DNA from: Candidatus Gastranaerophilales bacterium
Lineage (GTDB): Bacteria > Cyanobacteriota > Vampirovibrionia > Gastranaerophilales > Gastranaerophilaceae
Length of the DNA: 64,000 bases
Assembly: GCA_944325575.1 (NCBI GenBank)
Contig: CALVAR010000004.1
Location: 1 to 64,000 of the forward strand
Direction: 5' to 3'
Shown: positions 1 through 64,000 of the stretch, in pieces
Position numbering within the stretch: position 1 is the first letter of the stretch
Layout: the number at the start of each line of letters is the position of its first letter
Made by a program: the position numbers and the translations under genes
The notes under the pieces: generated by a model
Database searches by the model: none
What the model was told of the DNA's origin: nothing
Seen by the model: only the letters and a program-made list of their open reading frames with translations

Positions 1-260
1 GACGCCAAGTCTAGCATTTTGCGACTCTGCCGAAGAAACAATTAAGTATTGTTTCTGAGAGGTAGACCCCATGCACTGTCTTGAAATCAGACGTTCGTCA
101 GAAGCGTGGTTCTGACTCACATTGACACTGGGTTCGGCGTTGCCTCACACGGCGTGCCAGTCTGATTCCGCTTGTTGCCTGTGCCGGACTTGTTTTTAAA
201 AACTGACTTGTTTATTGCACAGGTTCATCAAGTAGTCGGAGTCAGTTGACAATATGAAAT
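1..260 (+). repeat. Dispersed structured repeat, copy 1 (left end outside window)
   Basis: This shares with the copies at 19569, 25144, 35622 and 60301 the conserved right half (GCCTGTGCCGGACTTG, then GCACAGGTTCA, then the terminal TTGACAATATGAAAT). The left part matches the short copies (CCAAGTCTAGCATTTTGCG) and then switches to the long-copy module ACTCTGCCGA with an inner hairpin AAACAAT/ATTGTTT. About 95 bp between GACCCCATGCAC and TTGTTGCCTGTG are unique to this copy. It is therefore a mosaic of both subtypes plus an extra module. The right border is base 260, which supplies the last base of the stop codon of the minus-strand gene next to it. Confidence 0.85.
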
Positions 261-553
261 TACCAGATAACTCTAAAACCTTTAAATAAACCCTTAAGCC
301 CTTTGGGTTCTTCTTCCGGTATAATATTTTCGTTTTTCTGAATCTCCGGTCTTGGGGAGCTTTTATCTTCCAGATTCATTATCGCGCTGTTTGTATAGTT
401 TGTTCTTTCTAAAGTTTCAAAAGGTTGCGCTCCTTGAGTGGAAAAAATTCTGGAATCTATAACAGATTGTGCATTTATTGCACCCTCTGCAAATGCCGGA
501 GCACAGCTTAACAGTATTGTGATTAGAGATAAAATAATTTTTTTTATATTCAT
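260..553 (-). CDS. Small secreted protein downstream of tpsB, possibly truncated by repeat copy 1
   Basis: A 97-residue protein with a clear N-terminal signal peptide (basic MNIKK, hydrophobic core, APAFA cleavage site near residue 22). The mature part is short, polar and unrecognised, ending in a basic KGLFKGFRVIW tail. A GAGGT Shine-Dalgarno sequence precedes the ATG. It lies 24 bp downstream of the TpsB stop on the same strand, so the two are probably co-transcribed. The stop codon is formed by bases 262-260, and base 260 is the last base of repeat copy 1. The repeat may have replaced the original 3' end, so the protein may once have been longer. Function unknown. Confidence 0.6.
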   Translation of the reverse strand: MNIKKIILSLITILLSCAPAFAEGAINAQSVIDSRIFSTQGAQPFETLERTNYTNSAIMNLEDKSSPRPEIQKNENIIPEEEPKGLKGLFKGFRVIW

Positions 554-577
554 AAATAAATAGACCTCATAAATCTT

Positions 578-3112
578 TTAGAGATTTTCTTTTTTCTTTT
601 TAGGTTTTGGATGTCTGCCTGCAACAACTCTTCCTATATCCGGAGCGCATGTAATATCAAAGTGGAATCTGCCGAGTTTCTGGTCAACATCGTATTTGTT
701 GTTCAGTCCGAATCCCCAGTAAAAACGTGCTGCTACATCTTTTTTTAGATTTACTCTAAGACCGAGCCCCCAGCTCATTAAGAATTCTCCGCTGTCAACA
801 GCTTGACCGCCTTTGTAGGGGAAAACCATACCGTGATCCATAAATACTGCGCCTTTTATCATTTCTCTCGGGTAAATATAGCCAAGTCTGTCGGAGCCGA
901 TTGCTTTTGGAAGAAACGGCAGTGGCGTAATAATTTCCGCACTGGCAAGATAACCGCTTTTACCGAGCAGCAGGCCTTCTGAGTAACCTCTTACAGTTGA
1001 CATCCCGCCTATCTGGAATTGTTCCATCCACGGGAGTCTGTCTTGCGGCGAATACTGGCCTGCAACTCTAAACTGACCTATGATTCCGTGTCCGAAATCA
1101 TGAAGTCTCATAATGTTGCCTTCATATTTGAAGAAATCTTCATCGCCTCCAAGAGCTTCAAAGCCTACAGAACCGTAATGGCCTGTGTACCATATACCTC
1201 TTTCCGTGTCTTTTCTTGCCGTGAACCCCTGTGTAAGAGAGAATGTCCCCAGTGTAGGCAGTTTTACACCCGAAATATCTGTAGTGGAACGTTTTATGCT
1301 GGCTGCAGAATATGAACTGAGGTTGAAATCAATCTTGTCCATTAAAGGATGGGTAAGATATACGCTGTAAACCTGAGATGTACCGCCTATGCCAAATGGT
1401 CTTAAAGGACCGTTGACTACTGATATGTTGCCTGCGGAAACAGAAGCACCGAGTCTTGTGCCGTATTTGTTTAACGGGAAGTTATAATCGGCAAAACCCA
1501 CACGGTTGCCGCTGCCAAGATATCCTCCTAATGACATTCTGTCACGATGACCGAACAAACTGTCCGCTGTAATCATACCGCCCCATCTTGTCGTTCCGAT
1601 AGTCTGTCTTCCCTGATTGTCAACAAGAAATGCCACATGGAACGGGAAAGGATCTTCTGTATTCAGGGTAATATCCGTTTCACCCTGTTCTTCACCTGCT
1701 GACAATCCTACTTTGAGTTTAACAGTATTATTGTTATTAAATTTAATAACATCTTCTTCAAGTTCCGAGACTTTGAACAAGTCTCCCGGTTTTGGTGCAA
1801 CACGGTTTTTGATATAGCCTGTTTTTGTCCAGCGGTTGTCTTTTACTGTTACTTTTCCTACGGTTCCTTCAAAAAGGTTGATTTTTAAAACACCGTCGGA
1901 AAGATCCTGCGGAGGCAGATAGGCTTTGGACGTTGCATAATCTCCTAGCAGATAGCATCTTGTTATGCCGTCGACAACTTTTTTGATATCATCAAGCGTA
2001 ACCGGTTGTGATAAAAGCGGAGCAGAAAGTTTTTGAAGCTCTTCTTCCGTAAATACTCTGGAGGGTGTGAATTCAACTTTTGTAATGGTTGCACGCACTG
2101 CAGTATTATCATTTGGGTCAGAAAGATTATCTTCAACAATTACAGGAGGTTTGCCGGATTTTTTATTTTTATATTCAGCCCACATATTGAGCTTCTTTTC
2201 TTCTTTCTGCTGAGGATTTATTGCATTTTGCAGTTTTTCGTCTTCGTAGAACTTGTATTTTTGCTGATCGGCAATTTCTTCTCTGTATTCCTGTTTTAGC
2301 TTTTCGCCTGATTTAGGAATAGGAGGGAGACCGGCTGTTTTTTGCTGTGTATTTTCATTGTTTACAGCAGTATTTACATTTTGGTCTCCCTGCAGATTAG
2401 CCTTTGCAGGCTGTTGTTGATTAGAAACCTGTTTATCCTGTAATTTGTCTGTCTGTTTTTGTTTAGCCGGCACTTCGTTGTGAGCTGCAGGAACAGGAGC
2501 TGCAGCTATTTTCGTGGTGTGTTTTTGTATTTCTTTTGTATCTTTTTTTAAAGTCTGTGTTTTTTGATTTTGAGTTGCAGAAATTGAATTTTGTTTTGCA
2601 GGAATCGGTGCTGCCGCAGGTTTTGAAGCAGTTTTTTGTGCGGTTTCTGATTTTTTGTTTTGTGGTGGTGTTTGGGATTTTGCAGGAATCGGCGCAGTCT
2701 GAGGCACTGCATTGGAAACAGTTGGCGGAGTGTTCTGTGCTATTTTTGTACTGTTTTTTTGTGCAGGACGATTAGTACTATTTGCCGCAGCCTTTTTTGT
2801 TGCAGCAGAAATCTGTGCCGGCATAGGAACGTTATTCTTTGCCTGCGGAATCGGAGCCGGTTTTATAACAGGTGTTTGAACAATTTTTGCAGCATTGTTG
2901 ATGGTTGAAGAAGCATCTAAAGTATTGTTATTTTCTGAATCATTGATATTTAATTGTGAATTGCAGGTTTTATCAATGGCCTGTGAAATTGCGCTGTTAA
3001 AAGACAAGAAATCAGAGTACGTCTGCTGCTGGGTACTCTGTGCATACTCCGCTCCTATGGTATAATTTTGACTTAATAAACAAAGGCTTATTAAGAATAT
3101 TAATTTTTTCAT
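578..3112 (-). CDS. TpsB-type outer-membrane transporter (ShlB/FhaC/HecB family)
   Basis: An 844-residue two-partner secretion translocator expected to export the divergently encoded giant adhesin across the outer membrane. Residues 1-20 are a signal peptide. Residues about 55-315 are a long low-complexity linker rich in Gln, Lys, Ala, Pro and Asn, with recurring API-PAK units. Residues about 340-490 look like POTRA modules (ATITKVEFTPSRVFTEEEL onward), and residues about 495-844 a 16-strand-type barrel containing the VRGY motif of the Omp85/TpsB L6 loop. Usual TpsB length is 550-600; the excess is the linker. The start is the ATG at 3112; an in-frame TTG lies 12 bases upstream. It probably forms an operon with the small secreted gene at 260-553. 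Confidence 0.88.
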   Translation of the reverse strand: MKKLIFLISLCLLSQNYTIGAEYAQSTQQQTYSDFLSFNSAISQAIDKTCNSQLNINDSENNNTLDASSTINNAAKIVQTPVIKPAPIPQAKNNVPMPAQISAATKKAAANSTNRPAQKNSTKIAQNTPPTVSNAVPQTAPIPAKSQTPPQNKKSETAQKTASKPAAAPIPAKQNSISATQNQKTQTLKKDTKEIQKHTTKIAAAPVPAAHNEVPAKQKQTDKLQDKQVSNQQQPAKANLQGDQNVNTAVNNENTQQKTAGLPPIPKSGEKLKQEYREEIADQQKYKFYEDEKLQNAINPQQKEEKKLNMWAEYKNKKSGKPPVIVEDNLSDPNDNTAVRATITKVEFTPSRVFTEEELQKLSAPLLSQPVTLDDIKKVVDGITRCYLLGDYATSKAYLPPQDLSDGVLKINLFEGTVGKVTVKDNRWTKTGYIKNRVAPKPGDLFKVSELEEDVIKFNNNNTVKLKVGLSAGEEQGETDITLNTEDPFPFHVAFLVDNQGRQTIGTTRWGGMITADSLFGHRDRMSLGGYLGSGNRVGFADYNFPLNKYGTRLGASVSAGNISVVNGPLRPFGIGGTSQVYSVYLTHPLMDKIDFNLSSYSAASIKRSTTDISGVKLPTLGTFSLTQGFTARKDTERGIWYTGHYGSVGFEALGGDEDFFKYEGNIMRLHDFGHGIIGQFRVAGQYSPQDRLPWMEQFQIGGMSTVRGYSEGLLLGKSGYLASAEIITPLPFLPKAIGSDRLGYIYPREMIKGAVFMDHGMVFPYKGGQAVDSGEFLMSWGLGLRVNLKKDVAARFYWGFGLNNKYDVDQKLGRFHFDITCAPDIGRVVAGRHPKPKKKKENL

Positions 3113-3257
3113 TCTAATCAACAATTCCTACAAGTAATTAAATCATATATTATTCTCAATTCGTAAGTCAACAAATGCAGACATAAAACTTTATAATGAT
3201 GATAAAGTTTTTAACAATATCCTCTATATTGTTTACTGCACATATTAATTAAGGTAT

Positions 3258-3263
3258 TATAAT
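3258..3263 (+). promoter_or_regulatory. Putative -10 box of the giant adhesin gene
   Basis: A perfect TATAAT lies 30 bases before the chosen adhesin start, in the 181-bp region shared with the divergent tpsB gene. No convincing -35 hexamer at 16-18 bases was seen, so the assignment is tentative. Confidence 0.35.
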
Positions 3264-3293
3264 AAATATTGGAGAAGAAGGTTGGGATTATGT

Positions 3294-6200
3294 ATGCCAA
3301 AAGATAAAAAGAGCCAAAATAATATTGACTTTTTAAAACTGTTTAAAAAGTCTCTTGCTGTGTCTTTGATGGCGTGTATCTTCGGTATACAAACATCTTA
3401 TGCAACAAATATTACTGCCGGTCCGGGTTATGGAACAAATGTAGATACAAGCGGTAATACGACAAATATATCCGGCGGTCTGATAAACGGTGATACAGGC
3501 TTTCATCATTTTACGGATTTTAACCTTTCTGCAGGTGATATTGCCAATTTGATATTTGCTCAGGGTGCAAACAGATATGTAAATCTTGTAGATAGTCAGA
3601 TCAGTATTTACGGTATTTTTAATGCAATAAAAGGCAGCGGTATAGGCGGAGATGTCATATTTGTGTCTCCTGCCGGTATGATAGTCGGTGCATCGGGGAT
3701 TATGAACGTCGGCTCTTTGCAGACTATTACACCTGCACAGGGTACATATAATTCTCTGTTGGGCTTGGGAACAGGAATATCTTATGACAATATCAGTAAT
3801 TTGAGTTCCGAAGGGTCTAATGCTTCGGTTAATATTCAGGGTAAAATTTTTGCATCGGACAATATAGACCTTTCTGCGGGCAACAGTGTTATCCTTGCTC
3901 CTAATTCCGCACTTGTGACCGGTTTTAATCAGGACGGATTTAACAAAACAAGAATTCCCGGTGTGGATATGTCCGAAATTGTAAATGACGACGGGATTGT
4001 TAATGCGGAATTTATTGCCGACGCGGGCGGGGATATAAAGCTTTTTGCAAACAATGTAAACGCATCGGGCGGATTAATACAGTCAAAAGGAGACGTTGCT
4101 CTTGATGCAAGAGACGGAACTATTACAGTCGGCTCTCAGGTAATGTCCGGCGGTGATGTCAACATAGGCGCCAATTCTTCCACTACAACAAGAAGAGTTA
4201 CACTGAATAATGATATAACAGCAGACGGGAATGTTAACATCACTATAGATCGTGATGTTATACAAAATGAGTCTTCTGATGTTACTGCCTCAAATGTAAA
4301 TTATTCTGCCAGTACTTTAACACTTGACGGTAATATTACTTCGGAGAACGGGATTAATATTTCTTCCACCCAGTTAAATCAGGGAGATAACTCTGAAATT
4401 CTAAATACCTCTTCAGGTAATATTACTATTTCCGCAAGTACTGATATCGAATCAAATAAAATTACAAATCAGGCACAAAACGGTGCAATAAACCTTTCTG
4501 GAAGAGATATTGTTTTAAAAGATACTGTATCTTCTTCCGGTACAATCAATGTTTCTGCACAGGGGGATATTTCACAGGCTGATGACAGTTTTAATGCTTT
4601 TGATTCAGGTAATGATTTGAATATAACGGCTGACTATAATGTCGGTTCTTCTTCGCAGGCTTTAAATGTAAATGTTGCTAATAATGTAAATATATATGGT
4701 GCCGGCTCTGATGTTTATTTAGCAAGTAAAGATTCTGATTTCAACATAGCAACTATTTCTAATGCACAGAATGTTAATTTGGACGGTTCAAAAAAAGTCA
4801 ATATTTCCCAGTCAATAGATGCAACTGATTCTGTAAATATTTCTTCAAAAGAGGGTTTTAGCCAGACAGCAGACTCTTCAATCAACATTATGGGCGGTTC
4901 CGGTGATGTAACCATAACTAATTCGGGCAGCGGTGATATAGATATAAATAATATTACTAATTATGGCGGAAATATTAATATAGATAATAATACCGGCTCA
5001 TCAGAACCCCCGACACCGGGTAATGTAAATATTAACGGCAGTGTGCATTCGGAAACAGGATATGTTGATATTGCTTCTGACGGCGGATATTCTCAATCCG
5101 GTACAATTAGCGCAAACGGTTCCGACGATTCAGGGAGTTCCGTTGTTATAGATGCACAGGGTGATGCAAATATAGGGCAGATTACAGGTCAAAATAATAT
5201 TAATATTAACGGTAATAATATTAACCTCGGAAATCTAGTTTCATCTGAGCAAGGCGGTATTACTCTGGATGCGCAGGGAAATATTACACAATCTTCTTCT
5301 GATACCTCATTGTCCGCTTCGCAGGATGTTACTTTAAATGCAGGCGGCGATATAGGCTCTTCCGAACAGACTATTGTTGTGTCCTCTGAGAATGGTGAAA
5401 TAATTGCCAATGCGGGCGGCGGCGCAAATTTAACCGGACAAAATACAAATATAGATCTTGGTAACATAAATGCCGGTACTGATTACAATATTATAACTAC
5501 AGGTGACGGTGAAATACTTTTTAACAGGGATTTGTCCGACATAAACGGCGATTTGTCCTTAATTACTGACAAAGATTTGAATATTAACAGTGAAATCACT
5601 GCATCAGGTGATGTTACTCTTGTATCGAATCAGGGTGATATAATTTTAAATTCAATTATTTCATCAACTGAAGAAAGTGTTAATCTTACCGCTCAGGGTG
5701 GAATCTATCATGATACTTCGTATACGGATGTTTCTATAAGCGCTCAGAAAGATATAAACCTTATTGCTCAGACGGGTGATGTAGGCACGTTCTCTGGCAA
5801 TGATGTTTCTCAGGCTGTAAAAGTAAATGCAAACGGTACTGTTAATGTTGAGGGCGGAAATATTGCTCTTGAAAGTCCGGGTTCTTTAAACATAGGAAAT
5901 ATAAATGCGTTAAAAGAAAATCCTCAAACTCTTGTAAATATAAAAACAACTGACGGGCAGAACGGAAATATAAATTTTGCAGGCTTAATAAAAGGTTCTG
6001 ATATAAATATTGATTCGGCACAGAGTATTACGCAGAGTGCTGACGGTCAGACGATTATTGCTTCCGGAGATTTATCTTTAATATCTCAAAACGGCAATAT
6101 CGGCGAGACGGATAATGCAATTATTTTTACCGCAGATAATGTCGCGGCTCAGGCACAAAACGGCTCTGTTATTCTAAAAGGTATTGATACAGATATCAGA

Positions 6201-9200
6201 ACTTCTCAGATTAGTGCAAAAGATAATATAGACCTTTCTACGGAAAATACGGGAATAGATCCTGAAAAAGGGAAGATTATTATTGAAAATGATCTTACGA
6301 CACAGGACGGATATATAACTTTAAACTCTGCTAAAAATCTTGAAATAAATAATAATATTTCTGCGGGTCAGTCCGTAACTCTTAATGCACAAGAAGGTAT
6401 AACACAGGCTGACAACACAGTTATTTCAAGCGGAAATTCTGCTTCTGCAGCGGAAGGAAACGGCAATATTATTATTACTAATGCAGAAACAGGAGATATT
6501 GTACTTGGTGATGTAACTGCAAATAAGGGACAGATAAGTGTTGTAAATAATGCTTCGGGCAGCGATATTGTTCTCAATTCAGTGTTAAACTCAACTTCTT
6601 CTGATGTGATTTTGAACTCCGAAGGAAATATCCTGCAGTCTGCCGCACGGGATGATGCATCGATTGTTGCTGCCGGTGATATTGTTTTAAATGCCGTAAA
6701 TGCAGGGGCAGCAGATAATAAAATGATGGTTAATGCCGGCGGGGCTTTATATTCTGCTTCTGATAATTTGTTTGTTCAGGATACGGATGGTGATTTGACT
6801 CTTGGCGTATTGAATATAGGACAGAGCGCCGATATAACAGCAAACGGTAATATCTTGCAGGATGAACAAGACAGAGATTCAATTATTTCTTCTGGAACTA
6901 TAAATATTAATACTACATCCGGGAATATAGGTTCTGCTGATAATTCACTTGCTTTAAATATTACGGGCGGCGGCAGAGTAAATGCGAATGCAAATGATAT
7001 TTACCTTGGCGGTACAAGTGTTTCAACAGGACAGATTAATGCGGCAAACAACTTAAATATAAATACAGTTGATAAAAACGGTTCCGTAACCATTGCCGAT
7101 AATATGACCGCAGGCGGAAATATAGATATAACATCCGGTAACGGCATAGCTCATACAGGCGGAACCATTACAAGAGGTGAAACCTCAGGCCATATAAATA
7201 TAGGTGCGACAAACGGAACAATTTCACTCGGAAATGTTGTAAACAATAACGGCGAAATAAATATTACGGGAACTGATAATGCATCGGATGTTATATTAAA
7301 CGATACTATTCAAAGTGCAGGCGGCAATGTTACCGTGTCTACTGTTGGCAATATTATTCAAAACGGCACTTCTCCATCTATTATCACTGACAGTAATATT
7401 TTGTTGACTTCTTCAGGCGGTTCAATAGGTACCGGCGCAGGGCAGGGACTTGTTGTTCAGGCTTCTAACGGCAGTGTGTCTGCCAATGCTGCAGATTCTG
7501 TCTACCTTGTCGGGGATAATACGGATATTAATGCATCAGGTATTTCTGCCGGAGAAAATATTGATTTAACAGTTACCGGTAGCGGAAATATAAATATAGA
7601 CAGTTCTTTAGTGACAAATAACGGCTATATAAGTCTTGTTACCGGAAATGGTATTGTTATAGACAATCTTATTTCTGCAACGGAAGATGTAACTATAAAT
7701 GCGCTCAGCGGTTCCATTACACAAAATTCCGCTCTCGACAAAGCAATTATTGCAGGCGGCGATGTGAATCTTGCTGCATCGGGTGATATCGGAGGGGATG
7801 CCTCTCATTTATCATTAACATCAAACGGCAGTGTTTCTGCTGACGGACAAAATGTTTATTTAAAAAGTCCTGATTCTGATTTGAATATTGCTTCTATAAA
7901 TTCTGACGGTGTTGTGAATCTGAGAACGGATACAGCAGGAAATATTAATCTTGGCGGGCTGGTTACCGGTACAGATATTACTCTTGATGCTGCAAACGGA
8001 GTTTATCAGACTGTCAGCGGAAAAACTATTGATGCTTCCGGTGATTTATCTTTGATTGCAAGACAGGATAGCGTCGGTCGTCAGGGACAGGCAATTAATT
8101 TCTCTGCAAATTCTGTTGCCGCTGACGCAGCAAGGTCTGTTGTTTTGCTCGGTGAAGATACTGATATAAATACGTCTTCAATTCATGCAACCGAAAATAT
8201 TGATTTAACAACAAGGGTAACGGATCCTGATTCTGATAAGGGTGTAATCACCGTTTCAAATGAACTTAATACAACAAACGGATACATAAGTCTGGATTCT
8301 GCAAAGGCACTTAATATAAATGAAAATATCAGTGCAGGTCAGCATATTACTCTTAATGCAAACGGAGGCATTGTACAGGGCAGCGGAACTTCTATTACAA
8401 GCGGAACGTCTTCTTCTGCACAAAATGCTGATATAAATATTTCAAATTCCGGCAGCGGCAGAATCGAACTCTCTGATGTTTCGTCAACAAACGGTAGTAT
8501 TAATATCTCAAACAATGTTACCTCCGGTGAAAATGCAGATGTTATACTGGGTGATATTAGCGCAACAAACGGTGCAGTAAACATAGTAAATTCTGCTTCC
8601 GGAAATGATGTTATTTTGAATTCGCTGGTACAGTCTACCGGAAATAATGCAGGTATTTCTATTACATCAAACGGTGCTTTGCTTCAGTCCCACGATAATC
8701 TTGCTCTTGATACATCCGGAAATATAGTTATTGATACTGTCAGCGGTGTTGGTACCGGGCTTCAAGCTGTTAAGCTCGGCGCTGACGGAACTATAAATGC
8801 ATCCGGAAACGGCATATATATAACAAGTCCGGAAAAAACATTAAACATTGCAGGTATAACTTCAACCGGAGATGTTAATCTTTCAACTGAAAATACCGGT
8901 ACAAATATAAATATTCAGGGAGAAATTACCGGTAATAATATAAATCTGAATGCACAAAACGGAATATATCAGACAACTGACGGTAAAACAATAACTGCAA
9001 CCGGAGATTTAAATCTTCAGGCTCAAGAAGGTGATATTGGTACCAGAGATAATGCAATTACTTTTGAGTCAGAAACTGTGACCGCATCAGCTGCACAGGG
9101 TTCAGTTGTATTAAACGGTATAGATACAACCATAAACACCGGCACAATCACTGCAGGACAGAATATAGATCTTACTACAACAGGCAGCGGCAATATAAAT

Positions 9201-12200
9201 GTTGAAGATGAGATAAATGCTTCAGGATATGTAAGATTAGATTCCGCTGAAAGTTTGGTATTAAATCATAATATTACATCGGATTCCTTTATAGAGCTTG
9301 GTGCTTCGGAAGGTTTGACACTTAATTCAAATATAGAAGCCGCAACTGATGTCATAATCGATACGCAGGGCGGAATTACTCAGGCCTCAGGCAGTATAAC
9401 AACCTCATCGGGCAGTGTTACTGCACAAAATACAGAAACAGGTAATATTAATTTAAATAATATTACCGCTTCCGATAATATTGATATAACAAACAGCGCA
9501 GCGGAAGGAACAGTTTCTTTGGCGGGGGCAACAGCTCAAAATGGTGCTGTAAATGTTTCCTCTCAGGGAAATGTTACCGCAGCTGGCGTAACAGCAAACG
9601 GTAATATTGATATTACAAGTGTTTCCGGTTCTTTATTAGATGCTGACTCCTTGACTTCTCAAACAGGCAATGTCTCTTTAACTTCTTCGGGCGATATTGA
9701 TGCATATGATATTACGGCATCAAGAGATATTAATATAAATAATAGTGCCGGCAGCGGTTCAGTAAATGCAGATACTTTATTATCACAGGGCGGCAGTATT
9801 GTTGTGAACTCTTCAAATAATACGACTGCCAATAATCTTACGGCTGCTAATAATATAGAAATAACCGGTAATAATGCGGGTAGTACAATTACCGCCGGTG
9901 ATTTATTATCACAGAACGGTAATATTATTTTAGATTCTGCCGGCAATTTGTCTGTTGCAGAAGGAGGTTTGACTGCGCAAACAGGCAATATTGAATTAAC
10001 AGCAAACGGAGATGTAATACTTTCTGCTCTTGCGGAAGCTTCCTTAGGCTCTGTCAGCATTACTTCTTCAGGTTCTGTTTCTCAAAACATTAACGGTAAA
10101 ACAATACAGGCAGGCTCTGATATAAATATTGATGCAGTTAATGATATCGGTCAGAGTGATAACGCATTGCAGATTAATGCCGGCGGTACTTTAAATGCGG
10201 ATGCTGATAATATTTATATTACAAATAACGAAGGCGGATTAAACATCGGTGAAATCACCGCACAGAATAATGCAAATCTGACTGCATCTGGCAATATTAT
10301 ACAGGCTTTGCCTTCTTCTTCGATAACGGCAAATAATATCAATTTGAATGCTGACGGATATCAAATAGGCTCCTCGACAGGTGCTTTAAATGTAAATACA
10401 TCAAATGCTGTTAATGCGAAAGCTGATGATATTTACCTGACATCAGAAAATAACCTGACTACCGGCAGAATTGATGCGCAAAATACTGCTGATATCACAA
10501 CAACAGGACAAAATACGAATATAACAGTATCAAATCTTATTTCTGGTAATGATGTTAATTTGAATGCGGCCGGAAGCATTATTCAGGATAGTACTCTTGA
10601 TAAAACTATCGAAGCAGGAAATTTAAATTTGACAGCACAAAACGGCAGTATCGGACAGACCGGTAATGCTATAGACTTTACCGCAACGGGTAATCTTCAG
10701 GCAAATGCCTCAGAGGCTGTTGTGTTGAACAGTGTCGGCAGAGATTTAAACACTTCTTCCGTAACTGCCGGAACAAGTATAGATCTTTCTACAGAGGGAA
10801 GCGGTAAAATTACCGTGTCCAGTGATTTAAACGCACAGGGTGGATATATCCGTCTGGATTCTGCAGAAGCTCTTGAATTAAACCATGACCTTAGCGCTAC
10901 GGATTATATAGAGCTTTCTTCAAAAGGCGGGAATGTCACGCTTGAAAATTCGCAAATAAATGCAGGTACTTATGTTGATATTGATTCTCAGGGGTCGATT
11001 TTACAAACAGGCAGTATGATAAACGCAGGTACTGATATTATTTTGAGTGCTGTACAAAATATAGGCTCTGCAGGCAGCGCAATAGCTGTTAATGCTAATA
11101 ATGATGTTACCGTCGGAAGTGCTGTTGATGTTTTCCTTAATAGCGCTGATACTTTGAATATTGCAGGTGTTAATGCAACCGGTACCGTTAACCTTGATGC
11201 AACAACATCCGGTGATGTAAATATTAAAGGTGAAATAAAAGGTGATGATATTACTATATCCGCTGCGGATAATATTTATCAGTCAATGGAAGGTCAGTCC
11301 GTTACGGCAACAGGTGATGTTACTTTAAATGCTGCCTCCGGTAATATCGGTCAAACAGGCAACGCAATTAATGTGGGCGCAGATTCTATTCGTGCAGCTG
11401 CAACTTCGGGATCAATTGTTATTAACGGTATAGATACGGACTTAAATACAAATGATATTACTGCAGGAAGAAATATTGACCTTACAACAACAGGCAGCGG
11501 TAATATTAATGTTCAAAGCGATCTTGACGCAAACGGATATATCAGGCTTGATTCATCAAATGATTTGAATCTAGGAGAATTTGATATAACCTCTGATGAT
11601 TATATTTATCTTGGCGCAAATAACGGAATTACCCTGGATTCTAATATTCAGGCGCAAACAGGTGTTACTGTTTCTTCAGGTGCCGGTATTTTACAAAATT
11701 CCGGCTACATTAACAGCGCAGGCGGAGATATTTCGTTTACAAATAACGGCGCAGGCGGTATAAATCTTAACAACGTAAATGCACAGGGCGGCTCTGTTAT
11801 AGTAAATGCTCTTCAGGATGCTTCCGGAGACATAGTTCTCGATAATATTCTGGCAAATAACAATATCTCTGTGACAAATAATTCTTCTGCTCAGAGCAAT
11901 GTAAATCTTGATGATTTAACAGCATCAAACGGAAATATTTCCGTTACAAATACTTCCGGCGGAAATATTGAACTTGATTCTGTTTTGACGGCTCAAAACG
12001 GAACAATTGCCCTAAATTCGGATAGAGGTAATATTACACAATCACATACAAATGCCTCTGTAGTTTCCGGCGGAGATGTTACTCTTGCAGGTAATAATGT
12101 CGGTTCTCAAACGCAATATATAAATACACAGGCCGGCGGCAATGTTAATGCTGACGGTACAAATATTTATATAGAAAGCAATCAGGACAGCTATAAGATA

Positions 12201-15200
12201 GGCAATATAAATTCCGGTTCTTCTTATACAAACAGCACGGTAAATATTAAAGCAAATAACGGCGATGTTGTGTTTAACGGACTTGTAAAAGGTAATGCGG
12301 TTGATGTTGACGCACAGGGCAGTATTACTCAAAACAGTGCTCTTGATAAGTCTGTGGAAGCAAATACCATAACATTTAATACCCAAAACGGCTCTGTTGG
12401 TTCATCTGACAACAGAATTGATATGTCTGTTACTGGTGCTGTTAATGTTGAGAATGCTGATTCAGTATATTTGCACGGTGTGGACAACGGTACTGATGTA
12501 GCTGTAAATCTTGGTAATATAAATGCAGCCAATACAGTAGATGTAACTTCCGAAACAGGCATGAGATTGAACGGTTTGATCGATACCAAAGATGCTATCT
12601 TGAGTGCACAGGGTGATATTTTGCAAAGTGCGGATACTGATTTGTCTATAGATGCTGATTCAATAAGACTTGAAAGTATCGGCGGCAACATCGGTACTAC
12701 CGGTAATGCAATTGATTTTAAAACTACGGACTTACAGGCTTCAGCTCTTAACGGCGGAGTTGTTTTAAACGGTGTTGACAGCAGTATTAATACAAGTACA
12801 ATCGAGGCAGGAACAAATATTGACCTTAGCACAACAGGCTCCGGTGATATTACAATACACGATGCATTAACCGCTAACGGATATATAAGACTTAATGCAG
12901 CTAATTCGTTAAATGTAAATCATAACCTTACTGCGCAGGATTATATAGAACTTGCGGCTCAAAACGGAGAAGTCCTTTTAGATTCAATAATAAGCGGAAC
13001 TGATGTGACAGTGAGTGCAGCAGGCGGTGTTAATCAGATATCAGGACAAATCCTGAGTTCCGGTTCTAACGGTGTAAATATTACAAACTCACAAAGCGGC
13101 GGAATTAATATAATTGATATTCAGGCAACAGGCGGACAAATTAATATTACAAATGATTCTACGGCATCGGGTGATGTATTGGTGGGTGATATAAGTGCGC
13201 TCAATGGTGTGAATATCACCAATAATTCATCAACAGAGGCTCTTGTTTCAATAAACGGCATATCAAATACAAATAACTCTGTTAATATAACAAACACATC
13301 AGGCGGCAATGTTGTGTTGAATGATCTGGTAGAATCTTCAAACGGTGACGTTAATATCAATGCCTCAACCGGTGATATCACACAGACATTTAATGATGTT
13401 GCAATAAATGCCGGCGGGGATGTTTCTCTTATTGCAGGAAACACTATAGGTTCATCGGATCAGTCTATTTTGATGAATGCAGCCGGTGATGTGTCTTTAG
13501 AAGGTTCAAATCTTTATATCACAAGCCCTGATTCTGATTTGAACATAATAAGCATTAATCAGAACAGACAGGACAAGACTCTCGGTATAGTTGATATGCA
13601 AACATTAACGGGTAATTTATCAATAAATGATAATATTACGGCGGATGATATAGATTTGGTTTCTGCCGGCTCTTTGTCAACTCTCGGTAATCTTTCTGCT
13701 GAAGATATAACAATGACTGCTGCAGACGCTATAAGCTCTGCCGGTAATATTTCAGGTTATAACGGAGTTACAATATTTGGCGGTTCTTTTGCACAGGGTG
13801 ATGGTACAACTATTTCATCGGAAAGAGGAAATGTTTCCGTAACCGCTCAAAACGGAAATGTTTCACTTGCTAATGTTGACGGATATTCCGGAGTTATTGT
13901 AACCGGTAATTCAGTTTCTCAAAATGCTGATACAACAATATCATCACAGACCGGAAATGTTAGTATCACAGCAAACAACGGAGATATTACATTAAACGGT
14001 TCACTTAGAAGCGACACGGGAAATGTGGATGTTTTAAATAATTCTTCCGGCAACGGTTCTGTGACGGTTAATAATATCAGCGCCGGAAATTCTTATACCG
14101 TTGCTAATAATGCAAACGGTCTTCTAACTGTAAACGGTACTTTAACAGGAAATAATAATTCATTAATTAATGCACAGAATGCGGGTAACAATTCCGGTCT
14201 TGTTATAAGTGATACTGCTGTTATTAACAATAACGGTACATTGTCTATATACAACGCTGGTGCTCAGGGTATGACGCTTGGCGGAACAATAAATAACAAT
14301 CAAACAGACGGTTCTTCTGTCACTATTGTGAGTGATAACGGAGGTTTAAAACTTTCTGCTGATATTAATAATGGCGCAAATACAGGCTCAACCAATACAG
14401 TAAGTATTTTGAATTCCGGCGTTGATGCCGAAGGAAATGGTCTTGTATTTGACTCAGGAACTATTAATAATTATGGCAATTTAACTGTGCAGAATGATGC
14501 AGGCGAGATGTCTCTTGCCGGAGAAATCAATACTTATCTCGGTTCTGTAAATTCATTTATTAACGGTGCAGACAGCGATTTTTATATTAATACTGATTTA
14601 GAAAATACCGGTACAACCATAACTTTTGAAAACAGAGGCTCCGGAAATCTTATAGTCGGTGAAGATGCTAACCTTTCCGTGTATAGTACACAGCAGGGTG
14701 ATGATGTGTATACAGGTGTTTTGAACCTTGTTAACTCCTCAACAACCGGCAATGGCGGAGGAATTACAATAGACGGAACATTAAATAACGGTGACGGTCA
14801 GACAGCAGGCGGTATTATCAACATTACAAACGATGTTAACGGCGGTGCATCTGATACGGGAATACTTCTGTCAGACAGTTCAGTAATTAACAACTATGCT
14901 GAATTAAATATTACAAATAACAATACAAGCGGCAATGCGGCTGGGTCAATTATTCTTAACGGTACAATACAGGGTGACAGAGGACCGATATTGACGTCTG
15001 ATACCGCTCCGGTACCGGCAGGCAGTGTCATCAATATCACCAATAATGCTTCCGGTGCAAACAGTTCTGTTCAATTTGGAGAAAATTCAAAAACAAATGT
15101 TAACGGCAATGTCCTTAATATAACAAATAACGGTCAGGCCGGTATTACATTCAATGAAAATGCTTCCGTAACAAATAATGCAAATATGACCATTACTAAT

Positions 15201-17162
15201 AACAGGGGTGATTTAAATGTAGAAGACGGAGCTCTTGTTTCTTCTTCATCTGATTTAATTATCTCAAATTCAGAGGCAGGAAATTCCGTTAATATAAACG
15301 GTCAAATACACGGTTCTAATGTTACTCTCCGTAGTACGGGTTCAGATGTTAATATCGCTCATAACAGTGAATCCGGAAATATTACTGCTGACAATGATAT
15401 TAATATTACGGTATCAAACGGAGATATTGTAAATACTTCTACATCACAAAATCAGCAGGCTCAAGGTATATCAGCCGGCGGAAATATTGTGTTGAGCGCT
15501 GATAATATAGGCAGAGCAGATTCAATAGATGTTGTTAATGACGGATATAGCAATTTGAATCCTGATAATGCAATTCATATAAGTGCAGGCGGGAAAGTTA
15601 CCGCCAACGCATTTGGCGATATTAATCTTTTGGCGCCTGAAGGAGATTTGGATATTAATACTCTCAGTGCACAAAATGCTTTGCTGAATGCAGTGAATGG
15701 TGATATAACGGCATCTTCTCTAAATGTAACTGATAATTTGAATATGTTTGCACAGGCGGACGATTCTAATATATCTGTAGACAATGTAGTTGCAGGTCTG
15801 CTTTCTGCTGAGGCAGGTAATAATATTTCTATAAACAGCAATCAGGGCTTGGATATAGAATCAATACTAAGCAGAAACGGCTCTATTGATTTGAATACGG
15901 AAGGAAACACTTATATAAGAGAGATCGCTGCTGCAAACGATATTTCTATATATGTAAATGATGAAATGTTGACTGTTGTAAATCTGGGACGTGTTGAAAG
16001 AAATCCTGATATTATTCCTTCGACTATTAATTTGACTGTGACTGACGGAAAAAATACGTCTTCTGCTAAAAACAGTAAGCTTGATATATATAACGGTTAT
16101 GCACGTGATAAAGTAACACTTAAGGCTGATACTATTACTGCACAGGTATATGATATTTCTGATTCTTCTCAAAAAGGAGATATAAGACACGACAGCAAAT
16201 ACGGTATAGAGGCAACAGGCTTCCACAATGCAAACCAAAACGGCGACTTGCTGACATTTGATATTCAGGGTGCAAATTATGAACAAAAAGACGTCGGCTC
16301 AAATCCTAATAACCCGAATTATCATCCTGATGAAAATGACAAACATGCTCTAAGTGTCCATTTGACAATGGGTGATTCTGTCGGTGATGCTGCTTACGGA
16401 GCAAGATTTGAAAAACTATATTCCGATTATGCATTTATTGACTCTATAAATAAATCAGATCCGTCAGCATATTCAAATCTTGTTGTCGAAAGCGGTATCA
16501 TTGGAGAGTATGCTATTTTCAGAAATAATAAATACAGACTTGATATAAATAATAACGGTGCTACTGATTCAATAGTTGAGGCATATCCAATCAACAAACA
16601 TTATGATGATGCACCGGACAGGACGGTAAACAATAATACGTCATTTACCGCACAGATAAATGATTCTATTATTATAGACAATCCGTATAATCCTTCTTAT
16701 CCGACAGATCCTGTGACCGGTCAGGTTTATAACCCTCACAGAAATGTAAAAAATCCTGATATTGCAAAAAATACCAAACAATTATCAGCAAAAGATGCGG
16801 ATAACTCTGCTGTTGATGCTGATGCATCAACAGGGCTCAGACAGATAAACTGGGTCGTCAGAAACACAAATGATGATATATTGGGAGCATCCGACAATGA
16901 GACATTGCATGATCCTGTTGTAAATGCAATGCTTGCCATATCTCAAAACGGCGTTGTTGTAAATGCGGATACAACATCCGAAAACGGATTGAAAAAAGGA
17001 CAGAAACTACGTATAGACTTGAAATATAAAGATATTGATTTTACCGTAGACGGCGTTGTCAATGAAATAAACGGACGTACAGTTGAGATAGGATTTGTCA
17101 ATGTTGATAAACTTACTTCGACAGTTATGCTGTTTTTGACAATGTATCAGGAAAGCCTGTAA
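3294..17162 (+). CDS. Giant filamentous-haemagglutinin-like TpsA adhesin
   Basis: A 4,622-residue secreted beta-helical adhesin. It has an extended N-terminal signal region (basic segment, hydrophobic core, cleavage near SYA at about residue 38), then a haemagglutinin-activity/TPS domain (about 40-250) with the typical NLIFAQGANRYVNLVDS and IFVSPAGMIVG stretches recognised by TpsB. Most of the rest is degenerate Asn/Ser/Gly-rich repeats. A recurring module of the form 'D-T-x-I-N-T...I-x-A-G-x-N-I-D-L-T-T-T-G-S-G' followed by 'N-G-Y-I-R-L-D-S' occurs about eight times. The last about 350 residues are non-repetitive, and the final about 70 (NGLKKGQKLRIDL..VEIGFVN) resemble a PilZ-like beta barrel. 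An alternative TTG start at 3282 has a well-spaced GGAG. Divergent from tpsB, its likely exporter. Confidence 0.9.
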   Translation: MPKDKKSQNNIDFLKLFKKSLAVSLMACIFGIQTSYATNITAGPGYGTNVDTSGNTTNISGGLINGDTGFHHFTDFNLSAGDIANLIFAQGANRYVNLVDSQISIYGIFNAIKGSGIGGDVIFVSPAGMIVGASGIMNVGSLQTITPAQGTYNSLLGLGTGISYDNISNLSSEGSNASVNIQGKIFASDNIDLSAGNSVILAPNSALVTGFNQDGFNKTRIPGVDMSEIVNDDGIVNAEFIADAGGDIKLFANNVNASGGLIQSKGDVALDARDGTITVGSQVMSGGDVNIGANSSTTTRRVTLNNDITADGNVNITIDRDVIQNESSDVTASNVNYSASTLTLDGNITSENGINISSTQLNQGDNSEILNTSSGNITISASTDIESNKITNQAQNGAINLSGRDIVLKDTVSSSGTINVSAQGDISQADDSFNAFDSGNDLNITADYNVGSSSQALNVNVANNVNIYGAGSDVYLASKDSDFNIATISNAQNVNLDGSKKVNISQSIDATDSVNISSKEGFSQTADSSINIMGGSGDVTITNSGSGDIDINNITNYGGNINIDNNTGSSEPPTPGNVNINGSVHSETGYVDIASDGGYSQSGTISANGSDDSGSSVVIDAQGDANIGQITGQNNININGNNINLGNLVSSEQGGITLDAQGNITQSSSDTSLSASQDVTLNAGGDIGSSEQTIVVSSENGEIIANAGGGANLTGQNTNIDLGNINAGTDYNIITTGDGEILFNRDLSDINGDLSLITDKDLNINSEITASGDVTLVSNQGDIILNSIISSTEESVNLTAQGGIYHDTSYTDVSISAQKDINLIAQTGDVGTFSGNDVSQAVKVNANGTVNVEGGNIALESPGSLNIGNINALKENPQTLVNIKTTDGQNGNINFAGLIKGSDINIDSAQSITQSADGQTIIASGDLSLISQNGNIGETDNAIIFTADNVAAQAQNGSVILKGIDTDIRTSQISAKDNIDLSTENTGIDPEKGKIIIENDLTTQDGYITLNSAKNLEINNNISAGQSVTLNAQEGITQADNTVISSGNSASAAEGNGNIIITNAETGDIVLGDVTANKGQISVVNNASGSDIVLNSVLNSTSSDVILNSEGNILQSAARDDASIVAAGDIVLNAVNAGAADNKMMVNAGGALYSASDNLFVQDTDGDLTLGVLNIGQSADITANGNILQDEQDRDSIISSGTININTTSGNIGSADNSLALNITGGGRVNANANDIYLGGTSVSTGQINAANNLNINTVDKNGSVTIADNMTAGGNIDITSGNGIAHTGGTITRGETSGHINIGATNGTISLGNVVNNNGEINITGTDNASDVILNDTIQSAGGNVTVSTVGNIIQNGTSPSIITDSNILLTSSGGSIGTGAGQGLVVQASNGSVSANAADSVYLVGDNTDINASGISAGENIDLTVTGSGNINIDSSLVTNNGYISLVTGNGIVIDNLISATEDVTINALSGSITQNSALDKAIIAGGDVNLAASGDIGGDASHLSLTSNGSVSADGQNVYLKSPDSDLNIASINSDGVVNLRTDTAGNINLGGLVTGTDITLDAANGVYQTVSGKTIDASGDLSLIARQDSVGRQGQAINFSANSVAADAARSVVLLGEDTDINTSSIHATENIDLTTRVTDPDSDKGVITVSNELNTTNGYISLDSAKALNINENISAGQHITLNANGGIVQGSGTSITSGTSSSAQNADINISNSGSGRIELSDVSSTNGSINISNNVTSGENADVILGDISATNGAVNIVNSASGNDVILNSLVQSTGNNAGISITSNGALLQSHDNLALDTSGNIVIDTVSGVGTGLQAVKLGADGTINASGNGIYITSPEKTLNIAGITSTGDVNLSTENTGTNINIQGEITGNNINLNAQNGIYQTTDGKTITATGDLNLQAQEGDIGTRDNAITFESETVTASAAQGSVVLNGIDTTINTGTITAGQNIDLTTTGSGNINVEDEINASGYVRLDSAESLVLNHNITSDSFIELGASEGLTLNSNIEAATDVIIDTQGGITQASGSITTSSGSVTAQNTETGNINLNNITASDNIDITNSAAEGTVSLAGATAQNGAVNVSSQGNVTAAGVTANGNIDITSVSGSLLDADSLTSQTGNVSLTSSGDIDAYDITASRDININNSAGSGSVNADTLLSQGGSIVVNSSNNTTANNLTAANNIEITGNNAGSTITAGDLLSQNGNIILDSAGNLSVAEGGLTAQTGNIELTANGDVILSALAEASLGSVSITSSGSVSQNINGKTIQAGSDINIDAVNDIGQSDNALQINAGGTLNADADNIYITNNEGGLNIGEITAQNNANLTASGNIIQALPSSSITANNINLNADGYQIGSSTGALNVNTSNAVNAKADDIYLTSENNLTTGRIDAQNTADITTTGQNTNITVSNLISGNDVNLNAAGSIIQDSTLDKTIEAGNLNLTAQNGSIGQTGNAIDFTATGNLQANASEAVVLNSVGRDLNTSSVTAGTSIDLSTEGSGKITVSSDLNAQGGYIRLDSAEALELNHDLSATDYIELSSKGGNVTLENSQINAGTYVDIDSQGSILQTGSMINAGTDIILSAVQNIGSAGSAIAVNANNDVTVGSAVDVFLNSADTLNIAGVNATGTVNLDATTSGDVNIKGEIKGDDITISAADNIYQSMEGQSVTATGDVTLNAASGNIGQTGNAINVGADSIRAAATSGSIVINGIDTDLNTNDITAGRNIDLTTTGSGNINVQSDLDANGYIRLDSSNDLNLGEFDITSDDYIYLGANNGITLDSNIQAQTGVTVSSGAGILQNSGYINSAGGDISFTNNGAGGINLNNVNAQGGSVIVNALQDASGDIVLDNILANNNISVTNNSSAQSNVNLDDLTASNGNISVTNTSGGNIELDSVLTAQNGTIALNSDRGNITQSHTNASVVSGGDVTLAGNNVGSQTQYINTQAGGNVNADGTNIYIESNQDSYKIGNINSGSSYTNSTVNIKANNGDVVFNGLVKGNAVDVDAQGSITQNSALDKSVEANTITFNTQNGSVGSSDNRIDMSVTGAVNVENADSVYLHGVDNGTDVAVNLGNINAANTVDVTSETGMRLNGLIDTKDAILSAQGDILQSADTDLSIDADSIRLESIGGNIGTTGNAIDFKTTDLQASALNGGVVLNGVDSSINTSTIEAGTNIDLSTTGSGDITIHDALTANGYIRLNAANSLNVNHNLTAQDYIELAAQNGEVLLDSIISGTDVTVSAAGGVNQISGQILSSGSNGVNITNSQSGGINIIDIQATGGQINITNDSTASGDVLVGDISALNGVNITNNSSTEALVSINGISNTNNSVNITNTSGGNVVLNDLVESSNGDVNINASTGDITQTFNDVAINAGGDVSLIAGNTIGSSDQSILMNAAGDVSLEGSNLYITSPDSDLNIISINQNRQDKTLGIVDMQTLTGNLSINDNITADDIDLVSAGSLSTLGNLSAEDITMTAADAISSAGNISGYNGVTIFGGSFAQGDGTTISSERGNVSVTAQNGNVSLANVDGYSGVIVTGNSVSQNADTTISSQTGNVSITANNGDITLNGSLRSDTGNVDVLNNSSGNGSVTVNNISAGNSYTVANNANGLLTVNGTLTGNNNSLINAQNAGNNSGLVISDTAVINNNGTLSIYNAGAQGMTLGGTINNNQTDGSSVTIVSDNGGLKLSADINNGANTGSTNTVSILNSGVDAEGNGLVFDSGTINNYGNLTVQNDAGEMSLAGEINTYLGSVNSFINGADSDFYINTDLENTGTTITFENRGSGNLIVGEDANLSVYSTQQGDDVYTGVLNLVNSSTTGNGGGITIDGTLNNGDGQTAGGIINITNDVNGGASDTGILLSDSSVINNYAELNITNNNTSGNAAGSIILNGTIQGDRGPILTSDTAPVPAGSVINITNNASGANSSVQFGENSKTNVNGNVLNITNNGQAGITFNENASVTNNANMTITNNRGDLNVEDGALVSSSSDLIISNSEAGNSVNINGQIHGSNVTLRSTGSDVNIAHNSESGNITADNDINITVSNGDIVNTSTSQNQQAQGISAGGNIVLSADNIGRADSIDVVNDGYSNLNPDNAIHISAGGKVTANAFGDINLLAPEGDLDINTLSAQNALLNAVNGDITASSLNVTDNLNMFAQADDSNISVDNVVAGLLSAEAGNNISINSNQGLDIESILSRNGSIDLNTEGNTYIREIAAANDISIYVNDEMLTVVNLGRVERNPDIIPSTINLTVTDGKNTSSAKNSKLDIYNGYARDKVTLKADTITAQVYDISDSSQKGDIRHDSKYGIEATGFHNANQNGDLLTFDIQGANYEQKDVGSNPNNPNYHPDENDKHALSVHLTMGDSVGDAAYGARFEKLYSDYAFIDSINKSDPSAYSNLVVESGIIGEYAIFRNNKYRLDINNNGATDSIVEAYPINKHYDDAPDRTVNNNTSFTAQINDSIIIDNPYNPSYPTDPVTGQVYNPHRNVKNPDIAKNTKQLSAKDADNSAVDADASTGLRQINWVVRNTNDDILGASDNETLHDPVVNAMLAISQNGVVVNADTTSENGLKKGQKLRIDLKYKDIDFTVDGVVNEINGRTVEIGFVNVDKLTSTVMLFLTMYQESL

Positions 17163-17221
17163 TAAGTATTTTTTACGTTTAGCAAAATACCTGATTTTTC
17201 CTCTTTTAATTTATCGGTGCA

Positions 17222-17241
17222 GCAAACGTTTATTAGTTTGC
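17222..17241. terminator. Weak hairpin between convergent adhesin and SulP genes
   Basis: GCAAAC and GTTTGC form a six-base stem around an eight-base loop in the 123-bp gap between two converging genes. There is no uridine tract on either side, so terminator function is only suggested by position. Confidence 0.25.
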
Positions 17242-17285
17242 CGCTAAAAGATTAAAAAAGGATGTCTGATTGAATAAGTTAATTT

Positions 17286-18860
17286 TTAGTGCATAGAGGG
17301 TGAATCATTTTCGTCATGTGATTTGTGGAAATGACACCACTTGAATGTTGGATATGTTTCTTTCATTTGCTCCCAATCAACATGCACGTCATAGGACTGA
17401 CCTTTTTTTGCTATTTGTGCTCTTCTCTCTTTTTCCCATTCTTTTATAAAATCAATGCAGGCATGATCAATATAGTGTAGTCTTTCCGCACAAAGGGTGA
17501 TATTTTTATCCTTTGGAAGGCTTTCTAAGGCTTCAATTAACGTAGGCAGTTGGATGAAGGTAATGTTGCCATGGATTTTTGCCGTTATTGTATTTGTTTG
17601 AGCATTTTCTTCCGTATCTATATCAACCTTTAGAACTTTGTATGCACTTTTTATCAGTGCACAGAAAAAGCCTACAAGTATACCTTCAAAAAGATTTGTG
17701 AAAAGTATTGCAACCAGCGTAATTATATAAATTGCAAATTCGCCTTTGCTTAGTTTTAAAATATGCTTTGCCGCCTGTACATCAACAAGTTTGTACCCTG
17801 TGTATACAAGAATTGCGGCAAGCGAGGATATAGGTATGTAGTTTAATACAGCAGGCAGAAAACTCACAAAAAGCAGTATCCATAACCCATGCAAGATTGT
17901 GGATAATCTTGTTTGTGCGTCTGCATTGATATTTGCCGCACTTCTTACAATTACACCTGTTATAGGCAATCCGCCTACTATACCGGACAATGCATTACCG
18001 ACGCCCTGAGCTATGATTTCTTTGTCATAATCGGTTTTGGACTTTGTACTCATTTTATCAATTGCAGTGGAAGTAAGTAGTGTTTCCGCACTTGCAATAA
18101 ATGTAATAACAAGAGCACTTACCAAAACTTTTATATTAAATATTTGTGTAAGCATTGAAGGATTTAAAAATTTTACATCAGCCCAGAAGTTTTCCCCGAC
18201 CTGAATATAGTTAATATCAAAATTTAAAAGATTTGCAACAATAGATGCTGCAATTACCGCAACCAGAGCCGATGGAATGGATTTCAGCTTTTTATAAGGC
18301 AAGGCATTCCAGCCTATTATTATGGCAATTGTCATTATGCCTATAATACAGGCAAGGTGATGTGAGGAGCCGTTTAGCGGTATTACTGAATTGTAAATTA
18401 CTTTGCCAAGATCAAGTATATTTTCTATAAATGAATTTTGCGGTTTGCTGTCCAGCATAATGTGAAATTGGGACAGAAATATAGAAATACCTATACCAGC
18501 AAGCATCCCCTGTATAATAGCGGGAGAAATTGCTCTGAACCATTTGCCGAGTGCAAGGAAGCCGAACAGTATCTGTATTAATCCGACCACGAATATTATT
18601 AAAAACAGTTTTTCTATACCGAGATTGTGTATAATGTCAACAACAATAAGAATCAAACCTGCAGCCGGCCCTGATACCTGCAGTGAATTTCCCGATAATG
18701 CTCCGACAACAATACCGCCTATAATGCCGGAAATAATGCCGCAGTATATAGGCAGTCCGCATGCAATAGATATACCTATTGCAAGAGGCATTGCTACAAG
18801 AAAAACTATAATTGACGCAAGAAAATCTTTTTTTAAAGAGGTTGTATCTATATTCATCAT
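17286..18860 (-). CDS. SulP-family anion transporter with STAS domain
   Basis: A 524-residue inner-membrane SulP (SLC26-like) transporter for sulfate, bicarbonate or another anion; the substrate cannot be told from sequence. The first about 410 residues contain many hydrophobic helices, including the family signature region SLQVSGPAAGLILIV near the start and the IVGGLPITGVIVRSAAN segment in the middle. The C-terminal 110 residues form a STAS domain (ITAKIHGNITFIQLPTLIEAL..). The length is normal for the family. The start used is the first of two adjacent ATGs; a TTG 27 bases upstream (18887) keeps the frame open and no strong Shine-Dalgarno decides between them. SulP proteins include the cyanobacterial BicA bicarbonate carriers, but no BicA-specific claim is made. 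Confidence 0.85.
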   Translation of the reverse strand: MMNIDTTSLKKDFLASIIVFLVAMPLAIGISIACGLPIYCGIISGIIGGIVVGALSGNSLQVSGPAAGLILIVVDIIHNLGIEKLFLIIFVVGLIQILFGFLALGKWFRAISPAIIQGMLAGIGISIFLSQFHIMLDSKPQNSFIENILDLGKVIYNSVIPLNGSSHHLACIIGIMTIAIIIGWNALPYKKLKSIPSALVAVIAASIVANLLNFDINYIQVGENFWADVKFLNPSMLTQIFNIKVLVSALVITFIASAETLLTSTAIDKMSTKSKTDYDKEIIAQGVGNALSGIVGGLPITGVIVRSAANINADAQTRLSTILHGLWILLFVSFLPAVLNYIPISSLAAILVYTGYKLVDVQAAKHILKLSKGEFAIYIITLVAILFTNLFEGILVGFFCALIKSAYKVLKVDIDTEENAQTNTITAKIHGNITFIQLPTLIEALESLPKDKNITLCAERLHYIDHACIDFIKEWEKERRAQIAKKGQSYDVHVDWEQMKETYPTFKWCHFHKSHDENDSPSMH

Positions 18861-18940
18861 TGCTGTTTCGTCCGTGTTGTAAACCAATTTTTATAATATC
18901 GGTTAAACGACGAATTTGCAATAATTTATCCGGCTAAATT

Positions 18941-19423
18941 TTACATCAAGTAGCTTACAGCGCTAGTTGCAAGTTTTGTCATTGCCGAACTAGCATAGTA
19001 ATTTTTGCAAAGATTCTGTGCAAGGTTTTGCGCTGCCAGCCCGAAATTCTGTGTTGTTTGTATCTCTCTTAGAGCGCCCTTTAATATATCCGGAACATTT
19101 CCGTCAGGATTTGTTTCTTTGTATGTTATATTTCCGTCTTTGTCTGTATCAATATTTTCTGATAATTTTTCTACGGAATTATTTTCAAGAATCTTTTTTA
19201 ATTCTTCATTTTTCGTGTCACGTGCTGTTTGCGCTGCTATTTCACTTTTGGAAAGTGTATTATCTGCGTTTTTATCAATTGTATCAAAATTACTTTTTAA
19301 ATAATCCGCAAAGTCTCTTGTATCTGTATTTAAAAAATTGGATGTATAAGTTTGGGCTTTTGAATAAAGTCCTGAAAGAATGCTGTTTTGTAATAAATCC
19401 CCGTTATTTACCTGAAGACCCAT
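18941..19423 (-). CDS. EF-hand calcium-binding protein
   Basis: A 160-residue soluble protein with two EF-hand loops: DTIDKNADNTLSKSEI near residues 47-62 and NIDTDKDGNITYKE near 90-103, both with acidic or amide residues at the calcium-coordinating positions. No signal peptide is evident with the chosen start (MGLQVNNGD), which has a GGGGAG ribosome-binding site nine bases upstream; a longer frame to 19486 lacks such a site. Calcium binding follows from the loops; the cellular role is unknown. It is transcribed away from the porin, with repeat copy 2 between them. Confidence 0.75.
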   Translation of the reverse strand: MGLQVNNGDLLQNSILSGLYSKAQTYTSNFLNTDTRDFADYLKSNFDTIDKNADNTLSKSEIAAQTARDTKNEELKKILENNSVEKLSENIDTDKDGNITYKETNPDGNVPDILKGALREIQTTQNFGLAAQNLAQNLCKNYYASSAMTKLATSAVSYLM

Positions 19424-19568
19424 AATTATTATCTCCCCATATTTATTTTTATTATAAATATAGTAACTGTTTTTTTTATCCGTCATTTAATGTAAAAATT
19501 TCTCTAAAGATTTTTTACATATATTTTCTAAAATTGAAAATCTTTTTGTGCTTGAGATAGAATAAAGA

Positions 19569-19823
19569 TGTCTGAGACGGTCTCGCTTGTACTCAAGAAC
19601 ATCATGATTCGTAAACTCGCCAAGGACTCAAGCCAGAAGTGATACACACTCTGCAAATAAATATGCCGGTGTCATATTTATGAGATATAGCGAGACCGCA
19701 TAAGCATAAATATAGCTAAAGTGACCCCATGCACTTGTTGTCTGTGCCGGACTTGTTGATAAAAACGGACTTGTTTATTGCACAGGTTCAATGAGTAGTC
19801 GGAGTCAGTTGACAATATAAAAT
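19569..19823 (+). repeat. Dispersed structured repeat, copy 2 (long form)
   Basis: A 255-bp copy starting TGTCTGAGACGGTCTCGCTT and ending TTGACAATATAAAAT. It carries the long-form modules: the block with ACTCAAGAAC..CTCAAGCCAG, the ATAAATATG/CATATTTAT hairpin, and the arm AGCGAGACCG that pairs with CGGTCTCGCT near the left end. Relative to copy 3, the left arm has C to T and the right arm G to A, preserving the pairing. It ends only 23 bases before the GTG start of the porin gene. Confidence 0.85.
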
Positions 19824-19846
19824 AAGTCGTTTTAATTTTTTAATCA

Positions 19847-21172
19847 GTGGATATCGTGAAAAAGTTTTTATTTTTAATTTTAATATTTGGTTTTAATCAG
19901 ATACCAGTGTGCGCCCTCGATGTAATTACTCTGGAAACGGATTCCAAACCTGTTTTTTCCGGTACTGTTCTTGATGTTCAGGAAGCTGATGACAATCCTG
20001 TTGTCGATGTTGATGAAAATACTATCTACGGGAAAGAAAAAGCAGGAAGTGATGCTGAAGGTGCTGAGAATACTAATCAAACATTGAAAAGCGGCATAGC
20101 GGATTATCATCCTGAGGATTTTTCGTCTAAATTCTTTTTATTAAATATTCTTTCAAATACGGCAAAAGATATTTATAATCTGGAAATTGAAAGGACGGAT
20201 GTTCCTTCGGCTTTGCTAAAGGACAAACTGACTTTTGATATTCCGAAAGGTCCTGTTGAAAGTATGCACATATGGACTGCTTTTCAAAGTCATTTTACTA
20301 CTGAAATTAATGAAGATAGCGATACAAATTCAAAATTTGATGTCGGATTAATTAATGTGCTTATTGACGGTAAATTCAAAGGCGGCAAAGAAAATTTTCG
20401 AATAATGCTTGATCCTACTCACCGGAGTAATCATACGCCTTTTATGCAGACTTTTTTTCAGGATCTGTATATAGAAACAAACAGAATTCCTCATACCAGA
20501 GTGCTTATCGGAAATTCCCGTCCGGGCGTGGGAATTGAAGGCGCTCAATCACCTTATACGCTATCTTTTATTAGCAGGTCTCAAATTTCCAGAAATTTGT
20601 CTAATATGCGAAAATTCGGGGTGAGAGTAAGAGGCGATTATTCTTTGATGAATTATGATGTGGGACTTTACAGCTCTTCAACTAATTTTACATCTTTCTT
20701 CCCCGGACATGAGTTTGACGCCTGGATGAATTTAAAGCCTCTCGGTAAAACAGACGGAAAGTACGGCAAACTTGTAACAGGTGCAGGTGTCCAATCCGGA
20801 GAAAAGCACGGTACAAGCTATTATATGACAGGTGCTTATGCCGGATATGAATATAAGAAATTTTGGACAAAATTTGAATATGCCAGAGCAAACGGTTCTA
20901 ACGGCGGAGCCGGTCTTACAAATAAACATTCTCAAGGTATGTTTGTTACTGCTGCATACAGGTTAACCAAAAAGCTGGAATTGCTTGCAAGATACGATCA
21001 CTTTGATCCAGACAGAGATATTGCGAATAATAACCGAAAAGAAATTACACTGGGTACAAATTATTACTTAAAAGGTCAGGCACTGAAGTTGATTTTTAAC
21101 TATGTGTTCTGCCAAAATGACTGCCTTGATGATTCTCACAGGCTTATGGTAGGGACGCAGCTGCTTTTGTAA
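19847..21172 (+). CDS. Outer-membrane porin, OprP-like (phosphate-selective porin O/P type)
   Basis: A 441-residue outer-membrane protein. Residues 1-23 are a signal peptide ending VCA. Residues about 24-85 are an acidic, probably periplasmic or flexible segment. The rest has the alternating, aromatic-bounded strands of a large beta barrel, with family-like segments such as ARYDHFDPD and the closing ..SHRLMVGTQLLL. The anion-selective porin O/P family is the best match by eye; substrate unknown. The start is a GTG at 19847 (another GTG lies nine bases on). No Shine-Dalgarno is visible in the 23 bases between the start and repeat copy 2, suggesting the repeat displaced or replaced the native leader. 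It converges with the minus-strand gene ending 2 bp away. Confidence 0.75.
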   Translation: MDIVKKFLFLILIFGFNQIPVCALDVITLETDSKPVFSGTVLDVQEADDNPVVDVDENTIYGKEKAGSDAEGAENTNQTLKSGIADYHPEDFSSKFFLLNILSNTAKDIYNLEIERTDVPSALLKDKLTFDIPKGPVESMHIWTAFQSHFTTEINEDSDTNSKFDVGLINVLIDGKFKGGKENFRIMLDPTHRSNHTPFMQTFFQDLYIETNRIPHTRVLIGNSRPGVGIEGAQSPYTLSFISRSQISRNLSNMRKFGVRVRGDYSLMNYDVGLYSSSTNFTSFFPGHEFDAWMNLKPLGKTDGKYGKLVTGAGVQSGEKHGTSYYMTGAYAGYEYKKFWTKFEYARANGSNGGAGLTNKHSQGMFVTAAYRLTKKLELLARYDHFDPDRDIANNNRKEITLGTNYYLKGQALKLIFNYVFCQNDCLDDSHRLMVGTQLLL

Positions 21173-21174
21173 TT

Positions 21175-21753
21175 TTACCAGTTGGGGCAGACATAAATTT
21201 CAACAACATCATTTGTTTTTAATTTTGCATGTCCGCCTTTGATAAAGTTTGTCAGAGAACCTGTTGGCGGAAGTATTGTTAATGCCCACTTTAACGGATA
21301 GACCCAAAGGCTTCTGTCCTGTCCGTATGTTTCATAAGTATCAATAAGCTGGTTCTTTTCTATATTGTTAAACTTAAAATCTCCAAATATAATACTTGCA
21401 GGAATGCCGTTCATCCCGCTGGATATTATTGTTTCTACCTTTGCGTATACAAGTTCTCCTTTTTTTGCCAGACATCTGCCTTTATACCAGACATCGTTAA
21501 GTACTCTGAATACTATTGTCTGTCCTTCATAGATATCTTTTTCCGAATTAATATCAGCGATTACGGAAAGTTCAATTCTTATTTTTTTTGTGTCTTTATA
21601 ATCATACTTATCGTTAACCGGCGGTTTTGACAGTTGTCTGGTTTTTAGTGAGTCTGCCAGTTCATCTTTTATAAGTTCTTGTGCATATACACTTTGAATA
21701 AAGCACATACTGAGTGTTAAAATTATCAGAATAGATTTAATCAATTTATTCAT
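21175..21753 (-). CDS. Secreted protein of unknown function
   Basis: A 192-residue protein with a signal peptide (MNKLIKSILIILTLSMCF, cleavage near YAQ at about 25). The mature domain (about 55-150) is beta-rich, with IRIELSVIADINSEKDIYEG, then VFRVLNDVWYKGRCLAKKGE, resembling a small beta-barrel/SH3-like periplasmic module; this is only a visual impression. It overlaps the upstream M48-like gene by 8 bp and is the last gene of a three-gene minus-strand operon. It converges with the porin gene, leaving a 2-bp gap. No confident function. Confidence 0.6.
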   Translation of the reverse strand: MNKLIKSILIILTLSMCFIQSVYAQELIKDELADSLKTRQLSKPPVNDKYDYKDTKKIRIELSVIADINSEKDIYEGQTIVFRVLNDVWYKGRCLAKKGELVYAKVETIISSGMNGIPASIIFGDFKFNNIEKNQLIDTYETYGQDRSLWVYPLKWALTILPPTGSLTNFIKGGHAKLKTNDVVEIYVCPNW

Positions 21754-22465
21754 ACGGTAATTTTTCTTTTGATCCTGTTTTGATTTTTTCTTCCAGCATT
21801 TTACGGTTTTCCATAGATGTTAACAGAAAATTCTGGTAGTGTTCATTTTCATAATATGGATTGTTCGCAAGATAGTATGGATATTTTGTATAGATGTATT
21901 CATAGATATGAGCAAGTCTTTTTGATGTTAAATTTTTGTTGGAAAATCTGTCAAATCTTTTTTGCGGACAGCTTTTTTGTATAAAAGTAATAAGCCCCAC
22001 CGGGTGGTATCCTGCATTTACCATAAAGTCTACGGCTCTTTTATCTGCTGCGAGTTCGAATTTTTTTGGTGCAGCTTTTAACTCAAATGCGCTCAAATAA
22101 CCGTTAAATAAGCCTTCATAAGATTTTGCCGTAATCAAAATCCCTCTGGCAAGATATGCAGCGAGTTCATCATCATTCTGAATAAATTTGTATTCTGAAC
22201 CGTAAACAACTACCTGCCTTCTTGTAAGTTCCGGATTTATTTTTAAAAATGTATCTTTTGCCTGTTCGTCATAGACAAAAATAATCCTTTTATCGATTTT
22301 ATTGGCATTCAGTAACTTTGAGCCTATATCATTTATTCGGGATTGTATGGATTGTTCCTGAGCTATTTGTTCTTCTGTAATAGGTGTTGTATCTTCAGCA
22401 AATGAAGTTATTTGTATAGAAACTAATGTTAATAATCCGACTAATATTTTTTTTATCATTTTCAT
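21746..22465 (-). CDS. Degenerate M48 peptidase-like secreted protein, active site lost
   Basis: A 239-residue protein with signal peptide (cleavage near SFA, residue 23). The framework follows periplasmic M48 metallopeptidases: NDDELAAYLA (97-106) corresponds to the helix that normally runs into HExxH, and AADKRAVDFMVNAGYHP (139-155) to the helix with the third zinc ligand and the AGYDP turn. Here HExxH reads RGILI (107-111) and the expected downstream glutamate (139) is alanine. All zinc ligands and the catalytic glutamate are therefore absent. Probably a non-catalytic, structural or scaffold derivative. It is in an operon with a GspF/PilC-like membrane protein upstream (2-bp gap) and a secreted protein downstream (8-bp overlap). 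Confidence 0.65.
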   Translation of the reverse strand: MKMIKKILVGLLTLVSIQITSFAEDTTPITEEQIAQEQSIQSRINDIGSKLLNANKIDKRIIFVYDEQAKDTFLKINPELTRRQVVVYGSEYKFIQNDDELAAYLARGILITAKSYEGLFNGYLSAFELKAAPKKFELAADKRAVDFMVNAGYHPVGLITFIQKSCPQKRFDRFSNKNLTSKRLAHIYEYIYTKYPYYLANNPYYENEHYQNFLLTSMENRKMLEEKIKTGSKEKLPYE

Positions 22466-22467
22466 AC

Positions 22468-23472
22468 CTATAAACTGTTAAATATCCCGCCGTATAATCG
22501 TCCGTAAAAGTTTACGGCAATGTATCCGACCAGTATACCAACCAGCACTATAGCGGCCGGCTGGAGTATACTCATTATAACATCAAGTGCTGTTTTTATA
22601 TTTTTTTCATAAATTTTTGCAATAGTTTTGAACTCCTGTCCGAGTTTTCCTGTTTTTTCACCTACTGAAATATGTGACATTGTGTTGTTGTCAAAAAGCA
22701 GTGATGCCATAAATGCCGAAGTTACATCAGCATTATTTTCTAGCATTGAATTTGTTCTGACAAGACCAAGTATTTCTCTTTTTGTTTTAAACAAATCAGA
22801 TGCCGTTTCTACGGATTCTCTTATCGGTATACCCGCATCATAAAAAGCAGCAAGCACCGAAAAGAAATTTGTATAATAAATATTTTTTATAAGCGGTGCA
22901 AGAAAAGTATGCTCTTTTATAAAATCAAGTATTTTTGCTGAAAGCTTTTTATCCAGAAAAAGATAAAAAACAAATCCAAAAATAGCCGCATACACAATGC
23001 ATATTTTAAATATTGCGCTGAAAAAAAGAGCCGAAAGATTGATGCTTGCCGTCATATTTTCAAAAATTTTAAAGAAGAAAAAGTGGCAGAACATTAATAC
23101 TCCTATTGCGCCGAGCAATAAAAGCACTGGATAGGTCAGAGAAGATATAATAGAGTTTCTCAAATTTTCGGTTCTTCTTATATCTTTTAGTATAGTTTCC
23201 GTTGTTTCTTCGAGTTTGCCTGCCGTATCTCCGGCACAAAATAGCATTGTATACTGCGGACCTATTATGTCTTTATATCTTTTTACAAGAGCGGTAACGG
23301 GTGTGCCTGCATCCAGACCTGTTCTTATTATATAAGCGAGCTGTATAATTTTTTTATTTGTTGTGGAGGTCTCAATTGTTTTAAAAATATCAGTATAAGA
23401 ATAGCCTGCTTCATACAGACTTCCTATAGTGCCGAAAAATAGTTTCTTCTCTGATAATGTAAATTCCTTCAC
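22468..23472 (-). CDS. Type II secretion/type IV pilus inner-membrane protein F (GspF/PilC-like)
   Basis: A 334-residue protein with two T2SSF domains. The first has the pattern IRTGLDAGTPVTALVKRYKDIIGPQYTMLFCAGDTAGKLEETTETI. The second repeats it as YDAGIPIRESVETASDL..SHISVGEKTGKLGQEFKTIA. There are hydrophobic segments between the domains and at the C terminus. Family members sit in the inner membrane as the platform of type IV pilus or type II secretion machines. It is shorter than canonical PilC (about 400) at the N terminus. The start is uncertain: I used GTG at 23472, since a longer frame would run into the divergent gene at 23555. No Shine-Dalgarno precedes it. First gene of a three-gene operon. 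Confidence 0.75.
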   Translation of the reverse strand: MKEFTLSEKKLFFGTIGSLYEAGYSYTDIFKTIETSTTNKKIIQLAYIIRTGLDAGTPVTALVKRYKDIIGPQYTMLFCAGDTAGKLEETTETILKDIRRTENLRNSIISSLTYPVLLLLGAIGVLMFCHFFFFKIFENMTASINLSALFFSAIFKICIVYAAIFGFVFYLFLDKKLSAKILDFIKEHTFLAPLIKNIYYTNFFSVLAAFYDAGIPIRESVETASDLFKTKREILGLVRTNSMLENNADVTSAFMASLLFDNNTMSHISVGEKTGKLGQEFKTIAKIYEKNIKTALDVIMSILQPAAIVLVGILVGYIAVNFYGRLYGGIFNSL

Positions 23473-23554
23473 AATATATAGTATACAATTTTTTTTGCAA
23501 AATTTATACTTTTTTTCTTCTGTAGTATTATAGAAGAAAAGAAGGGAGTATATT

Positions 23555-23758
23555 ATGTTCCACGTATACACACAGAAAAGGGGAGCTGACCTTACAAAGA
23601 CTTTAATAAAAGATTTTAAAGATCTTGAAGAAGCGTTTGATTGTGCAGAAAAATCAATCGAAGGGAAACCGGATTTGAAATATATAATAGAAGAGACATC
23701 CGGACATTTTAACAGCTATGGAGAACTGCTCTCTGATGTTGTGGCCGAAAGCGATTAA
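23555..23758 (+). CDS. Small hypothetical protein upstream of pgi
   Basis: A 67-residue acidic protein (MFHVYTQKRGADLTK...). A GGGAG ribosome-binding site lies eight bases before the ATG, and the next gene, pgi, starts 23 bp after its stop, so the two are probably co-transcribed. No domain was recognised; it has no signal peptide or membrane segment. Confidence 0.6.
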   Translation: MFHVYTQKRGADLTKTLIKDFKDLEEAFDCAEKSIEGKPDLKYIIEETSGHFNSYGELLSDVVAESD

Positions 23759-23781
23759 TTAGTATAAAAGGAGAAAAACAC

Positions 23782-25083
23782 GTGTTGACAAAAAATGCTG
23801 ATATCAAAACAAACTTTAGCGGAGTTGAGTTTTCAAAATATTCTTCTAAAGTTTCTGAATTTGTAAATGAATTTTCCAAAAGAGCAAATCAAAAAGGCCA
23901 GTTCTTAAACTGGGTAAATTTGCCTTCAGAACAATTGAAAAGAGTGGATGAAATCTATGAACTGGCAGACAAATTAAAAGCACAAACAGGAGCAAAAAAA
24001 CTTAGCGTTATGGGTATAGGCGGTTCTAAACATACTGTTGAACATATGCTTTCCATAAACGGTTTAAATGTTTGTCATGACTCAATAGAATTTTATTCTG
24101 ATGTCGATTCCGCAAGTCTGGAAAGATTCTTGTACAGATTAGATAATGACGTTACAAAATCAAGCTTTATGATAGCTTCAAAATCAGGTTCTACTTTTGA
24201 AACAAAAGACGGTTTCTTAAGGGTTCTTGATATGCTTATTGACGCATACAAATCTCAGGGTAAATCTGAAGATGAAGCTAAAAAACTTGCTAACAAACAC
24301 TTTATTGCCGTTACTGATGCAAATGCGGAAAAAAGCGAACTTAGAAGAACTTCTAACGAAAACGGCTGGTTAGGCGATTTGTATATCCATGATGATGTTG
24401 GCGGAAGATTTTCTGCCTTTGATGATCATGCACTTTTTGCACTTGCTTATGCAGGCATGAAAAAAGAAGATATGAAAGAAATGCTCCAATCCGCACAGGA
24501 AATGTCAGAACTTTCTTTATCTTCCGATTTGGAAATTAACGATGCGCTGAAAGAAGGTATATTCTGGGCTGATGCCAAGTTAAACGGTATTGAAGCATCT
24601 GTTCACCAATATATGGGTGCTATTTTTGAAAATACAGTTTACTGGCATGCACAAATGCAAAATGAATCCGTAAAAGATACACTGAAACAGGTTGCAAAGG
24701 TTCCTGATGCAATGCACCACAGTGCGGAAGCTCACTTTAACCCTGCAAATAAGTTTGTATTTGCTTTAACTGTTCCTGTTGATAACGGCGTGTGCAAGGA
24801 AAATGCTGATGCATATATAGGTGCATTAACAAAATCATATGAAGTTACAGGTGCAACTTTTATTGAACACATACAGACAAAAGGAATGGGACTGACTCCT
24901 AAAGCTGCAGGCGCAATGACTCAATTGAGAGCATTTGCTACGGTATATCAGGAAATTGTTGAAAAGATTATGACTAATACACAATTCCCTGATGTTTTGG
25001 ACAGTGTACTTCAACCGCATGTTGAGTTTTATAAAAAGAACTTAAAAGGCGGAGTTGTTGTTCCGGGAAGAATTTCTAAATAA
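23782..25083 (+). CDS. Glucose-6-phosphate isomerase
   Basis: A 433-residue cytosolic enzyme interconverting glucose 6-phosphate and fructose 6-phosphate in glycolysis and gluconeogenesis. SIS-fold signatures are visible: GIGGSKHTVEHML near residue 77, the phosphate-binding SKSGSTFET near 133, and HDDVGGRFSAFDDHALFALA near 205, the classical PGI signature block. The C-terminal part contains a conserved-looking PHVEFYKKNL region. It starts at GTG 23782 with AAAGGAG eight bases upstream. The length matches the short bacterial PGI type (about 440-450). A rho-independent terminator follows at 25113, immediately before repeat copy 3. Confidence 0.9.
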   Translation: MLTKNADIKTNFSGVEFSKYSSKVSEFVNEFSKRANQKGQFLNWVNLPSEQLKRVDEIYELADKLKAQTGAKKLSVMGIGGSKHTVEHMLSINGLNVCHDSIEFYSDVDSASLERFLYRLDNDVTKSSFMIASKSGSTFETKDGFLRVLDMLIDAYKSQGKSEDEAKKLANKHFIAVTDANAEKSELRRTSNENGWLGDLYIHDDVGGRFSAFDDHALFALAYAGMKKEDMKEMLQSAQEMSELSLSSDLEINDALKEGIFWADAKLNGIEASVHQYMGAIFENTVYWHAQMQNESVKDTLKQVAKVPDAMHHSAEAHFNPANKFVFALTVPVDNGVCKENADAYIGALTKSYEVTGATFIEHIQTKGMGLTPKAAGAMTQLRAFATVYQEIVEKIMTNTQFPDVLDSVLQPHVEFYKKNLKGGVVVPGRISK

Positions 25084-25112
25084 CTAAATTACTTCATAGT
25101 TTTTTATAAAAG

Positions 25113-25139
25113 GGCTGCTGTTTATATGGCAGCCTTTTT
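25113..25139 (+). terminator. Rho-independent terminator of pgi
   Basis: GGCTGC and GCAGCC form a six-base stem around a ten-base loop, followed by five T residues. Repeat copy 3 begins 5 bp after the T-run. Confidence 0.8.
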
Positions 25140-25143
25140 ATTA

Positions 25144-25408
25144 TGTCTGAGGCGGCCTCGCTTGTACTCAAGAGCATCCTGAGTCGTATGGCTTGTAAAC
25201 TCGCCTGCATCTCAAGCCAGAAGTGGTACACACTCTGCCGAATAAATATGCCGGTGGCATATTTATGAGAGGCAGCGAGGCCGCATAAGCATAAATATAG
25301 CTAAAGTGACCCCATGCACTTGTTGCCTGTGCCGGACTTGTTAGTAAAAATGTACTTGTTTATCGCACAGGTTCATCAAGTAGTCGGAGTCAGTTGACAA
25401 TATGAAAT
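25144..25408 (+). repeat. Dispersed structured repeat, copy 3 (long form)
   Basis: A 265-bp copy, TGTCTGAGGCGGCCTCGCTT to TTGACAATATGAAAT. The left arm GCGGCCTCGCT is perfectly complementary to AGCGAGGCCGC about 130 bases later. Between them lies a second hairpin, ATAAATATGCC/GGCATATTTAT. The module GCATCCTGA..CTCGCCTGCATCTCAAGC closely matches a stretch of the unrelated repeat block at 29.1 and 29.7 kb. The right half has the CCTGTGC/GCACAGG stem found in all copies. It sits between the pgi terminator and the rubrerythrin gene. Confidence 0.9.
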
Positions 25409-25508
25409 TTTTAAATTTAGCCGGAGTGTATTAGCCTGACGGGATTATTAATTTGACATGGTTTTATGTTCCAATAATGAGCGTGAAAGCAGAGGAAAGG
25501 AGTTATCA

Positions 25509-26087
25509 ATGAGTTTTTTCGATGAAGATGATTTTTCTCAATTTATCAATAAGAGTTTAGCAGGTACAAAGACGGAACAGAATTTGAAGGAGGCATTTTG
25601 TGGCGAATCACAGGCAAGAAATAAATATACTTTTTTCTCAAAACAGGCTCGAAAAGAGGGATATATCCATATTGCTGACATCTTTGATGAAACGGCTGGC
25701 AATGAAGAAGAACACGGCAAAATCTGGTTTAAGCTGCTTAACGGAGGAAAATTATCAAAAACTTTAGATAATTTAAAAACTGCAGCAAGCACGGAAAACT
25801 ATGAATGGGAAGATATGTATGCCCGTTTTGCAAATGATGCAAAAGAAGAAGGGTTTGACAAAATAGCCTGTCTTTTTGAAACAATAAGAAGCATTGAAAA
25901 AATGCATATGACCCGATACAATAAACTGATTGCCGAAATTGAACAAGATACTGTTTTGAAAAAAGACAGGGAAGTTTTGTGGGAATGTTCAAAATGCGGT
26001 TATCGTTTTGAAAGCAAAGAAGCTCCGGAGTTGTGCCCTTTTTGCAGACATCCTAAAGAATATTTCTTTGCCTCTTCAGAACATTAA
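25509..26087 (+). CDS. Rubrerythrin
   Basis: A 192-residue non-haem di-iron peroxide-detoxifying protein typical of anaerobes. The N-terminal ferritin-like four-helix domain (about 22-150) carries the iron ligands in GESQARNKY (near 33) and GNEEEHGKIWF (near 66), with the third helix pair at AKEEGFDKIA and the ExxH at SIEKMH. The C-terminal rubredoxin-like domain has two CxxC pairs (CSKCGY and CPFC). The start is the ATG at 25509 with a strong GGAAAGGAG; a longer open frame to 25458 lacks one. A bidirectional terminator follows. Reducing hydrogen peroxide with a rubredoxin or NAD(P)H-derived donor is the known family role. Confidence 0.93.
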   Translation: MSFFDEDDFSQFINKSLAGTKTEQNLKEAFCGESQARNKYTFFSKQARKEGYIHIADIFDETAGNEEEHGKIWFKLLNGGKLSKTLDNLKTAASTENYEWEDMYARFANDAKEEGFDKIACLFETIRSIEKMHMTRYNKLIAEIEQDTVLKKDREVLWECSKCGYRFESKEAPELCPFCRHPKEYFFASSEH

Positions 26088-26120
26088 ATTCAGAACATTA
26101 AAAATAAATTAATCCAAAAT

Positions 26121-26155
26121 AAAAACTCATCCTATATAGTCGGGATGAGTTTTTG
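26121..26155. terminator. Bidirectional terminator between rubrerythrin and sensor kinase
   Basis: AACTCATCC and GGATGAGTT form a nine-base stem around a ten-base loop. It is flanked by an A-run on the left and a T-run on the right, fitting the two converging genes. Confidence 0.85.
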
Positions 26156-26176
26156 CTGTATAAAAATTTAACTAAC

Positions 26177-27985
26177 CTATTCTGCCGTTTCTTCTTCCTG
26201 AGTTTCTTCAGGATTTATAGGAAGCCTGAAACCGAATGTTGAACCTTCACCCGGTTTGCTCTTTACAAAAACTTCACCTTTATGATGTTTTTCGATTGTT
26301 ATTTTTACAAGGTGCAGACCGAGACCCGTGCCTTTTACTGTGTGTGTATCATTTTCCACTCTGTAAAAGCGTTCAAAAATCTTTTTCTGATGTTCTTCCG
26401 GAATACCGCAGCCTTGGTCTTCAACGGAAACTTCTACATATTTCGGATCTCTTGCTATTTCTGCACGGACTTTTATTCTTCCGTTTTCCGGAGAGTATTT
26501 GATTGCATTAGATAAAAGATTGTTCAATGCTCTTTCTATACTGTCGGCATTGATGGGAATCTTCGGCAAATCAGGTTCTTTTATTAAAGAAAACGTAATA
26601 TGCTTTTCTTCCGCAAGAATCTGCATGGATTTTATTTCTGACTCAATCATGGGAACAATGTCTGTTAACTCTTTTTCTACCTTGACATTTCCTGCTTCCA
26701 ATCTTGAAAAATCAAGTATATCATTGACCATTTTTTGGAGTCTTGCTGCTTCTTTATTAATTACTTCAAAGAACTCTTTGTTTGTTTGTTCGTCGAACTC
26801 GTCAGAGTGATTGTATATTGTATCGATGTAAGTTCTTAAAACTGTCACAGGGGTTCTTAATTCGTGGCTGACGTTTGATATAAAATTGCTTTTCATTCTG
26901 TCTATTTCGACTTCTTTTGTTACATCAATCAGCACTATCACATATCCGACATAATCCTGACTTGACGAAAACATCGGGGAAATAACCGCTTTTATAACTC
27001 TGGAATCTATCTCAATGTTAAATTCAAGAGGTTTGTTTTCCATAACATCGAGCGGTGTGTCTTTAAACTGTTCAATTTTTTCTTTGAAACATAACTCACC
27101 GTCAGTGTCGCAATACATCTGGATTTTTGTGTTAAGTATCTGTGAATCATCAACCTCGAGCATCTTTTTGGCTGCATTGTTGACAAGCACAACATTGTCA
27201 TAGTTGTCACAAACGACAACACCGTTTACAATACTCATCAGTACCGCTTCAAATTTATTTCTTTCCAGAGTAAGCTGGTCGATATTTTGTTCTTCGTACT
27301 GATGAAGCCTCAATGACATATCATTGAAGGCATTTATCAGATCTTTTATTTCTCCGGATGTGTTTTTGTCATCAAGCGTGTAGCCGAATTGTCCCGTGGA
27401 AATCTTTTTTACTCCGTGATGCAGCATGCTGAGTTCACGGGTTATAAGGATAGTATTTATTAAAATAACAAATGTAAATACAAGCCACGCAACGGTAAAC
27501 ACAACAAGCATAGAGTTTCTGGTTGCATGAGAGATATCTTTTGTTGCCCCGCCTGTCAGCCCTACGGTTACTTTTCCGATAGTTGTTCTTACACCGTCAT
27601 TGTTGACAATCATCTGTGCGGAGCTTGTGATTTTAGCCTGCTGTGCACGGTTCGGGTATTCTTTTTTACTTGAATATATTATGTTATTTTTGTCATCCTG
27701 AAACTCTATAAAAGCGATTTCGTTGTTGCTGTTGATTATAGAGTGCGTGTGTGCCTGAAGTGTTGAAAATTTTTCAAATTCCTGAACATTTTTTGTTATT
27801 TCAACACTTTCTATAGCGAGTGTTTTGGTTAGTATTTCACCAAAGCCGGAGTAAACCTCCGATATTTTTTGCTGAATATTTGTAATAGCAAAGACAGCTA
27901 ACCCTACAATAAGTATCGTGCTTATTACTAACCCTAAAAGTATTAATTTGTTCTGTGTACTTATACTTAGCGACTTTTTATTCAT
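26177..27985 (-). CDS. Membrane sensor histidine kinase (PhoR/WalK-like)
   Basis: A 602-residue sensor kinase. Transmembrane helix 1 is at about 14-35, an extracytoplasmic sensor at about 36-157, helix 2 at about 158-182, HAMP at about 183-235, and a PAS-like domain at about 245-355. The HisKA domain has phospho-acceptor His374 in FISNVSHELRTP. The HATPase domain shows an N box (NNLLSNAIKYSPENG, 488-502), G1 (DQGCGIP, 523-529) and G2 (KGTGLGLHLV, 551-560). The architecture matches the PhoR/WalK class. No response regulator is adjacent, so it is an orphan by position; the regulator at 45180 has its own partner. An extended -10 promoter lies just upstream. Confidence 0.9.
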   Translation of the reverse strand: MNKKSLSISTQNKLILLGLVISTILIVGLAVFAITNIQQKISEVYSGFGEILTKTLAIESVEITKNVQEFEKFSTLQAHTHSIINSNNEIAFIEFQDDKNNIIYSSKKEYPNRAQQAKITSSAQMIVNNDGVRTTIGKVTVGLTGGATKDISHATRNSMLVVFTVAWLVFTFVILINTILITRELSMLHHGVKKISTGQFGYTLDDKNTSGEIKDLINAFNDMSLRLHQYEEQNIDQLTLERNKFEAVLMSIVNGVVVCDNYDNVVLVNNAAKKMLEVDDSQILNTKIQMYCDTDGELCFKEKIEQFKDTPLDVMENKPLEFNIEIDSRVIKAVISPMFSSSQDYVGYVIVLIDVTKEVEIDRMKSNFISNVSHELRTPVTVLRTYIDTIYNHSDEFDEQTNKEFFEVINKEAARLQKMVNDILDFSRLEAGNVKVEKELTDIVPMIESEIKSMQILAEEKHITFSLIKEPDLPKIPINADSIERALNNLLSNAIKYSPENGRIKVRAEIARDPKYVEVSVEDQGCGIPEEHQKKIFERFYRVENDTHTVKGTGLGLHLVKITIEKHHKGEVFVKSKPGEGSTFGFRLPINPEETQEEETAE

Positions 27986-27994
27986 TATGAAGAA

Positions 27995-28022
27995 ATTATA
28001 ACATATATAAATAAAATGTGTA
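27995..28022 (-). promoter_or_regulatory. Promoter of the sensor kinase gene (extended -10)
   Basis: Read on the minus strand: TACACA, a 16-base spacer, then TGTTATAAT, a perfect extended -10 (TGnTATAAT). It lies about 10 bases upstream of the ATG, so the 5' leader would be very short. Confidence 0.5.
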
Positions 28023-28081
28023 TATAAATAAGTTATACTTTGTCAGGAAAATGTTGTAACGAGTATTAAAAATATGCTTTA

Positions 28082-28810
28082 ATGTTCATTATGAATAAAT
28101 TTATAAGTAGAATAGTAAGTTATATTTTAGAACGCAGAAAAAAACGTCTTGAGCAGACAATGGACAGGCTCAAGCCAAAAACTTATACAAATTCAACAAC
28201 AAAAACACATATAAACGCTTCAGAAACCATGACACTGTCTACCGAGACGGAAAAAATACTTGAGACCATGGATTATGAGGTAAAAAATATTGTAAAGTCC
28301 TGCCTTACAAAACCGGAACTGTTATTGAAATTTATTGAACAGCAGGGGACTCCTGTCTATAAAATTGCGTATGCGGATAAAATACTGGCAAAGATTAATG
28401 AGGAAGAGGGCTTTATTACACCTTTAAAAGGTATAAAGGCTTTATATCTCAATTTTGTGACGGGTTTGTTTGCTCAAAAGAAGCTGCATCTTGCATTTAA
28501 GTCACGTGAAATGTTCGTCTTAAGAGACGGTGAGATAAATATATATTATATGCTGCATCAGTTTCATAAATGGTACGGGTTTAAGAAAAACCTGCCCGGA
28601 TATGACGAAAAAGCACAGGAACTTTTTAAAGAAAATCTTGAAAATATGTCTGATACAAAAGAAATGTCTGTAGAAGAAATTCTTGCATTAAAAGAGGCTA
28701 TTGCAAGAGATGCACAGGCGGCGGATTTTGTGATACAGCTGGCAAAAGAGAGCTCCGGCGCAAAAAAAGCACTGGATAAAATGAAAAATGACGGCGGCGC
28801 CCAGATTTAG
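28082..28810 (+). CDS. Conserved-looking soluble protein of unknown function
   Basis: A 242-residue protein with a basic N terminus (ISRIVSYILERRKKR) that may be an amphipathic or membrane-surface helix, and a helical central domain (about 90-190) containing LNFVTGLFAQKKLHL and MLHQFHKWYGFKKNLPGYD. No catalytic motif was recognised. Neither this ATG nor the in-frame ATG at 28091 has a good Shine-Dalgarno, so the start is uncertain by three codons. It diverges from the sensor kinase. Downstream comes 1.2 kb of repeats. Confidence 0.6.
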   Translation: MFIMNKFISRIVSYILERRKKRLEQTMDRLKPKTYTNSTTKTHINASETMTLSTETEKILETMDYEVKNIVKSCLTKPELLLKFIEQQGTPVYKIAYADKILAKINEEEGFITPLKGIKALYLNFVTGLFAQKKLHLAFKSREMFVLRDGEINIYYMLHQFHKWYGFKKNLPGYDEKAQELFKENLENMSDTKEMSVEEILALKEAIARDAQAADFVIQLAKESSGAKKALDKMKNDGGAQI

Positions 28811-28877
28811 GCTGTAATTTTGCTGTTGGATAAAATGAGATATATCTGTCCTGTAAGAAATGAATAAAGGTATTGAT

Positions 28878-28994
28878 AATATTTTTCACATTCGAGAGCA
28901 GATATTTCATTTTTTCGTTCCGAAAAATCCGCCCTTGCGGGTAGGATTTTAAGTCACTCTAAAATAAAATATCTGCTCTTTCTTTTTTACTTAG
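28878..28994 (+). repeat. Inverted-repeat element, copy A
   Basis: A 117-bp element whose core is bounded by terminal inverted repeats AGAGCAGATATTTCATTTT and AAAATAAAATATCTGCTCT (one mismatch). It also contains GCGGGTAGGATTTTAAGTCA. A second copy in opposite orientation lies at 56762-56945. Similarity extends past the inverted repeats on both sides (CATTCG before, TTTTTTACTTAG after). It carries no coding capacity. Confidence 0.75.
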
Positions 28995-29034
28995 TTTGTA
29001 GATTGGGCAAACCTGCCCGAGACAATAAGTCTCG

Positions 29035-29275
29035 GGATGACAAATCATCGTCATTCTGCAGTAATGTAGGTTGGGCATACCTGCCCGACACAAACCTGTC
29101 ATTCTGAGGCTTTAGCCGTACCCTAAAGGGCATCCTGATATGTACGGCTCGTACCTCGCCTACATCTCAAGCAAGAATCTTTTGTGCAAAGATCCTTCGG
29201 TCGTTACACTTCCTCAGGATGACAAATCATCGTCATTCTGCAGTAATATAGGTTGTGCATACCTGCCCAACACAA
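29035..29275 (+). repeat. 241-bp direct repeat, first copy, in intergenic repeat block
   Basis: Bases 29035-29275 recur at 29594-29834 with about four substitutions, an offset of exactly 559 bp. The unit is built of short inverted modules: GTCATTCTG...CAGGATGAC ends, the palindromic GTACGGCTCGTAC region, and GGTTGGGCATACCTGCCC. It also contains GCATCCTGA..CTCGCCTACATCTCAAGC, which is shared with repeat copies 2 and 3 of the other family. No gene is visible here. Confidence 0.85.
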
Positions 29276-29593
29276 ACCTGTCATTCTGAAGTGTCAAACG
29301 AGCCTTGTGTAAAGAACGTTTGTGTTCAGAATTTTACAGGTGTGAAATCAAAAGTCTGTGAGATCCTTCGGTCGTTACACTTCCTCAGGATGACAAATAA
29401 CCGTCATTCTGAGCGCAGCGAAGAATCTTTTGTGCAAAGATCCTTCGGTCGTTACACTTCCTCAGGATGACAAACAACCGTCATTCTGAAGCGTCAAACG
29501 AGCCTTGTGTAAAGAACGTTTGTGTTCAGAATCTTACCAATCTGATATGTAAATCCAAAGCCGTTAAGATCCTTCGGTCACATTGTTCCCTCA
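29276..29593 (+). repeat. Array of short CATTCTGA/TCAGGATGAC modules between the direct repeats
   Basis: Between the two 241-bp copies lie further related units. The segment GTCATTCTGAAGYGTCAAAC through GTTTGTGTTCAGAAT occurs at 29279 and 29481. The segment GATCCTTCGGTCGTTACACT followed by TCCTCAGGATGAC appears twice here and again in each 241-bp repeat. The whole 28995-29836 block is repeat-derived; no promoter, RNA gene or credible protein gene was recognised. Confidence 0.75.
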
Positions 29594-29834
29594 GGATGAC
29601 AAATCATCGTCATTCTGCAGTAATGTAGGTTGGGCATACCTGCCCGACACAAACCTGTCATTCTGAGGCAATAGCCGTACCCTAAAGGGCATCCTGATAT
29701 GTACGGCTCGTACCTCGCCTACATCTCAAGCAAGAATCTTTTGTGCAAAGATCCTTCGGTCGTTACACTTCCTCAGGATGACAAATCATCGTCATTCTGC
29801 AGTAATGTAGGTTGGGCATACCTGCCCAACACAA
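29594..29834 (+). repeat. 241-bp direct repeat, second copy
   Basis: This is nearly identical to 29035-29275, with differences at only about four positions (for example CTTTAGCC versus CAATAGCC). That suggests a recent duplication or ongoing gene conversion. It ends 180 bp before the autotransporter start. Confidence 0.85.
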
Positions 29835-29882
29835 TACTTACATCTCAAGCAAAAAACCAAATGCCATTTTGTAAAGAATATT

Positions 29883-29942
29883 TAAGTGTAAAACACTTAG
29901 TACTTATAAAGTATTCCACTATTTTTATATAAATGATATGAT
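29883..29942 (+). promoter_or_regulatory. Two palindromes and extended -10 upstream of the autotransporter
   Basis: TAAGTGT-AAA-ACACTTA (29883-29899) is followed directly by TACTT-ATA-AAGTA (29901-29913), both perfect inverted repeats. Twenty bases further on is TGATATGAT (29934-29942), an extended -10-like box. The arrangement suggests operator sites just upstream of a promoter; which regulator binds is unknown. Confidence 0.45.
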
Positions 29943-30014
29943 TTTATCGACGGCTTGTTTTACCATGCCGCTAATGAAAATTACAAAAGTACATAAATCT
30001 GTTTGGAGTTTAAG

Positions 30015-33000
30015 ATGAATAATAAGGTGCCAAAACGCTTACTCGTTGCAGCTGTATTGACGACAGTTGCTTTTTCAACATCAGCATTTAATATCACAGC
30101 TTTTGCTGATGATTGGCAACAGGGAATGCATATTACTGGTAATATGACGATAGATTCCGGTAGCAATTTTTCCCATTATGTGGGTGCACAACAAGGCGTA
30201 CTTGTCAACTGGGGAACAGATACTGTTACTGTATCCGGTACAGCTGATGCAGTATTTAAAAGTAATACCGCTGTTGGAGATGCAGGCGGAGCTTTATTCA
30301 ACGCAAACGGAGCTACCACAATAATTGATACGGCTTCTCAGTTTATTGAAAATACAGCAAACAGAGCCGGTGCTGTCTGGAATAACGGTACATTGACATT
30401 TAATTATAAAGCTACATTTACAGGCAATAATATGACCGGTACTGTGCTGGATGCAGCTGCAAACGTTGCAGGCGGGGCAATTTTTAATTCATCTTATAAT
30501 CTGGATTCTAGAGCGGGTACTTTAACCTTTAATAAAGGTGTTGAATTTAGCGGCAATAGTGCACTTCAGGGCGGGGCTATTCGCGATGGCGGAAAGACTA
30601 CTGTTTCGGGCGGTGCAAAATTTGAGAATAATAAAGCTACAGCAGGCGATGGCGGCTCGATTCTGCTTGCTTCGGATGCAGGTATAGAGTCTGCTACCCC
30701 TACGGGTACTTATGATAATTTGACTGTTACAGGTAGTACTGCTGCCGGCAATGGCGGCGGCGCTGCAATAAACAAAGGAGCCAGTCTTGAAGTTACAGAA
30801 AATGCAATTTTTCAGAGTAACAGCGCTGGTAATAACGGCGGTGGTATATCAAATGCCGGCTCTGTTACATTGACTAATGCACAATTCGGTAGCTCTGTAA
30901 TTAAAAATGAGGTTGGTATTGTTACAGGTATAGAATCTCAGCAAATGGGGAATTCCTCTGTTAATCATGGCGGTGCAATTTCTAATATAGGTGCATCAGC
31001 CAGGCTTCAAATAGGAGAAAATTCCATTTTTGCCGGTAACTCAACTACAGGAGCTAGTGGGCAGGGTGGTGCGCTTGCGAATATGGAAGGGGCTGTTTCT
31101 AATATTGGCAATGGCACAATTTTTGCATATAACCATTCTGCAACTGCAGGTGGTGCAATTTCGTCAACAGTTAACGATGCCCAAATTACTACTACCAATA
31201 CAATAATCGGTAATGATGTTCAGTTTGTTGGAAACTCTTCCGGTGCTCAAGGCGGTGCTATTCACAATCAAAGAACATCAATGACGATTGGTGATAAGGC
31301 TAAGTTTTATAACAACAGCTCAGGATCGTATGCCGGCGGTGCTATTTATCAAGAAACTTCTGAAAATATGCCTAAAGCTACTTTAACAATAGGTCATAAT
31401 GCTGAATTTGTTAATAACGAGTCGAAAACTTCTTTCGGCGGAGCAATATTTGATTTTAATGCTGGCGGTGGTACTGAATTGACAGTTGGAAGTCAGGCTT
31501 TGTTCAAAGGAAATAAGGCAGCAAGTAACGGTGGTGCTATAGCAAGTTATGGCGGTGTATTTAAAGTTGATGCTGGTGCTACCTTTACCGGTAATAAATC
31601 CGGCGGATTAGGCGGTGCAGTATTTAATGATTCATACGGTCAAGAATCAACAAGTAAGTTGACAATTAATGGCAATACAACTTTTGAAAATAATAGTGCA
31701 CAAAAAGGCGGTGGTGCTATCTACAATGCAGGACTTGCAGAGCTAAATACAACAGCCGGTGATATTAAATTTACAGGCAATACTGCTGCCGGTAATGCTA
31801 ATGACATTTATGCTGCTGACAATTCTGTTACAGAGTTGACGGGTTCAAATACTGTTTCGATAAACAGCGGTATTGCAGGTACAACAGGTGCACAATTTAA
31901 CAACAAAGGCACAACTCTTGATTTGAATGCATCGGCAGGTGAATATAAAGGTGCTTTTAAACAAGAATCCGGTACAACTAATGTTTCAAAAGAATTCTTT
32001 GGCGGTAAAACAGAAATAGAAGGCGGCTCTGTTCTCATGGAGGACGGTTCATCAGTAGTTTCCGGCTCTGATATAACAGTTTCGGCAGGCAGTGATATGG
32101 AAATAGACACAGACGCCAATGTTACTGTTTCAGGTGCGATAAATGCTGCTGCTGATACTTTTGTAAATAACGGTAATTTGACAATAACCGGTAAAAATGC
32201 TTCTTTAACCGGTAATTTAACCCAAAACTACAGCGGTGCAACTTTGACTGTATCAAACGGTGCATCCCTTGACATTGATCAATTGGCTGCGGGTACATTA
32301 AAAATTGACAGAGGTGTTCTTGCTGATGATCTTGAAGTTACAAATGCCGTAGATTTAGAGATTTCCGGAATTACAACAATAGATGGAACCGGTTTAAAAG
32401 TTGGTGAAAATTATATTATAAATGCCAGCGGCAGCAGTTTGAATCTGTCAGGTGATTTTACTGTAGACGGCGGTGTGCTGGGAACATCTGTTATAATCTC
32501 AAACGGCTCTATTAATTCAATTAATCCTGAGGGTAATATAACAATAGAATCTCCGGACAAACTAACACTATCAGACAATGCAACATCAAATCACGGTTAT
32601 AATGTTACAACAGGTACTTTGCAGCTTGCTCCGACAGAAGAGGGCACTCTTAATTTAGGTGCAGATAATGCAATTACCGGTAATGGCAGTGTTGTTGTAG
32701 AACAGATAGTTGTACAAAACCAAGTAAAAAATCCTGACTATAAACCGAATGATTCTAATTCTCAGGAATTTATTACAAAAACTATCTGCAAGGGCGTAGG
32801 CACTATCAATATAGCTTCTGACAACAGTAAGTTTACAGGGACATACACACAAAATGACGGTACGGTTGTTGTACAAAACGGCGGTGTATTCTTTGGCGGT
32901 ACAAATGGTAAAAATACAATAAATACAGTTAAGGATTCTTATACCGGTACTTATCATGGCGGTGAGCTTGTCCTGGAAGACGGAGCACTTCTTGCAAGTG

Positions 33001-35090
33001 ATGTAACTCTTAACGGTAATGCTAATGCTGATGTTATGGATCTTGCATCCGTAATGTTTAAGGACGAAGTAATCGGAACGGGCGAAGACGGTGCTCTTAC
33101 TCAGGCAGATATAGCTACAACAGGTGTATTTAAACATGCGGCTATAAATGACGGCACTGCAAATGTTAATGTAAAGCAAGCAGGTGCTGTTTTTGCAAAC
33201 GGTCAAACTTTTGATGAGGATATATCTCTTGTAAGCAATTCCGGTGTAAGATTAATCGGTTTTGCTGATGGCTCCGGCGTAAACGGTAATATTACACTCG
33301 GTGGCAGCACGGGTCTTTTATATATGGACGGAGCTTTGATAAAAGATGACTCTTCCTTAAATATGACCGATGCTGATTTGATTTTTGCAAATAATGAAAA
33401 TATTTCGTACAACCCTGAAATTAAGGGCTCTGGCACCATTTCCATGTACGGAAGCGGTACAACATCAGTTGCTTCCGCATTGAATGAAAAGATTAATGTA
33501 GTTTCTGAAAACGGCGTTTTAAACCTCGATAACAAGGCTACAACCGCTGTTGGTAATATTAAGGCATATGACGGTGCCATTAACTTAAAGGCTGATAATG
33601 TTACCGTAAAAGATGTAAAAGTAAGCGGTTCAACAGGTTCTGCAAGCTTTAGCGGAAATGTTACAAGTACGGGTAATGCTACTGTTACGGACGGTGCAAG
33701 TTTGAGCTTAATCGGACAGACACAATTTGCCAATATGACACTTAATAACGCTACCCTCAATACAATGGGTAACAATGCAATAAACACTGTTACTGTCGGT
33801 AACTTAGATCTGTCTGCTAATTCCAATATTTTGTTTGATGTTGATCCTCGTACAAATGCAATGGACAGTATCAATGCAACAACTATAATCAATGATTCCG
33901 ATAGTACGGTGCTTGTTTCCGGTATAAACTTTACACAATCACCAATTGACAGAAATGTTACTTTTGATATTACAAATCTGATTCAGGAAAACGGTCAGGG
34001 ACAGTCTAATCTTGTCAGACTTCCTGACGGCGGTGTAGTTGCAAACAGCGCAATGGGTCAATATCTGATTACATCTCAGGGCGGGGCTTCTCCTATCCTT
34101 GATGCAAGTCTGCTTTCATTGAATCCTCAGATGTACAGAGGTCAGGTTGCTACAATTGCTTCTTGGCAAAACCAGCTGCTTGTTAACAATCTGTTATTTG
34201 ACCATATGAATCTTGTCACAAGAAAGCTTATGGACGAAGAAAGAACAGCAAATAAATATGCTGCTGCTGTTCCTCAAATAGATCCGTATCAATACAGTAT
34301 ACAGGATGGAAGCCTGTGGTATAAAGCATACGGTGCATTTGAAACTCTTTCTATGACAAAAGGATTAAATGTAGGTAACAATGCATACGGATCTTTAATC
34401 GGCGCAGACTTCCCGCTTATTAACCTTAAAAACGGCTGGAAATTGGTTCCTACTGCTTATATCGGATATAACGGCGCACACCAGCACTTTAACGGTGTAA
34501 GTATGTATCAAAACGGTGCTCAATTGGGTATCATGGGTACTGCTTATAAAGGCGACTTCATGACATCTTTATTGGCATACGGCGGCGGTTATGCTAACGA
34601 TATGACGGTTAGAGGCCAGTATGGCGGCGGCAGCGATACTACAGGTAACTGGTTTGCCGGTGTTGCATCTAAATCTGCTTACAATATTCGTTTACCGCAT
34701 GATTTTATTATCCAGCCTGCATTTATGGCTGCATATAATGCATTCGGACAACAAAACTGGGGTTCTGACTTCGGTAATATGAGTATGAGCGCAGGTATGC
34801 TTAACGGATTAAATATTGCTCCGGGATTGAACTTTATCTGGCAGAAAGAAACATTTAGCATATATGCAGTTACACAGCTTGTTTACAATGTAATGGGCGG
34901 TGTTGACGGCAAAGCCGGTAATATTGACCTGGGATATGTAAGAATGAGACACTGCTACTTTGAATACGGTCTTGGTGTTATGAAGAAATTCAAAGACAGA
35001 TTCTCCGGATATCTGCAATTCACTATCAGAAACGGCGGAAGAACCGGTATCGGCTTCTCCGGCGGTCTGCAGTGGAAAATAGGCAAGTAG
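30015..35090 (+). CDS. Autotransporter with Pmp-like GGA(I/L/V)/FxxN repeats
   Basis: A 1,691-residue type Va-like autotransporter. Residues 1-31 form a signal peptide (basic NKVPKR, hydrophobic VAAVLTTVAF, cleavage near AFA). Residues about 80-600 contain about 16 repeats with GGA-I/L/V plus aromatic-x-N (GGALFN, GGAIFNSS, GGAIHNQ, GGAVFND) alternating with FxxN motifs (FIEN, FSGN, FQSN, FKGN). This pattern is best known from chlamydial polymorphic membrane proteins. Then come Gly/Asn/Thr-rich beta-helix segments, and the last about 290 residues form a barrel starting near SLWYKAYGAFE. The final residues are GLQWKIGK, not the usual terminal aromatic. The start is ATG with GGAG seven bases upstream. 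A strong terminator follows. Likely surface adhesin. Confidence 0.9.
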   Translation: MNNKVPKRLLVAAVLTTVAFSTSAFNITAFADDWQQGMHITGNMTIDSGSNFSHYVGAQQGVLVNWGTDTVTVSGTADAVFKSNTAVGDAGGALFNANGATTIIDTASQFIENTANRAGAVWNNGTLTFNYKATFTGNNMTGTVLDAAANVAGGAIFNSSYNLDSRAGTLTFNKGVEFSGNSALQGGAIRDGGKTTVSGGAKFENNKATAGDGGSILLASDAGIESATPTGTYDNLTVTGSTAAGNGGGAAINKGASLEVTENAIFQSNSAGNNGGGISNAGSVTLTNAQFGSSVIKNEVGIVTGIESQQMGNSSVNHGGAISNIGASARLQIGENSIFAGNSTTGASGQGGALANMEGAVSNIGNGTIFAYNHSATAGGAISSTVNDAQITTTNTIIGNDVQFVGNSSGAQGGAIHNQRTSMTIGDKAKFYNNSSGSYAGGAIYQETSENMPKATLTIGHNAEFVNNESKTSFGGAIFDFNAGGGTELTVGSQALFKGNKAASNGGAIASYGGVFKVDAGATFTGNKSGGLGGAVFNDSYGQESTSKLTINGNTTFENNSAQKGGGAIYNAGLAELNTTAGDIKFTGNTAAGNANDIYAADNSVTELTGSNTVSINSGIAGTTGAQFNNKGTTLDLNASAGEYKGAFKQESGTTNVSKEFFGGKTEIEGGSVLMEDGSSVVSGSDITVSAGSDMEIDTDANVTVSGAINAAADTFVNNGNLTITGKNASLTGNLTQNYSGATLTVSNGASLDIDQLAAGTLKIDRGVLADDLEVTNAVDLEISGITTIDGTGLKVGENYIINASGSSLNLSGDFTVDGGVLGTSVIISNGSINSINPEGNITIESPDKLTLSDNATSNHGYNVTTGTLQLAPTEEGTLNLGADNAITGNGSVVVEQIVVQNQVKNPDYKPNDSNSQEFITKTICKGVGTINIASDNSKFTGTYTQNDGTVVVQNGGVFFGGTNGKNTINTVKDSYTGTYHGGELVLEDGALLASDVTLNGNANADVMDLASVMFKDEVIGTGEDGALTQADIATTGVFKHAAINDGTANVNVKQAGAVFANGQTFDEDISLVSNSGVRLIGFADGSGVNGNITLGGSTGLLYMDGALIKDDSSLNMTDADLIFANNENISYNPEIKGSGTISMYGSGTTSVASALNEKINVVSENGVLNLDNKATTAVGNIKAYDGAINLKADNVTVKDVKVSGSTGSASFSGNVTSTGNATVTDGASLSLIGQTQFANMTLNNATLNTMGNNAINTVTVGNLDLSANSNILFDVDPRTNAMDSINATTIINDSDSTVLVSGINFTQSPIDRNVTFDITNLIQENGQGQSNLVRLPDGGVVANSAMGQYLITSQGGASPILDASLLSLNPQMYRGQVATIASWQNQLLVNNLLFDHMNLVTRKLMDEERTANKYAAAVPQIDPYQYSIQDGSLWYKAYGAFETLSMTKGLNVGNNAYGSLIGADFPLINLKNGWKLVPTAYIGYNGAHQHFNGVSMYQNGAQLGIMGTAYKGDFMTSLLAYGGGYANDMTVRGQYGGGSDTTGNWFAGVASKSAYNIRLPHDFIIQPAFMAAYNAFGQQNWGSDFGNMSMSAGMLNGLNIAPGLNFIWQKETFSIYAVTQLVYNVMGGVDGKAGNIDLGYVRMRHCYFEYGLGVMKKFKDRFSGYLQFTIRNGGRTGIGFSGGLQWKIGK

Positions 35091-35110
35091 TTAATAATAC
35101 TTATGTAAAA

Positions 35111-35153
35111 ATAAAGAATCCTCCTTATGTGAAAGGAGGATTCTTTATTTTTA
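35111..35153 (+). terminator. Strong terminator of the autotransporter gene
   Basis: A 16-base perfect stem (ATAAAGAATCCTCCTT with its complement) around a six-base loop, running into TTT. It may act in both directions. Confidence 0.9.
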
Positions 35154-35257
35154 GTGATTAATCTTTTATTTGTTAAGAATTTTCAATCTCTACTTGATAT
35201 TCGAATGTGTTTAAAGTAGTGTATAATAAGAAATTAATCTTTGAAAGGAATATAAAA

Positions 35258-35449
35258 ATGGCAAAACAGTGTGCAATATGCGGTAAAACAAAGCTTAAAG
35301 CAGCTAAAATTTCTTTTTCACACAAACAACATGTTCACAGACAAGAAGTTAACCTTCAGTCTGTAAAAGTTAACCAGAACGGTACTGTAAAAAGAATTGA
35401 TGTTTGTACATCTTGTATCAGAGCAGGTAAAGTACAAAGAGCTTTATAA
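35258..35449 (+). CDS. 50S ribosomal protein L28
   Basis: A 63-residue basic ribosomal protein of the large subunit. The N terminus MAKQCAICGKTK and C-terminal CTSCIRAGKVQRAL carry two CxxC pairs forming the zinc ribbon of the cysteine-containing (C+) L28 type. KISFSHKQHVHRQEVNLQSVKV is the typical core. A GAAAGGAA ribosome-binding site precedes the ATG at 35258; a longer open frame upstream is spurious. Monocistronic by position, followed by a structured region and a terminator at 35581. Confidence 0.92.
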   Translation: MAKQCAICGKTKLKAAKISFSHKQHVHRQEVNLQSVKVNQNGTVKRIDVCTSCIRAGKVQRAL

Positions 35450-35556
35450 GATGTCCGAGAAAATTTTGCGATAAGGAACGTGAGCAAAATTTTTGAGTGT
35501 CATTTGAAAAAGTGAGCAGTGCCGGCTGCGTTGAGCCGGCGGCATCTGTGACACTA
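35450..35556 (+). ncRNA. Candidate structured RNA or 3'-UTR element after rpmB
   Basis: Two strong nested structures with no coding capacity. Hairpin 1 is AAAATTTTGC (35460-35469) with GCAAAATTTT (35484-35493). Hairpin 2 is closed by GTGTCA (35497-35502) and TGACAC (35549-35554), with an inner GC-rich stem GCCGGC/GCCGGC (35521-35540). A canonical terminator follows at 35581. This could be a small RNA or a processed 3' UTR; no known RNA family was recognised. Confidence 0.4.
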
Positions 35557-35580
35557 GATTAGATAACTTTATTAAAAAAT

Positions 35581-35618
35581 AACTCCTTTGTAATTATTGC
35601 AAAGGAGTTATTTTTTTA
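35581..35618 (+). terminator. Rho-independent terminator before repeat copy 4
   Basis: AACTCCTTTG and CAAAGGAGTT form a perfect ten-base stem, followed by a T-rich tract. Repeat copy 4 starts four bases later, the same terminator-adjacent position as copy 3. Confidence 0.85.
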
Positions 35619-35621
35619 TGA

Positions 35622-35796
35622 TGTCTGAGGCGGCCTCGCTTGTAGAAGTGGTACACGGAGTGCGAGTGACGCAAAGTCTAGCATTTTGCGGAAGTGACCC
35701 CATGTACTTGTTGCCTGTGCTGGACTTGTTGAGAAAAATGGACTTGTTTATTGCGCAGGTTCAACGGGTAATCGGAGTCAGTTGACAATATGAAAT
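35622..35796 (+). repeat. Dispersed structured repeat, copy 4 (short form)
   Basis: A 175-bp copy, exactly the same length as copy 5 at 60301, starting TGTCTGAGGCGGCCTCGCTT and ending TTGACAATATGAAAT. It lacks the long-form central modules of copies 2 and 3. It carries the CTCGC..GCGAG and CCTGTGC..GCGCAGG pairings (the latter with one G-T/G-U wobble). It lies between the rpmB terminator and the atp operon promoter region. Confidence 0.92.
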
Positions 35797-35831
35797 ATTT
35801 ACACTATTTGCCTGATAGTCATTTGTGTTTT

Positions 35832-35840
35832 TGTTATATT
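35832..35840 (+). promoter_or_regulatory. Putative extended -10 promoter of the atp operon
   Basis: TGTTATATT matches the extended -10 pattern TGnTATAAT with one mismatch, 85 bases before atpB. Copy 4 of the repeat ends 35 bases upstream of it. Alternatively, the TTGACA at the repeat end with TATTTG 17 bases later could act as a hybrid promoter. Confidence 0.35.
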
Positions 35841-35924
35841 ATTAAATTATTAAACTATTTGTAATTTTTATTCCAAAGTGATATATTACAAGAAAAGACT
35901 ACGGATAGAAAGAGGATACACACT

Positions 35925-36611
35925 GTGTCAGAAGGTCATTGGATTGCACATTTAGGTCAGTTTAATATAAACGTAGATACCGTTATTACAATGTGGATTA
36001 CGATGGGAATTCTTATTGTATTTGCTTTTCTTGCTACACGTAAGATGTCTCTTATTCCCACAAAGCTTCAGGCCGTTGCTGAAGGGATACTGGGCGCATT
36101 TGTCGGTTTGACGGATTCTATGATAGGCAAAAACGGACGCAAACATATTCCTCTTCTTGCAACATTATTTCTGTTTATTTTAACAGCAAACCTTCTGGGA
36201 CAGCTTCCGTGGCGTTTGTATCATTTAAAAACAGGTGAACTTGCTTCTCCTACAAATGACATTAATATGACTGCCGCAATGGCTATAATGGTTTTAATAT
36301 ATTATGTTTATCAAGGGGTAAAAGTAAAAGGTCTCAAGTACTTTTTACATGAGTTTAGCGCAGTCGGTATAATAATGGCGCTGATTGAGCTTTTAGAGAT
36401 GGTGGTAAGACCCTTCTCGCTGGCTCTCCGTCTTTTTGCCAACATACTGGCAGGCGAGCTTTTGATAGTTACTTTTGTAGGGCTTTGCGCTTATCTTTTG
36501 CCTCTGCCGTTTATGCTGTTTGAAGTGTTTGTTGCTTTTGTACAAGCGCTTGTATTTATGCTTTTGTCAACAGCGTATATAGCTATGGCAGCGCAGGAAG
36601 AAGAACATTAA
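35925..36611 (+). CDS. ATP synthase subunit a
   Basis: A 228-residue integral membrane subunit forming the proton half-channels of F0 next to the c ring. The essential arginine lies in PFSLALRLFANILAGELL, the hallmark segment of subunit a, and several hydrophobic helices are evident. GTG start with AGAGGA upstream. First gene of the operon a-c-b'-b-delta-alpha-gamma. No atpI-like gene precedes it, unlike the usual cyanobacterial operon. Confidence 0.95.
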   Translation: MSEGHWIAHLGQFNINVDTVITMWITMGILIVFAFLATRKMSLIPTKLQAVAEGILGAFVGLTDSMIGKNGRKHIPLLATLFLFILTANLLGQLPWRLYHLKTGELASPTNDINMTAAMAIMVLIYYVYQGVKVKGLKYFLHEFSAVGIIMALIELLEMVVRPFSLALRLFANILAGELLIVTFVGLCAYLLPLPFMLFEVFVAFVQALVFMLLSTAYIAMAAQEEEH

Positions 36612-36650
36612 TTTAAAAAATAAGAATTAGTAAATAAAAAGGAGAAAATT

Positions 36651-36896
36651 ATGGCAGTAGAACAAGTAGCAGTTGAAGTTGCATCAATGGCAAAATTAGG
36701 TGCAGGTATTGCAATCGGTTTTGGTGCAATCGGTGCCGGAATCGGTCTGGGTATTGCAACAAAAGGTCTTTTGGACGCTGTATCAAGACAACCTGAAATC
36801 GCTGGTAAAGCATTAATTTACTTCATTATTGGTGCAGGTCTTGCAGAAGCTTGTGCTATCTATGCATTATTCATCGCTTTGCAGTTACTCGGTTAG
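36651..36896 (+). CDS. ATP synthase subunit c
   Basis: An 81-residue proteolipid forming the rotor ring. There are two hydrophobic helices joined by the polar loop SRQPE (RQP at 46-48). The ion-carrying glutamate is Glu66 in GLAEACAIYALF. In sodium-type rings a glutamine sits in helix 1 and a serine follows the glutamate. Here helix 1 reads GAIGAG and alanine follows Glu66, so proton coupling is favoured (inference from family knowledge). A good AAAGGAG precedes the ATG. A 136-bp structured gap separates it from the b' gene. Confidence 0.95.
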   Translation: MAVEQVAVEVASMAKLGAGIAIGFGAIGAGIGLGIATKGLLDAVSRQPEIAGKALIYFIIGAGLAEACAIYALFIALQLLG

Positions 36897-37032
36897 CGGA
36901 TTCAGGCAGGCACGAAGCTGCCTATGTGTGCAAGGTTAATGCAGTGTAAAAATTTTAGAATAAAATTTTTGAACGAAATTCTAAACCTTGTGAACGTCTG
37001 TAATCCAAGATGCGATATTATAAGGAAACAAA
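36897..37032 (+). other. Structured intercistronic region between atpE and the b' gene
   Basis: Nested inverted repeats occupy the gap. GGATT (36898-36902) with AATCC (37002-37006) closes the whole structure. Inside are GGCAG/CTGCC (36905-36922) and CAAGGTT/AACCTTG (36931-36990), the latter enclosing AAAAATTTT/AAAATTTTT. No T-run terminator is present. It could stabilise or partly separate the atpE message, whose product is needed in many copies per enzyme. Confidence 0.5.
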
Positions 37033-37509
37033 ATGGAAATCAACGCAACTATATTAGTATCAGCAATAAGTTTCATAGTATTCATTTTTATAATGAATAA
37101 AATTTTGTACAAACCTGTTCTTGAAATCATGGAAAAGAGACAAAATTATATTGATGCAAATAAAAATGAAGCTGATGAACATCATAAAAAAGCTCAGGAA
37201 CTGCTTTCTGACAAACAGTCCAGAGTTGCTGATGCACAAAGAAAATCACGTGATATAGTTGCGTCAAAAGCCGATTCTTTAAAAGAAGAAAAGTCTAAGG
37301 TCTTAAAAGACACAAAAGACAGTGTCACAAACTACTTTAGCGAGCAAAAACAAAATCTTGCAAACCAAAAGGCTCAGGCTGCAGCAAATATGAAATATGA
37401 TGTTGCTGATTTAGCTAATCGTCTTACCACAAAACTTATGGGGGTAGGAATTGCTTTTGATCCCGTAGGAGAGCAGGAAGTTGAAGAGGTAATGAAGAAA
37501 AATGCTTGA
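37033..37509 (+). CDS. ATP synthase subunit b' (second b-type stalk subunit)
   Basis: A 158-residue peripheral-stalk subunit. One N-terminal membrane helix (about 4-25, ILVSAISFIVFIFIMNKILY) is followed by YKPVLEIMEKRQNYID and a long charged coiled coil to about residue 125. A diverged second b subunit directly before b is characteristic of cyanobacteria, plastids and some phototrophs. It overlaps the following b gene by 8 bp. The heterodimeric b/b' stalk holds F1 against rotation. Confidence 0.9.
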   Translation: MEINATILVSAISFIVFIFIMNKILYKPVLEIMEKRQNYIDANKNEADEHHKKAQELLSDKQSRVADAQRKSRDIVASKADSLKEEKSKVLKDTKDSVTNYFSEQKQNLANQKAQAAANMKYDVADLANRLTTKLMGVGIAFDPVGEQEVEEVMKKNA

Positions 37510-38005
37510 TTTTAGCTTCTCTAATATATTACATTCAAACGTTATTAACTTTGCAATTATGATTGCTTTGTTTGTATTTATAGGATACAAGCTTAAAGTC
37601 GGTCAAAAGATTGAAGATATGAGACTCTCCATCAAGAGCAAAGTAGAGGAATCTGATGCAATCAAAGAAGAAGCTAAGAAAGATTTTCAAAAGGTTTCTG
37701 ATTCACTGGCAAATATAGAAGAAGAATTGAACGCAATTGTTTCAAAGGCAGAGGAAACTGCAAAGTCTTTTGAACAAAAGGCCAGAGAAGATTTGGACAG
37801 ATCTGTTGCTTTGATTAAACAAAACATAGAAAAACAGATTGAAACAGAACAAAACCATGTTCAGGGTGAACTTCTTCATAATGTAGCATCATCTTCAATA
37901 GAAATTGCTCAAAGACAGATTAAAACAGCTCTTGATAAAGATAAACAGCTGCACAGAAAATATATAGAAGATTTTATCAACAGTATTGATAAAGCAGATG
38001 TATAA
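37502..38005 (+). CDS. ATP synthase subunit b
   Basis: A 167-residue stalk subunit with one N-terminal membrane segment (about 10-28, NVINFAIMIALFVFIGYKL) followed by a long hydrophilic coiled coil rich in Glu and Lys. Paired with b' in the peripheral stalk. It overlaps b' by 8 bp and is followed 13 bp later by the delta gene, indicating tight translational coupling. Confidence 0.92.
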   Translation: MLDFSFSNILHSNVINFAIMIALFVFIGYKLKVGQKIEDMRLSIKSKVEESDAIKEEAKKDFQKVSDSLANIEEELNAIVSKAEETAKSFEQKAREDLDRSVALIKQNIEKQIETEQNHVQGELLHNVASSSIEIAQRQIKTALDKDKQLHRKYIEDFINSIDKADV

Positions 38006-38018
38006 CGGATAAATTATT

Positions 38019-38573
38019 ATGACATCAAAGACAATAGATAACAAATTAATACCATTAGCCCAAAGATACTCAGACGCTTTGTGTGAAGTTGCAAAAAGCC
38101 GAAATGAACTCGATTTTGTACAGTCTGATTTGAAAACTGTTTGTGAGGCTTTGAATTCTGTAAGCGAATTTGATAATTTTCTCACACATCCCGTTATTCC
38201 TTTGTCTGAAAAAAAAGATATGGTAAAGGCTGTATTTGAGGGGAAAATTAATACAGATGTCTTAAATCTTATTTTTATACTTCTTGAAAAAAATAAGATT
38301 AATTTGATAAGTGCAATTTCATATTGCTTTGATGAATCTATGGATGCAGCAAAAAACATACTAAAAGTCGGTGTTGTTTCTGCTGTTGAAATTGACGAAG
38401 ATTTAAAACAGAGATTAAAAGAAAAACTCGAAAATAAACTGCAAAAGTCCGTGAAATTTGAGTTTGATATAAACCCTGATATAATAGCTGGTCTTGTCTT
38501 AAAAATTCAGGATAAAACTATAGACGGCTCGATGGCTGCAAAACTCGAAGGGTTTAAAAAAGCATTAAGATAG
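38019..38573 (+). CDS. ATP synthase subunit delta
   Basis: A 184-residue OSCP/delta subunit linking the peripheral stalk to the top of the F1 head. The N-terminal helical domain starts LIPLAQRYSDALCEVAKSRN. The typical C-terminal stretch VKFEFDINPDIIAGLVLKIQDKTIDGSM corresponds to the conserved 'GG..I.I.D...D.S....L' region. The length is standard (about 180). Confidence 0.93.
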   Translation: MTSKTIDNKLIPLAQRYSDALCEVAKSRNELDFVQSDLKTVCEALNSVSEFDNFLTHPVIPLSEKKDMVKAVFEGKINTDVLNLIFILLEKNKINLISAISYCFDESMDAAKNILKVGVVSAVEIDEDLKQRLKEKLENKLQKSVKFEFDINPDIIAGLVLKIQDKTIDGSMAAKLEGFKKALR

Positions 38574-38600
38574 AAAGTACAATTAGTAAAGGAAAGTAAA

Positions 38601-40121
38601 ATGGCAACAATAAGACCGGATGAAATTACTTCAATAATCAAAGCCAAAATAGAAAATTACTCTTCTGAAATGGAAGTTTCTAATATAGGCTCTGTATTGG
38701 AAGTTGGTGACGGTATTGCCCGTGTTTACGGCTTGCGTAATGCAATGTCTAACGAACTTGTTGAATTTGAAGACGGCAAAGGCACATTGGGTATTACTTT
38801 GAACCTTGAAGAAGACAATGTTGGTGTTGTTATTCTTGGTGAATATCAGCATATTAAAGAAGGGATGACTGTAAAAACTACAGGCAGAATTGCTTCAGTT
38901 CCGGTAGGTGACGGCCTAATCGGAAGAATAGTTAACCCGACAGGTAAGCCGGTTGACGGTAAAGGTGATATTCACTATGAAAAAACAAGACCTGTAGAAA
39001 GAGTAGCTCCCGGTATTGTTTCCAGAAAATCAGTTCATCAGCCGTTACAAACAGGTTTGACCGCTATCGATGCTTTGACACCTATCGGACGCGGTCAGCG
39101 TGAGTTGATTATCGGCGACAGACAAACAGGTAAAACAGCTATTGCAATAGATACAATCATCAACCAAAAAGGTCAGGATGTAATTTGTGTATATGTTGCA
39201 ATCGGACAAAAAACTTCAACAGTTGCACAGCTTGCTAAAAAACTTGAAGATTTTGGCGCAATGGATTATACAATCATCGTTTCAGCAACTGCTGATGAAT
39301 CTGCTCCGCTGCAATTTATCGCACCGTTTGCAGGTGTTGCTATTGCAGAAGAGTTTATGGAACAGGGCAAACACGTTCTTATTGTATACGATGATTTGAC
39401 AAAACACGCTCAGGCTTATCGTGCAATGAGTTTGCTCTTAAGAAGACCGCCGGGACGTGAAGCTTACCCGGGAGACGTTTTCTATCTGCACTCAAGATTG
39501 CTTGAAAGAGCTTGTAAATTAAGTGATAAATTAGGCGGCGGTTCTATTACGGCTTTACCTATCATCGAAACTCAAGCTGGTGACGTTTCCGCTTATATTC
39601 CGACAAACGTTATTTCTATTACAGACGGTCAGATATTCTTGGAAACAGGCTTGTTCAACTCTGGTATCAGACCTGCTATCAACGCAGGTATCTCTGTATC
39701 CCGTGTAGGTGGTGCAGCTCAAACTAAAGCAACAAAACAGGTCGGCGGTAAATTGAGATTAGACCTTGCTCAATTCAGAGAGCTGGAGGCTTTTGCTCAA
39801 TTTGCTTCAGACTTAGATAAGGCTACACAGGATCAGTTGAGAAGAGGTCAGAAACTTACCGAAGTTTTAAAACAGCCTCAGTATTCACCTTTGAGTGTGG
39901 CAAAACAGGTAAGCATTCTTTTTGCTGCTAACGAAGGTATTCTTGACGATATAGATAACAAGAATATTCAAAAATTCAAAAAAGAATGGTTTGAATACTT
40001 TGATGCAAATATGTCAGATCTTGCTCAAAGACTCAATGACGGAGCAGCTTTGAGTGACGATGATAAAAAATTGCTTAAAGAAAATCTCGAAACATTCAAA
40101 TCATCTTTATTTAACGCATAA
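38601..40121 (+). CDS. ATP synthase subunit alpha
   Basis: A 506-residue regulatory nucleotide-binding subunit of F1. The Walker A motif is [14 protein letters not shown] (near residue 170). The downstream block [43 protein letters not shown] and the [14 protein letters not shown] signature are textbook alpha. The partner beta and epsilon genes are not in this operon and must lie elsewhere, as in cyanobacteria where they form a separate unit. Confidence 0.97.
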
Positions 40122-40185
40122 TAGTTTCTAAACATACAAAGGGTGGTAAATACCGCTCTTTGTATGGTGTTATAAAGGATAAAAA

Positions 40186-41124
40186 ATGCCAAATTTATTA
40201 GACATAAAAGACAGAATCTCAAGTATTCAAAATACAAAGAAAATAACTAAAGCTATGAAAATGGTAGCTGCGGCTAAGGTGAAAAAATCACAGATTAAAG
40301 TAATCTCTGCCAGACCTTTTTCCAGAGCTTTGGCTGAAGCATTTGCAAAAGTTCTTGCAAATACAGAAGGTTTCTCGTCTAACGGTCTGAAAATAGAAAG
40401 AGCAATCGACAATTATCCTGTCTTAATGCAAAAAAGGGAACAAAAAACGGCGGGTATTCTTGTTATTACTTCAAACAAGGGACTAGCTGGCGCTTATAAT
40501 GCCAATGTTATAAGATTTACATTAAAGAAAATACAGGAATATAAAGAAAAAGGTATAGATACTAAACTCTTTATTGTCGGTACAAAAGGCGTTGCTTCAC
40601 TGAGAAGAAAAGCCCAGGAGTTGAATGTTGAAATTGTTCAATCTTATACAAAAATTTCTCAGGAGCCATCTTCAGCAAATGCAATAGTAATTGCAGAGGA
40701 TATGGCACAGGCTTTTGTCGATAATTCTATTGACAGTATAGAGATTATCACGACCAGATTTAAAAATATGATGTCATACAAGGTTGAGGACTGGAAAATC
40801 CTTCCTGTCGACAATGTGAAAGATGCTCTTGGTGATGATTCAAAAGAAGAAAAATCTATCGATCCTTTGATGGCATTTGAACCTGATTCTGATCATATTT
40901 TACAAAAAATAGTTCCTATGTTTATTACAAACATAATTTATCAGGCATTGTTAGAAGCTGTAGCAAGCGAGCTTGCTGCAAGAATGACTGCCATGTCAGC
41001 CGCTACAAATAATGCTGATGAGATGATAAGACTGCTTACAATTGATTATAATAAAGCCCGTCAGGCTGCTATTACACAGGAAATTACCGAAGTTGTTTCA
41101 GGTGCGGATGCCTTGAAAAATTAA
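40186..41124 (+). CDS. ATP synthase subunit gamma
   Basis: A 312-residue central-stalk subunit. N-terminal LLDIKDRISSIQNTKKITKAMKMVAAAK and C-terminal ASELAARMTAMSAATNNADEMI are the conserved rotor-shaft helices. Between TRFKNMM and the FEPDSDHIL segment there is only a short loop. The roughly 35-residue regulatory insertion found in gamma of oxygenic phototrophs appears absent; the extra length instead lies nearer the N terminus. Last gene of the atp operon. (In cyanobacterial nomenclature this gene is called atpC.). Confidence 0.93.
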   Translation: MPNLLDIKDRISSIQNTKKITKAMKMVAAAKVKKSQIKVISARPFSRALAEAFAKVLANTEGFSSNGLKIERAIDNYPVLMQKREQKTAGILVITSNKGLAGAYNANVIRFTLKKIQEYKEKGIDTKLFIVGTKGVASLRRKAQELNVEIVQSYTKISQEPSSANAIVIAEDMAQAFVDNSIDSIEIITTRFKNMMSYKVEDWKILPVDNVKDALGDDSKEEKSIDPLMAFEPDSDHILQKIVPMFITNIIYQALLEAVASELAARMTAMSAATNNADEMIRLLTIDYNKARQAAITQEITEVVSGADALKN

Positions 41125-41171
41125 CTTTATTTATTGTAAAATACACTAGGCAGGTACAGCAGGAATGAATT

Positions 41172-42020
41172 ATGGGTTATAAAATTTTAAGTAAAAAAGA
41201 ATTATGTCCTAATCAGTATGAATTAACAATTCATGCGCCTTATATTACCAAAAATGCTAAAGCAGGACAGTTTATTATACTTAGAGTTTCAAAAGACGGT
41301 GAAAGAATTCCCCTGACTATTGCTGATTATAACAGAGATAAGGGAGAACTCACTATTGTATTTATGGCTGTCGGATATACAACAAAACAGCTTGCAACTT
41401 TAAATGCCGGTGATGAACTTGAGGATATTGTAGGTCCTTTGGGTCAGCCTACTCATATAGAAAAATACGGTACAGTCGTATGTCTTGCCGGCGGCTATGG
41501 AGCTGCTCCATGCTATTTGATAGCAAAAGCTTTTAAAGAAGCCGGTAACAAAGTTTATATGATTATGGGTGCAAGAACGAAAGATTTAATTTTCTGGCAG
41601 GATAAAATGAAAGATGCCTGTACAGAACTATTTATAACTACAGATGATGGCAGCCTAGGCACAAAAGGCTTTGTTACAGGTGTTTTAGAAAATATAATGA
41701 ATAATGAAAAAGTCGATTATGCGATTGCTGTCGGTCCAATGCCGATGATGAGAGCTGTTGCAGAGTTGACAAGAGACAAGGGTATCAAAACCGAAGCAAG
41801 TATGAATCCTATTATGGTAGACGGTACGGGTATGTGCGGTGCATGTCGTGTTACAGTAGGCGGGGAAGTTAAATTTGCCTGCGTAGACGGACCGGACTTT
41901 GATGCTCACAAGATTGATTTTGACGAGGTCATTAATCGTACAAAAATTTATAAAGATTATGAAAAAAAACGCAGTGAAAACTGCAATTTATACAAACAAG
42001 CAGATATGTTAAAGAATTAA
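41172..42020 (+). CDS. FAD/NAD-binding iron-sulfur oxidoreductase subunit (NfnA/PyrK/SudB-like)
   Basis: A 282-residue flavoprotein of the ferredoxin-NADP reductase fold. The FAD region is RIPLTIADYN (near 57). The NAD(P) region starts at CLAGGYGAAPCYLIAKAF (near 105), with AVGPMPMMRAVAEL near 187. A C-terminal iron-sulfur motif GMCGACRVTVGGEVKFACVDGP supplies the 2Fe-2S cysteines. This pattern is typical of the small subunit of NADH-dependent ferredoxin:NADP oxidoreductase (Nfn/SudB) and close to PyrK. The usual large GltD-like partner is not adjacent, so the exact role is open. It lies 47 bp after atpG, possibly co-transcribed. Confidence 0.8.
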   Translation: MGYKILSKKELCPNQYELTIHAPYITKNAKAGQFIILRVSKDGERIPLTIADYNRDKGELTIVFMAVGYTTKQLATLNAGDELEDIVGPLGQPTHIEKYGTVVCLAGGYGAAPCYLIAKAFKEAGNKVYMIMGARTKDLIFWQDKMKDACTELFITTDDGSLGTKGFVTGVLENIMNNEKVDYAIAVGPMPMMRAVAELTRDKGIKTEASMNPIMVDGTGMCGACRVTVGGEVKFACVDGPDFDAHKIDFDEVINRTKIYKDYEKKRSENCNLYKQADMLKN

Positions 42021-42038
42021 TAATCAGGAGATAAAAAT

Positions 42039-42215
42039 ATGCCTTTTATTCCAATTTGTCCATTAATGAGTGCCGGAAATGATATCGAAATAGTTTGTGC
42101 ACAGGAAAAATGTGCCTGGTATTTAAAGAACTATAAAACTTGTTCTGTATATTTACTTGCGCATAATGCTGCACTTGATATCAAACAAAAACAGTCTCAA
42201 ATAAGCGGAAAATAA
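42039..42215 (+). CDS. Small four-cysteine protein
   Basis: A 58-residue protein starting MPFIPICPLMSAGNDIE with an AGGAG eight bases upstream. The cysteine pattern C-x13-C-x4-C-x8-C and a tryptophan in CAWYLKNYKTC suggest a small metal- or cluster-binding fold, by visual pattern only. It follows the flavoprotein by 18 bp and ends just before a bidirectional terminator, so it is probably its operon partner. It may associate with the reductase; function unknown. Confidence 0.65.
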   Translation: MPFIPICPLMSAGNDIEIVCAQEKCAWYLKNYKTCSVYLLAHNAALDIKQKQSQISGK

Positions 42216-42244
42216 AAAAAGAGCTGATTATCAGCTCTTTTTTT
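42214..42244. terminator. Bidirectional terminator
   Basis: GAGCTGA-TTA-TCAGCTC (42221-42237) is flanked by seven A residues on the left and seven T residues on the right. It serves the converging genes at 42039 and 42243; the minus-strand stop codon overlaps the T-run. Confidence 0.9.
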
Positions 42245-43385
42245 ATTCTTCATCTGTTGTTGGATACGTTATATTATCTATTTTACCTTTTGGATCAGAT
42301 AAAATCTGATTTATCATTTTTATATCTTCATCGGTAATGTTTTTATCAGCAATTAGTTCCTGTAATTTCTGTATGTTTGTTTGCCATTGTGTAAATTCTG
42401 TACTTGTGTCTGCTGTTGCATTGTTGTAATCTTTGATTGCATTATTTATTTTCAGTGCAAATTCTTTGCTTAGCTTGCCTTCTTTTTTGTCCCCGTTTAT
42501 GTCAATGCTTTCAAGAGGTACATAAGGTGTAGCTGCCAGTTGCTGCAATATTTTTTCATCTTCTTCAGTATAATCTGCAGAATCTTTTGACGGTGGTGCA
42601 ATTTCCAGAAGTTTGGTTTTGTTGGATTCCGGAATTAAGTCATCATCCTTGAATGTTTCTCGGATTTGTTCCGCATATTGTGCTCTTGCTTGTTGTGCTC
42701 TTTGTTCATTGACTGTTGTATTTTGATTTACATCAGTTAAAAATTGATTATATAAATTATCATAGTTAATTGACGAAGTTGATGCAGGTTGTGAAAGCAG
42801 GCTGTTAAGATCTATAGAAGACATCATAGATTGATTTTGCGAACTCATAAGAAACGGCATCATTGATGTAAGTGATGCGGTAAATCCCATTAAGCCGCCA
42901 CTGATGCCTGACATCCATTTTAAACCAGAATCACAGTTGTTGTACTGCCAGGAATTGCTGCCTGCAGCTACTAAACCGGCTCCGATACCTGTTAAAGCTG
43001 GCATTGCAAAACCTAATACGGTTGCACATTTTTCCCAGAAGCTTTTCTTTCGCGGCTGGCTGGCTGCCCATTGTGCAGCCTGACGTTCTTCCTGAAGTCT
43101 TGCCTGTTCTTCTTCTGCTTTTTGCTGGTATTCTTTAGTTTGTACAAATTTATCATATTGAGCCATTTCAGCATCGGTCATGCCTTCTGGATCAGCTTTC
43201 ATAATACTGAATTTTATTTCGGCTCTGTCTTCGGCGCTGAGCGGATTGGCTGATTGGTCGCCAAAAATAATTTTATCGGTGCTGTCATATCTGCCGTTGT
43301 TGTTTGTATCGGTAACGGTGTATGTTGCTCCATCTTTTATGACTGTCCAACCGGATTCAGTTTTTGTGATAGAAAAATCGCCCAT
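42243..43385 (-). CDS. Unknown protein with calcium-loop-like motif and hydrophobic core
   Basis: A 380-residue protein. Near residues 26-37, DTNNNGRYDSTD resembles an EF-hand/dockerin-type calcium loop. A charged Gln/Glu-rich helix spans about 80-110. It is followed by a Lys/Trp segment (KKSFWEKC) and a hydrophobic Gly/Ala/Met-rich region (about 118-195) that could insert in a membrane. The C-terminal half is helical, acidic and Gln/Asn-rich, with another possible calcium loop, DINGDKKEGKLSKE. The layout (linker, FW/FF-K-C segment, Gly/Ala-rich hydrophobic block, helical tail) resembles the protein at 62134. No known family recognised. Confidence 0.6.
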   Translation of the reverse strand: MGDFSITKTESGWTVIKDGATYTVTDTNNNGRYDSTDKIIFGDQSANPLSAEDRAEIKFSIMKADPEGMTDAEMAQYDKFVQTKEYQQKAEEEQARLQEERQAAQWAASQPRKKSFWEKCATVLGFAMPALTGIGAGLVAAGSNSWQYNNCDSGLKWMSGISGGLMGFTASLTSMMPFLMSSQNQSMMSSIDLNSLLSQPASTSSINYDNLYNQFLTDVNQNTTVNEQRAQQARAQYAEQIRETFKDDDLIPESNKTKLLEIAPPSKDSADYTEEDEKILQQLAATPYVPLESIDINGDKKEGKLSKEFALKINNAIKDYNNATADTSTEFTQWQTNIQKLQELIADKNITDEDIKMINQILSDPKGKIDNITYPTTDEE

Positions 43386-43497
43386 GCAATCCTCAATTAT
43401 TTTTTTTTACTCTCTTACATATATAAAGTATATACTTATTAAATAATTGCATGATTTGAGGCATTTTGTTAACTTTTGTTAACAAAAATAATTTAAA

Positions 43498-45183
43498 TTA
43501 TGCAGCGGGGAGTTTGAGAATTACGCTAAAAGTGTTATCTTTTGTGGATTTTAGCTCTATTGATCCATTCATTGCAAGGATTAAGCCTTTTACAATAAAT
43601 AAGCCGAGTCCTGTTCCTCTTGTGGTTCTTGTTGTTTTATCATCTATTCTTGTGAATTTGCCAAAAAGCTTTTGCAGTTGTTCCGGAGGAATATAGTCAT
43701 ATGCATTAGTTATTTTTATTAGTGCATAGTGTTTTTCTTTTGTTATATCTATTGTTATTTTGGTATCTTCGTAAGAATATTTATAAGCGTTTTCTATTAA
43801 GTTTATAAATACCTGCTCAAGTCGGTCAGTATCTGCTATAACATCTTGTATTGCTTCGTCATTGTTTATTACAATTTCTCTTTGTGCTTTATGTTTTGTT
43901 GAGAGTATTGCGTCGTTTAGAGAGTCCATAAGATTTATTTCCTGAAGGTTGAGGTTTAATTTTGCACCCTCAATGTCAGGTATAACCAGCAAATCTTCTA
44001 CCATTCGGCTTAGACGTTCGGATTGGTTTTTTATTATTTTTAATGATTTTTGAATAGTTTCTTCATCAAGCTCTATATCTTGTCTTAAGAGTCTTGAGGT
44101 ATAGCCTTTTATACTTGTAAGCGGTGTTCTGAATTCGTGGCTTACTGTGTCTATCAGGTTTGAGCGGAATTCATCCAGTTTTTTTAATTCTTTATTGGTA
44201 TGTTTTAATTTTTTATATGTATTGTTGATTTCATCTGCCATTTTGTTAAATTCTTCCGCAAGAAAGACTGTTTCATGCGGTGTAAATACACTGGTTAAAA
44301 GTCTTACTTTTCTTTTGTAGTTACCTTTAGACAAGGCTATAATACCTTTGAAAAGCTGTCTTATATTTATATAAAGGTAGTATGTATATATTCCCACGGC
44401 AAAAATTATAAAAAATGCCGAAATACACAATGCAAGCAGAATTTTAAAGCGTGCTGTATTTATTGTTGTTTTAGTAATATGGTGTGTTGTATTTACTATT
44501 ATTGTAGTTTCCGGATCAACAAGTTTGAAATATGCCAGAGGCTGGTTTTTTACTTTTCCGAATATTACCGGTTTATCAAATTCCGGCTTTTTAGGCAGTG
44601 CATATGTTACTCTCTTAAAATCATTTTCATTGTAATTGTGTGCTGCAACAAGTTTGTTCTCTTTATTTAATATATATATTTGTCTGTCATCTTTTCTGTA
44701 GATATTAAAGACCTGCTCTTCAAATACTTTTATATCAATTTTTGCAATAACTGCATAATTTTCATCTATTTTTTTCAGTATTTCTATATTTTTATTCTGT
44801 TTATTGTAGAAGGTATAATCATTCCATTCTTTATATTCCGTTTTATCTTGCCTATTAATAATATATAGCTCAGAAATTATATTGGAGGTTTTTAGTATAT
44901 CTTTCAGATAAACATCTCTGCCGAATTCTGTTGGTATGTTTCTTAGGGCCAGAACAATTTGATTTATTTCATCTTCGCCGGACTCTGTAAATGTTTCGAT
45001 ATTTGATGCTATTGATTCTGCTATACTTAATGCAGAATATCTCAGCTCATTTCTTACAGCATGCTGGTTGATATTGTTTACAATAAAAGCAGATACTGTT
45101 GTCGGCACAATAACTGCCAGCAGCAGAACAAGAATTATCTGCTCTACTATTTTCAGACGTTTAAATTTAATAGGATTTTTCAT
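43498..45183 (-). CDS. Membrane sensor histidine kinase
   Basis: A 561-residue sensor kinase. Transmembrane helix 1 is at about 14-35, a periplasmic sensor of about 200 residues follows, helix 2 is at about 247-271, then HAMP (about 272-325). The HisKA domain has His349 in DTVSHEFRTPLTSIKGY, and the HATPase domain has the N box FINLIENAYKYS and the G box TRTTRGTGLGLFIVKGL. Its ATG overlaps the stop of the response regulator by 4 bp, so the two form one transcriptional unit and a cognate pair. The signal is unknown. Confidence 0.9.
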   Translation of the reverse strand: MKNPIKFKRLKIVEQIILVLLLAVIVPTTVSAFIVNNINQHAVRNELRYSALSIAESIASNIETFTESGEDEINQIVLALRNIPTEFGRDVYLKDILKTSNIISELYIINRQDKTEYKEWNDYTFYNKQNKNIEILKKIDENYAVIAKIDIKVFEEQVFNIYRKDDRQIYILNKENKLVAAHNYNENDFKRVTYALPKKPEFDKPVIFGKVKNQPLAYFKLVDPETTIIVNTTHHITKTTINTARFKILLALCISAFFIIFAVGIYTYYLYINIRQLFKGIIALSKGNYKRKVRLLTSVFTPHETVFLAEEFNKMADEINNTYKKLKHTNKELKKLDEFRSNLIDTVSHEFRTPLTSIKGYTSRLLRQDIELDEETIQKSLKIIKNQSERLSRMVEDLLVIPDIEGAKLNLNLQEINLMDSLNDAILSTKHKAQREIVINNDEAIQDVIADTDRLEQVFINLIENAYKYSYEDTKITIDITKEKHYALIKITNAYDYIPPEQLQKLFGKFTRIDDKTTRTTRGTGLGLFIVKGLILAMNGSIELKSTKDNTFSVILKLPAA

Positions 45184-45902
45184 TCTTCTGTTCCGTTTTC
45201 CGGTATGGGTGTTAATTTATAACCGACATTTGTTACGGTATGCAGGTATTTTGGATTTTTTGTATCCTTTTCTATTTTTTGTCTTAGACCGCCTACGTGC
45301 ACTCTTACCATTCTTACATCTTCATCAGAATCATAACCCCACACTTCATCGAGCAATACCGCAAGAGATACAGAGTCGTTAAAATGCTGCATAAGGCAGT
45401 ATAGTATTTCAAATTCTGTTGGGGTTAATTTTATCTTTTTCCCTTCAATAGCAGTTTCCAGTGATTCCGGGAAAAGTTCTATATCTCCCATTTTTAATAT
45501 TTCCTGTTTAAAAGACTGGTCCTTATTTGAGTTGTCGGTATTTCTTCTTAAAAGTGCTTTTACTCTTAACAAAACTTCCTGTATATCAAAGGGTTTTACA
45601 AGATAATCATCCGCACCGCAGTCAAAGCCCTGTGTCTTATCACCAATCGTTCCTTTTGCTGTCAGCAGTAATACGGGAATATCCGGCTTTGCCTTTCTGA
45701 AGTTTTTGCATACATCAAATCCGTTCATTTTAGGCATCATTACATCAAGCAGTATAAGATCGTATGAATTTGTAACGGCTTTGTTCAATCCTTCCAACCC
45801 GTCACAGGCTGTATCTACGGAATATCCGCTATGAGACAGGTCAAACTCCAAAAGCTCTCTTATTTCATCATCATCATCTACTACCAAAAGTCTTTTTGCC
45901 AT
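45180..45902 (-). CDS. OmpR/PhoB-family response regulator
   Basis: A 240-residue DNA-binding response regulator. The receiver domain has the acidic cluster DDDDE (9-13), phospho-acceptor Asp53 in LLDVMMPKMNG, the switch threonine in LLTAKG, and lysine in YLVKPFD. The C-terminal winged helix (about 145-235) includes LTPTEFEILYCLMQ and VRVHVGGLRQKIE. The start chosen at ATG 45902 has GAGGTGA seven bases upstream; a GTG nine bases earlier overlaps that site and is less likely. Co-transcribed with the kinase at 43498. Confidence 0.92.
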   Translation of the reverse strand: MAKRLLVVDDDDEIRELLEFDLSHSGYSVDTACDGLEGLNKAVTNSYDLILLDVMMPKMNGFDVCKNFRKAKPDIPVLLLTAKGTIGDKTQGFDCGADDYLVKPFDIQEVLLRVKALLRRNTDNSNKDQSFKQEILKMGDIELFPESLETAIEGKKIKLTPTEFEILYCLMQHFNDSVSLAVLLDEVWGYDSDEDVRMVRVHVGGLRQKIEKDTKNPKYLHTVTNVGYKLTPIPENGTEE

Positions 45903-46127
45903 ATATCTCACCTCTTTTAATGCTATTTTCTCACATTCTGTCTGTTGTTACAATAATTTGTAAATTTTCTGTTTAGTTGAGCATGTGAACTCTCCGAGTT
46001 GACCTCGCATATAGAAATGCTGTACAAAAGAGTGCGAGTTGTATATGTTAATAATTCGCTGACAGTTTTGTGTAGCGATAATAAATATTATCAATACATT
46101 ATAAAATCATATATTGATCAAGAAATA

Positions 46128-48968
46128 TTATTCTTTTTCAAGCATAGGTTTTAAATATTGACCTGTATATGATTCTTTGCATTTAATTATTTCCTCGGGC
46201 GTACCTTCGAAAATAACATTACCTCCAGCATTTCCGCCTTCCGGTCCAAGGTCAATAATATGATCTGCAATTTTTATCAAATCCATATTATGTTCGATTA
46301 TAAGTATAGTATTTCCTGCATCTGCAAGTTTGTTTATTATTTTAATAAGTTTGTCCAAATCGTACCAGTGAAGACCTACTGAAGGTTCATCCAACAGGTA
46401 TAGCGTCTTGCCGGTAGCCTTTTTATTCAATTCGGAAGCGAGTTTAATTCTCTGAGCTTCTCCTCCGGAGAGCGTAGTTGCACTCTGTCCGAGTTTTATA
46501 TAGCCGAGACCCACATCATACAATGTTTTTAAACGACTTTTGATTTTGGGTATATTTTCAAAAAATACATACGCCTCTGCAACAGTCATATTCAAAACAT
46601 CGGAGATTGTTGCACCTTTGTATTTAACCTCCAGCGTTTCTCTGTTATATCTCTGTCCTTTGCAGACATCACATTTTACATATACATCGGACAGAAAATT
46701 CATTTCTATCTTTAATAAACCGTCACCCTTACAGGCTTCACATCTTCCTCCTTTTACATTAAAACTGAATCTGCCGGGCTTGTATCCTCTGACTTTGGAT
46801 TCGTTAGTCATAGCATACAACTCTCTTATATGAGAGAACACATCTGTATAAGTTGCCGGGTTGGATCTTGGTGTTCTGCCGATAGGCGACTGGTCAATAT
46901 CAATGATTTTATCAATATGTTCAAATCCGAGTATCTCATCAACCCCTTGCGGCTTTGGTTTATTGCCTCTAAGCTTGTGGATTGCATATTCGTGTATTAA
47001 ATCTTGCATCAATGTTGATTTACCGGAGCCTGATACACCCGTCAGTGCAACAATTTTTCCGAGAGGAATATCAAGATTTATATTCTTCAGGTTATTTAAA
47101 TGTGCATTTCGGACTTTTAAAAATTCGCCGTTTCCTTCTCTTCTTTTTGAAGGTACGGGTATTTTTTTTGCACCGCTTAAATACTGACCTGTTATTGATT
47201 CTTTTACCTGTTTGATTTCATCAAGCGTGCCTTTTGCAACAATTTTTCCGCCGTGTACACCTGCTCTCGGGCCGATATCTACTATGTAGTCGGCATTTTT
47301 CATTGTATCTTCATCGTGTTCTACGACAATAAGAGTATTGCCCAGATTTCTTAAACGCAAAAGAGTCTTTATAAGCATATCATTGTCACGTTGATGCAAT
47401 CCTATAGAAGGTTCATCAAGCACATACAATACACCGGTTAAACCGCTGCCTATCTGTGTAGCCAGTCTGATACGCTGCGCCTCGCCTCCTGAGAGTGTTA
47501 AAGATAAACGGCTCAGGTTTAGATAGCCCAACCCTACATCCAAAAGAAATTTTAGACGTGCTCTTACTTCTTCCAGAATTTGTTTTGCTATTTTCATCTG
47601 ATAATCTGATAACTCCAAAAACAAATCCGAAAAGAATTTAAAACTTTCCGTTACAGGCATTTCACAAACTTCATGAATGTTTTTACCGTTTATTGTTACG
47701 GCAAGGATATAAGGCTTCAGCCTTGCACCATGGCAATCTTTACAGGGAGTGAGTTTCATATATTTTTGTATTTCTTCTCGCCAGTATTCACCGCCTGATT
47801 CATTGTACCTTTTTTCCAAAAACGGTATTACACCCCAGAATTTCATCTTATGGTTTTCGTATCTGTTTGTGCCAAAGTGTTTTATGCGGATGTTAATAAT
47901 GTCGTTACCGCCGTATAAAATAAGCTTTTGCTCTTGTTCCGTGAGTTCTTCAAACGGCTTGTTTAAATCAAGTTTGTAATGCGCAGCAACAGAGTTCAAT
48001 ACATCATCGTAGTATGAAGTTGTTGTCTTGCTCCACGGATAAATAGCTCCCTGTTTGATAGATTTTTTTCTGTCCGGAATCACAAGATCCGGGTCTATAA
48101 CAAAATCGTAACCGAGACCGGAACAGGTAGGACAGGCACCGTACGGGCTGTTAAAACTAAAACTTCTCGGGGCAAGTTCTTCAAAACTTAAGCCGCATTT
48201 CGGGCAGGCAAGTTTCTCGGAAAAAATCAACTCTTTGTCTCCGATTACATCTACAGTCATAAGACCGTTTGCTTTTTTCAAGGCAATCTGTGCACTGTCA
48301 GCAATTCTGGATTTTGCACTTTCTTTTACAACAATCCTGTCAACAACAACGTCTATATCGTGTTTTTTTGTCTTTTCCAGTTTTATTGTGTCTATATCAT
48401 CTTCATCAAGGTTATATATATTACCGTCAACCTTAATTCTTATAAAGCCTTCCTGTTTTAGTTCATTTAAAAGAGAAATATACTCACCTTTTTTCCCTCT
48501 TACAACAGGTGCTATAATCTGGATTTTTGTTCCCTCAGGGAGTTTTAAAATTTTGTCCACAATTTCGTCAATGGACTGAGGCTTTATCTCATCTCCGCAT
48601 TGAGGACAGTGCGGAGTTCCTATGCGTGCAAATAAAAGTCTTAAGTAGTCATATATCTCAGTGACTGTTCCGACAGTAGAACGTGGATTGTTAGAAGTGG
48701 ATTTTTGGTCAATAGAAATCGCAGGTGACAGCCCTTCTATGTATTCAACATCTGGCTTGTCCATTTGCCCCAAAAATTGTCTTGCATAGGTAGACAGACT
48801 CTCTACATATCGTCTTTGACCTTCTGCAAAAATAGTATCAAACGCAAGGGAACTTTTGCCGGAACCTGATACACCCGTGAATACAATCAGTTCATTTTTG
48901 GGTAATACTAAATCTACGTTTCGTAAATTGTGCTGATTTGCACCTTTTATAATAATTTTATCATTCAT
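46128..48968 (-). CDS. Excinuclease ABC subunit A
   Basis: A 946-residue nucleotide-excision-repair damage sensor. Two ABC ATPase halves are present: Walker A motifs GVSGSGKSSLAFD (near 32) and GVSGSGKSTLMQD (near 645), and ABC signatures LSGGEAQRIRLA and LSGGEAQRIKLA. Zinc-binding cysteine pairs are CPQCGD near residue 120, CPKCG..CPTCSG near 255-285, and CEACKGDG..CDVCKGQRY in the second half. UvrA dimers load UvrB at lesions. Length and start (MNDKIIIKGANQHNLRNVDL) are standard. The 225 bp between it and the response regulator hold no gene. Confidence 0.98.
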   Translation of the reverse strand: MNDKIIIKGANQHNLRNVDLVLPKNELIVFTGVSGSGKSSLAFDTIFAEGQRRYVESLSTYARQFLGQMDKPDVEYIEGLSPAISIDQKSTSNNPRSTVGTVTEIYDYLRLLFARIGTPHCPQCGDEIKPQSIDEIVDKILKLPEGTKIQIIAPVVRGKKGEYISLLNELKQEGFIRIKVDGNIYNLDEDDIDTIKLEKTKKHDIDVVVDRIVVKESAKSRIADSAQIALKKANGLMTVDVIGDKELIFSEKLACPKCGLSFEELAPRSFSFNSPYGACPTCSGLGYDFVIDPDLVIPDRKKSIKQGAIYPWSKTTTSYYDDVLNSVAAHYKLDLNKPFEELTEQEQKLILYGGNDIINIRIKHFGTNRYENHKMKFWGVIPFLEKRYNESGGEYWREEIQKYMKLTPCKDCHGARLKPYILAVTINGKNIHEVCEMPVTESFKFFSDLFLELSDYQMKIAKQILEEVRARLKFLLDVGLGYLNLSRLSLTLSGGEAQRIRLATQIGSGLTGVLYVLDEPSIGLHQRDNDMLIKTLLRLRNLGNTLIVVEHDEDTMKNADYIVDIGPRAGVHGGKIVAKGTLDEIKQVKESITGQYLSGAKKIPVPSKRREGNGEFLKVRNAHLNNLKNINLDIPLGKIVALTGVSGSGKSTLMQDLIHEYAIHKLRGNKPKPQGVDEILGFEHIDKIIDIDQSPIGRTPRSNPATYTDVFSHIRELYAMTNESKVRGYKPGRFSFNVKGGRCEACKGDGLLKIEMNFLSDVYVKCDVCKGQRYNRETLEVKYKGATISDVLNMTVAEAYVFFENIPKIKSRLKTLYDVGLGYIKLGQSATTLSGGEAQRIKLASELNKKATGKTLYLLDEPSVGLHWYDLDKLIKIINKLADAGNTILIIEHNMDLIKIADHIIDLGPEGGNAGGNVIFEGTPEEIIKCKESYTGQYLKPMLEKE

Positions 48969-49062
48969 AACAAAATAACTAATCCGGTTTATATGTGTAA
49001 AATAATATCCCTGTATAATTACAAGGATATTATTTCACAATATTTAAAGTTATTCAAATTAA

Positions 49063-49434
49063 TCAATATTTCCTGTGTAATTTTTCAAATGTTCTTAATA
49101 TGTAATTATAAGGAGAATTATTCTCTATAATTTGTCCATCCTTAATATATGGTATAGTAATAGTATTGATTATTGCACTGGCTCTGTCTGGCTGATTTAT
49201 CAAATATTTTTCCGTAACAGTATAAACTTCTACAGCAGGATTATATTTTGTCGTATGTACATCATCTATTGTTATTTCAATAACATCTTTATCCGTACCG
49301 ATTCTGGAACCAAGTTTTTCAAAGTAATCAGCATCTTCAGGACTTAGCAATTCCTCAGGTGCCGTGATTTTTGTATGTGCTTTAAAATTTGTTTTTAGGG
49401 GTGATGAAAAAATACCCATTCCTTGTATCTTCAT
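49063..49434 (-). CDS. Small hypothetical protein
   Basis: A 123-residue protein starting MKIQGMGIFSSPLKTNFKAH with AGGAGAAA upstream. It contains ITIDDVHTTKYNPAVEVYTVTEKYLIN, predicted beta strands, and no signal peptide or membrane segment. No family recognised. It lies 94 bp upstream of uvrA on the same strand. Confidence 0.55.
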   Translation of the reverse strand: MKIQGMGIFSSPLKTNFKAHTKITAPEELLSPEDADYFEKLGSRIGTDKDVIEITIDDVHTTKYNPAVEVYTVTEKYLINQPDRASAIINTITIPYIKDGQIIENNSPYNYILRTFEKLHRKY

Positions 49435-49577
49435 AGATTTCTCCTAATGCAGTAATATATACATATTTTTGCAGAATGTATTATAAAAATAAAGCCTATC
49501 TTTAACAAATTTAACATCTTTATAAAAATTTTATACCACTGTCAAAATTTTTTGATAGAATAACAGGAGAGGAAGCT

Positions 49578-49934
49578 ATGCAAATAGAATTTTTATACTC
49601 AAAAATACACAGGGCAACGGTTACGGATGCAAACCTCGAATATGTGGGTTCAATCACTATCGATGAAGAATTGATGGAAGCGGCGAATCTGCTCGAAGGG
49701 ATGAAAGTTGATATTCTTGATGTCAACAATGGTGAACGTTTCCAGACCTATGTCATAAAAGGCAAAAGAGGAAACAGAGATATATGTCTCAACGGTGCTG
49801 CTGCCAGAAAAGTAGCAAAGGGCGATAAAGTTATCATTGTTTCTTATGCGATGATGACTCTTGAAGAAAAAGCCCAGTTCAAGCCTTCCGTTGTTATAGT
49901 TGATGATAAAAATAATATTGTTAAGAAAATTTGA
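49578..49934 (+). CDS. Aspartate 1-decarboxylase proenzyme
   Basis: A 118-residue pyruvoyl-dependent enzyme making beta-alanine from aspartate for pantothenate and coenzyme A. Self-cleavage is expected between Gly24 and Ser25 in EYVGSITID, with Ser25 becoming the pyruvoyl group. [13 protein letters not shown] (8-20) and [14 protein letters not shown] are typical PanD segments. AGGAGAGGAAG precedes the ATG. A terminator follows at 49946, so it is probably monocistronic. Confidence 0.95.
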
Positions 49935-49945
49935 AATTAAAAGAT

Positions 49946-49976
49946 AAAACCGGCAAAAAATTTTTTGTCCGGTTTT
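49946..49976 (+). terminator. Terminator of panD
   Basis: AAAACCGG and CCGGTTTT form an eight-base stem with a CAAAAAA/TTTTTTG extension inside it. Position and A/T flanks support a rho-independent terminator. Confidence 0.7.
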
Positions 49977-50008
49977 AAATTTACTAAAACAAAAAAGGAA
50001 TTCAAAAC

Positions 50009-50887
50009 GTGCAAAATACAATAACACAGGAATTCATTACAAAACCAGAACAAAGGTTACAGAAAACCCCTGATAAAATCCTTCTCCGTTATATAGAACA
50101 AAGACTGAATAAAATTTTCTTTGATGAGGTTAACTCACAAAATTCAATATTCAAAAAAGTAAGCAATAATGCAATATACAAAATGGCTTTATTTATATCC
50201 GGAAATATAAAAAGAGCCTGTTCTATAGGCATAGCCGGTGAAACAGCCAGCGGAAAGTCTACTATTGCATACGATATTATTGATACAATTCAGGCATTTG
50301 CGGATGAATACTGTTTTGAAAATGTTATTACAAGAATCAATACTGACGATTACTATTATGACAGATCCGATATGGTAAAAAAGGCAGGAAGTTTTGCGGA
50401 ATTTGCAAAACATTATGATCTTGATGTGCCGGAAGCGCTTGAACTTGAATTGATGAAAAAACATATAAAACAGCTGCTGTTTGGCGATACGGTATATCTT
50501 CCAAAATATGATATGTCAGGTACAGCAATAAGAAAGGACAATGTAACAAAAGCATTGCCGTCTAAAATTATAATATCAGAAGGGCTCTTTACCCTCACGG
50601 AAAAGGTTGTTGATGCATTTGATTTTAAAATATATGTAGATATTTCGCACAATGTTCAAAAAGAAAGATTCTACAAACGTGCTCAGGAACGAGATCTCGG
50701 CGATTCTGCTGATGAAGTTTATAATAATGCCTCTTCAAAAGCAAAAATTTATATTCATCCTACTGCAATGAAAGCGGATATAATATTGTCCGGCGAGGCT
50801 GACAGAGCTGCATACAAAAAGTTTATAAATAAACTTCTTGCACTTGTGGAAGATGTCCATTTCAAAAATTTTGCAATGCCGCATTAG
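50009..50887 (+). CDS. Uridine kinase/phosphoribulokinase-family kinase
   Basis: A 292-residue P-loop kinase with Walker A GIAGETASGKSTIAYD (near residues 73-88). The later segments TDDYYYDRSDMVKKAGSF and YDLDVPEALELELMKKHIKQLL are characteristic of uridine kinase-like enzymes, as is the lid region KERFYKRAQERDLG. An N-terminal extension of about 70 residues precedes the P-loop, longer than in typical Udk (about 210 residues). Substrate cannot be fixed from sequence; uridine/cytidine, a vitamin precursor or another small molecule are possible. GTG start with AAAGGAA upstream. Followed 10 bp later by nadD. Confidence 0.75.
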   Translation: MQNTITQEFITKPEQRLQKTPDKILLRYIEQRLNKIFFDEVNSQNSIFKKVSNNAIYKMALFISGNIKRACSIGIAGETASGKSTIAYDIIDTIQAFADEYCFENVITRINTDDYYYDRSDMVKKAGSFAEFAKHYDLDVPEALELELMKKHIKQLLFGDTVYLPKYDMSGTAIRKDNVTKALPSKIIISEGLFTLTEKVVDAFDFKIYVDISHNVQKERFYKRAQERDLGDSADEVYNNASSKAKIYIHPTAMKADIILSGEADRAAYKKFINKLLALVEDVHFKNFAMPH

Positions 50888-50897
50888 TGAGGTTTTT

Positions 50898-51497
50898 ATG
50901 AAATTATGCTTGTTTCAGGGAACATTTAATCCTATTCACAATGCGCATTTAAAAATCTGCGAGTATGCAAAAAAGAATTTTGATTTTGATAAAATTCTGT
51001 TGATTCCGGCTGCCAGACCTCCTCACAAAAGCTATGATGAGTCTTTTTCTCAGCACAGGCTCAATATGGCGGAAATAGCGGCGCAGGATATAGATTATAT
51101 CGAAGTAAGCGACATAGAATACCAAAGAGATGACCTGTCATATACGGTTCCGACAGTGGAAGAGATATATGAAAAATATCCTGTTGAAGGAATGATAAAC
51201 TTTATTATAGGAACTGACGCATTTAAAAATATCGAAAACTGGTATGAATCAGAAAAGCTTAAAAACCTTGTAGACTTTGTTCTTTTTGTCCGAGAAGATG
51301 AACAGGCCCTTAAAGAAGATGAAACATATTTGCAAAGGCTTAAAGAAAAAGGCTATAATTACAGAATGATGAAAATGCCTTTTGTTGACATATCATCAAC
51401 ACAGATTCGTACAAATATACACAACAGTGTGCCGATAAAAGCACTTGTACCTGACGGAGTAGCAAAATACATTGATAAATATGGTTTATACAAATAA
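50898..51497 (+). CDS. Nicotinate-nucleotide adenylyltransferase
   Basis: A 199-residue enzyme joining nicotinate mononucleotide and ATP to give deamido-NAD. The nucleotidyltransferase motif GTFNPIHNAHL (about 8-18) and the C-terminal DISSTQIRTNI motif are both present, with PAARPPHKSY between them. The start ATG at 50898 has a GAGG upstream; a longer frame to 50838 lies inside the preceding kinase. It overlaps yqeK by 17 bp, the common nadD-yqeK pair. Confidence 0.92.
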   Translation: MKLCLFQGTFNPIHNAHLKICEYAKKNFDFDKILLIPAARPPHKSYDESFSQHRLNMAEIAAQDIDYIEVSDIEYQRDDLSYTVPTVEEIYEKYPVEGMINFIIGTDAFKNIENWYESEKLKNLVDFVLFVREDEQALKEDETYLQRLKEKGYNYRMMKMPFVDISSTQIRTNIHNSVPIKALVPDGVAKYIDKYGLYK

Positions 51498-52071
51498 AAG
51501 TATCGAAGAAATTGAAAGCTGGCTGAAAGAAAATCTTTGTGAAGAAAGATATCTCCATTCTTTAGGCGTTATGGAAGCGTCTGTTGAGCTTGCACAGATG
51601 TTTAATATGGATGTGGAAAAAGCAAAAATTACAGGACTTTTGCACGATGCTGCAAAATGCTTTTCCAATGAAAAACTGCTGGAGATTATACATCAGCATA
51701 TTCCGGAAGTCCACGATTGTGAACTTTTAAACTACAAAACACTGCATGCACCCGTTAGTGCTTATCTTGCAAAGTCTCAATTCGGCATCGAAGACCAGGA
51801 AATACTTGATGCAATAAGATGGCATACGCTTGGCAGATGTAATATGAATGATTTTGAAAAAATCATATTTCTTGCGGATAAAATAGAAGCAAGAACTCGT
51901 GATAAAGAATTCCGACATCAATGCTTAGAATTATTAAAAGAAGATAAAGGTCTGGATAAAGCACTTTTTAAATGTTTTGAAGCTACTATAAAAAGTCTCG
52001 TGGACAGGCGGCTGGCTATATGCCACATAACAATTGATGTTTATAATGAACTGTTAGAAAAAATATTTTAA
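51481..52071 (+). CDS. HD-domain hydrolase YqeK (symmetrical Ap4A hydrolase type)
   Basis: A 196-residue HD-domain protein. Metal ligands are visible as His26 in RYLHSLGVMEAS, the HD pair at 55-56 in GLLHDAAKC, and a histidine further on in RWHTLG, with ADKIEARTRD near residue 140 as in YqeK proteins. Family members cleave diadenosine tetraphosphate to two ADP. The start ATG at 51481 is inside nadD; a TTG nine bases upstream is possible. Coupled to nadD by overlap. Confidence 0.88.
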   Translation: MVYTNKSIEEIESWLKENLCEERYLHSLGVMEASVELAQMFNMDVEKAKITGLLHDAAKCFSNEKLLEIIHQHIPEVHDCELLNYKTLHAPVSAYLAKSQFGIEDQEILDAIRWHTLGRCNMNDFEKIIFLADKIEARTRDKEFRHQCLELLKEDKGLDKALFKCFEATIKSLVDRRLAICHITIDVYNELLEKIF

Positions 52072-52088
52072 TTTTGAAGGAAAATTGA

Positions 52089-53315
52089 ATGATAATTCCA
52101 AGCATAGATTTAATGAACGGAAAAGCCGTACAACTTAAACAGGGTATGGAAAAAGTTCTTGAGCGCAGCGATGTTTTAGAACTTGCAAAATATTACGGAA
52201 GATTCGGAGAGATTGCGGTAATTGATCTTGATGCAGCAGTCGGTAACGGTAATAATGAGGAGCTGATCGCTCAAATATGTAAAATTGCTTCCTGTCGTGT
52301 AGGCGGAGGAATAAGAGATGTTGATAAAGCAAAAAAAATGCTTGCAATGGGTGCTAAAAAAATCATAATCGGCACAGCAGCAAATGAAGATTTTTTATCA
52401 AAACTTCCAAAAGACAGAGTCCTTGTTGCAATTGATACAAAAGACGGCAAAGTTGCAACTCATGGTTGGACAAGAACAACAGAAGCCACTCCCTTGGAAT
52501 TTGTAAGACGCTTTAACAATCTGTGTTCCGGATTTTTATACACAATTGTTGAAAAAGAAGGGATGATGGCCGGCACTGACATAGAAGCAATAAGAGAAAT
52601 AAGAAGTGCGACAACAAAAGAACTTGTTGCTGCAGGCGGTATTTCTACTGTTGAAGAAATAGTGCAGCTTCAAAAAATGAATGTTTCAACCCAGCTCGGC
52701 ATGTGCATATATACAGGCAAGGTGTCGTTAGAGGAAGCTTTTGTAAAATGCCTTGATTTTGAAAAAAGATTCGGATATCTTCCGACAATAGTTCAGGACT
52801 ACGACACAAAACAGGTGTTGACTCTTGCCTATTCTTCGCCGGAATCAGTTCTTCAGGCGTTAAAAACAGGGAAAGGAACCTATTTTAGCCGTTCAAGAAA
52901 GCAAATATGGGTAAAAGGTGAAACTTCGGGCAACACACAGGAGCTTGTGACTGCAAGATTCGACTGTGATATGGACGCACTTTTATTCATAGTGAAACAA
53001 AAAGGCAATGCCTGTCATCTGGGCAGATATTCTTGTTTCGGAGACAAGGATTTTTCCATAAACGAGTTGTATAATCTTTTAATAGACAGAAAAAGAGTAT
53101 TGCCTGACAATTCTTTTACAACAAAACTTTTTAAAGATGAATTCTATCTGAAAAGAAAGATAATGGAAGAAGCATTTGAATCCGTAAATTTTGAAAAAGG
53201 AGACGGGCTCGAGTGGGAAGCTGCTGACCTGACATACTTTATGCTCACATTTATGGCTATGCACAATGTCACTCCGCAGGATATTTTAAATAATCTTGCT
53301 TCTCGCAGAAAATAA
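52089..53315 (+). CDS. Trifunctional histidine biosynthesis fusion HisA-HisI-HisE
   Basis: A 408-residue fusion of three enzymes. Residues 1 to about 225 are HisA (ProFAR isomerase), with Asp7 in IPSIDLMNGK, RVGGGIRD, and the second acid Asp116 in VAIDTKDGKVATHGW. Residues about 230-318 are HisI (PR-AMP cyclohydrolase), with WVKGETSG, FDCDMDALLF and GNACHLGRYSCF supplying metal ligands. Residues about 323-408 are HisE (PR-ATP pyrophosphohydrolase), with KIMEEAFE and WEAADLTYFML; the usual YH after AADL reads YF. One chain would carry steps 2, 3 and 4. HisIE fusions are common; addition of HisA at the N terminus is unusual. It follows yqeK by 17 bp. Confidence 0.88.
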   Translation: MIIPSIDLMNGKAVQLKQGMEKVLERSDVLELAKYYGRFGEIAVIDLDAAVGNGNNEELIAQICKIASCRVGGGIRDVDKAKKMLAMGAKKIIIGTAANEDFLSKLPKDRVLVAIDTKDGKVATHGWTRTTEATPLEFVRRFNNLCSGFLYTIVEKEGMMAGTDIEAIREIRSATTKELVAAGGISTVEEIVQLQKMNVSTQLGMCIYTGKVSLEEAFVKCLDFEKRFGYLPTIVQDYDTKQVLTLAYSSPESVLQALKTGKGTYFSRSRKQIWVKGETSGNTQELVTARFDCDMDALLFIVKQKGNACHLGRYSCFGDKDFSINELYNLLIDRKRVLPDNSFTTKLFKDEFYLKRKIMEEAFESVNFEKGDGLEWEAADLTYFMLTFMAMHNVTPQDILNNLASRRK

Positions 53316-53409
53316 ATTTATTAACAAAACTATAAAAAATATCGTTTATTAGCAATAATTTTTTTTAGACATTTTTATCACATTGTGTGTATTATTTATA
53401 GGTAAAATT

Positions 53410-54636
53410 ATGAATATAAACAGTGTGAAAAATATCGCCTCCAAAATTACAAGAAACGGTGCAGCACTTTTAAGAAAAGAAAGTGGTTTAAATGCACAAC
53501 AGGCTTTACAAGAAGGTTTAAGAATGCCTGCTAATGCTGCTACCTATGATGCAGTAAGGGTTGGTCGAAATTTTAATCATAATGAGCATTATACTGATGT
53601 TTTTACATTTAGAAATAAATCAGGTGAAATAGTAAGCCGCTATACAAAAAAAGTTGACGGAACAAATATCAAAGAAACACGGCAGGGTTTTGAAGAATTT
53701 TTGCCTGATGAATTTGAGTTAACAGTGGGCGGCTCTGACGTTTTAGAACTTTTTGCAAAAAAAATAAATTCATATACAAGAGAAAATGGCAAAATAACAA
53801 GCATAAGCCAGGATGTTTTTACAATAACTGATGAAGCCAAACCGGTTGTGACTCATTATCAAAAAACTATTACGCCTGGAAGAACAGTCCTCTTAAATCG
53901 AAATACTAATTATGAAACTATATTATTAGAACAAAGAAAAAACGGAGAAAAAACTAAATTTATAAAGAATAAATATGAAACAGACGAATGTGCTGCAGGG
54001 GACTTTAATCTTATGGAATCTGCCGTCTCTGATCCTGAGCTAAAGCAAATTGCAGAAAATACTTATTTTTTGCCGTATGTAAGTGCAAAGCCCAAATTTC
54101 CTTATCGTATGGCGCAGGCATGCATAAAAGATGCAGAGTTTACAGGTCTTCCCCCTGAAATTATTCTATACAAGGCAGCATCTTCAAAAAGCGGGTTTTA
54201 TTCAATTGCCGGAATAGTCAATATAAATTTGAAAAATAAAAGAAATATGGCAATGCCAAGAGAGTCTTTAACAAAAGCAATAGGCCATGAAATCTCTCAT
54301 GCAAAATGGGATGAAAAATGTCGTCATTTGGATATGTATGATTGCGGATTTATTGACAAAGACGAATTGTATATTGCTTGTAAAGAAGCTGATATCCCAA
54401 AAGCAAGAAGATATAAAAAAGCTATTGAAAACTATACTTCTGCTGATGTTGATATGGACAAATATAAAAATAATTATGCGGAAGTAGTGGCAAGAGAAGA
54501 AGGACAAGAAGCCTTAAAAAAATATAGGGAATTAGATAAAAATATTTCATTACAATTTCCATATAGACATCATTTTCAATTTTATGCAACTCCATTAGAT
54601 GAAGACTTCTTTATGTCATTGAATTTTTTAAGTTGA
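53410..54636 (+). CDS. Unknown protein with HExxH metallopeptidase motif
   Basis: A 408-residue protein. Near residue 293, AIGHEISHAKWDEKC contains HExxH, the zinc-binding motif of many metallopeptidases. The N-terminal half (about 50-190) is beta-rich with repeating 'T-F-R-N-K-S-G-E' and 'R-E-N-G-K-I-T-S' strand-turn patterns. No signal peptide is evident, and the third zinc ligand cannot be assigned. Enzymatic activity is an inference from one motif only. The start is ATG 53410 (MNINSVKNI), 27 bases inside a longer open frame; no strong Shine-Dalgarno distinguishes them. Confidence 0.6.
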   Translation: MNINSVKNIASKITRNGAALLRKESGLNAQQALQEGLRMPANAATYDAVRVGRNFNHNEHYTDVFTFRNKSGEIVSRYTKKVDGTNIKETRQGFEEFLPDEFELTVGGSDVLELFAKKINSYTRENGKITSISQDVFTITDEAKPVVTHYQKTITPGRTVLLNRNTNYETILLEQRKNGEKTKFIKNKYETDECAAGDFNLMESAVSDPELKQIAENTYFLPYVSAKPKFPYRMAQACIKDAEFTGLPPEIILYKAASSKSGFYSIAGIVNINLKNKRNMAMPRESLTKAIGHEISHAKWDEKCRHLDMYDCGFIDKDELYIACKEADIPKARRYKKAIENYTSADVDMDKYKNNYAEVVAREEGQEALKKYRELDKNISLQFPYRHHFQFYATPLDEDFFMSLNFLS

Positions 54637-54667
54637 ATATTTGAAAATCTTGAGATAAGCTGAATTT

Positions 54668-55204
54668 ATGGAGAGATTTGAAGAAAAAACTCTGTCGTCA
54701 AAGACTGTATACAATGGTAAAATTTTTGATATTACCGATGATGAGATAATTTTGTCTGACGGAAAAAATGAATATAAAAGACATAGAGAAATTATCAGAC
54801 ATCCCGGCGGGGTAGTTATTTTTGCGCTAAAGGATGACGGAAATGTTCTGCTTGTAAAACAGTATCGTTATGCTGTTAAATCTGTGCAGACAGAGCTTCC
54901 GGCCGGACGGCTTGAAAAAGGTGAGGCCCCTCTTTTTGCAGCAAAAAGAGAGCTGAGAGAAGAAACCGGTTATGTTGCCAAAAATTGGGAGTCTTTAGGT
55001 TATATTTTTACTACATTCGGAATTTGTGACGAAAAATTATATCTTTTTAAGGCAACGGGCCTGTCATTTGATAAACCTGATCCTGATGAGGGAGAGGTCT
55101 TGGATTATTTTGAACTTCCTTTAAGCGATGTGCACAAACTTATAAAAAATGGTACAATAAATGATGCAAAGACTATTTGTGCAATCGCACGGGCTTGCAA
55201 ATAG
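54668..55204 (+). CDS. Nudix hydrolase, ADP-ribose pyrophosphatase type
   Basis: A 178-residue hydrolase. The Nudix box GRLEKGEAPLFAAKRELREE followed by TGYV fits Gx5Ex7REUxEExGU. The upstream VLLVKQYRYAVKSVQTELPAG and N-terminal TVYNGKIFDITDDEI are the usual ADP-ribose pyrophosphatase (NudF-like) framework. It would hydrolyse ADP-ribose or a related nucleoside diphosphate sugar. It sits in a run of plus-strand genes with small gaps. Confidence 0.88.
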   Translation: MERFEEKTLSSKTVYNGKIFDITDDEIILSDGKNEYKRHREIIRHPGGVVIFALKDDGNVLLVKQYRYAVKSVQTELPAGRLEKGEAPLFAAKRELREETGYVAKNWESLGYIFTTFGICDEKLYLFKATGLSFDKPDPDEGEVLDYFELPLSDVHKLIKNGTINDAKTICAIARACK

Positions 55205-55230
55205 AGAGAGCTTTAAAGATTGTTGGATAA

Positions 55231-56049
55231 ATGAACAAGATAAAAATGCTGGTTCTTGATATAGACGGAACTATATTTAAAAAAGATTATACAGCAACCG
55301 ACAGGGTAAAAAATACCTTGAAAAAGCTCTGTGATAACGGTGTAAAAGTTGTTCTTTGCACAGGAAGAATGTATGCTGCAACAAAATCAATTGCAGAAGA
55401 ATTGAGTTTAAATACACCGGTTATTTGTTATCAGGGTGGTCTTGTTAAAAACTTTTGCAGTGACGATGCAACTCTCTGGGAACGTACAATGGACCCGGCA
55501 TTGGCTCTTGAAGTTATAAGAGAGTTAAAAAAACGTAAGATATTTTTTAATATTTATATAAATGATGAGCTTATGGTGGAAGAGGACAGCCCTCTTATTA
55601 GGCAGTATGTTGATGCACGAAATCTGTCGTATAAAATTATAGGCAACTGTGAAAATATTGATTTTACAGGATTAAATAAAATTCTGGCTATAGATGATGA
55701 TACAAAATTGATAGAAAATTTGCAAAAAGAAATGGCTGAAAAATATAATGGTAAGTTGTATGTAATTCGTTCTACGCCGCGCTTTTGCGAATTTTCTAAT
55801 CCTGATGCAACAAAGGGTAATGCTGTCAGATTTCTTGCTGAATTATGGAATATTAAGAAGGAAGAAATAATGGCATGCGGAGATCAGGATAATGATATAG
55901 AAATGCTTCTGGCTGCAGGTGTTAAAGTAGCAATGGGAAATGCAACAGAAGATTTGAAAAAGATAGCTGATTATGTAACAGAGACCGTTGATAATGACGG
56001 GGTAGTATGTGCTGTTGCAAAATATATAGGGGAAGAATATGCATTTTAG
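55231..56049 (+). CDS. HAD-superfamily phosphatase, Cof type
   Basis: A 272-residue HAD hydrolase. Motif I is LDIDGT with nucleophile Asp10 and acid Asp12; motif II threonine is in VVLCTGR; motif III lysine is in TKGNAVRFL; motif IV is GDQDNDIEML. The large C2 cap between motifs II and III places it in the Cof/YidA-like subfamily, which dephosphorylates sugar phosphates or cofactor intermediates. It overlaps ispF by 11 bp, so the two are translationally coupled. Confidence 0.88.
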   Translation: MNKIKMLVLDIDGTIFKKDYTATDRVKNTLKKLCDNGVKVVLCTGRMYAATKSIAEELSLNTPVICYQGGLVKNFCSDDATLWERTMDPALALEVIRELKKRKIFFNIYINDELMVEEDSPLIRQYVDARNLSYKIIGNCENIDFTGLNKILAIDDDTKLIENLQKEMAEKYNGKLYVIRSTPRFCEFSNPDATKGNAVRFLAELWNIKKEEIMACGDQDNDIEMLLAAGVKVAMGNATEDLKKIADYVTETVDNDGVVCAVAKYIGEEYAF

Positions 56050-56524
56050 AATAGGACAGGGTTTTGACTTACACCAGTTTGCCGAGGACAGAGATTTAAT
56101 TCTTGGCGGTGTTAAAATAGATCACAATAAGGGGTTATTAGGGCATTCTGATGCAGATGCATTATGCCATGCAATTATAGATGCATTGCTCGGAGCGCTG
56201 GCTCTTGGAGATATAGGGCAGCATTTCCCTGATAATGACCCGCAGTATTATGGATGCGATAGCACGGAATTGCTCGCCCAGACTTTGTATCTTGTTGTAA
56301 AAGAGGGGTATAAAATAAATAATATTGATGCAACTATCAAAACACAATACCCTCGTTTAGGGCCATTTATAAAAGATATACAGAAAAATCTTGCAGATGT
56401 ATTGAATCTTGAAATAAATCAAATTTCTATTAAAGCCAAATCAATGGAATGGATGGGACCCATTGGGGAAGGTAAGTGCCTTGCTGTTGATGCTGTTGTT
56501 CTGCTGGAAGAAATATCTATATAG
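56039..56524 (+). CDS. 2-C-methyl-D-erythritol 2,4-cyclodiphosphate synthase
   Basis: A 161-residue enzyme of the MEP isoprenoid pathway. Zinc ligands are Asp10 and His12 in GQGFDLHQF and His44 in LGHSDADALCHAIIDALLGA. The conserved GDIGQHFPDNDP follows, and the C-terminal SIKAKSMEWMGPIGEGKCLAVDAVV closes the fold. Standard length (about 160). Its presence indicates MEP-dependent isoprenoid synthesis. Confidence 0.95.
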   Translation: MHFRIGQGFDLHQFAEDRDLILGGVKIDHNKGLLGHSDADALCHAIIDALLGALALGDIGQHFPDNDPQYYGCDSTELLAQTLYLVVKEGYKINNIDATIKTQYPRLGPFIKDIQKNLADVLNLEINQISIKAKSMEWMGPIGEGKCLAVDAVVLLEEISI

Positions 56525-56567
56525 TATTCTGCCGAATATACTGATAATATTTATTATGCAAGAAATT

Positions 56568-56720
56568 GTCATCCTGAGGAGCAAAGCGAGCTCAGGATCT
56601 TACAGGCTTTGAATTTGCATTTCAGACTGGTAAGATTCTGAATACAGCAATATTTTTGCAGCAAAGCACATTTAATGCTTCAGAATGACATTTGTTGAGT
56701 TGGGCAAGTATGCCCAACCG
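56568..56720 (-). repeat. Inverted copy of the CATTCTGA/TCAGGATGAC repeat block
   Basis: The reverse complement reads TGTCATTCTGAAGC, then ATTCAGAATCTTACCAGTCT, then TAAGATCC and finally CTCAGGATGACA, matching the unit at about 29481-29600 in order. It ends with GTTGGGCAAGTATGCCCAAC, like the GGTTGGGCATACCTGCCC modules of the 29-kb block. It lies downstream of ispF and carries no gene. Confidence 0.7.
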
Positions 56721-56761
56721 ACAGCGCCTTAGTCACTCCGAAACAAACACCTTATGTATCC

Positions 56762-56945
56762 CTAAGTAAAAAACGAGAGAGCAGATATTTTATTTTAGAG
56801 TGACTTAAAATCCTACCCGCCAATGTTATACGGCACGCAGATACTTCGTATCTGACTTAGCCTGCCTCTAAAAAATGATAATTAATCATTTTTTAGAGTT
56901 CTTGGAACGAAAAAATGAAATATCTGCTCTCGAATGCGAAATATT
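56762..56945 (-). repeat. Inverted-repeat element, copy B
   Basis: Same element as 28878-28994 but on the other strand, with terminal repeats GAGAGCAGATATTTTATTTT and its near-complement AAAATGAAATATCTGCTCTC. Relative to copy A it contains about 70 extra bases, including a long perfect hairpin built on CTCTAAAAAATGAT and its complement. With the preceding unit it fills most of the 526-bp gap 56525-57050. Confidence 0.75.
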
Positions 56946-57050
56946 CATTTTTACATAATAAATATTATCGCTATATAAAATCCGTTATCGAATTATGCTA
57001 CATATACAGGAATGACATTATGAGCGTTTTATATGAATATTTTGTAAAAA

Positions 57051-57707
57051 TTAATATCCCAGCTCTTCATTTACGAGAATAACAACAATTCTTCCGGCAG
57101 GACGACACAGACGTGTTGTGATAATCTGGCAGCATATTGAATCAGGGCTAAGACAATCACCGCAGGTCCCCGTAGCGGCACACGGTGTTTTGTTATCTGC
57201 AACAGCGGCTATTCTCTGCAGATTGCAGGGAGCTGCGTATGTTCTTGCTCTTGTGTATGCCTCTTCCAGATTTTTTACTACTTTATTCATGCCTGCAACA
57301 ACTATTACTTTTTTGGGACCAAAGGCAAGTGCCGCAACACGGTTGCCCAATCCGTCTATGTTAACAAGCTGTCCGTCTTCGGAAATTGCATTTGCACTCA
57401 TTAAAAATACATCGGCTAAAAAGCTGTCATAAGCGCATTTTCTTTTAGCTTCAGCATCAGGCGCCTTGTCTCTGTTTATTGTTTTGTATCCGTTGTTTTC
57501 TAGATAATCTGCAAGTCCGAGTTCTGCCATAGTAGTAGAACCGCCCCAGGCTATGACATCATCTTTTGATATGTGAGACAGGACAGTATTCAAAGCCTCA
57601 GCTCTGTCATTGCAAAAATATGCGTCAAAGTGTCTTTTTTTGAACGCTTCTACTGTTTTTATCCCGAGTTTTTTATTTCTTTCTTTTACAAATTTATTTT
57701 CTGTCAT
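57051..57707 (-). CDS. LUD-domain protein (LutC/YkgG-like, lactate-utilisation family)
   Basis: A 218-residue soluble protein. The opening KKLGIKTVEAFKKRHFDAYF, the nucleotide-fold region DDVIAWGGSTTMAELGL, LMSANAISEDGQLVNIDGLGNRVAALAFGPKKVIVVAGMNK, and C-terminal cysteines in CAATGTCGDCLSPDSICC are typical of the DUF162/LUD family. LutC homologues take part in L-lactate oxidation, but stand-alone members have no proven role. No lutA or lutB lies nearby. AGGAG precedes the ATG. It probably forms an operon with the HAD gene 19 bp upstream. Confidence 0.8.
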   Translation of the reverse strand: MTENKFVKERNKKLGIKTVEAFKKRHFDAYFCNDRAEALNTVLSHISKDDVIAWGGSTTMAELGLADYLENNGYKTINRDKAPDAEAKRKCAYDSFLADVFLMSANAISEDGQLVNIDGLGNRVAALAFGPKKVIVVAGMNKVVKNLEEAYTRARTYAAPCNLQRIAAVADNKTPCAATGTCGDCLSPDSICCQIITTRLCRPAGRIVVILVNEELGY

Positions 57708-57726
57708 AATAAACTCCTGTTCTGAA

Positions 57727-58518
57727 TTATTTATCTAACACAAATTGTTTTATTGCCTTTACTACACCGTAATTATTGTTTGTATCAGCAATATAATTTG
57801 CATATTCTTTAACCTGCTCTGCTGCATTTTGCATGGCAAAAGAATATTTTGCACATTTTAACATTTCAATGTCATTATTAAAATCCCCGAATGCCATTGT
57901 CTCGTTCTTTGTTATACCCAAAATGTTCTGCATGCGTTTTAATGCTGTACCTTTATTTAAATCTTTGTTCATAATATCTATCCAATTTACGGAAGAAACA
58001 ACTGCTCTGAGGCTTTTGTCCAGTTTATCTTTAATTTTTGGATATGCATTCTCAGAAGAGCCAAAAGGATCATACGATGCTACTTTTAAAATTTGCTCGT
58101 TCAGATTTTTATAATCATTTATTATTTCATAATCTGTATAATAATAGTTGATTGAAGAAAGATACTCTCTGTCAGGATTAAGAAAATATGCTCTGTCTTG
58201 TGCGCAAAGAATTATCTGGAGTTTATCTATACCTAAACAAGCCTCTACTGTAGAAAACACCTGTGAAGAAGTCATAGGGTGAATGACTTCACTGTTATTT
58301 TCGTAATTTATATATCCGCCGTTGTCTGAAATATAAAATATTTCTCTGTCATGAGGAGAAAAAACCTTCTTTAAGGAATAACAGCTTCGACCGCTTGCAG
58401 CAACAAATTTTATGCCCTTTTCATTTAACTGTTTTAAAACATCAAAAAAATCAGGCGCAAACTTGCCCCCGTCCGTCAAAAGTGTACCATCCATATCTGT
58501 TGCAATCAGTTTTATCAT
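57727..58518 (-). CDS. HAD-superfamily phosphatase, Cof type
   Basis: A 263-residue HAD hydrolase. Motif I is ATDMDGTLL, motif II is in KFVAASGRS, motif III lysine is in LNKGTALKRM, and motif IV is FGDFNDIEML. Cap type C2 as in the Cof/YidA family, and paralogous in fold to the gene at 55231. The start is the ATG at 58518, ten bases after GGAAGG; another ATG nine bases upstream overlaps that site. First gene of an operon with the LUD protein, and divergent from the MATE transporter. Confidence 0.85.
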   Translation of the reverse strand: MIKLIATDMDGTLLTDGGKFAPDFFDVLKQLNEKGIKFVAASGRSCYSLKKVFSPHDREIFYISDNGGYINYENNSEVIHPMTSSQVFSTVEACLGIDKLQIILCAQDRAYFLNPDREYLSSINYYYTDYEIINDYKNLNEQILKVASYDPFGSSENAYPKIKDKLDKSLRAVVSSVNWIDIMNKDLNKGTALKRMQNILGITKNETMAFGDFNNDIEMLKCAKYSFAMQNAAEQVKEYANYIADTNNNYGVVKAIKQFVLDK

Positions 58519-58610
58519 AAAAGACATGCCTTCCGGTTGATATAATTTTATAATATTTGTATAGTAAAATAAAATTAATAACAATAAGGTTTTTTACAAA
58601 GGTTACGAAT

Positions 58611-59996
58611 ATGATTAATGATATGACAAAAGGAAATCCGCTGTCTCTCATTTTCTGGTTTTCGGTGCCTCTTTTAATAGGCAACATTTTTCAGCAGTTA
58701 TATAATATAGCAGACATAGTAATAGTAGGCAGGACTCTCGGGATAAAGGCACTTGCCGCTGTCGGTGCAATATCTCCTATATTCTTTTTTATAATGTTTG
58801 TTGTTGTGGGTATGACAAACGGTTTTGCAGTAATTACAGGACAAAGATTCGGAGCAAAAGACCCTGACGGGGTAAGACGCTCGGTTACTGTTTCTACGGT
58901 AATTAGTTCATTTATTACGGTTATTTTTTCTTTGATTATAGCTGTATTTATGAATCAAATCCTTGTATGGATGAATGTACCAAAAGAAATTCACAGCGAT
59001 GCTTTCTGGTATATACAGATTGTAATTGCAGGCCTTATTATATGCAATGCATATAATCTTCTTGCCAGTATAGTAAGGGCTCTCGGTGACAGCAAAACAC
59101 CATTGTATTTTTTAATATTTGCATCAGTTTTAAATATTTTTCTTGCTCTTTTATTTATACTGAAATTTCACTGGGGAGTTCCGGGCTCTGCAGTTGCGGT
59201 TGTATTGTCACAGGCTGTATCAGTTTTGCTTTGCGTAATATATGTGAAAAAGCGTTTTCCTATCCTTCACCTGAAAAAATCTGACTGGCTGTTTGCGTTA
59301 AAAAAAGAAAGCATACCATTTGCACTGGAACATTTAAGAGTTGGAATTCCAATGGCTGTTCAGTTTTCTATTCTCGGGATAGGTATTTTAATCATACAAA
59401 GCGTCTGCAATACATTCGGTTCTGATGTTATTGCCGCATTTACGGCAGCTTTAAGAATTGAACAAATTGCTACAATGCCGATGATTTCGTTTGGGGTCGC
59501 ACTTGCTGCATATACGGCACAAAACTTCGGTGCAAACAACTTTAGCAGGATACGTTCCGGTGTACAAAAAACATCCTTAATAAATATCAGTCTCAGTATA
59601 ATTATGACCCTTTTGATTCATTTTTACGGAAGTGACATAGTGGGAATTTTTCTGGGAAAAGGGGAAAAACACATTATAGAAATAGCAAGAGACTATCTAT
59701 GGATAAGCACATTGTTTTATTTCTTTTTGGGACAAATATTTATATTCAGAAATGCACTGCAGGGTATGGGCGAAGCAACACTTCCGTTAGCGTCAAGTAT
59801 AGCAGAGCTTCTCGTACGCTCATTTGCTGCAGTGTATCTTGCCGTTAAATTTAGTTATTTCGGTATATTTTATGCAGGTCCGATTGCGTGGGTGACAGCC
59901 TCTGTTATTCTTGCGGCAGGCTATTTTACAAATCTGCTCAGGATAGTAAAAAAAGCAAGAATTGCTTACAATATGCAAAAACGACTTATTGCCTGA
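58611..59996 (+). CDS. MATE-family multidrug/sodium antiporter
   Basis: A 461-residue inner-membrane efflux protein with about 12 hydrophobic helices in two similar halves. The typical opening is NPLSLIFWFSVPLLIGNIFQQLYNIADIVIVGR, with internal GLIICNAYNLLASIVRALGDSKTPL and, in the second half, FRNALQGMGEATLPL. It would export cationic drugs or metabolites in exchange for Na+ or H+. The start ATG at 58611 has AAAGG upstream; a longer open frame extends to 58557. An SMR gene follows downstream, suggesting an efflux cluster. Confidence 0.92.
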   Translation: MINDMTKGNPLSLIFWFSVPLLIGNIFQQLYNIADIVIVGRTLGIKALAAVGAISPIFFFIMFVVVGMTNGFAVITGQRFGAKDPDGVRRSVTVSTVISSFITVIFSLIIAVFMNQILVWMNVPKEIHSDAFWYIQIVIAGLIICNAYNLLASIVRALGDSKTPLYFLIFASVLNIFLALLFILKFHWGVPGSAVAVVLSQAVSVLLCVIYVKKRFPILHLKKSDWLFALKKESIPFALEHLRVGIPMAVQFSILGIGILIIQSVCNTFGSDVIAAFTAALRIEQIATMPMISFGVALAAYTAQNFGANNFSRIRSGVQKTSLINISLSIIMTLLIHFYGSDIVGIFLGKGEKHIIEIARDYLWISTLFYFFLGQIFIFRNALQGMGEATLPLASSIAELLVRSFAAVYLAVKFSYFGIFYAGPIAWVTASVILAAGYFTNLLRIVKKARIAYNMQKRLIA

Positions 59997-60065
59997 CTAT
60001 TGTGTCTTTTATTATTACTGTCTGTCAGTAACAGCATAGAGTTAGGCCGGTTGAATTTGTTAAAC

Positions 60066-60094
60066 TTGATTTATTCTATTTTTGCCGATAGAAT
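60066..60094 (+). promoter_or_regulatory. Promoter of the interrupted SMR gene
   Basis: TTGATT, a 17-base spacer and TAGAAT (one mismatch to the -10 consensus). TTCTAT and ATAGAA form an inverted repeat overlapping the spacer and -10, a possible operator. AGGAG lies close to the ATG at 60123. The promoter looks intact although the gene is interrupted. Confidence 0.55.
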
Positions 60095-60122
60095 ACATTA
60101 GCAATTTTTTAGGAGAATAATT

Positions 60123-60624
60123 ATGGCCTATTTGTATTTGTTTGTAGCAATTATTGCTGAAATATTTGCAACTACAATGCTTAAAGACACTAACGGATTT
60201 ACTGTTTTATTCCCATCAATATTTACAATAGCAGGCTATATTCTTTCTTTTTATATGCTTGGTCTCTGTGTACAATATATACCAACCGGTATCATATATG
60301 TGTCTGAGGCGGCCTCGCTTGTAGAAGTGGTCCACGGAGTGCGAGTGACGCCAAGTCTAGCATTTTGCGGAAGTGACCCCATGCACTTGTTGCCTGTGCC
60401 GGACTTGTTTTTAAAAACTGACTTGTTTATTGCACAGGTTCATCAAGTAGTCGGAGTCAGTTGACAATATGAAATCTATTTGGTCAGGTATAGGGATTGT
60501 CGGTATTGCAATTCTAGGATGGATAGTACACAAACAGATTCTTGATATACCTGCAATTATAGGCATTCTGCTTATTTTAGCCGGAGTGCTGGTAATAAAG
60601 ATATTCTCCAAATCGGTTGTGTAA
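60123..60624 (+). pseudogene. EmrE-like small multidrug resistance protein, interrupted by a 175-bp repeat
   Basis: The first 59 codons encode SMR helices 1-2, with the essential glutamate Glu13 in AIIAEIFATTMLK and the motif YIPTGIIY. Repeat copy 5 (60301-60475) follows. The frame then resumes in the motif as (A)IWSGIGIVGIAILGW and runs through DIPAIIGILLILAGVLVI to TAA at 60624. Joining base 60300 to 60476 creates GCT (Ala), giving GIIYAIWSG exactly as in EmrE-type proteins, with 108 residues in all. As read directly, translation passes 53 codons into the repeat and ends at TGA 60462-60464; an ATG at 60469 is in frame with the second half. Probably inactive unless the halves are co-expressed. 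Confidence 0.9.
60301..60475 (+). repeat. Dispersed structured repeat, copy 5 (short form), inside the SMR gene
   Basis: A 175-bp copy whose borders are fixed by the coding frame of the interrupted gene: first base T of TGTCTGAGG, last base T of ATATGAAAT. No target duplication is present. Sequence and length match copy 4 at 35622 with scattered substitutions. It contains the perfect CCTGTGC/GCACAGG stem and a duplicated GACTTGTT. Confidence 0.95.
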
Positions 60625-60685
60625 TTTTTAAAAAATTGATATCAAGTACAATGCTTTTTATTTTTGTATTCAATATATTGTCCTT

Positions 60686-62011
60686 ATGAACACTGTAAAC
60701 AAACTTCTGAAAGCATACGGACACAATAAAACCTTACATTACGACAAATGGAGCGAGAAGCATAAATACAGAGCGCTTAATGAAGGGAATCTTAAACAGT
60801 GGATTTCAAATATTTTACCATCAGAGCTTCTTGAAAGACCATTAAAAAAGGCTGTTGAATCAATAGTGTCATTATGCGAATGTACAACATTTTATAAAAA
60901 CTTTCCGGATAATGTTGAGACACCGGATTACGGAGACAAATGGGGAAGGCTCGGCAATTATATAGAAATAAATAACCGTGCAATTGCACAAATGCACGGA
61001 AACAGATGTAAAAACGGAATAATAAGTGCAATAAAAATGCTGCCTGCAATACCTCCGTCAGCAAAAAGCTGGGCAAACTGTATAATTCTTTCGCAAATCT
61101 GGCCAAACATTTACGGTGACGGTTACAATAAAGCGCCATGGGAAGAAAATTCAATCTACGGCATAAAATTGGGAATAGGTTATAGCGAAAATATCATCAA
61201 CTTTGATATAGCAGGTAAAATTTCTCCCGAAGAACAACTGAAAGCATTTAATGATCTGGCACATTTCAGGGGGTTAAAAACAGGATTCAGAACTATTATT
61301 TCCGAAGACCAGCTAAAAGTCTCAAAACCATATGAAGAAGACCAAAACTTCCGCTGGAAGAACCCCGAGCATGAAGAACTGTATATACGGGAAATGGTAA
61401 AACTTGTTAACCTCGGATTTGAGGCGATTTTTGTAGATTCAGCTAAACATATAGGAGGCTATGACCTTCAGAATTACACGGGTGTCGGTGCACTGCCTGA
61501 ATATCAGCAGATGCAGTATATAACAGATGAAATAAGAAAACGCTCCGGATGCACAACATTAAGTTTCGTAGGTGAAAAAAGTTCTGATGATTTTGAACGC
61601 TACAGGATGATGGGACTCAACGCCGGTACTGCATTTGTAAGTGTTGATGATCTTGATACAGTCAAACACTGGTCAAACAGGCTCAAATATTCAAGAGACT
61701 ATGCTCCGGGAGTAGAAGTTTCAAACGACAATACAGAAGGCGGTACACCTTATGAAACAAGACTGAACAGAATAAGAAACGCTCTGTTCGGATTCGAAAT
61801 AGCAAGTGACAAGCTTCCGAGTTTTATGCAGATGGAAGACCTGTTTCCTCTGCGATATGACACAAATACTCATCACCTTATGATGTGCAATCCCTCTTAT
61901 TCAACCGATGGAACAAAAGAAAGCCACTGGAGAGAGCTTTTTACAAAAGATGACGGCAGATATTACAATCATCAGGTGGGAGAAATATTTGCGCACGCTT
62001 TGTTTTTATAA
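60686..62011 (+). CDS. Putative TIM-barrel glycosidase-like protein, distantly GH13-like
   Basis: A 441-residue protein. Three spaced segments resemble alpha-amylase family conserved regions: GFEAIFVDSAKHIGGYD (Asp251, His255; compare region II), LSFVGEKS (Glu297; compare the region III acid) and VEVSNDNTEGG (347-350; compare region IV, where the usual His-Asp is Asp-Asn). The spacing is plausible for a (beta/alpha)8 barrel. No signal peptide is seen, so it may be cytosolic. The first about 150 residues match nothing I recognise. The family call is a pattern-based inference; it could be another TIM-barrel enzyme. Confidence 0.45.
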   Translation: MNTVNKLLKAYGHNKTLHYDKWSEKHKYRALNEGNLKQWISNILPSELLERPLKKAVESIVSLCECTTFYKNFPDNVETPDYGDKWGRLGNYIEINNRAIAQMHGNRCKNGIISAIKMLPAIPPSAKSWANCIILSQIWPNIYGDGYNKAPWEENSIYGIKLGIGYSENIINFDIAGKISPEEQLKAFNDLAHFRGLKTGFRTIISEDQLKVSKPYEEDQNFRWKNPEHEELYIREMVKLVNLGFEAIFVDSAKHIGGYDLQNYTGVGALPEYQQMQYITDEIRKRSGCTTLSFVGEKSSDDFERYRMMGLNAGTAFVSVDDLDTVKHWSNRLKYSRDYAPGVEVSNDNTEGGTPYETRLNRIRNALFGFEIASDKLPSFMQMEDLFPLRYDTNTHHLMMCNPSYSTDGTKESHWRELFTKDDGRYYNHQVGEIFAHALFL

Positions 62012-62133
62012 AATTGCTTAACATTTATTAACAAATTACACAAAAAAGTCAATTTCTCTAAATAAAAATTTTTTATTTAATTGAGGGATATTAAATACAC
62101 TTTTATAGGATTTTTATTTAGAGAGGATTGGAA

Positions 62134-63996
62134 ATGAGTATTTCACCATTTGGATTACCATCAAATTACACAAACAACGACTTGTATCTGCAATATATGT
62201 TGATGTTGTTGCAAAGACAAGCTCAACAGCAGCAATTATTTAATGCCCAGCAAGCTCAAGCGGCCGAATATGAACAACTGGTCAGAGAAGAAGCCCTTGC
62301 TGCACAATATGCTCAACAACAGGCACAGAATGCCGGTGCACAGACTACAATAAATCCAACCCAATCACAATTATCACCCGAAAGACAACAGGCAGTTTAT
62401 GCACAATACCAACAGGCACAAGCAGCTCAACAGCCTTCCGGCACACAAGCCGTAGCTGCAAGTACAGCAACCGTAGCAGCAAATCCGAATGTAAAGGACG
62501 GATTGGATGACGGATATATAAGCGGCAAAGAAAAATGTAAAAACTTCTTTAAAGGCGTAGGCAATTTCTTTAAAGGAATGGTTTGCGATGAAAACGGCAA
62601 ATTTAGCTGGAAACGTACATTAAAAACAGTTGCTATAGCCGCAGGTGCAGCAGTTATCTGCGCAATCCCTGGCGGTGCAATTGCCTTAACAGCAGTTGGT
62701 GCAACAATGGGTGCAATACAACTCGGAAAAGGCGCATATAAAGCAGCAACAGCAAAAACAGATGCTGAAGCAGCAGCTGCTTGGCAGGATATGGGCGCAG
62801 GCACTACAGCAATTGTCGGTTCAGTAGCCGGTGCAAAAGGCGCTCTTAAAGCTGCAGGGAAACCTGTTCCGAAGGGTAATGCCGTTACAAGCAGCCTTAA
62901 AGCAACCGGAGAATGTTTCAAAACTACAGGTGAAGGCCTTTGGGCAGCAAGAAAGGCTATTACTCATCCATTCCAGTCTGCAAGAGCAATAAAGGGCTAT
63001 TATCAAAATACCTTTAAACCTAACATGAAAGAGTTGTTCTCTTACAAAAACGGTTTGAAAAATTATCAAAAAGCAATGGAACAAAAACTAAACAAAAATA
63101 TTCAGGATGTTGATGCAAAAATTAATGCACTCAAAGCTGAACAGGCTAAAAATCCTACAGCTGCAAGACTGAACGAAATAGATACACAGATTAGAACTCT
63201 AGAATTACAGAAAAAAAGGCTGAACACTGAATTGGCTGTTAACAGAACAAATAATCCACAAGACCTCAAAAAGTCACTTGAGAATTTTGAAAATAAACTG
63301 AAACAATATATTGAAGATCAGAAAAAATTACCAGGCACTAAAGAAGGACAAGCACGTTTTAACGAAATTGTAAAAGAAAGTCAACTCTTCATTAAAAATG
63401 CAAAAGCAAATTTAAAAATGCAAGAAGCTCAATTCAACGCAGATAAAGCGGCAAAATTACTCGAACAGTACAAATCAGATTTGAAACTTGCAGTAACAGA
63501 TGCAGAAAAAGCAGCAATACAAAAGGATATAGCAAAAACTGAAAGTATTCTTGCAGAAAACAAATCAATACTCAGAAACTCAAATTACAAAATTGCTGAA
63601 AGAAAAGCACTTTCTGAATCAGGTATAGCAATCGGCACAGCATATCTTGCAAAACCTGCACCGCAATTAGAAGGAAGCATAGATGACGCAACAGCTCAGG
63701 CACTCGGCTTTACATCCGCAGCAGAAATGGAACAATATGCGCAGATGAACGGATTTGCAAATGCAGCACAAATGCTTGAATACTTACAGTCAATGCAAAA
63801 CGCTCAGCAGGCAGATGCAGCACTCGACTCACAAAATGGTAATGCCGCAGCACAGCAAGCTTCAGCTTCTCAATATACAACAAACCCTTATTCTACTAGC
63901 ATTTACTCATCAACTTTCACAGGACAAATGCCTGTAGATTCAGGACTCGGATTCAATGAACTCTATGTTTCACCTTATCCTGAAATGATTTTCTAG
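62134..63996 (+). CDS. Large unknown protein with Q/A-rich ends, hydrophobic patch and coiled coil
   Basis: A 620-residue protein. Residues 1-115 are low-complexity Gln/Ala-rich. NVKDGLDDGYISGKEKC (119-135) resembles a calcium-loop-like acidic turn, and CKNFFKGVGNFFKGMVC follows. Residues about 163-195 are hydrophobic Gly/Ala-rich (AIAAGAAVICAIPGGAIALTAVGATMG). Residues about 295-490 are strongly charged helix with probable coiled coil. The C terminus is again Gln/Ala-rich. The layout resembles the protein at 42243. GAGAGGATTGGAA precedes the ATG at 62134. Codon use is like its neighbours. Function unknown; a structural or surface-associated role is only speculation. Confidence 0.6.
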   Translation: MSISPFGLPSNYTNNDLYLQYMLMLLQRQAQQQQLFNAQQAQAAEYEQLVREEALAAQYAQQQAQNAGAQTTINPTQSQLSPERQQAVYAQYQQAQAAQQPSGTQAVAASTATVAANPNVKDGLDDGYISGKEKCKNFFKGVGNFFKGMVCDENGKFSWKRTLKTVAIAAGAAVICAIPGGAIALTAVGATMGAIQLGKGAYKAATAKTDAEAAAAWQDMGAGTTAIVGSVAGAKGALKAAGKPVPKGNAVTSSLKATGECFKTTGEGLWAARKAITHPFQSARAIKGYYQNTFKPNMKELFSYKNGLKNYQKAMEQKLNKNIQDVDAKINALKAEQAKNPTAARLNEIDTQIRTLELQKKRLNTELAVNRTNNPQDLKKSLENFENKLKQYIEDQKKLPGTKEGQARFNEIVKESQLFIKNAKANLKMQEAQFNADKAAKLLEQYKSDLKLAVTDAEKAAIQKDIAKTESILAENKSILRNSNYKIAERKALSESGIAIGTAYLAKPAPQLEGSIDDATAQALGFTSAAEMEQYAQMNGFANAAQMLEYLQSMQNAQQADAALDSQNGNAAAQQASASQYTTNPYSTSIYSSTFTGQMPVDSGLGFNELYVSPYPEMIF

Positions 63997-64000
63997 TCAC

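Follow-up and report, generated by a model that had tools for sequence, protein, structure and literature searches.

An SMR (Small Multidrug Resistance) gene in the window, the whole 64,000-nt stretch analysed here, is interrupted by 175 bases that are probably a copy of a non-autonomous, non-coding element moving as single-stranded DNA. The element has precise ends, is inserted between two bases without duplication or loss, is oriented by replication strand as judged from GC skew, weakly prefers A/T targets (A at -4) that resemble its own last bases, and carries a conserved structure near its right end. We infer the enzyme class, a circle intermediate and targeting of the lagging-strand template. 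Its family is new and non-autonomous, but of a kind already known. The features of the window that bear on it are listed below.

60123..60300, + strand: 5' portion of the split SMR gene (PF00893), 59 codons and one base of the next, an Ala codon
60301..60475, + strand: complete copy of the 175-nt non-coding mobile element, with left end TGTCTGAGGCGGCC and right end GTTGACAATATGAAAT
60301..60316, + strand: left terminus TGTCTGAGGCGGCCTC, in which TGTC can pair with the right-end GACA and GAGG-CGG-CCTC is a small hairpin
60371..60463, + strand: large right-hand hairpin, limits approximate, foot ~10 nt from the right terminus
60455..60475, + strand: conserved motif of the right end, AGTCAGTTGACAATATGAA, with two further bases; this stretch varies least within the family
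60476..60624, + strand: 3' part of the SMR gene, from the remaining Ala codon bases to the stop
35622..35796, + strand: full 175-nt copy, 92% identical
25144..25408, + strand: 265-nt copy with the same ends and an extra internal module
19569..19823, + strand: 255-nt copy whose left hairpin has the compensatory pair GAGA-CGG-TCTC
1..260, + strand: partial copy cut by the contig start (repeat match 171-260), right end at 260

Joining position 60300 to 60476 by script gave a 108-codon frame, and the 108-residue protein matched the full profile of Pfam PF00893. When the split gene was aligned with seven uninterrupted SMR genes from relatives, six of them from the same genus, the sole internal gap was of 175 bases. 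The net gain is 175 bases, placed after the first base of the Ala codon (G|CT). Sliding of the insertion borders is impossible because the neighbouring bases differ (T at 60301 and C at 60476; G at 60300 and T at 60475). The initial annotation, made from the letters alone, had proposed that excision of 60301-60475 restores the frame and a GCT Ala codon, that the borders are fixed to the base and that the junction is scarless. All of this held in the comparison with related uninterrupted alleles that it had suggested: the rejoined gene aligned without gaps, and no base was duplicated or deleted at the junction. The SMR gene is most simply regarded as inactivated. A short in-frame ORF (60469-60624) starts at an ATG at 60469 within the element, and a second SMR-like gene with 43% identity is kept in the same genome at C20:8541.

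The inserted bases belong to a family with fixed, sharp ends (TGTCTGAGGCGG...GTCAGTTGACWATATGAAAT; left TGTCTGAGGCGGCC, right TTGACAATATGAAAT). The genome from which the window comes (2.02 Mb, 38 contigs) contains at least 46 matches, and among those listed six are 100% identical over 175 nt, which points to recent spread. Right-end motifs (AGTCAGTTGACWATATGAA, at most one mismatch) numbered 79 in this genome, compared to 0 for a reversed-pattern control. With four further copies in the window as well, the repeat described by the initial annotation is real, but its size of 175 bp is that of the commonest subtype only: lengths range from 32 to about 550 nt, with a mode at 173-178. The interior is modular and seems to have been swapped or invaded by other repeats. 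A 32-nt mini-element (TGTCTGAGGCTGTCAGTTGACTATATGAAAT; L284, in G021 C3:120000-139999) consists of just the left TGTCTGAGGC and the right TGTCAGTTGACTATATGAAAT, from which the element ends look minimal; several right ends lack a recognisable left end. No transposase gene was found inside the elements read in the window's genome. An autonomous, ORF-bearing version was considered and rejected, as the elements with a recognised left end in the fetched surroundings of this genome are 174 to about 550 nt long, too short for a transposase gene of known size plus the ends. The earlier description of the element as non-autonomous is supported.

Exact insertion was also observed at other loci. Empty sites were exact for L021 against its paralogue L037 (a related repeat) in the window's genome, for L032 and L041 against each other, for L326 of relative G015 against G005, for L022 against G014, G006 and G010, and for L006 and L016 against G014 and G006, all of them gap-free at the junction. 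Reading L022 as a +176 insertion was rejected, since its site is codon 3 of a gene starting ATGAATAAT and the G014 and G006 empty sites are exact. L001, L003, L011, L013 and L015 were not counted as empty sites, because they lie in intergenic DNA that has diverged and their alignments have gaps close to the junction. Across 146 copies, identity between left and right flanks over 1-9 bases was not above that of shuffled pairing. The absence of a flanking duplication, by which the initial annotation had set the insertion apart from those of DDE-type transposases, is therefore borne out by empty sites and copy statistics alike. An ordinary DDE-type MITE whose target duplication had decayed would account for the partial inverted similarity of the ends (TGTC-TGA versus TGTCAACTGA), but no duplication is present even in identical copies, which must be young, or in the 146 copies, and the empty sites refute this hardly credible explanation.

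The flanks of the same 146 copies revealed a target with a weak A/T preference and no fixed tetranucleotide. On the left, 84% of copies have A at -4 and 61% have A at -3, while position -1 is A or T in 90%; on the right, T is mildly favoured from +2 to +4, which is not expected of a one-sided Y1 target. The element itself ends in GAAAT or GAAAA, and its last 5 bases match the left flank at a mean of 2.38-2.45 of 5 positions at offsets 0-1 compared to about 1.5 further away, a difference of which A-richness explains part. The weak symmetry of the target (AAWW|WTT) and the resemblance of the left flank to the right end, as between att half-sites, could also reflect an unrecognised double-strand recombinase that, with the half-site logic of tyrosine recombinases, joins a right-end/left-end junction to A/T-rich targets. 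This is rather improbable. The window's genome has two Phage_integrase genes, of the same kind as those in the other genomes and, by inference from size and conservation, XerC/XerD, and its two serine recombinases are both large. Serine recombinases moreover need a shared 2-bp core, which gives sliding borders, whereas the borders of the element do not slide, and a replication-strand bias is not expected of such enzymes. An integron or tyrosine recombinase was accordingly rejected because the genome holds Xer-like genes only, and a small serine recombinase because it holds large ones only. Like integron attC cassettes, the element combines a folded single-stranded site with insertion at one phosphodiester and no duplication, but the genome lacks an integron integrase and the element has no conserved G before its left junction.

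The orientation of the elements was compared with GC skew, taken as a proxy for the replication strand, in 20-kb stretches of the window's genome and of G021 together with the window. Orientation agreed with the sign of this proxy in 61/88 elements (p=4e-4) and, with the elements masked and |skew|>0.05, in 36/42 (p=3e-6). Agreement with the strand of the nearest gene was 44/88, and where gene strand and skew were in conflict, orientation followed skew in 31 cases versus 14. All five copies in the window lie on the + strand, and the window's skew is positive. Together, these results place the + strand of the element on the G-rich strand. By the usual reading of GC skew, the G-rich strand is the parental lagging-strand template. 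IS200/IS605 transposases prefer this template, and they use a tetranucleotide in the left flank together with its right-end equivalent (PMC6006769). With GC skew as the proxy, the orientation bias of the element matches this lagging-template preference.

Exact insertion, orientation bias and a left flank weakly resembling the right end are hallmarks of single-strand movement into the lagging-strand template, and therefore favour an HUH/IS200-IS605-like mechanism. The folded element would be cut by an HUH-type (Y1-like) nuclease acting in trans, on the 3' side of both an A-rich site at the left junction and the terminal GAAAT, and would be inserted on the 3' side of an AAWW-like site that is exposed in the lagging-strand template. 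The insertion into the SMR gene fell between positions 1 and 2 of the Ala codon and has broken the gene. Non-autonomous IS200/IS605 elements of the PATE type are similar in inserting exactly and without target duplication, in their asymmetric ends with a hairpin close to the right one, and in their bias towards one replication strand; the relation of the left flank to the last right-end bases, a further trait of theirs, is weak in the element. In contrast to them, the element has no fixed left-flank tetra- or pentanucleotide, and no TnpA(IS200) or TnpB partner with these ends was found. Thus, of the Y1/HUH, IS200/IS605-like reading in the initial annotation, the single-strand mechanism is favoured, with independent support from an orientation that follows the replication strand and not genes and from the likeness of the left flank to the right terminus, while strict IS200/IS605 membership is not supported. 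More tentatively, this may be a strand-specific, scarless single-strand family that is moved by a host-encoded or undescribed HUH-like enzyme, neither IS200 TnpA nor RAYT (REP-associated tyrosine transposase), with interiors swapped in modules and a requirement for only ~12 nt at the left end and 20 nt at the right end.

The conserved structure was examined by aligning 20 diverse copies. In the right half (columns 72-165), 98% of cells were paired in a large hairpin, and sliding the partners as a control brought pairing down to about 40%. Double changes occurred at three pairs, with 20 double-change cells compared to a mean of 7 in shuffles; CTGTGC/GCACAG, for example, is replaced by GGGTGC/GCACCC. 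This hairpin greatly exceeds the 20-25 nt reported for IS608, and compared with the small subterminal hairpins of IS200/IS605 the element has a small left and a large covarying right one, with DNA-parameter folding of either strand no better than shuffles. RNA folding was somewhat more stable than shuffles (z -2.0), and G-U pairs, common in the conserved helices, fit RNA better than single-stranded DNA. A required CATTTT guide 5' of the right hairpin was rejected: it is present in 42/42 elements of 170-180 nt but missing in 28/49 longer and 11/11 shorter ones. Likewise rejected was an outward promoter in the right end (TTGACW), as 257 right flanks showed no -10 enrichment at the correct spacing.

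The fold and the G-U pairs would fit a structured RNA that propagates in the manner of an intron or a SINE, through reverse splicing or reverse transcription, and is possibly removed from transcripts. Group II introns also insert exactly. Such an origin is nevertheless quite improbable, given that no RVT_1 reverse transcriptase is present in the window's genome (3/23 genomes of the genus have one, and it is absent in 19/22 congeners), for which reason a retroelement was rejected. The element has no match in Rfam, introns included. Removal at the RNA level, which the initial annotation had offered as its other possibility, is unlikely because nearly all copies examined lie outside genes, their orientation ignores genes and no intron match was found. 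HEARO and omega-RNA elements, associated with IscB or TnpB, are likewise structured, non-coding and inserted without duplication. The element differs from these in having no Rfam match and no fixed target motif; TnpB (PF07282) occurs in 1/23 genomes and none was tied to these element ends, so that a TnpB/omega-RNA system was also rejected.

It counts against the favoured single-strand movement that, among the Y1, TnpB, reverse transcriptase and recombinase families searched, no mobilising enzyme was tied to the element ends; the Y1 genes examined are RAYT-like, and no IS200-type TnpA with these ends was found. Y1_Tnp matches occur in 8/23 genomes. The window's genome encodes a RAYT, a full-length protein from C7:85400 (NF047646, 140 bits), and the element could be a REP/REPIN-like sequence moved by it, which would belong to the same Y1 single-strand class. 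REPs and REPINs are similarly short, high-copy, intergenic and palindromic, with single-strand enzymology expected. Element copies lie on both sides of a RAYT gene in relative G012, but one of them sits in the RAYT stop codon, as an ordinary insertion would. The element is longer than REPs, and GTAG is not conserved at its hairpin foot, where it varies to GTAA, GTTG, GTTA and GTGG, in contrast to the GTAG/GTGG guide of REPs. The Y1 loci read lie mostly beside GTAG-type hairpins of other sequence, such as GTAGGTTGGGCATACTTGCCCAAC (GTAGGTTGGGC..GCCCAAC type) and, beside the Y1 gene at C9:55497, GTAGGGTGCAATAAATTGCACC (GTAGGGTGCAAT..ATTGCACC), and no element copy was present in the stretches read around the Y1 matches of the window's genome at C7:85400, C9:55497 and C9:7837. 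The four relatives with the most copies, G006, G010, G014 and G021, gave no Y1 match, although drafts can miss genes and multi-copy elements and G006 and G014 are 85-89% complete. At least 10 listed element matches were found in 4/8 genomes with a Y1 match and in 7/15 without one; in other words, 4/11 genomes with at least 10 listed matches have a Y1 match. RAYT was therefore rejected as the mover, its genes showing no association with element copy number and adjoining different REPs, and a REP/REPIN-like origin is unlikely. As a separate observation, L194, L196, L197, L199, L200, L277 and L278 contain RAYT-type Y1 genes in Gastranaerophilales that mostly adjoin GTAG-type REP hairpins distinct from the element.

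A sequence query of 59 relatives detected the element in 17/22 genomes of the same genus and in 0/37 others, and the public genomes that matched were mostly labelled Candidatus Gastranaerophilales. Phage, plasmid and IMG/VR collections gave no match, and nothing relevant was found in the literature on such repeats in Gastranaerophilales or Melainabacteria. In G006, the region that corresponds by orthology to the L006 site has, ~60 nt away from it, an element split between contigs whose two parts are 100% identical to the window copy; the flanks there are 91-98% identical. This suggests an independent insertion and possibly exchange between species. From an uncultured gut lineage, the family supplies a natural collection of insertions with precise borders, for which many empty sites exist. 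Should the single-strand reading be right, the element is scarless, biased by replication strand and relaxed in its targeting, and its enzyme would tell whether RAYT-like or unknown HUH enzymes spread sequences beyond their own REPs.

Several further arrangements were noted. Between G005 and G015, an orthologous element (L329, L330) apparently differs more in its interior than do its surroundings, which are 95% identical. Right ends are inverted tail-to-tail at L122, L038 and L056, where two copies or fragments are abutting or nested. A palindrome (TGTCTGAGGCGGCCTCAGACA) at L131:4866-4910 and L058:1251-1275 opens with the left end of the element, followed by a mirror image of that end. The long variants at L253, L254, L255, L260 and L264 have internal modules in common, for example AGCGGATTTTCGGACGGACAAAGTCCGGGG...GAAAATCC, and modules similar to long-variant interiors also occur outside recognised elements (L122, L158). 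Within the window, another repeat family (GATCCTTCGGTCGTTACACTTCCTCAGGATGACA and companions) is present in direct and inverted copies at 29031-29843 and 56578-56944, and degenerate repeats of 57-98 nt occupy an apparent long repetitive coding region at 4691-13546.
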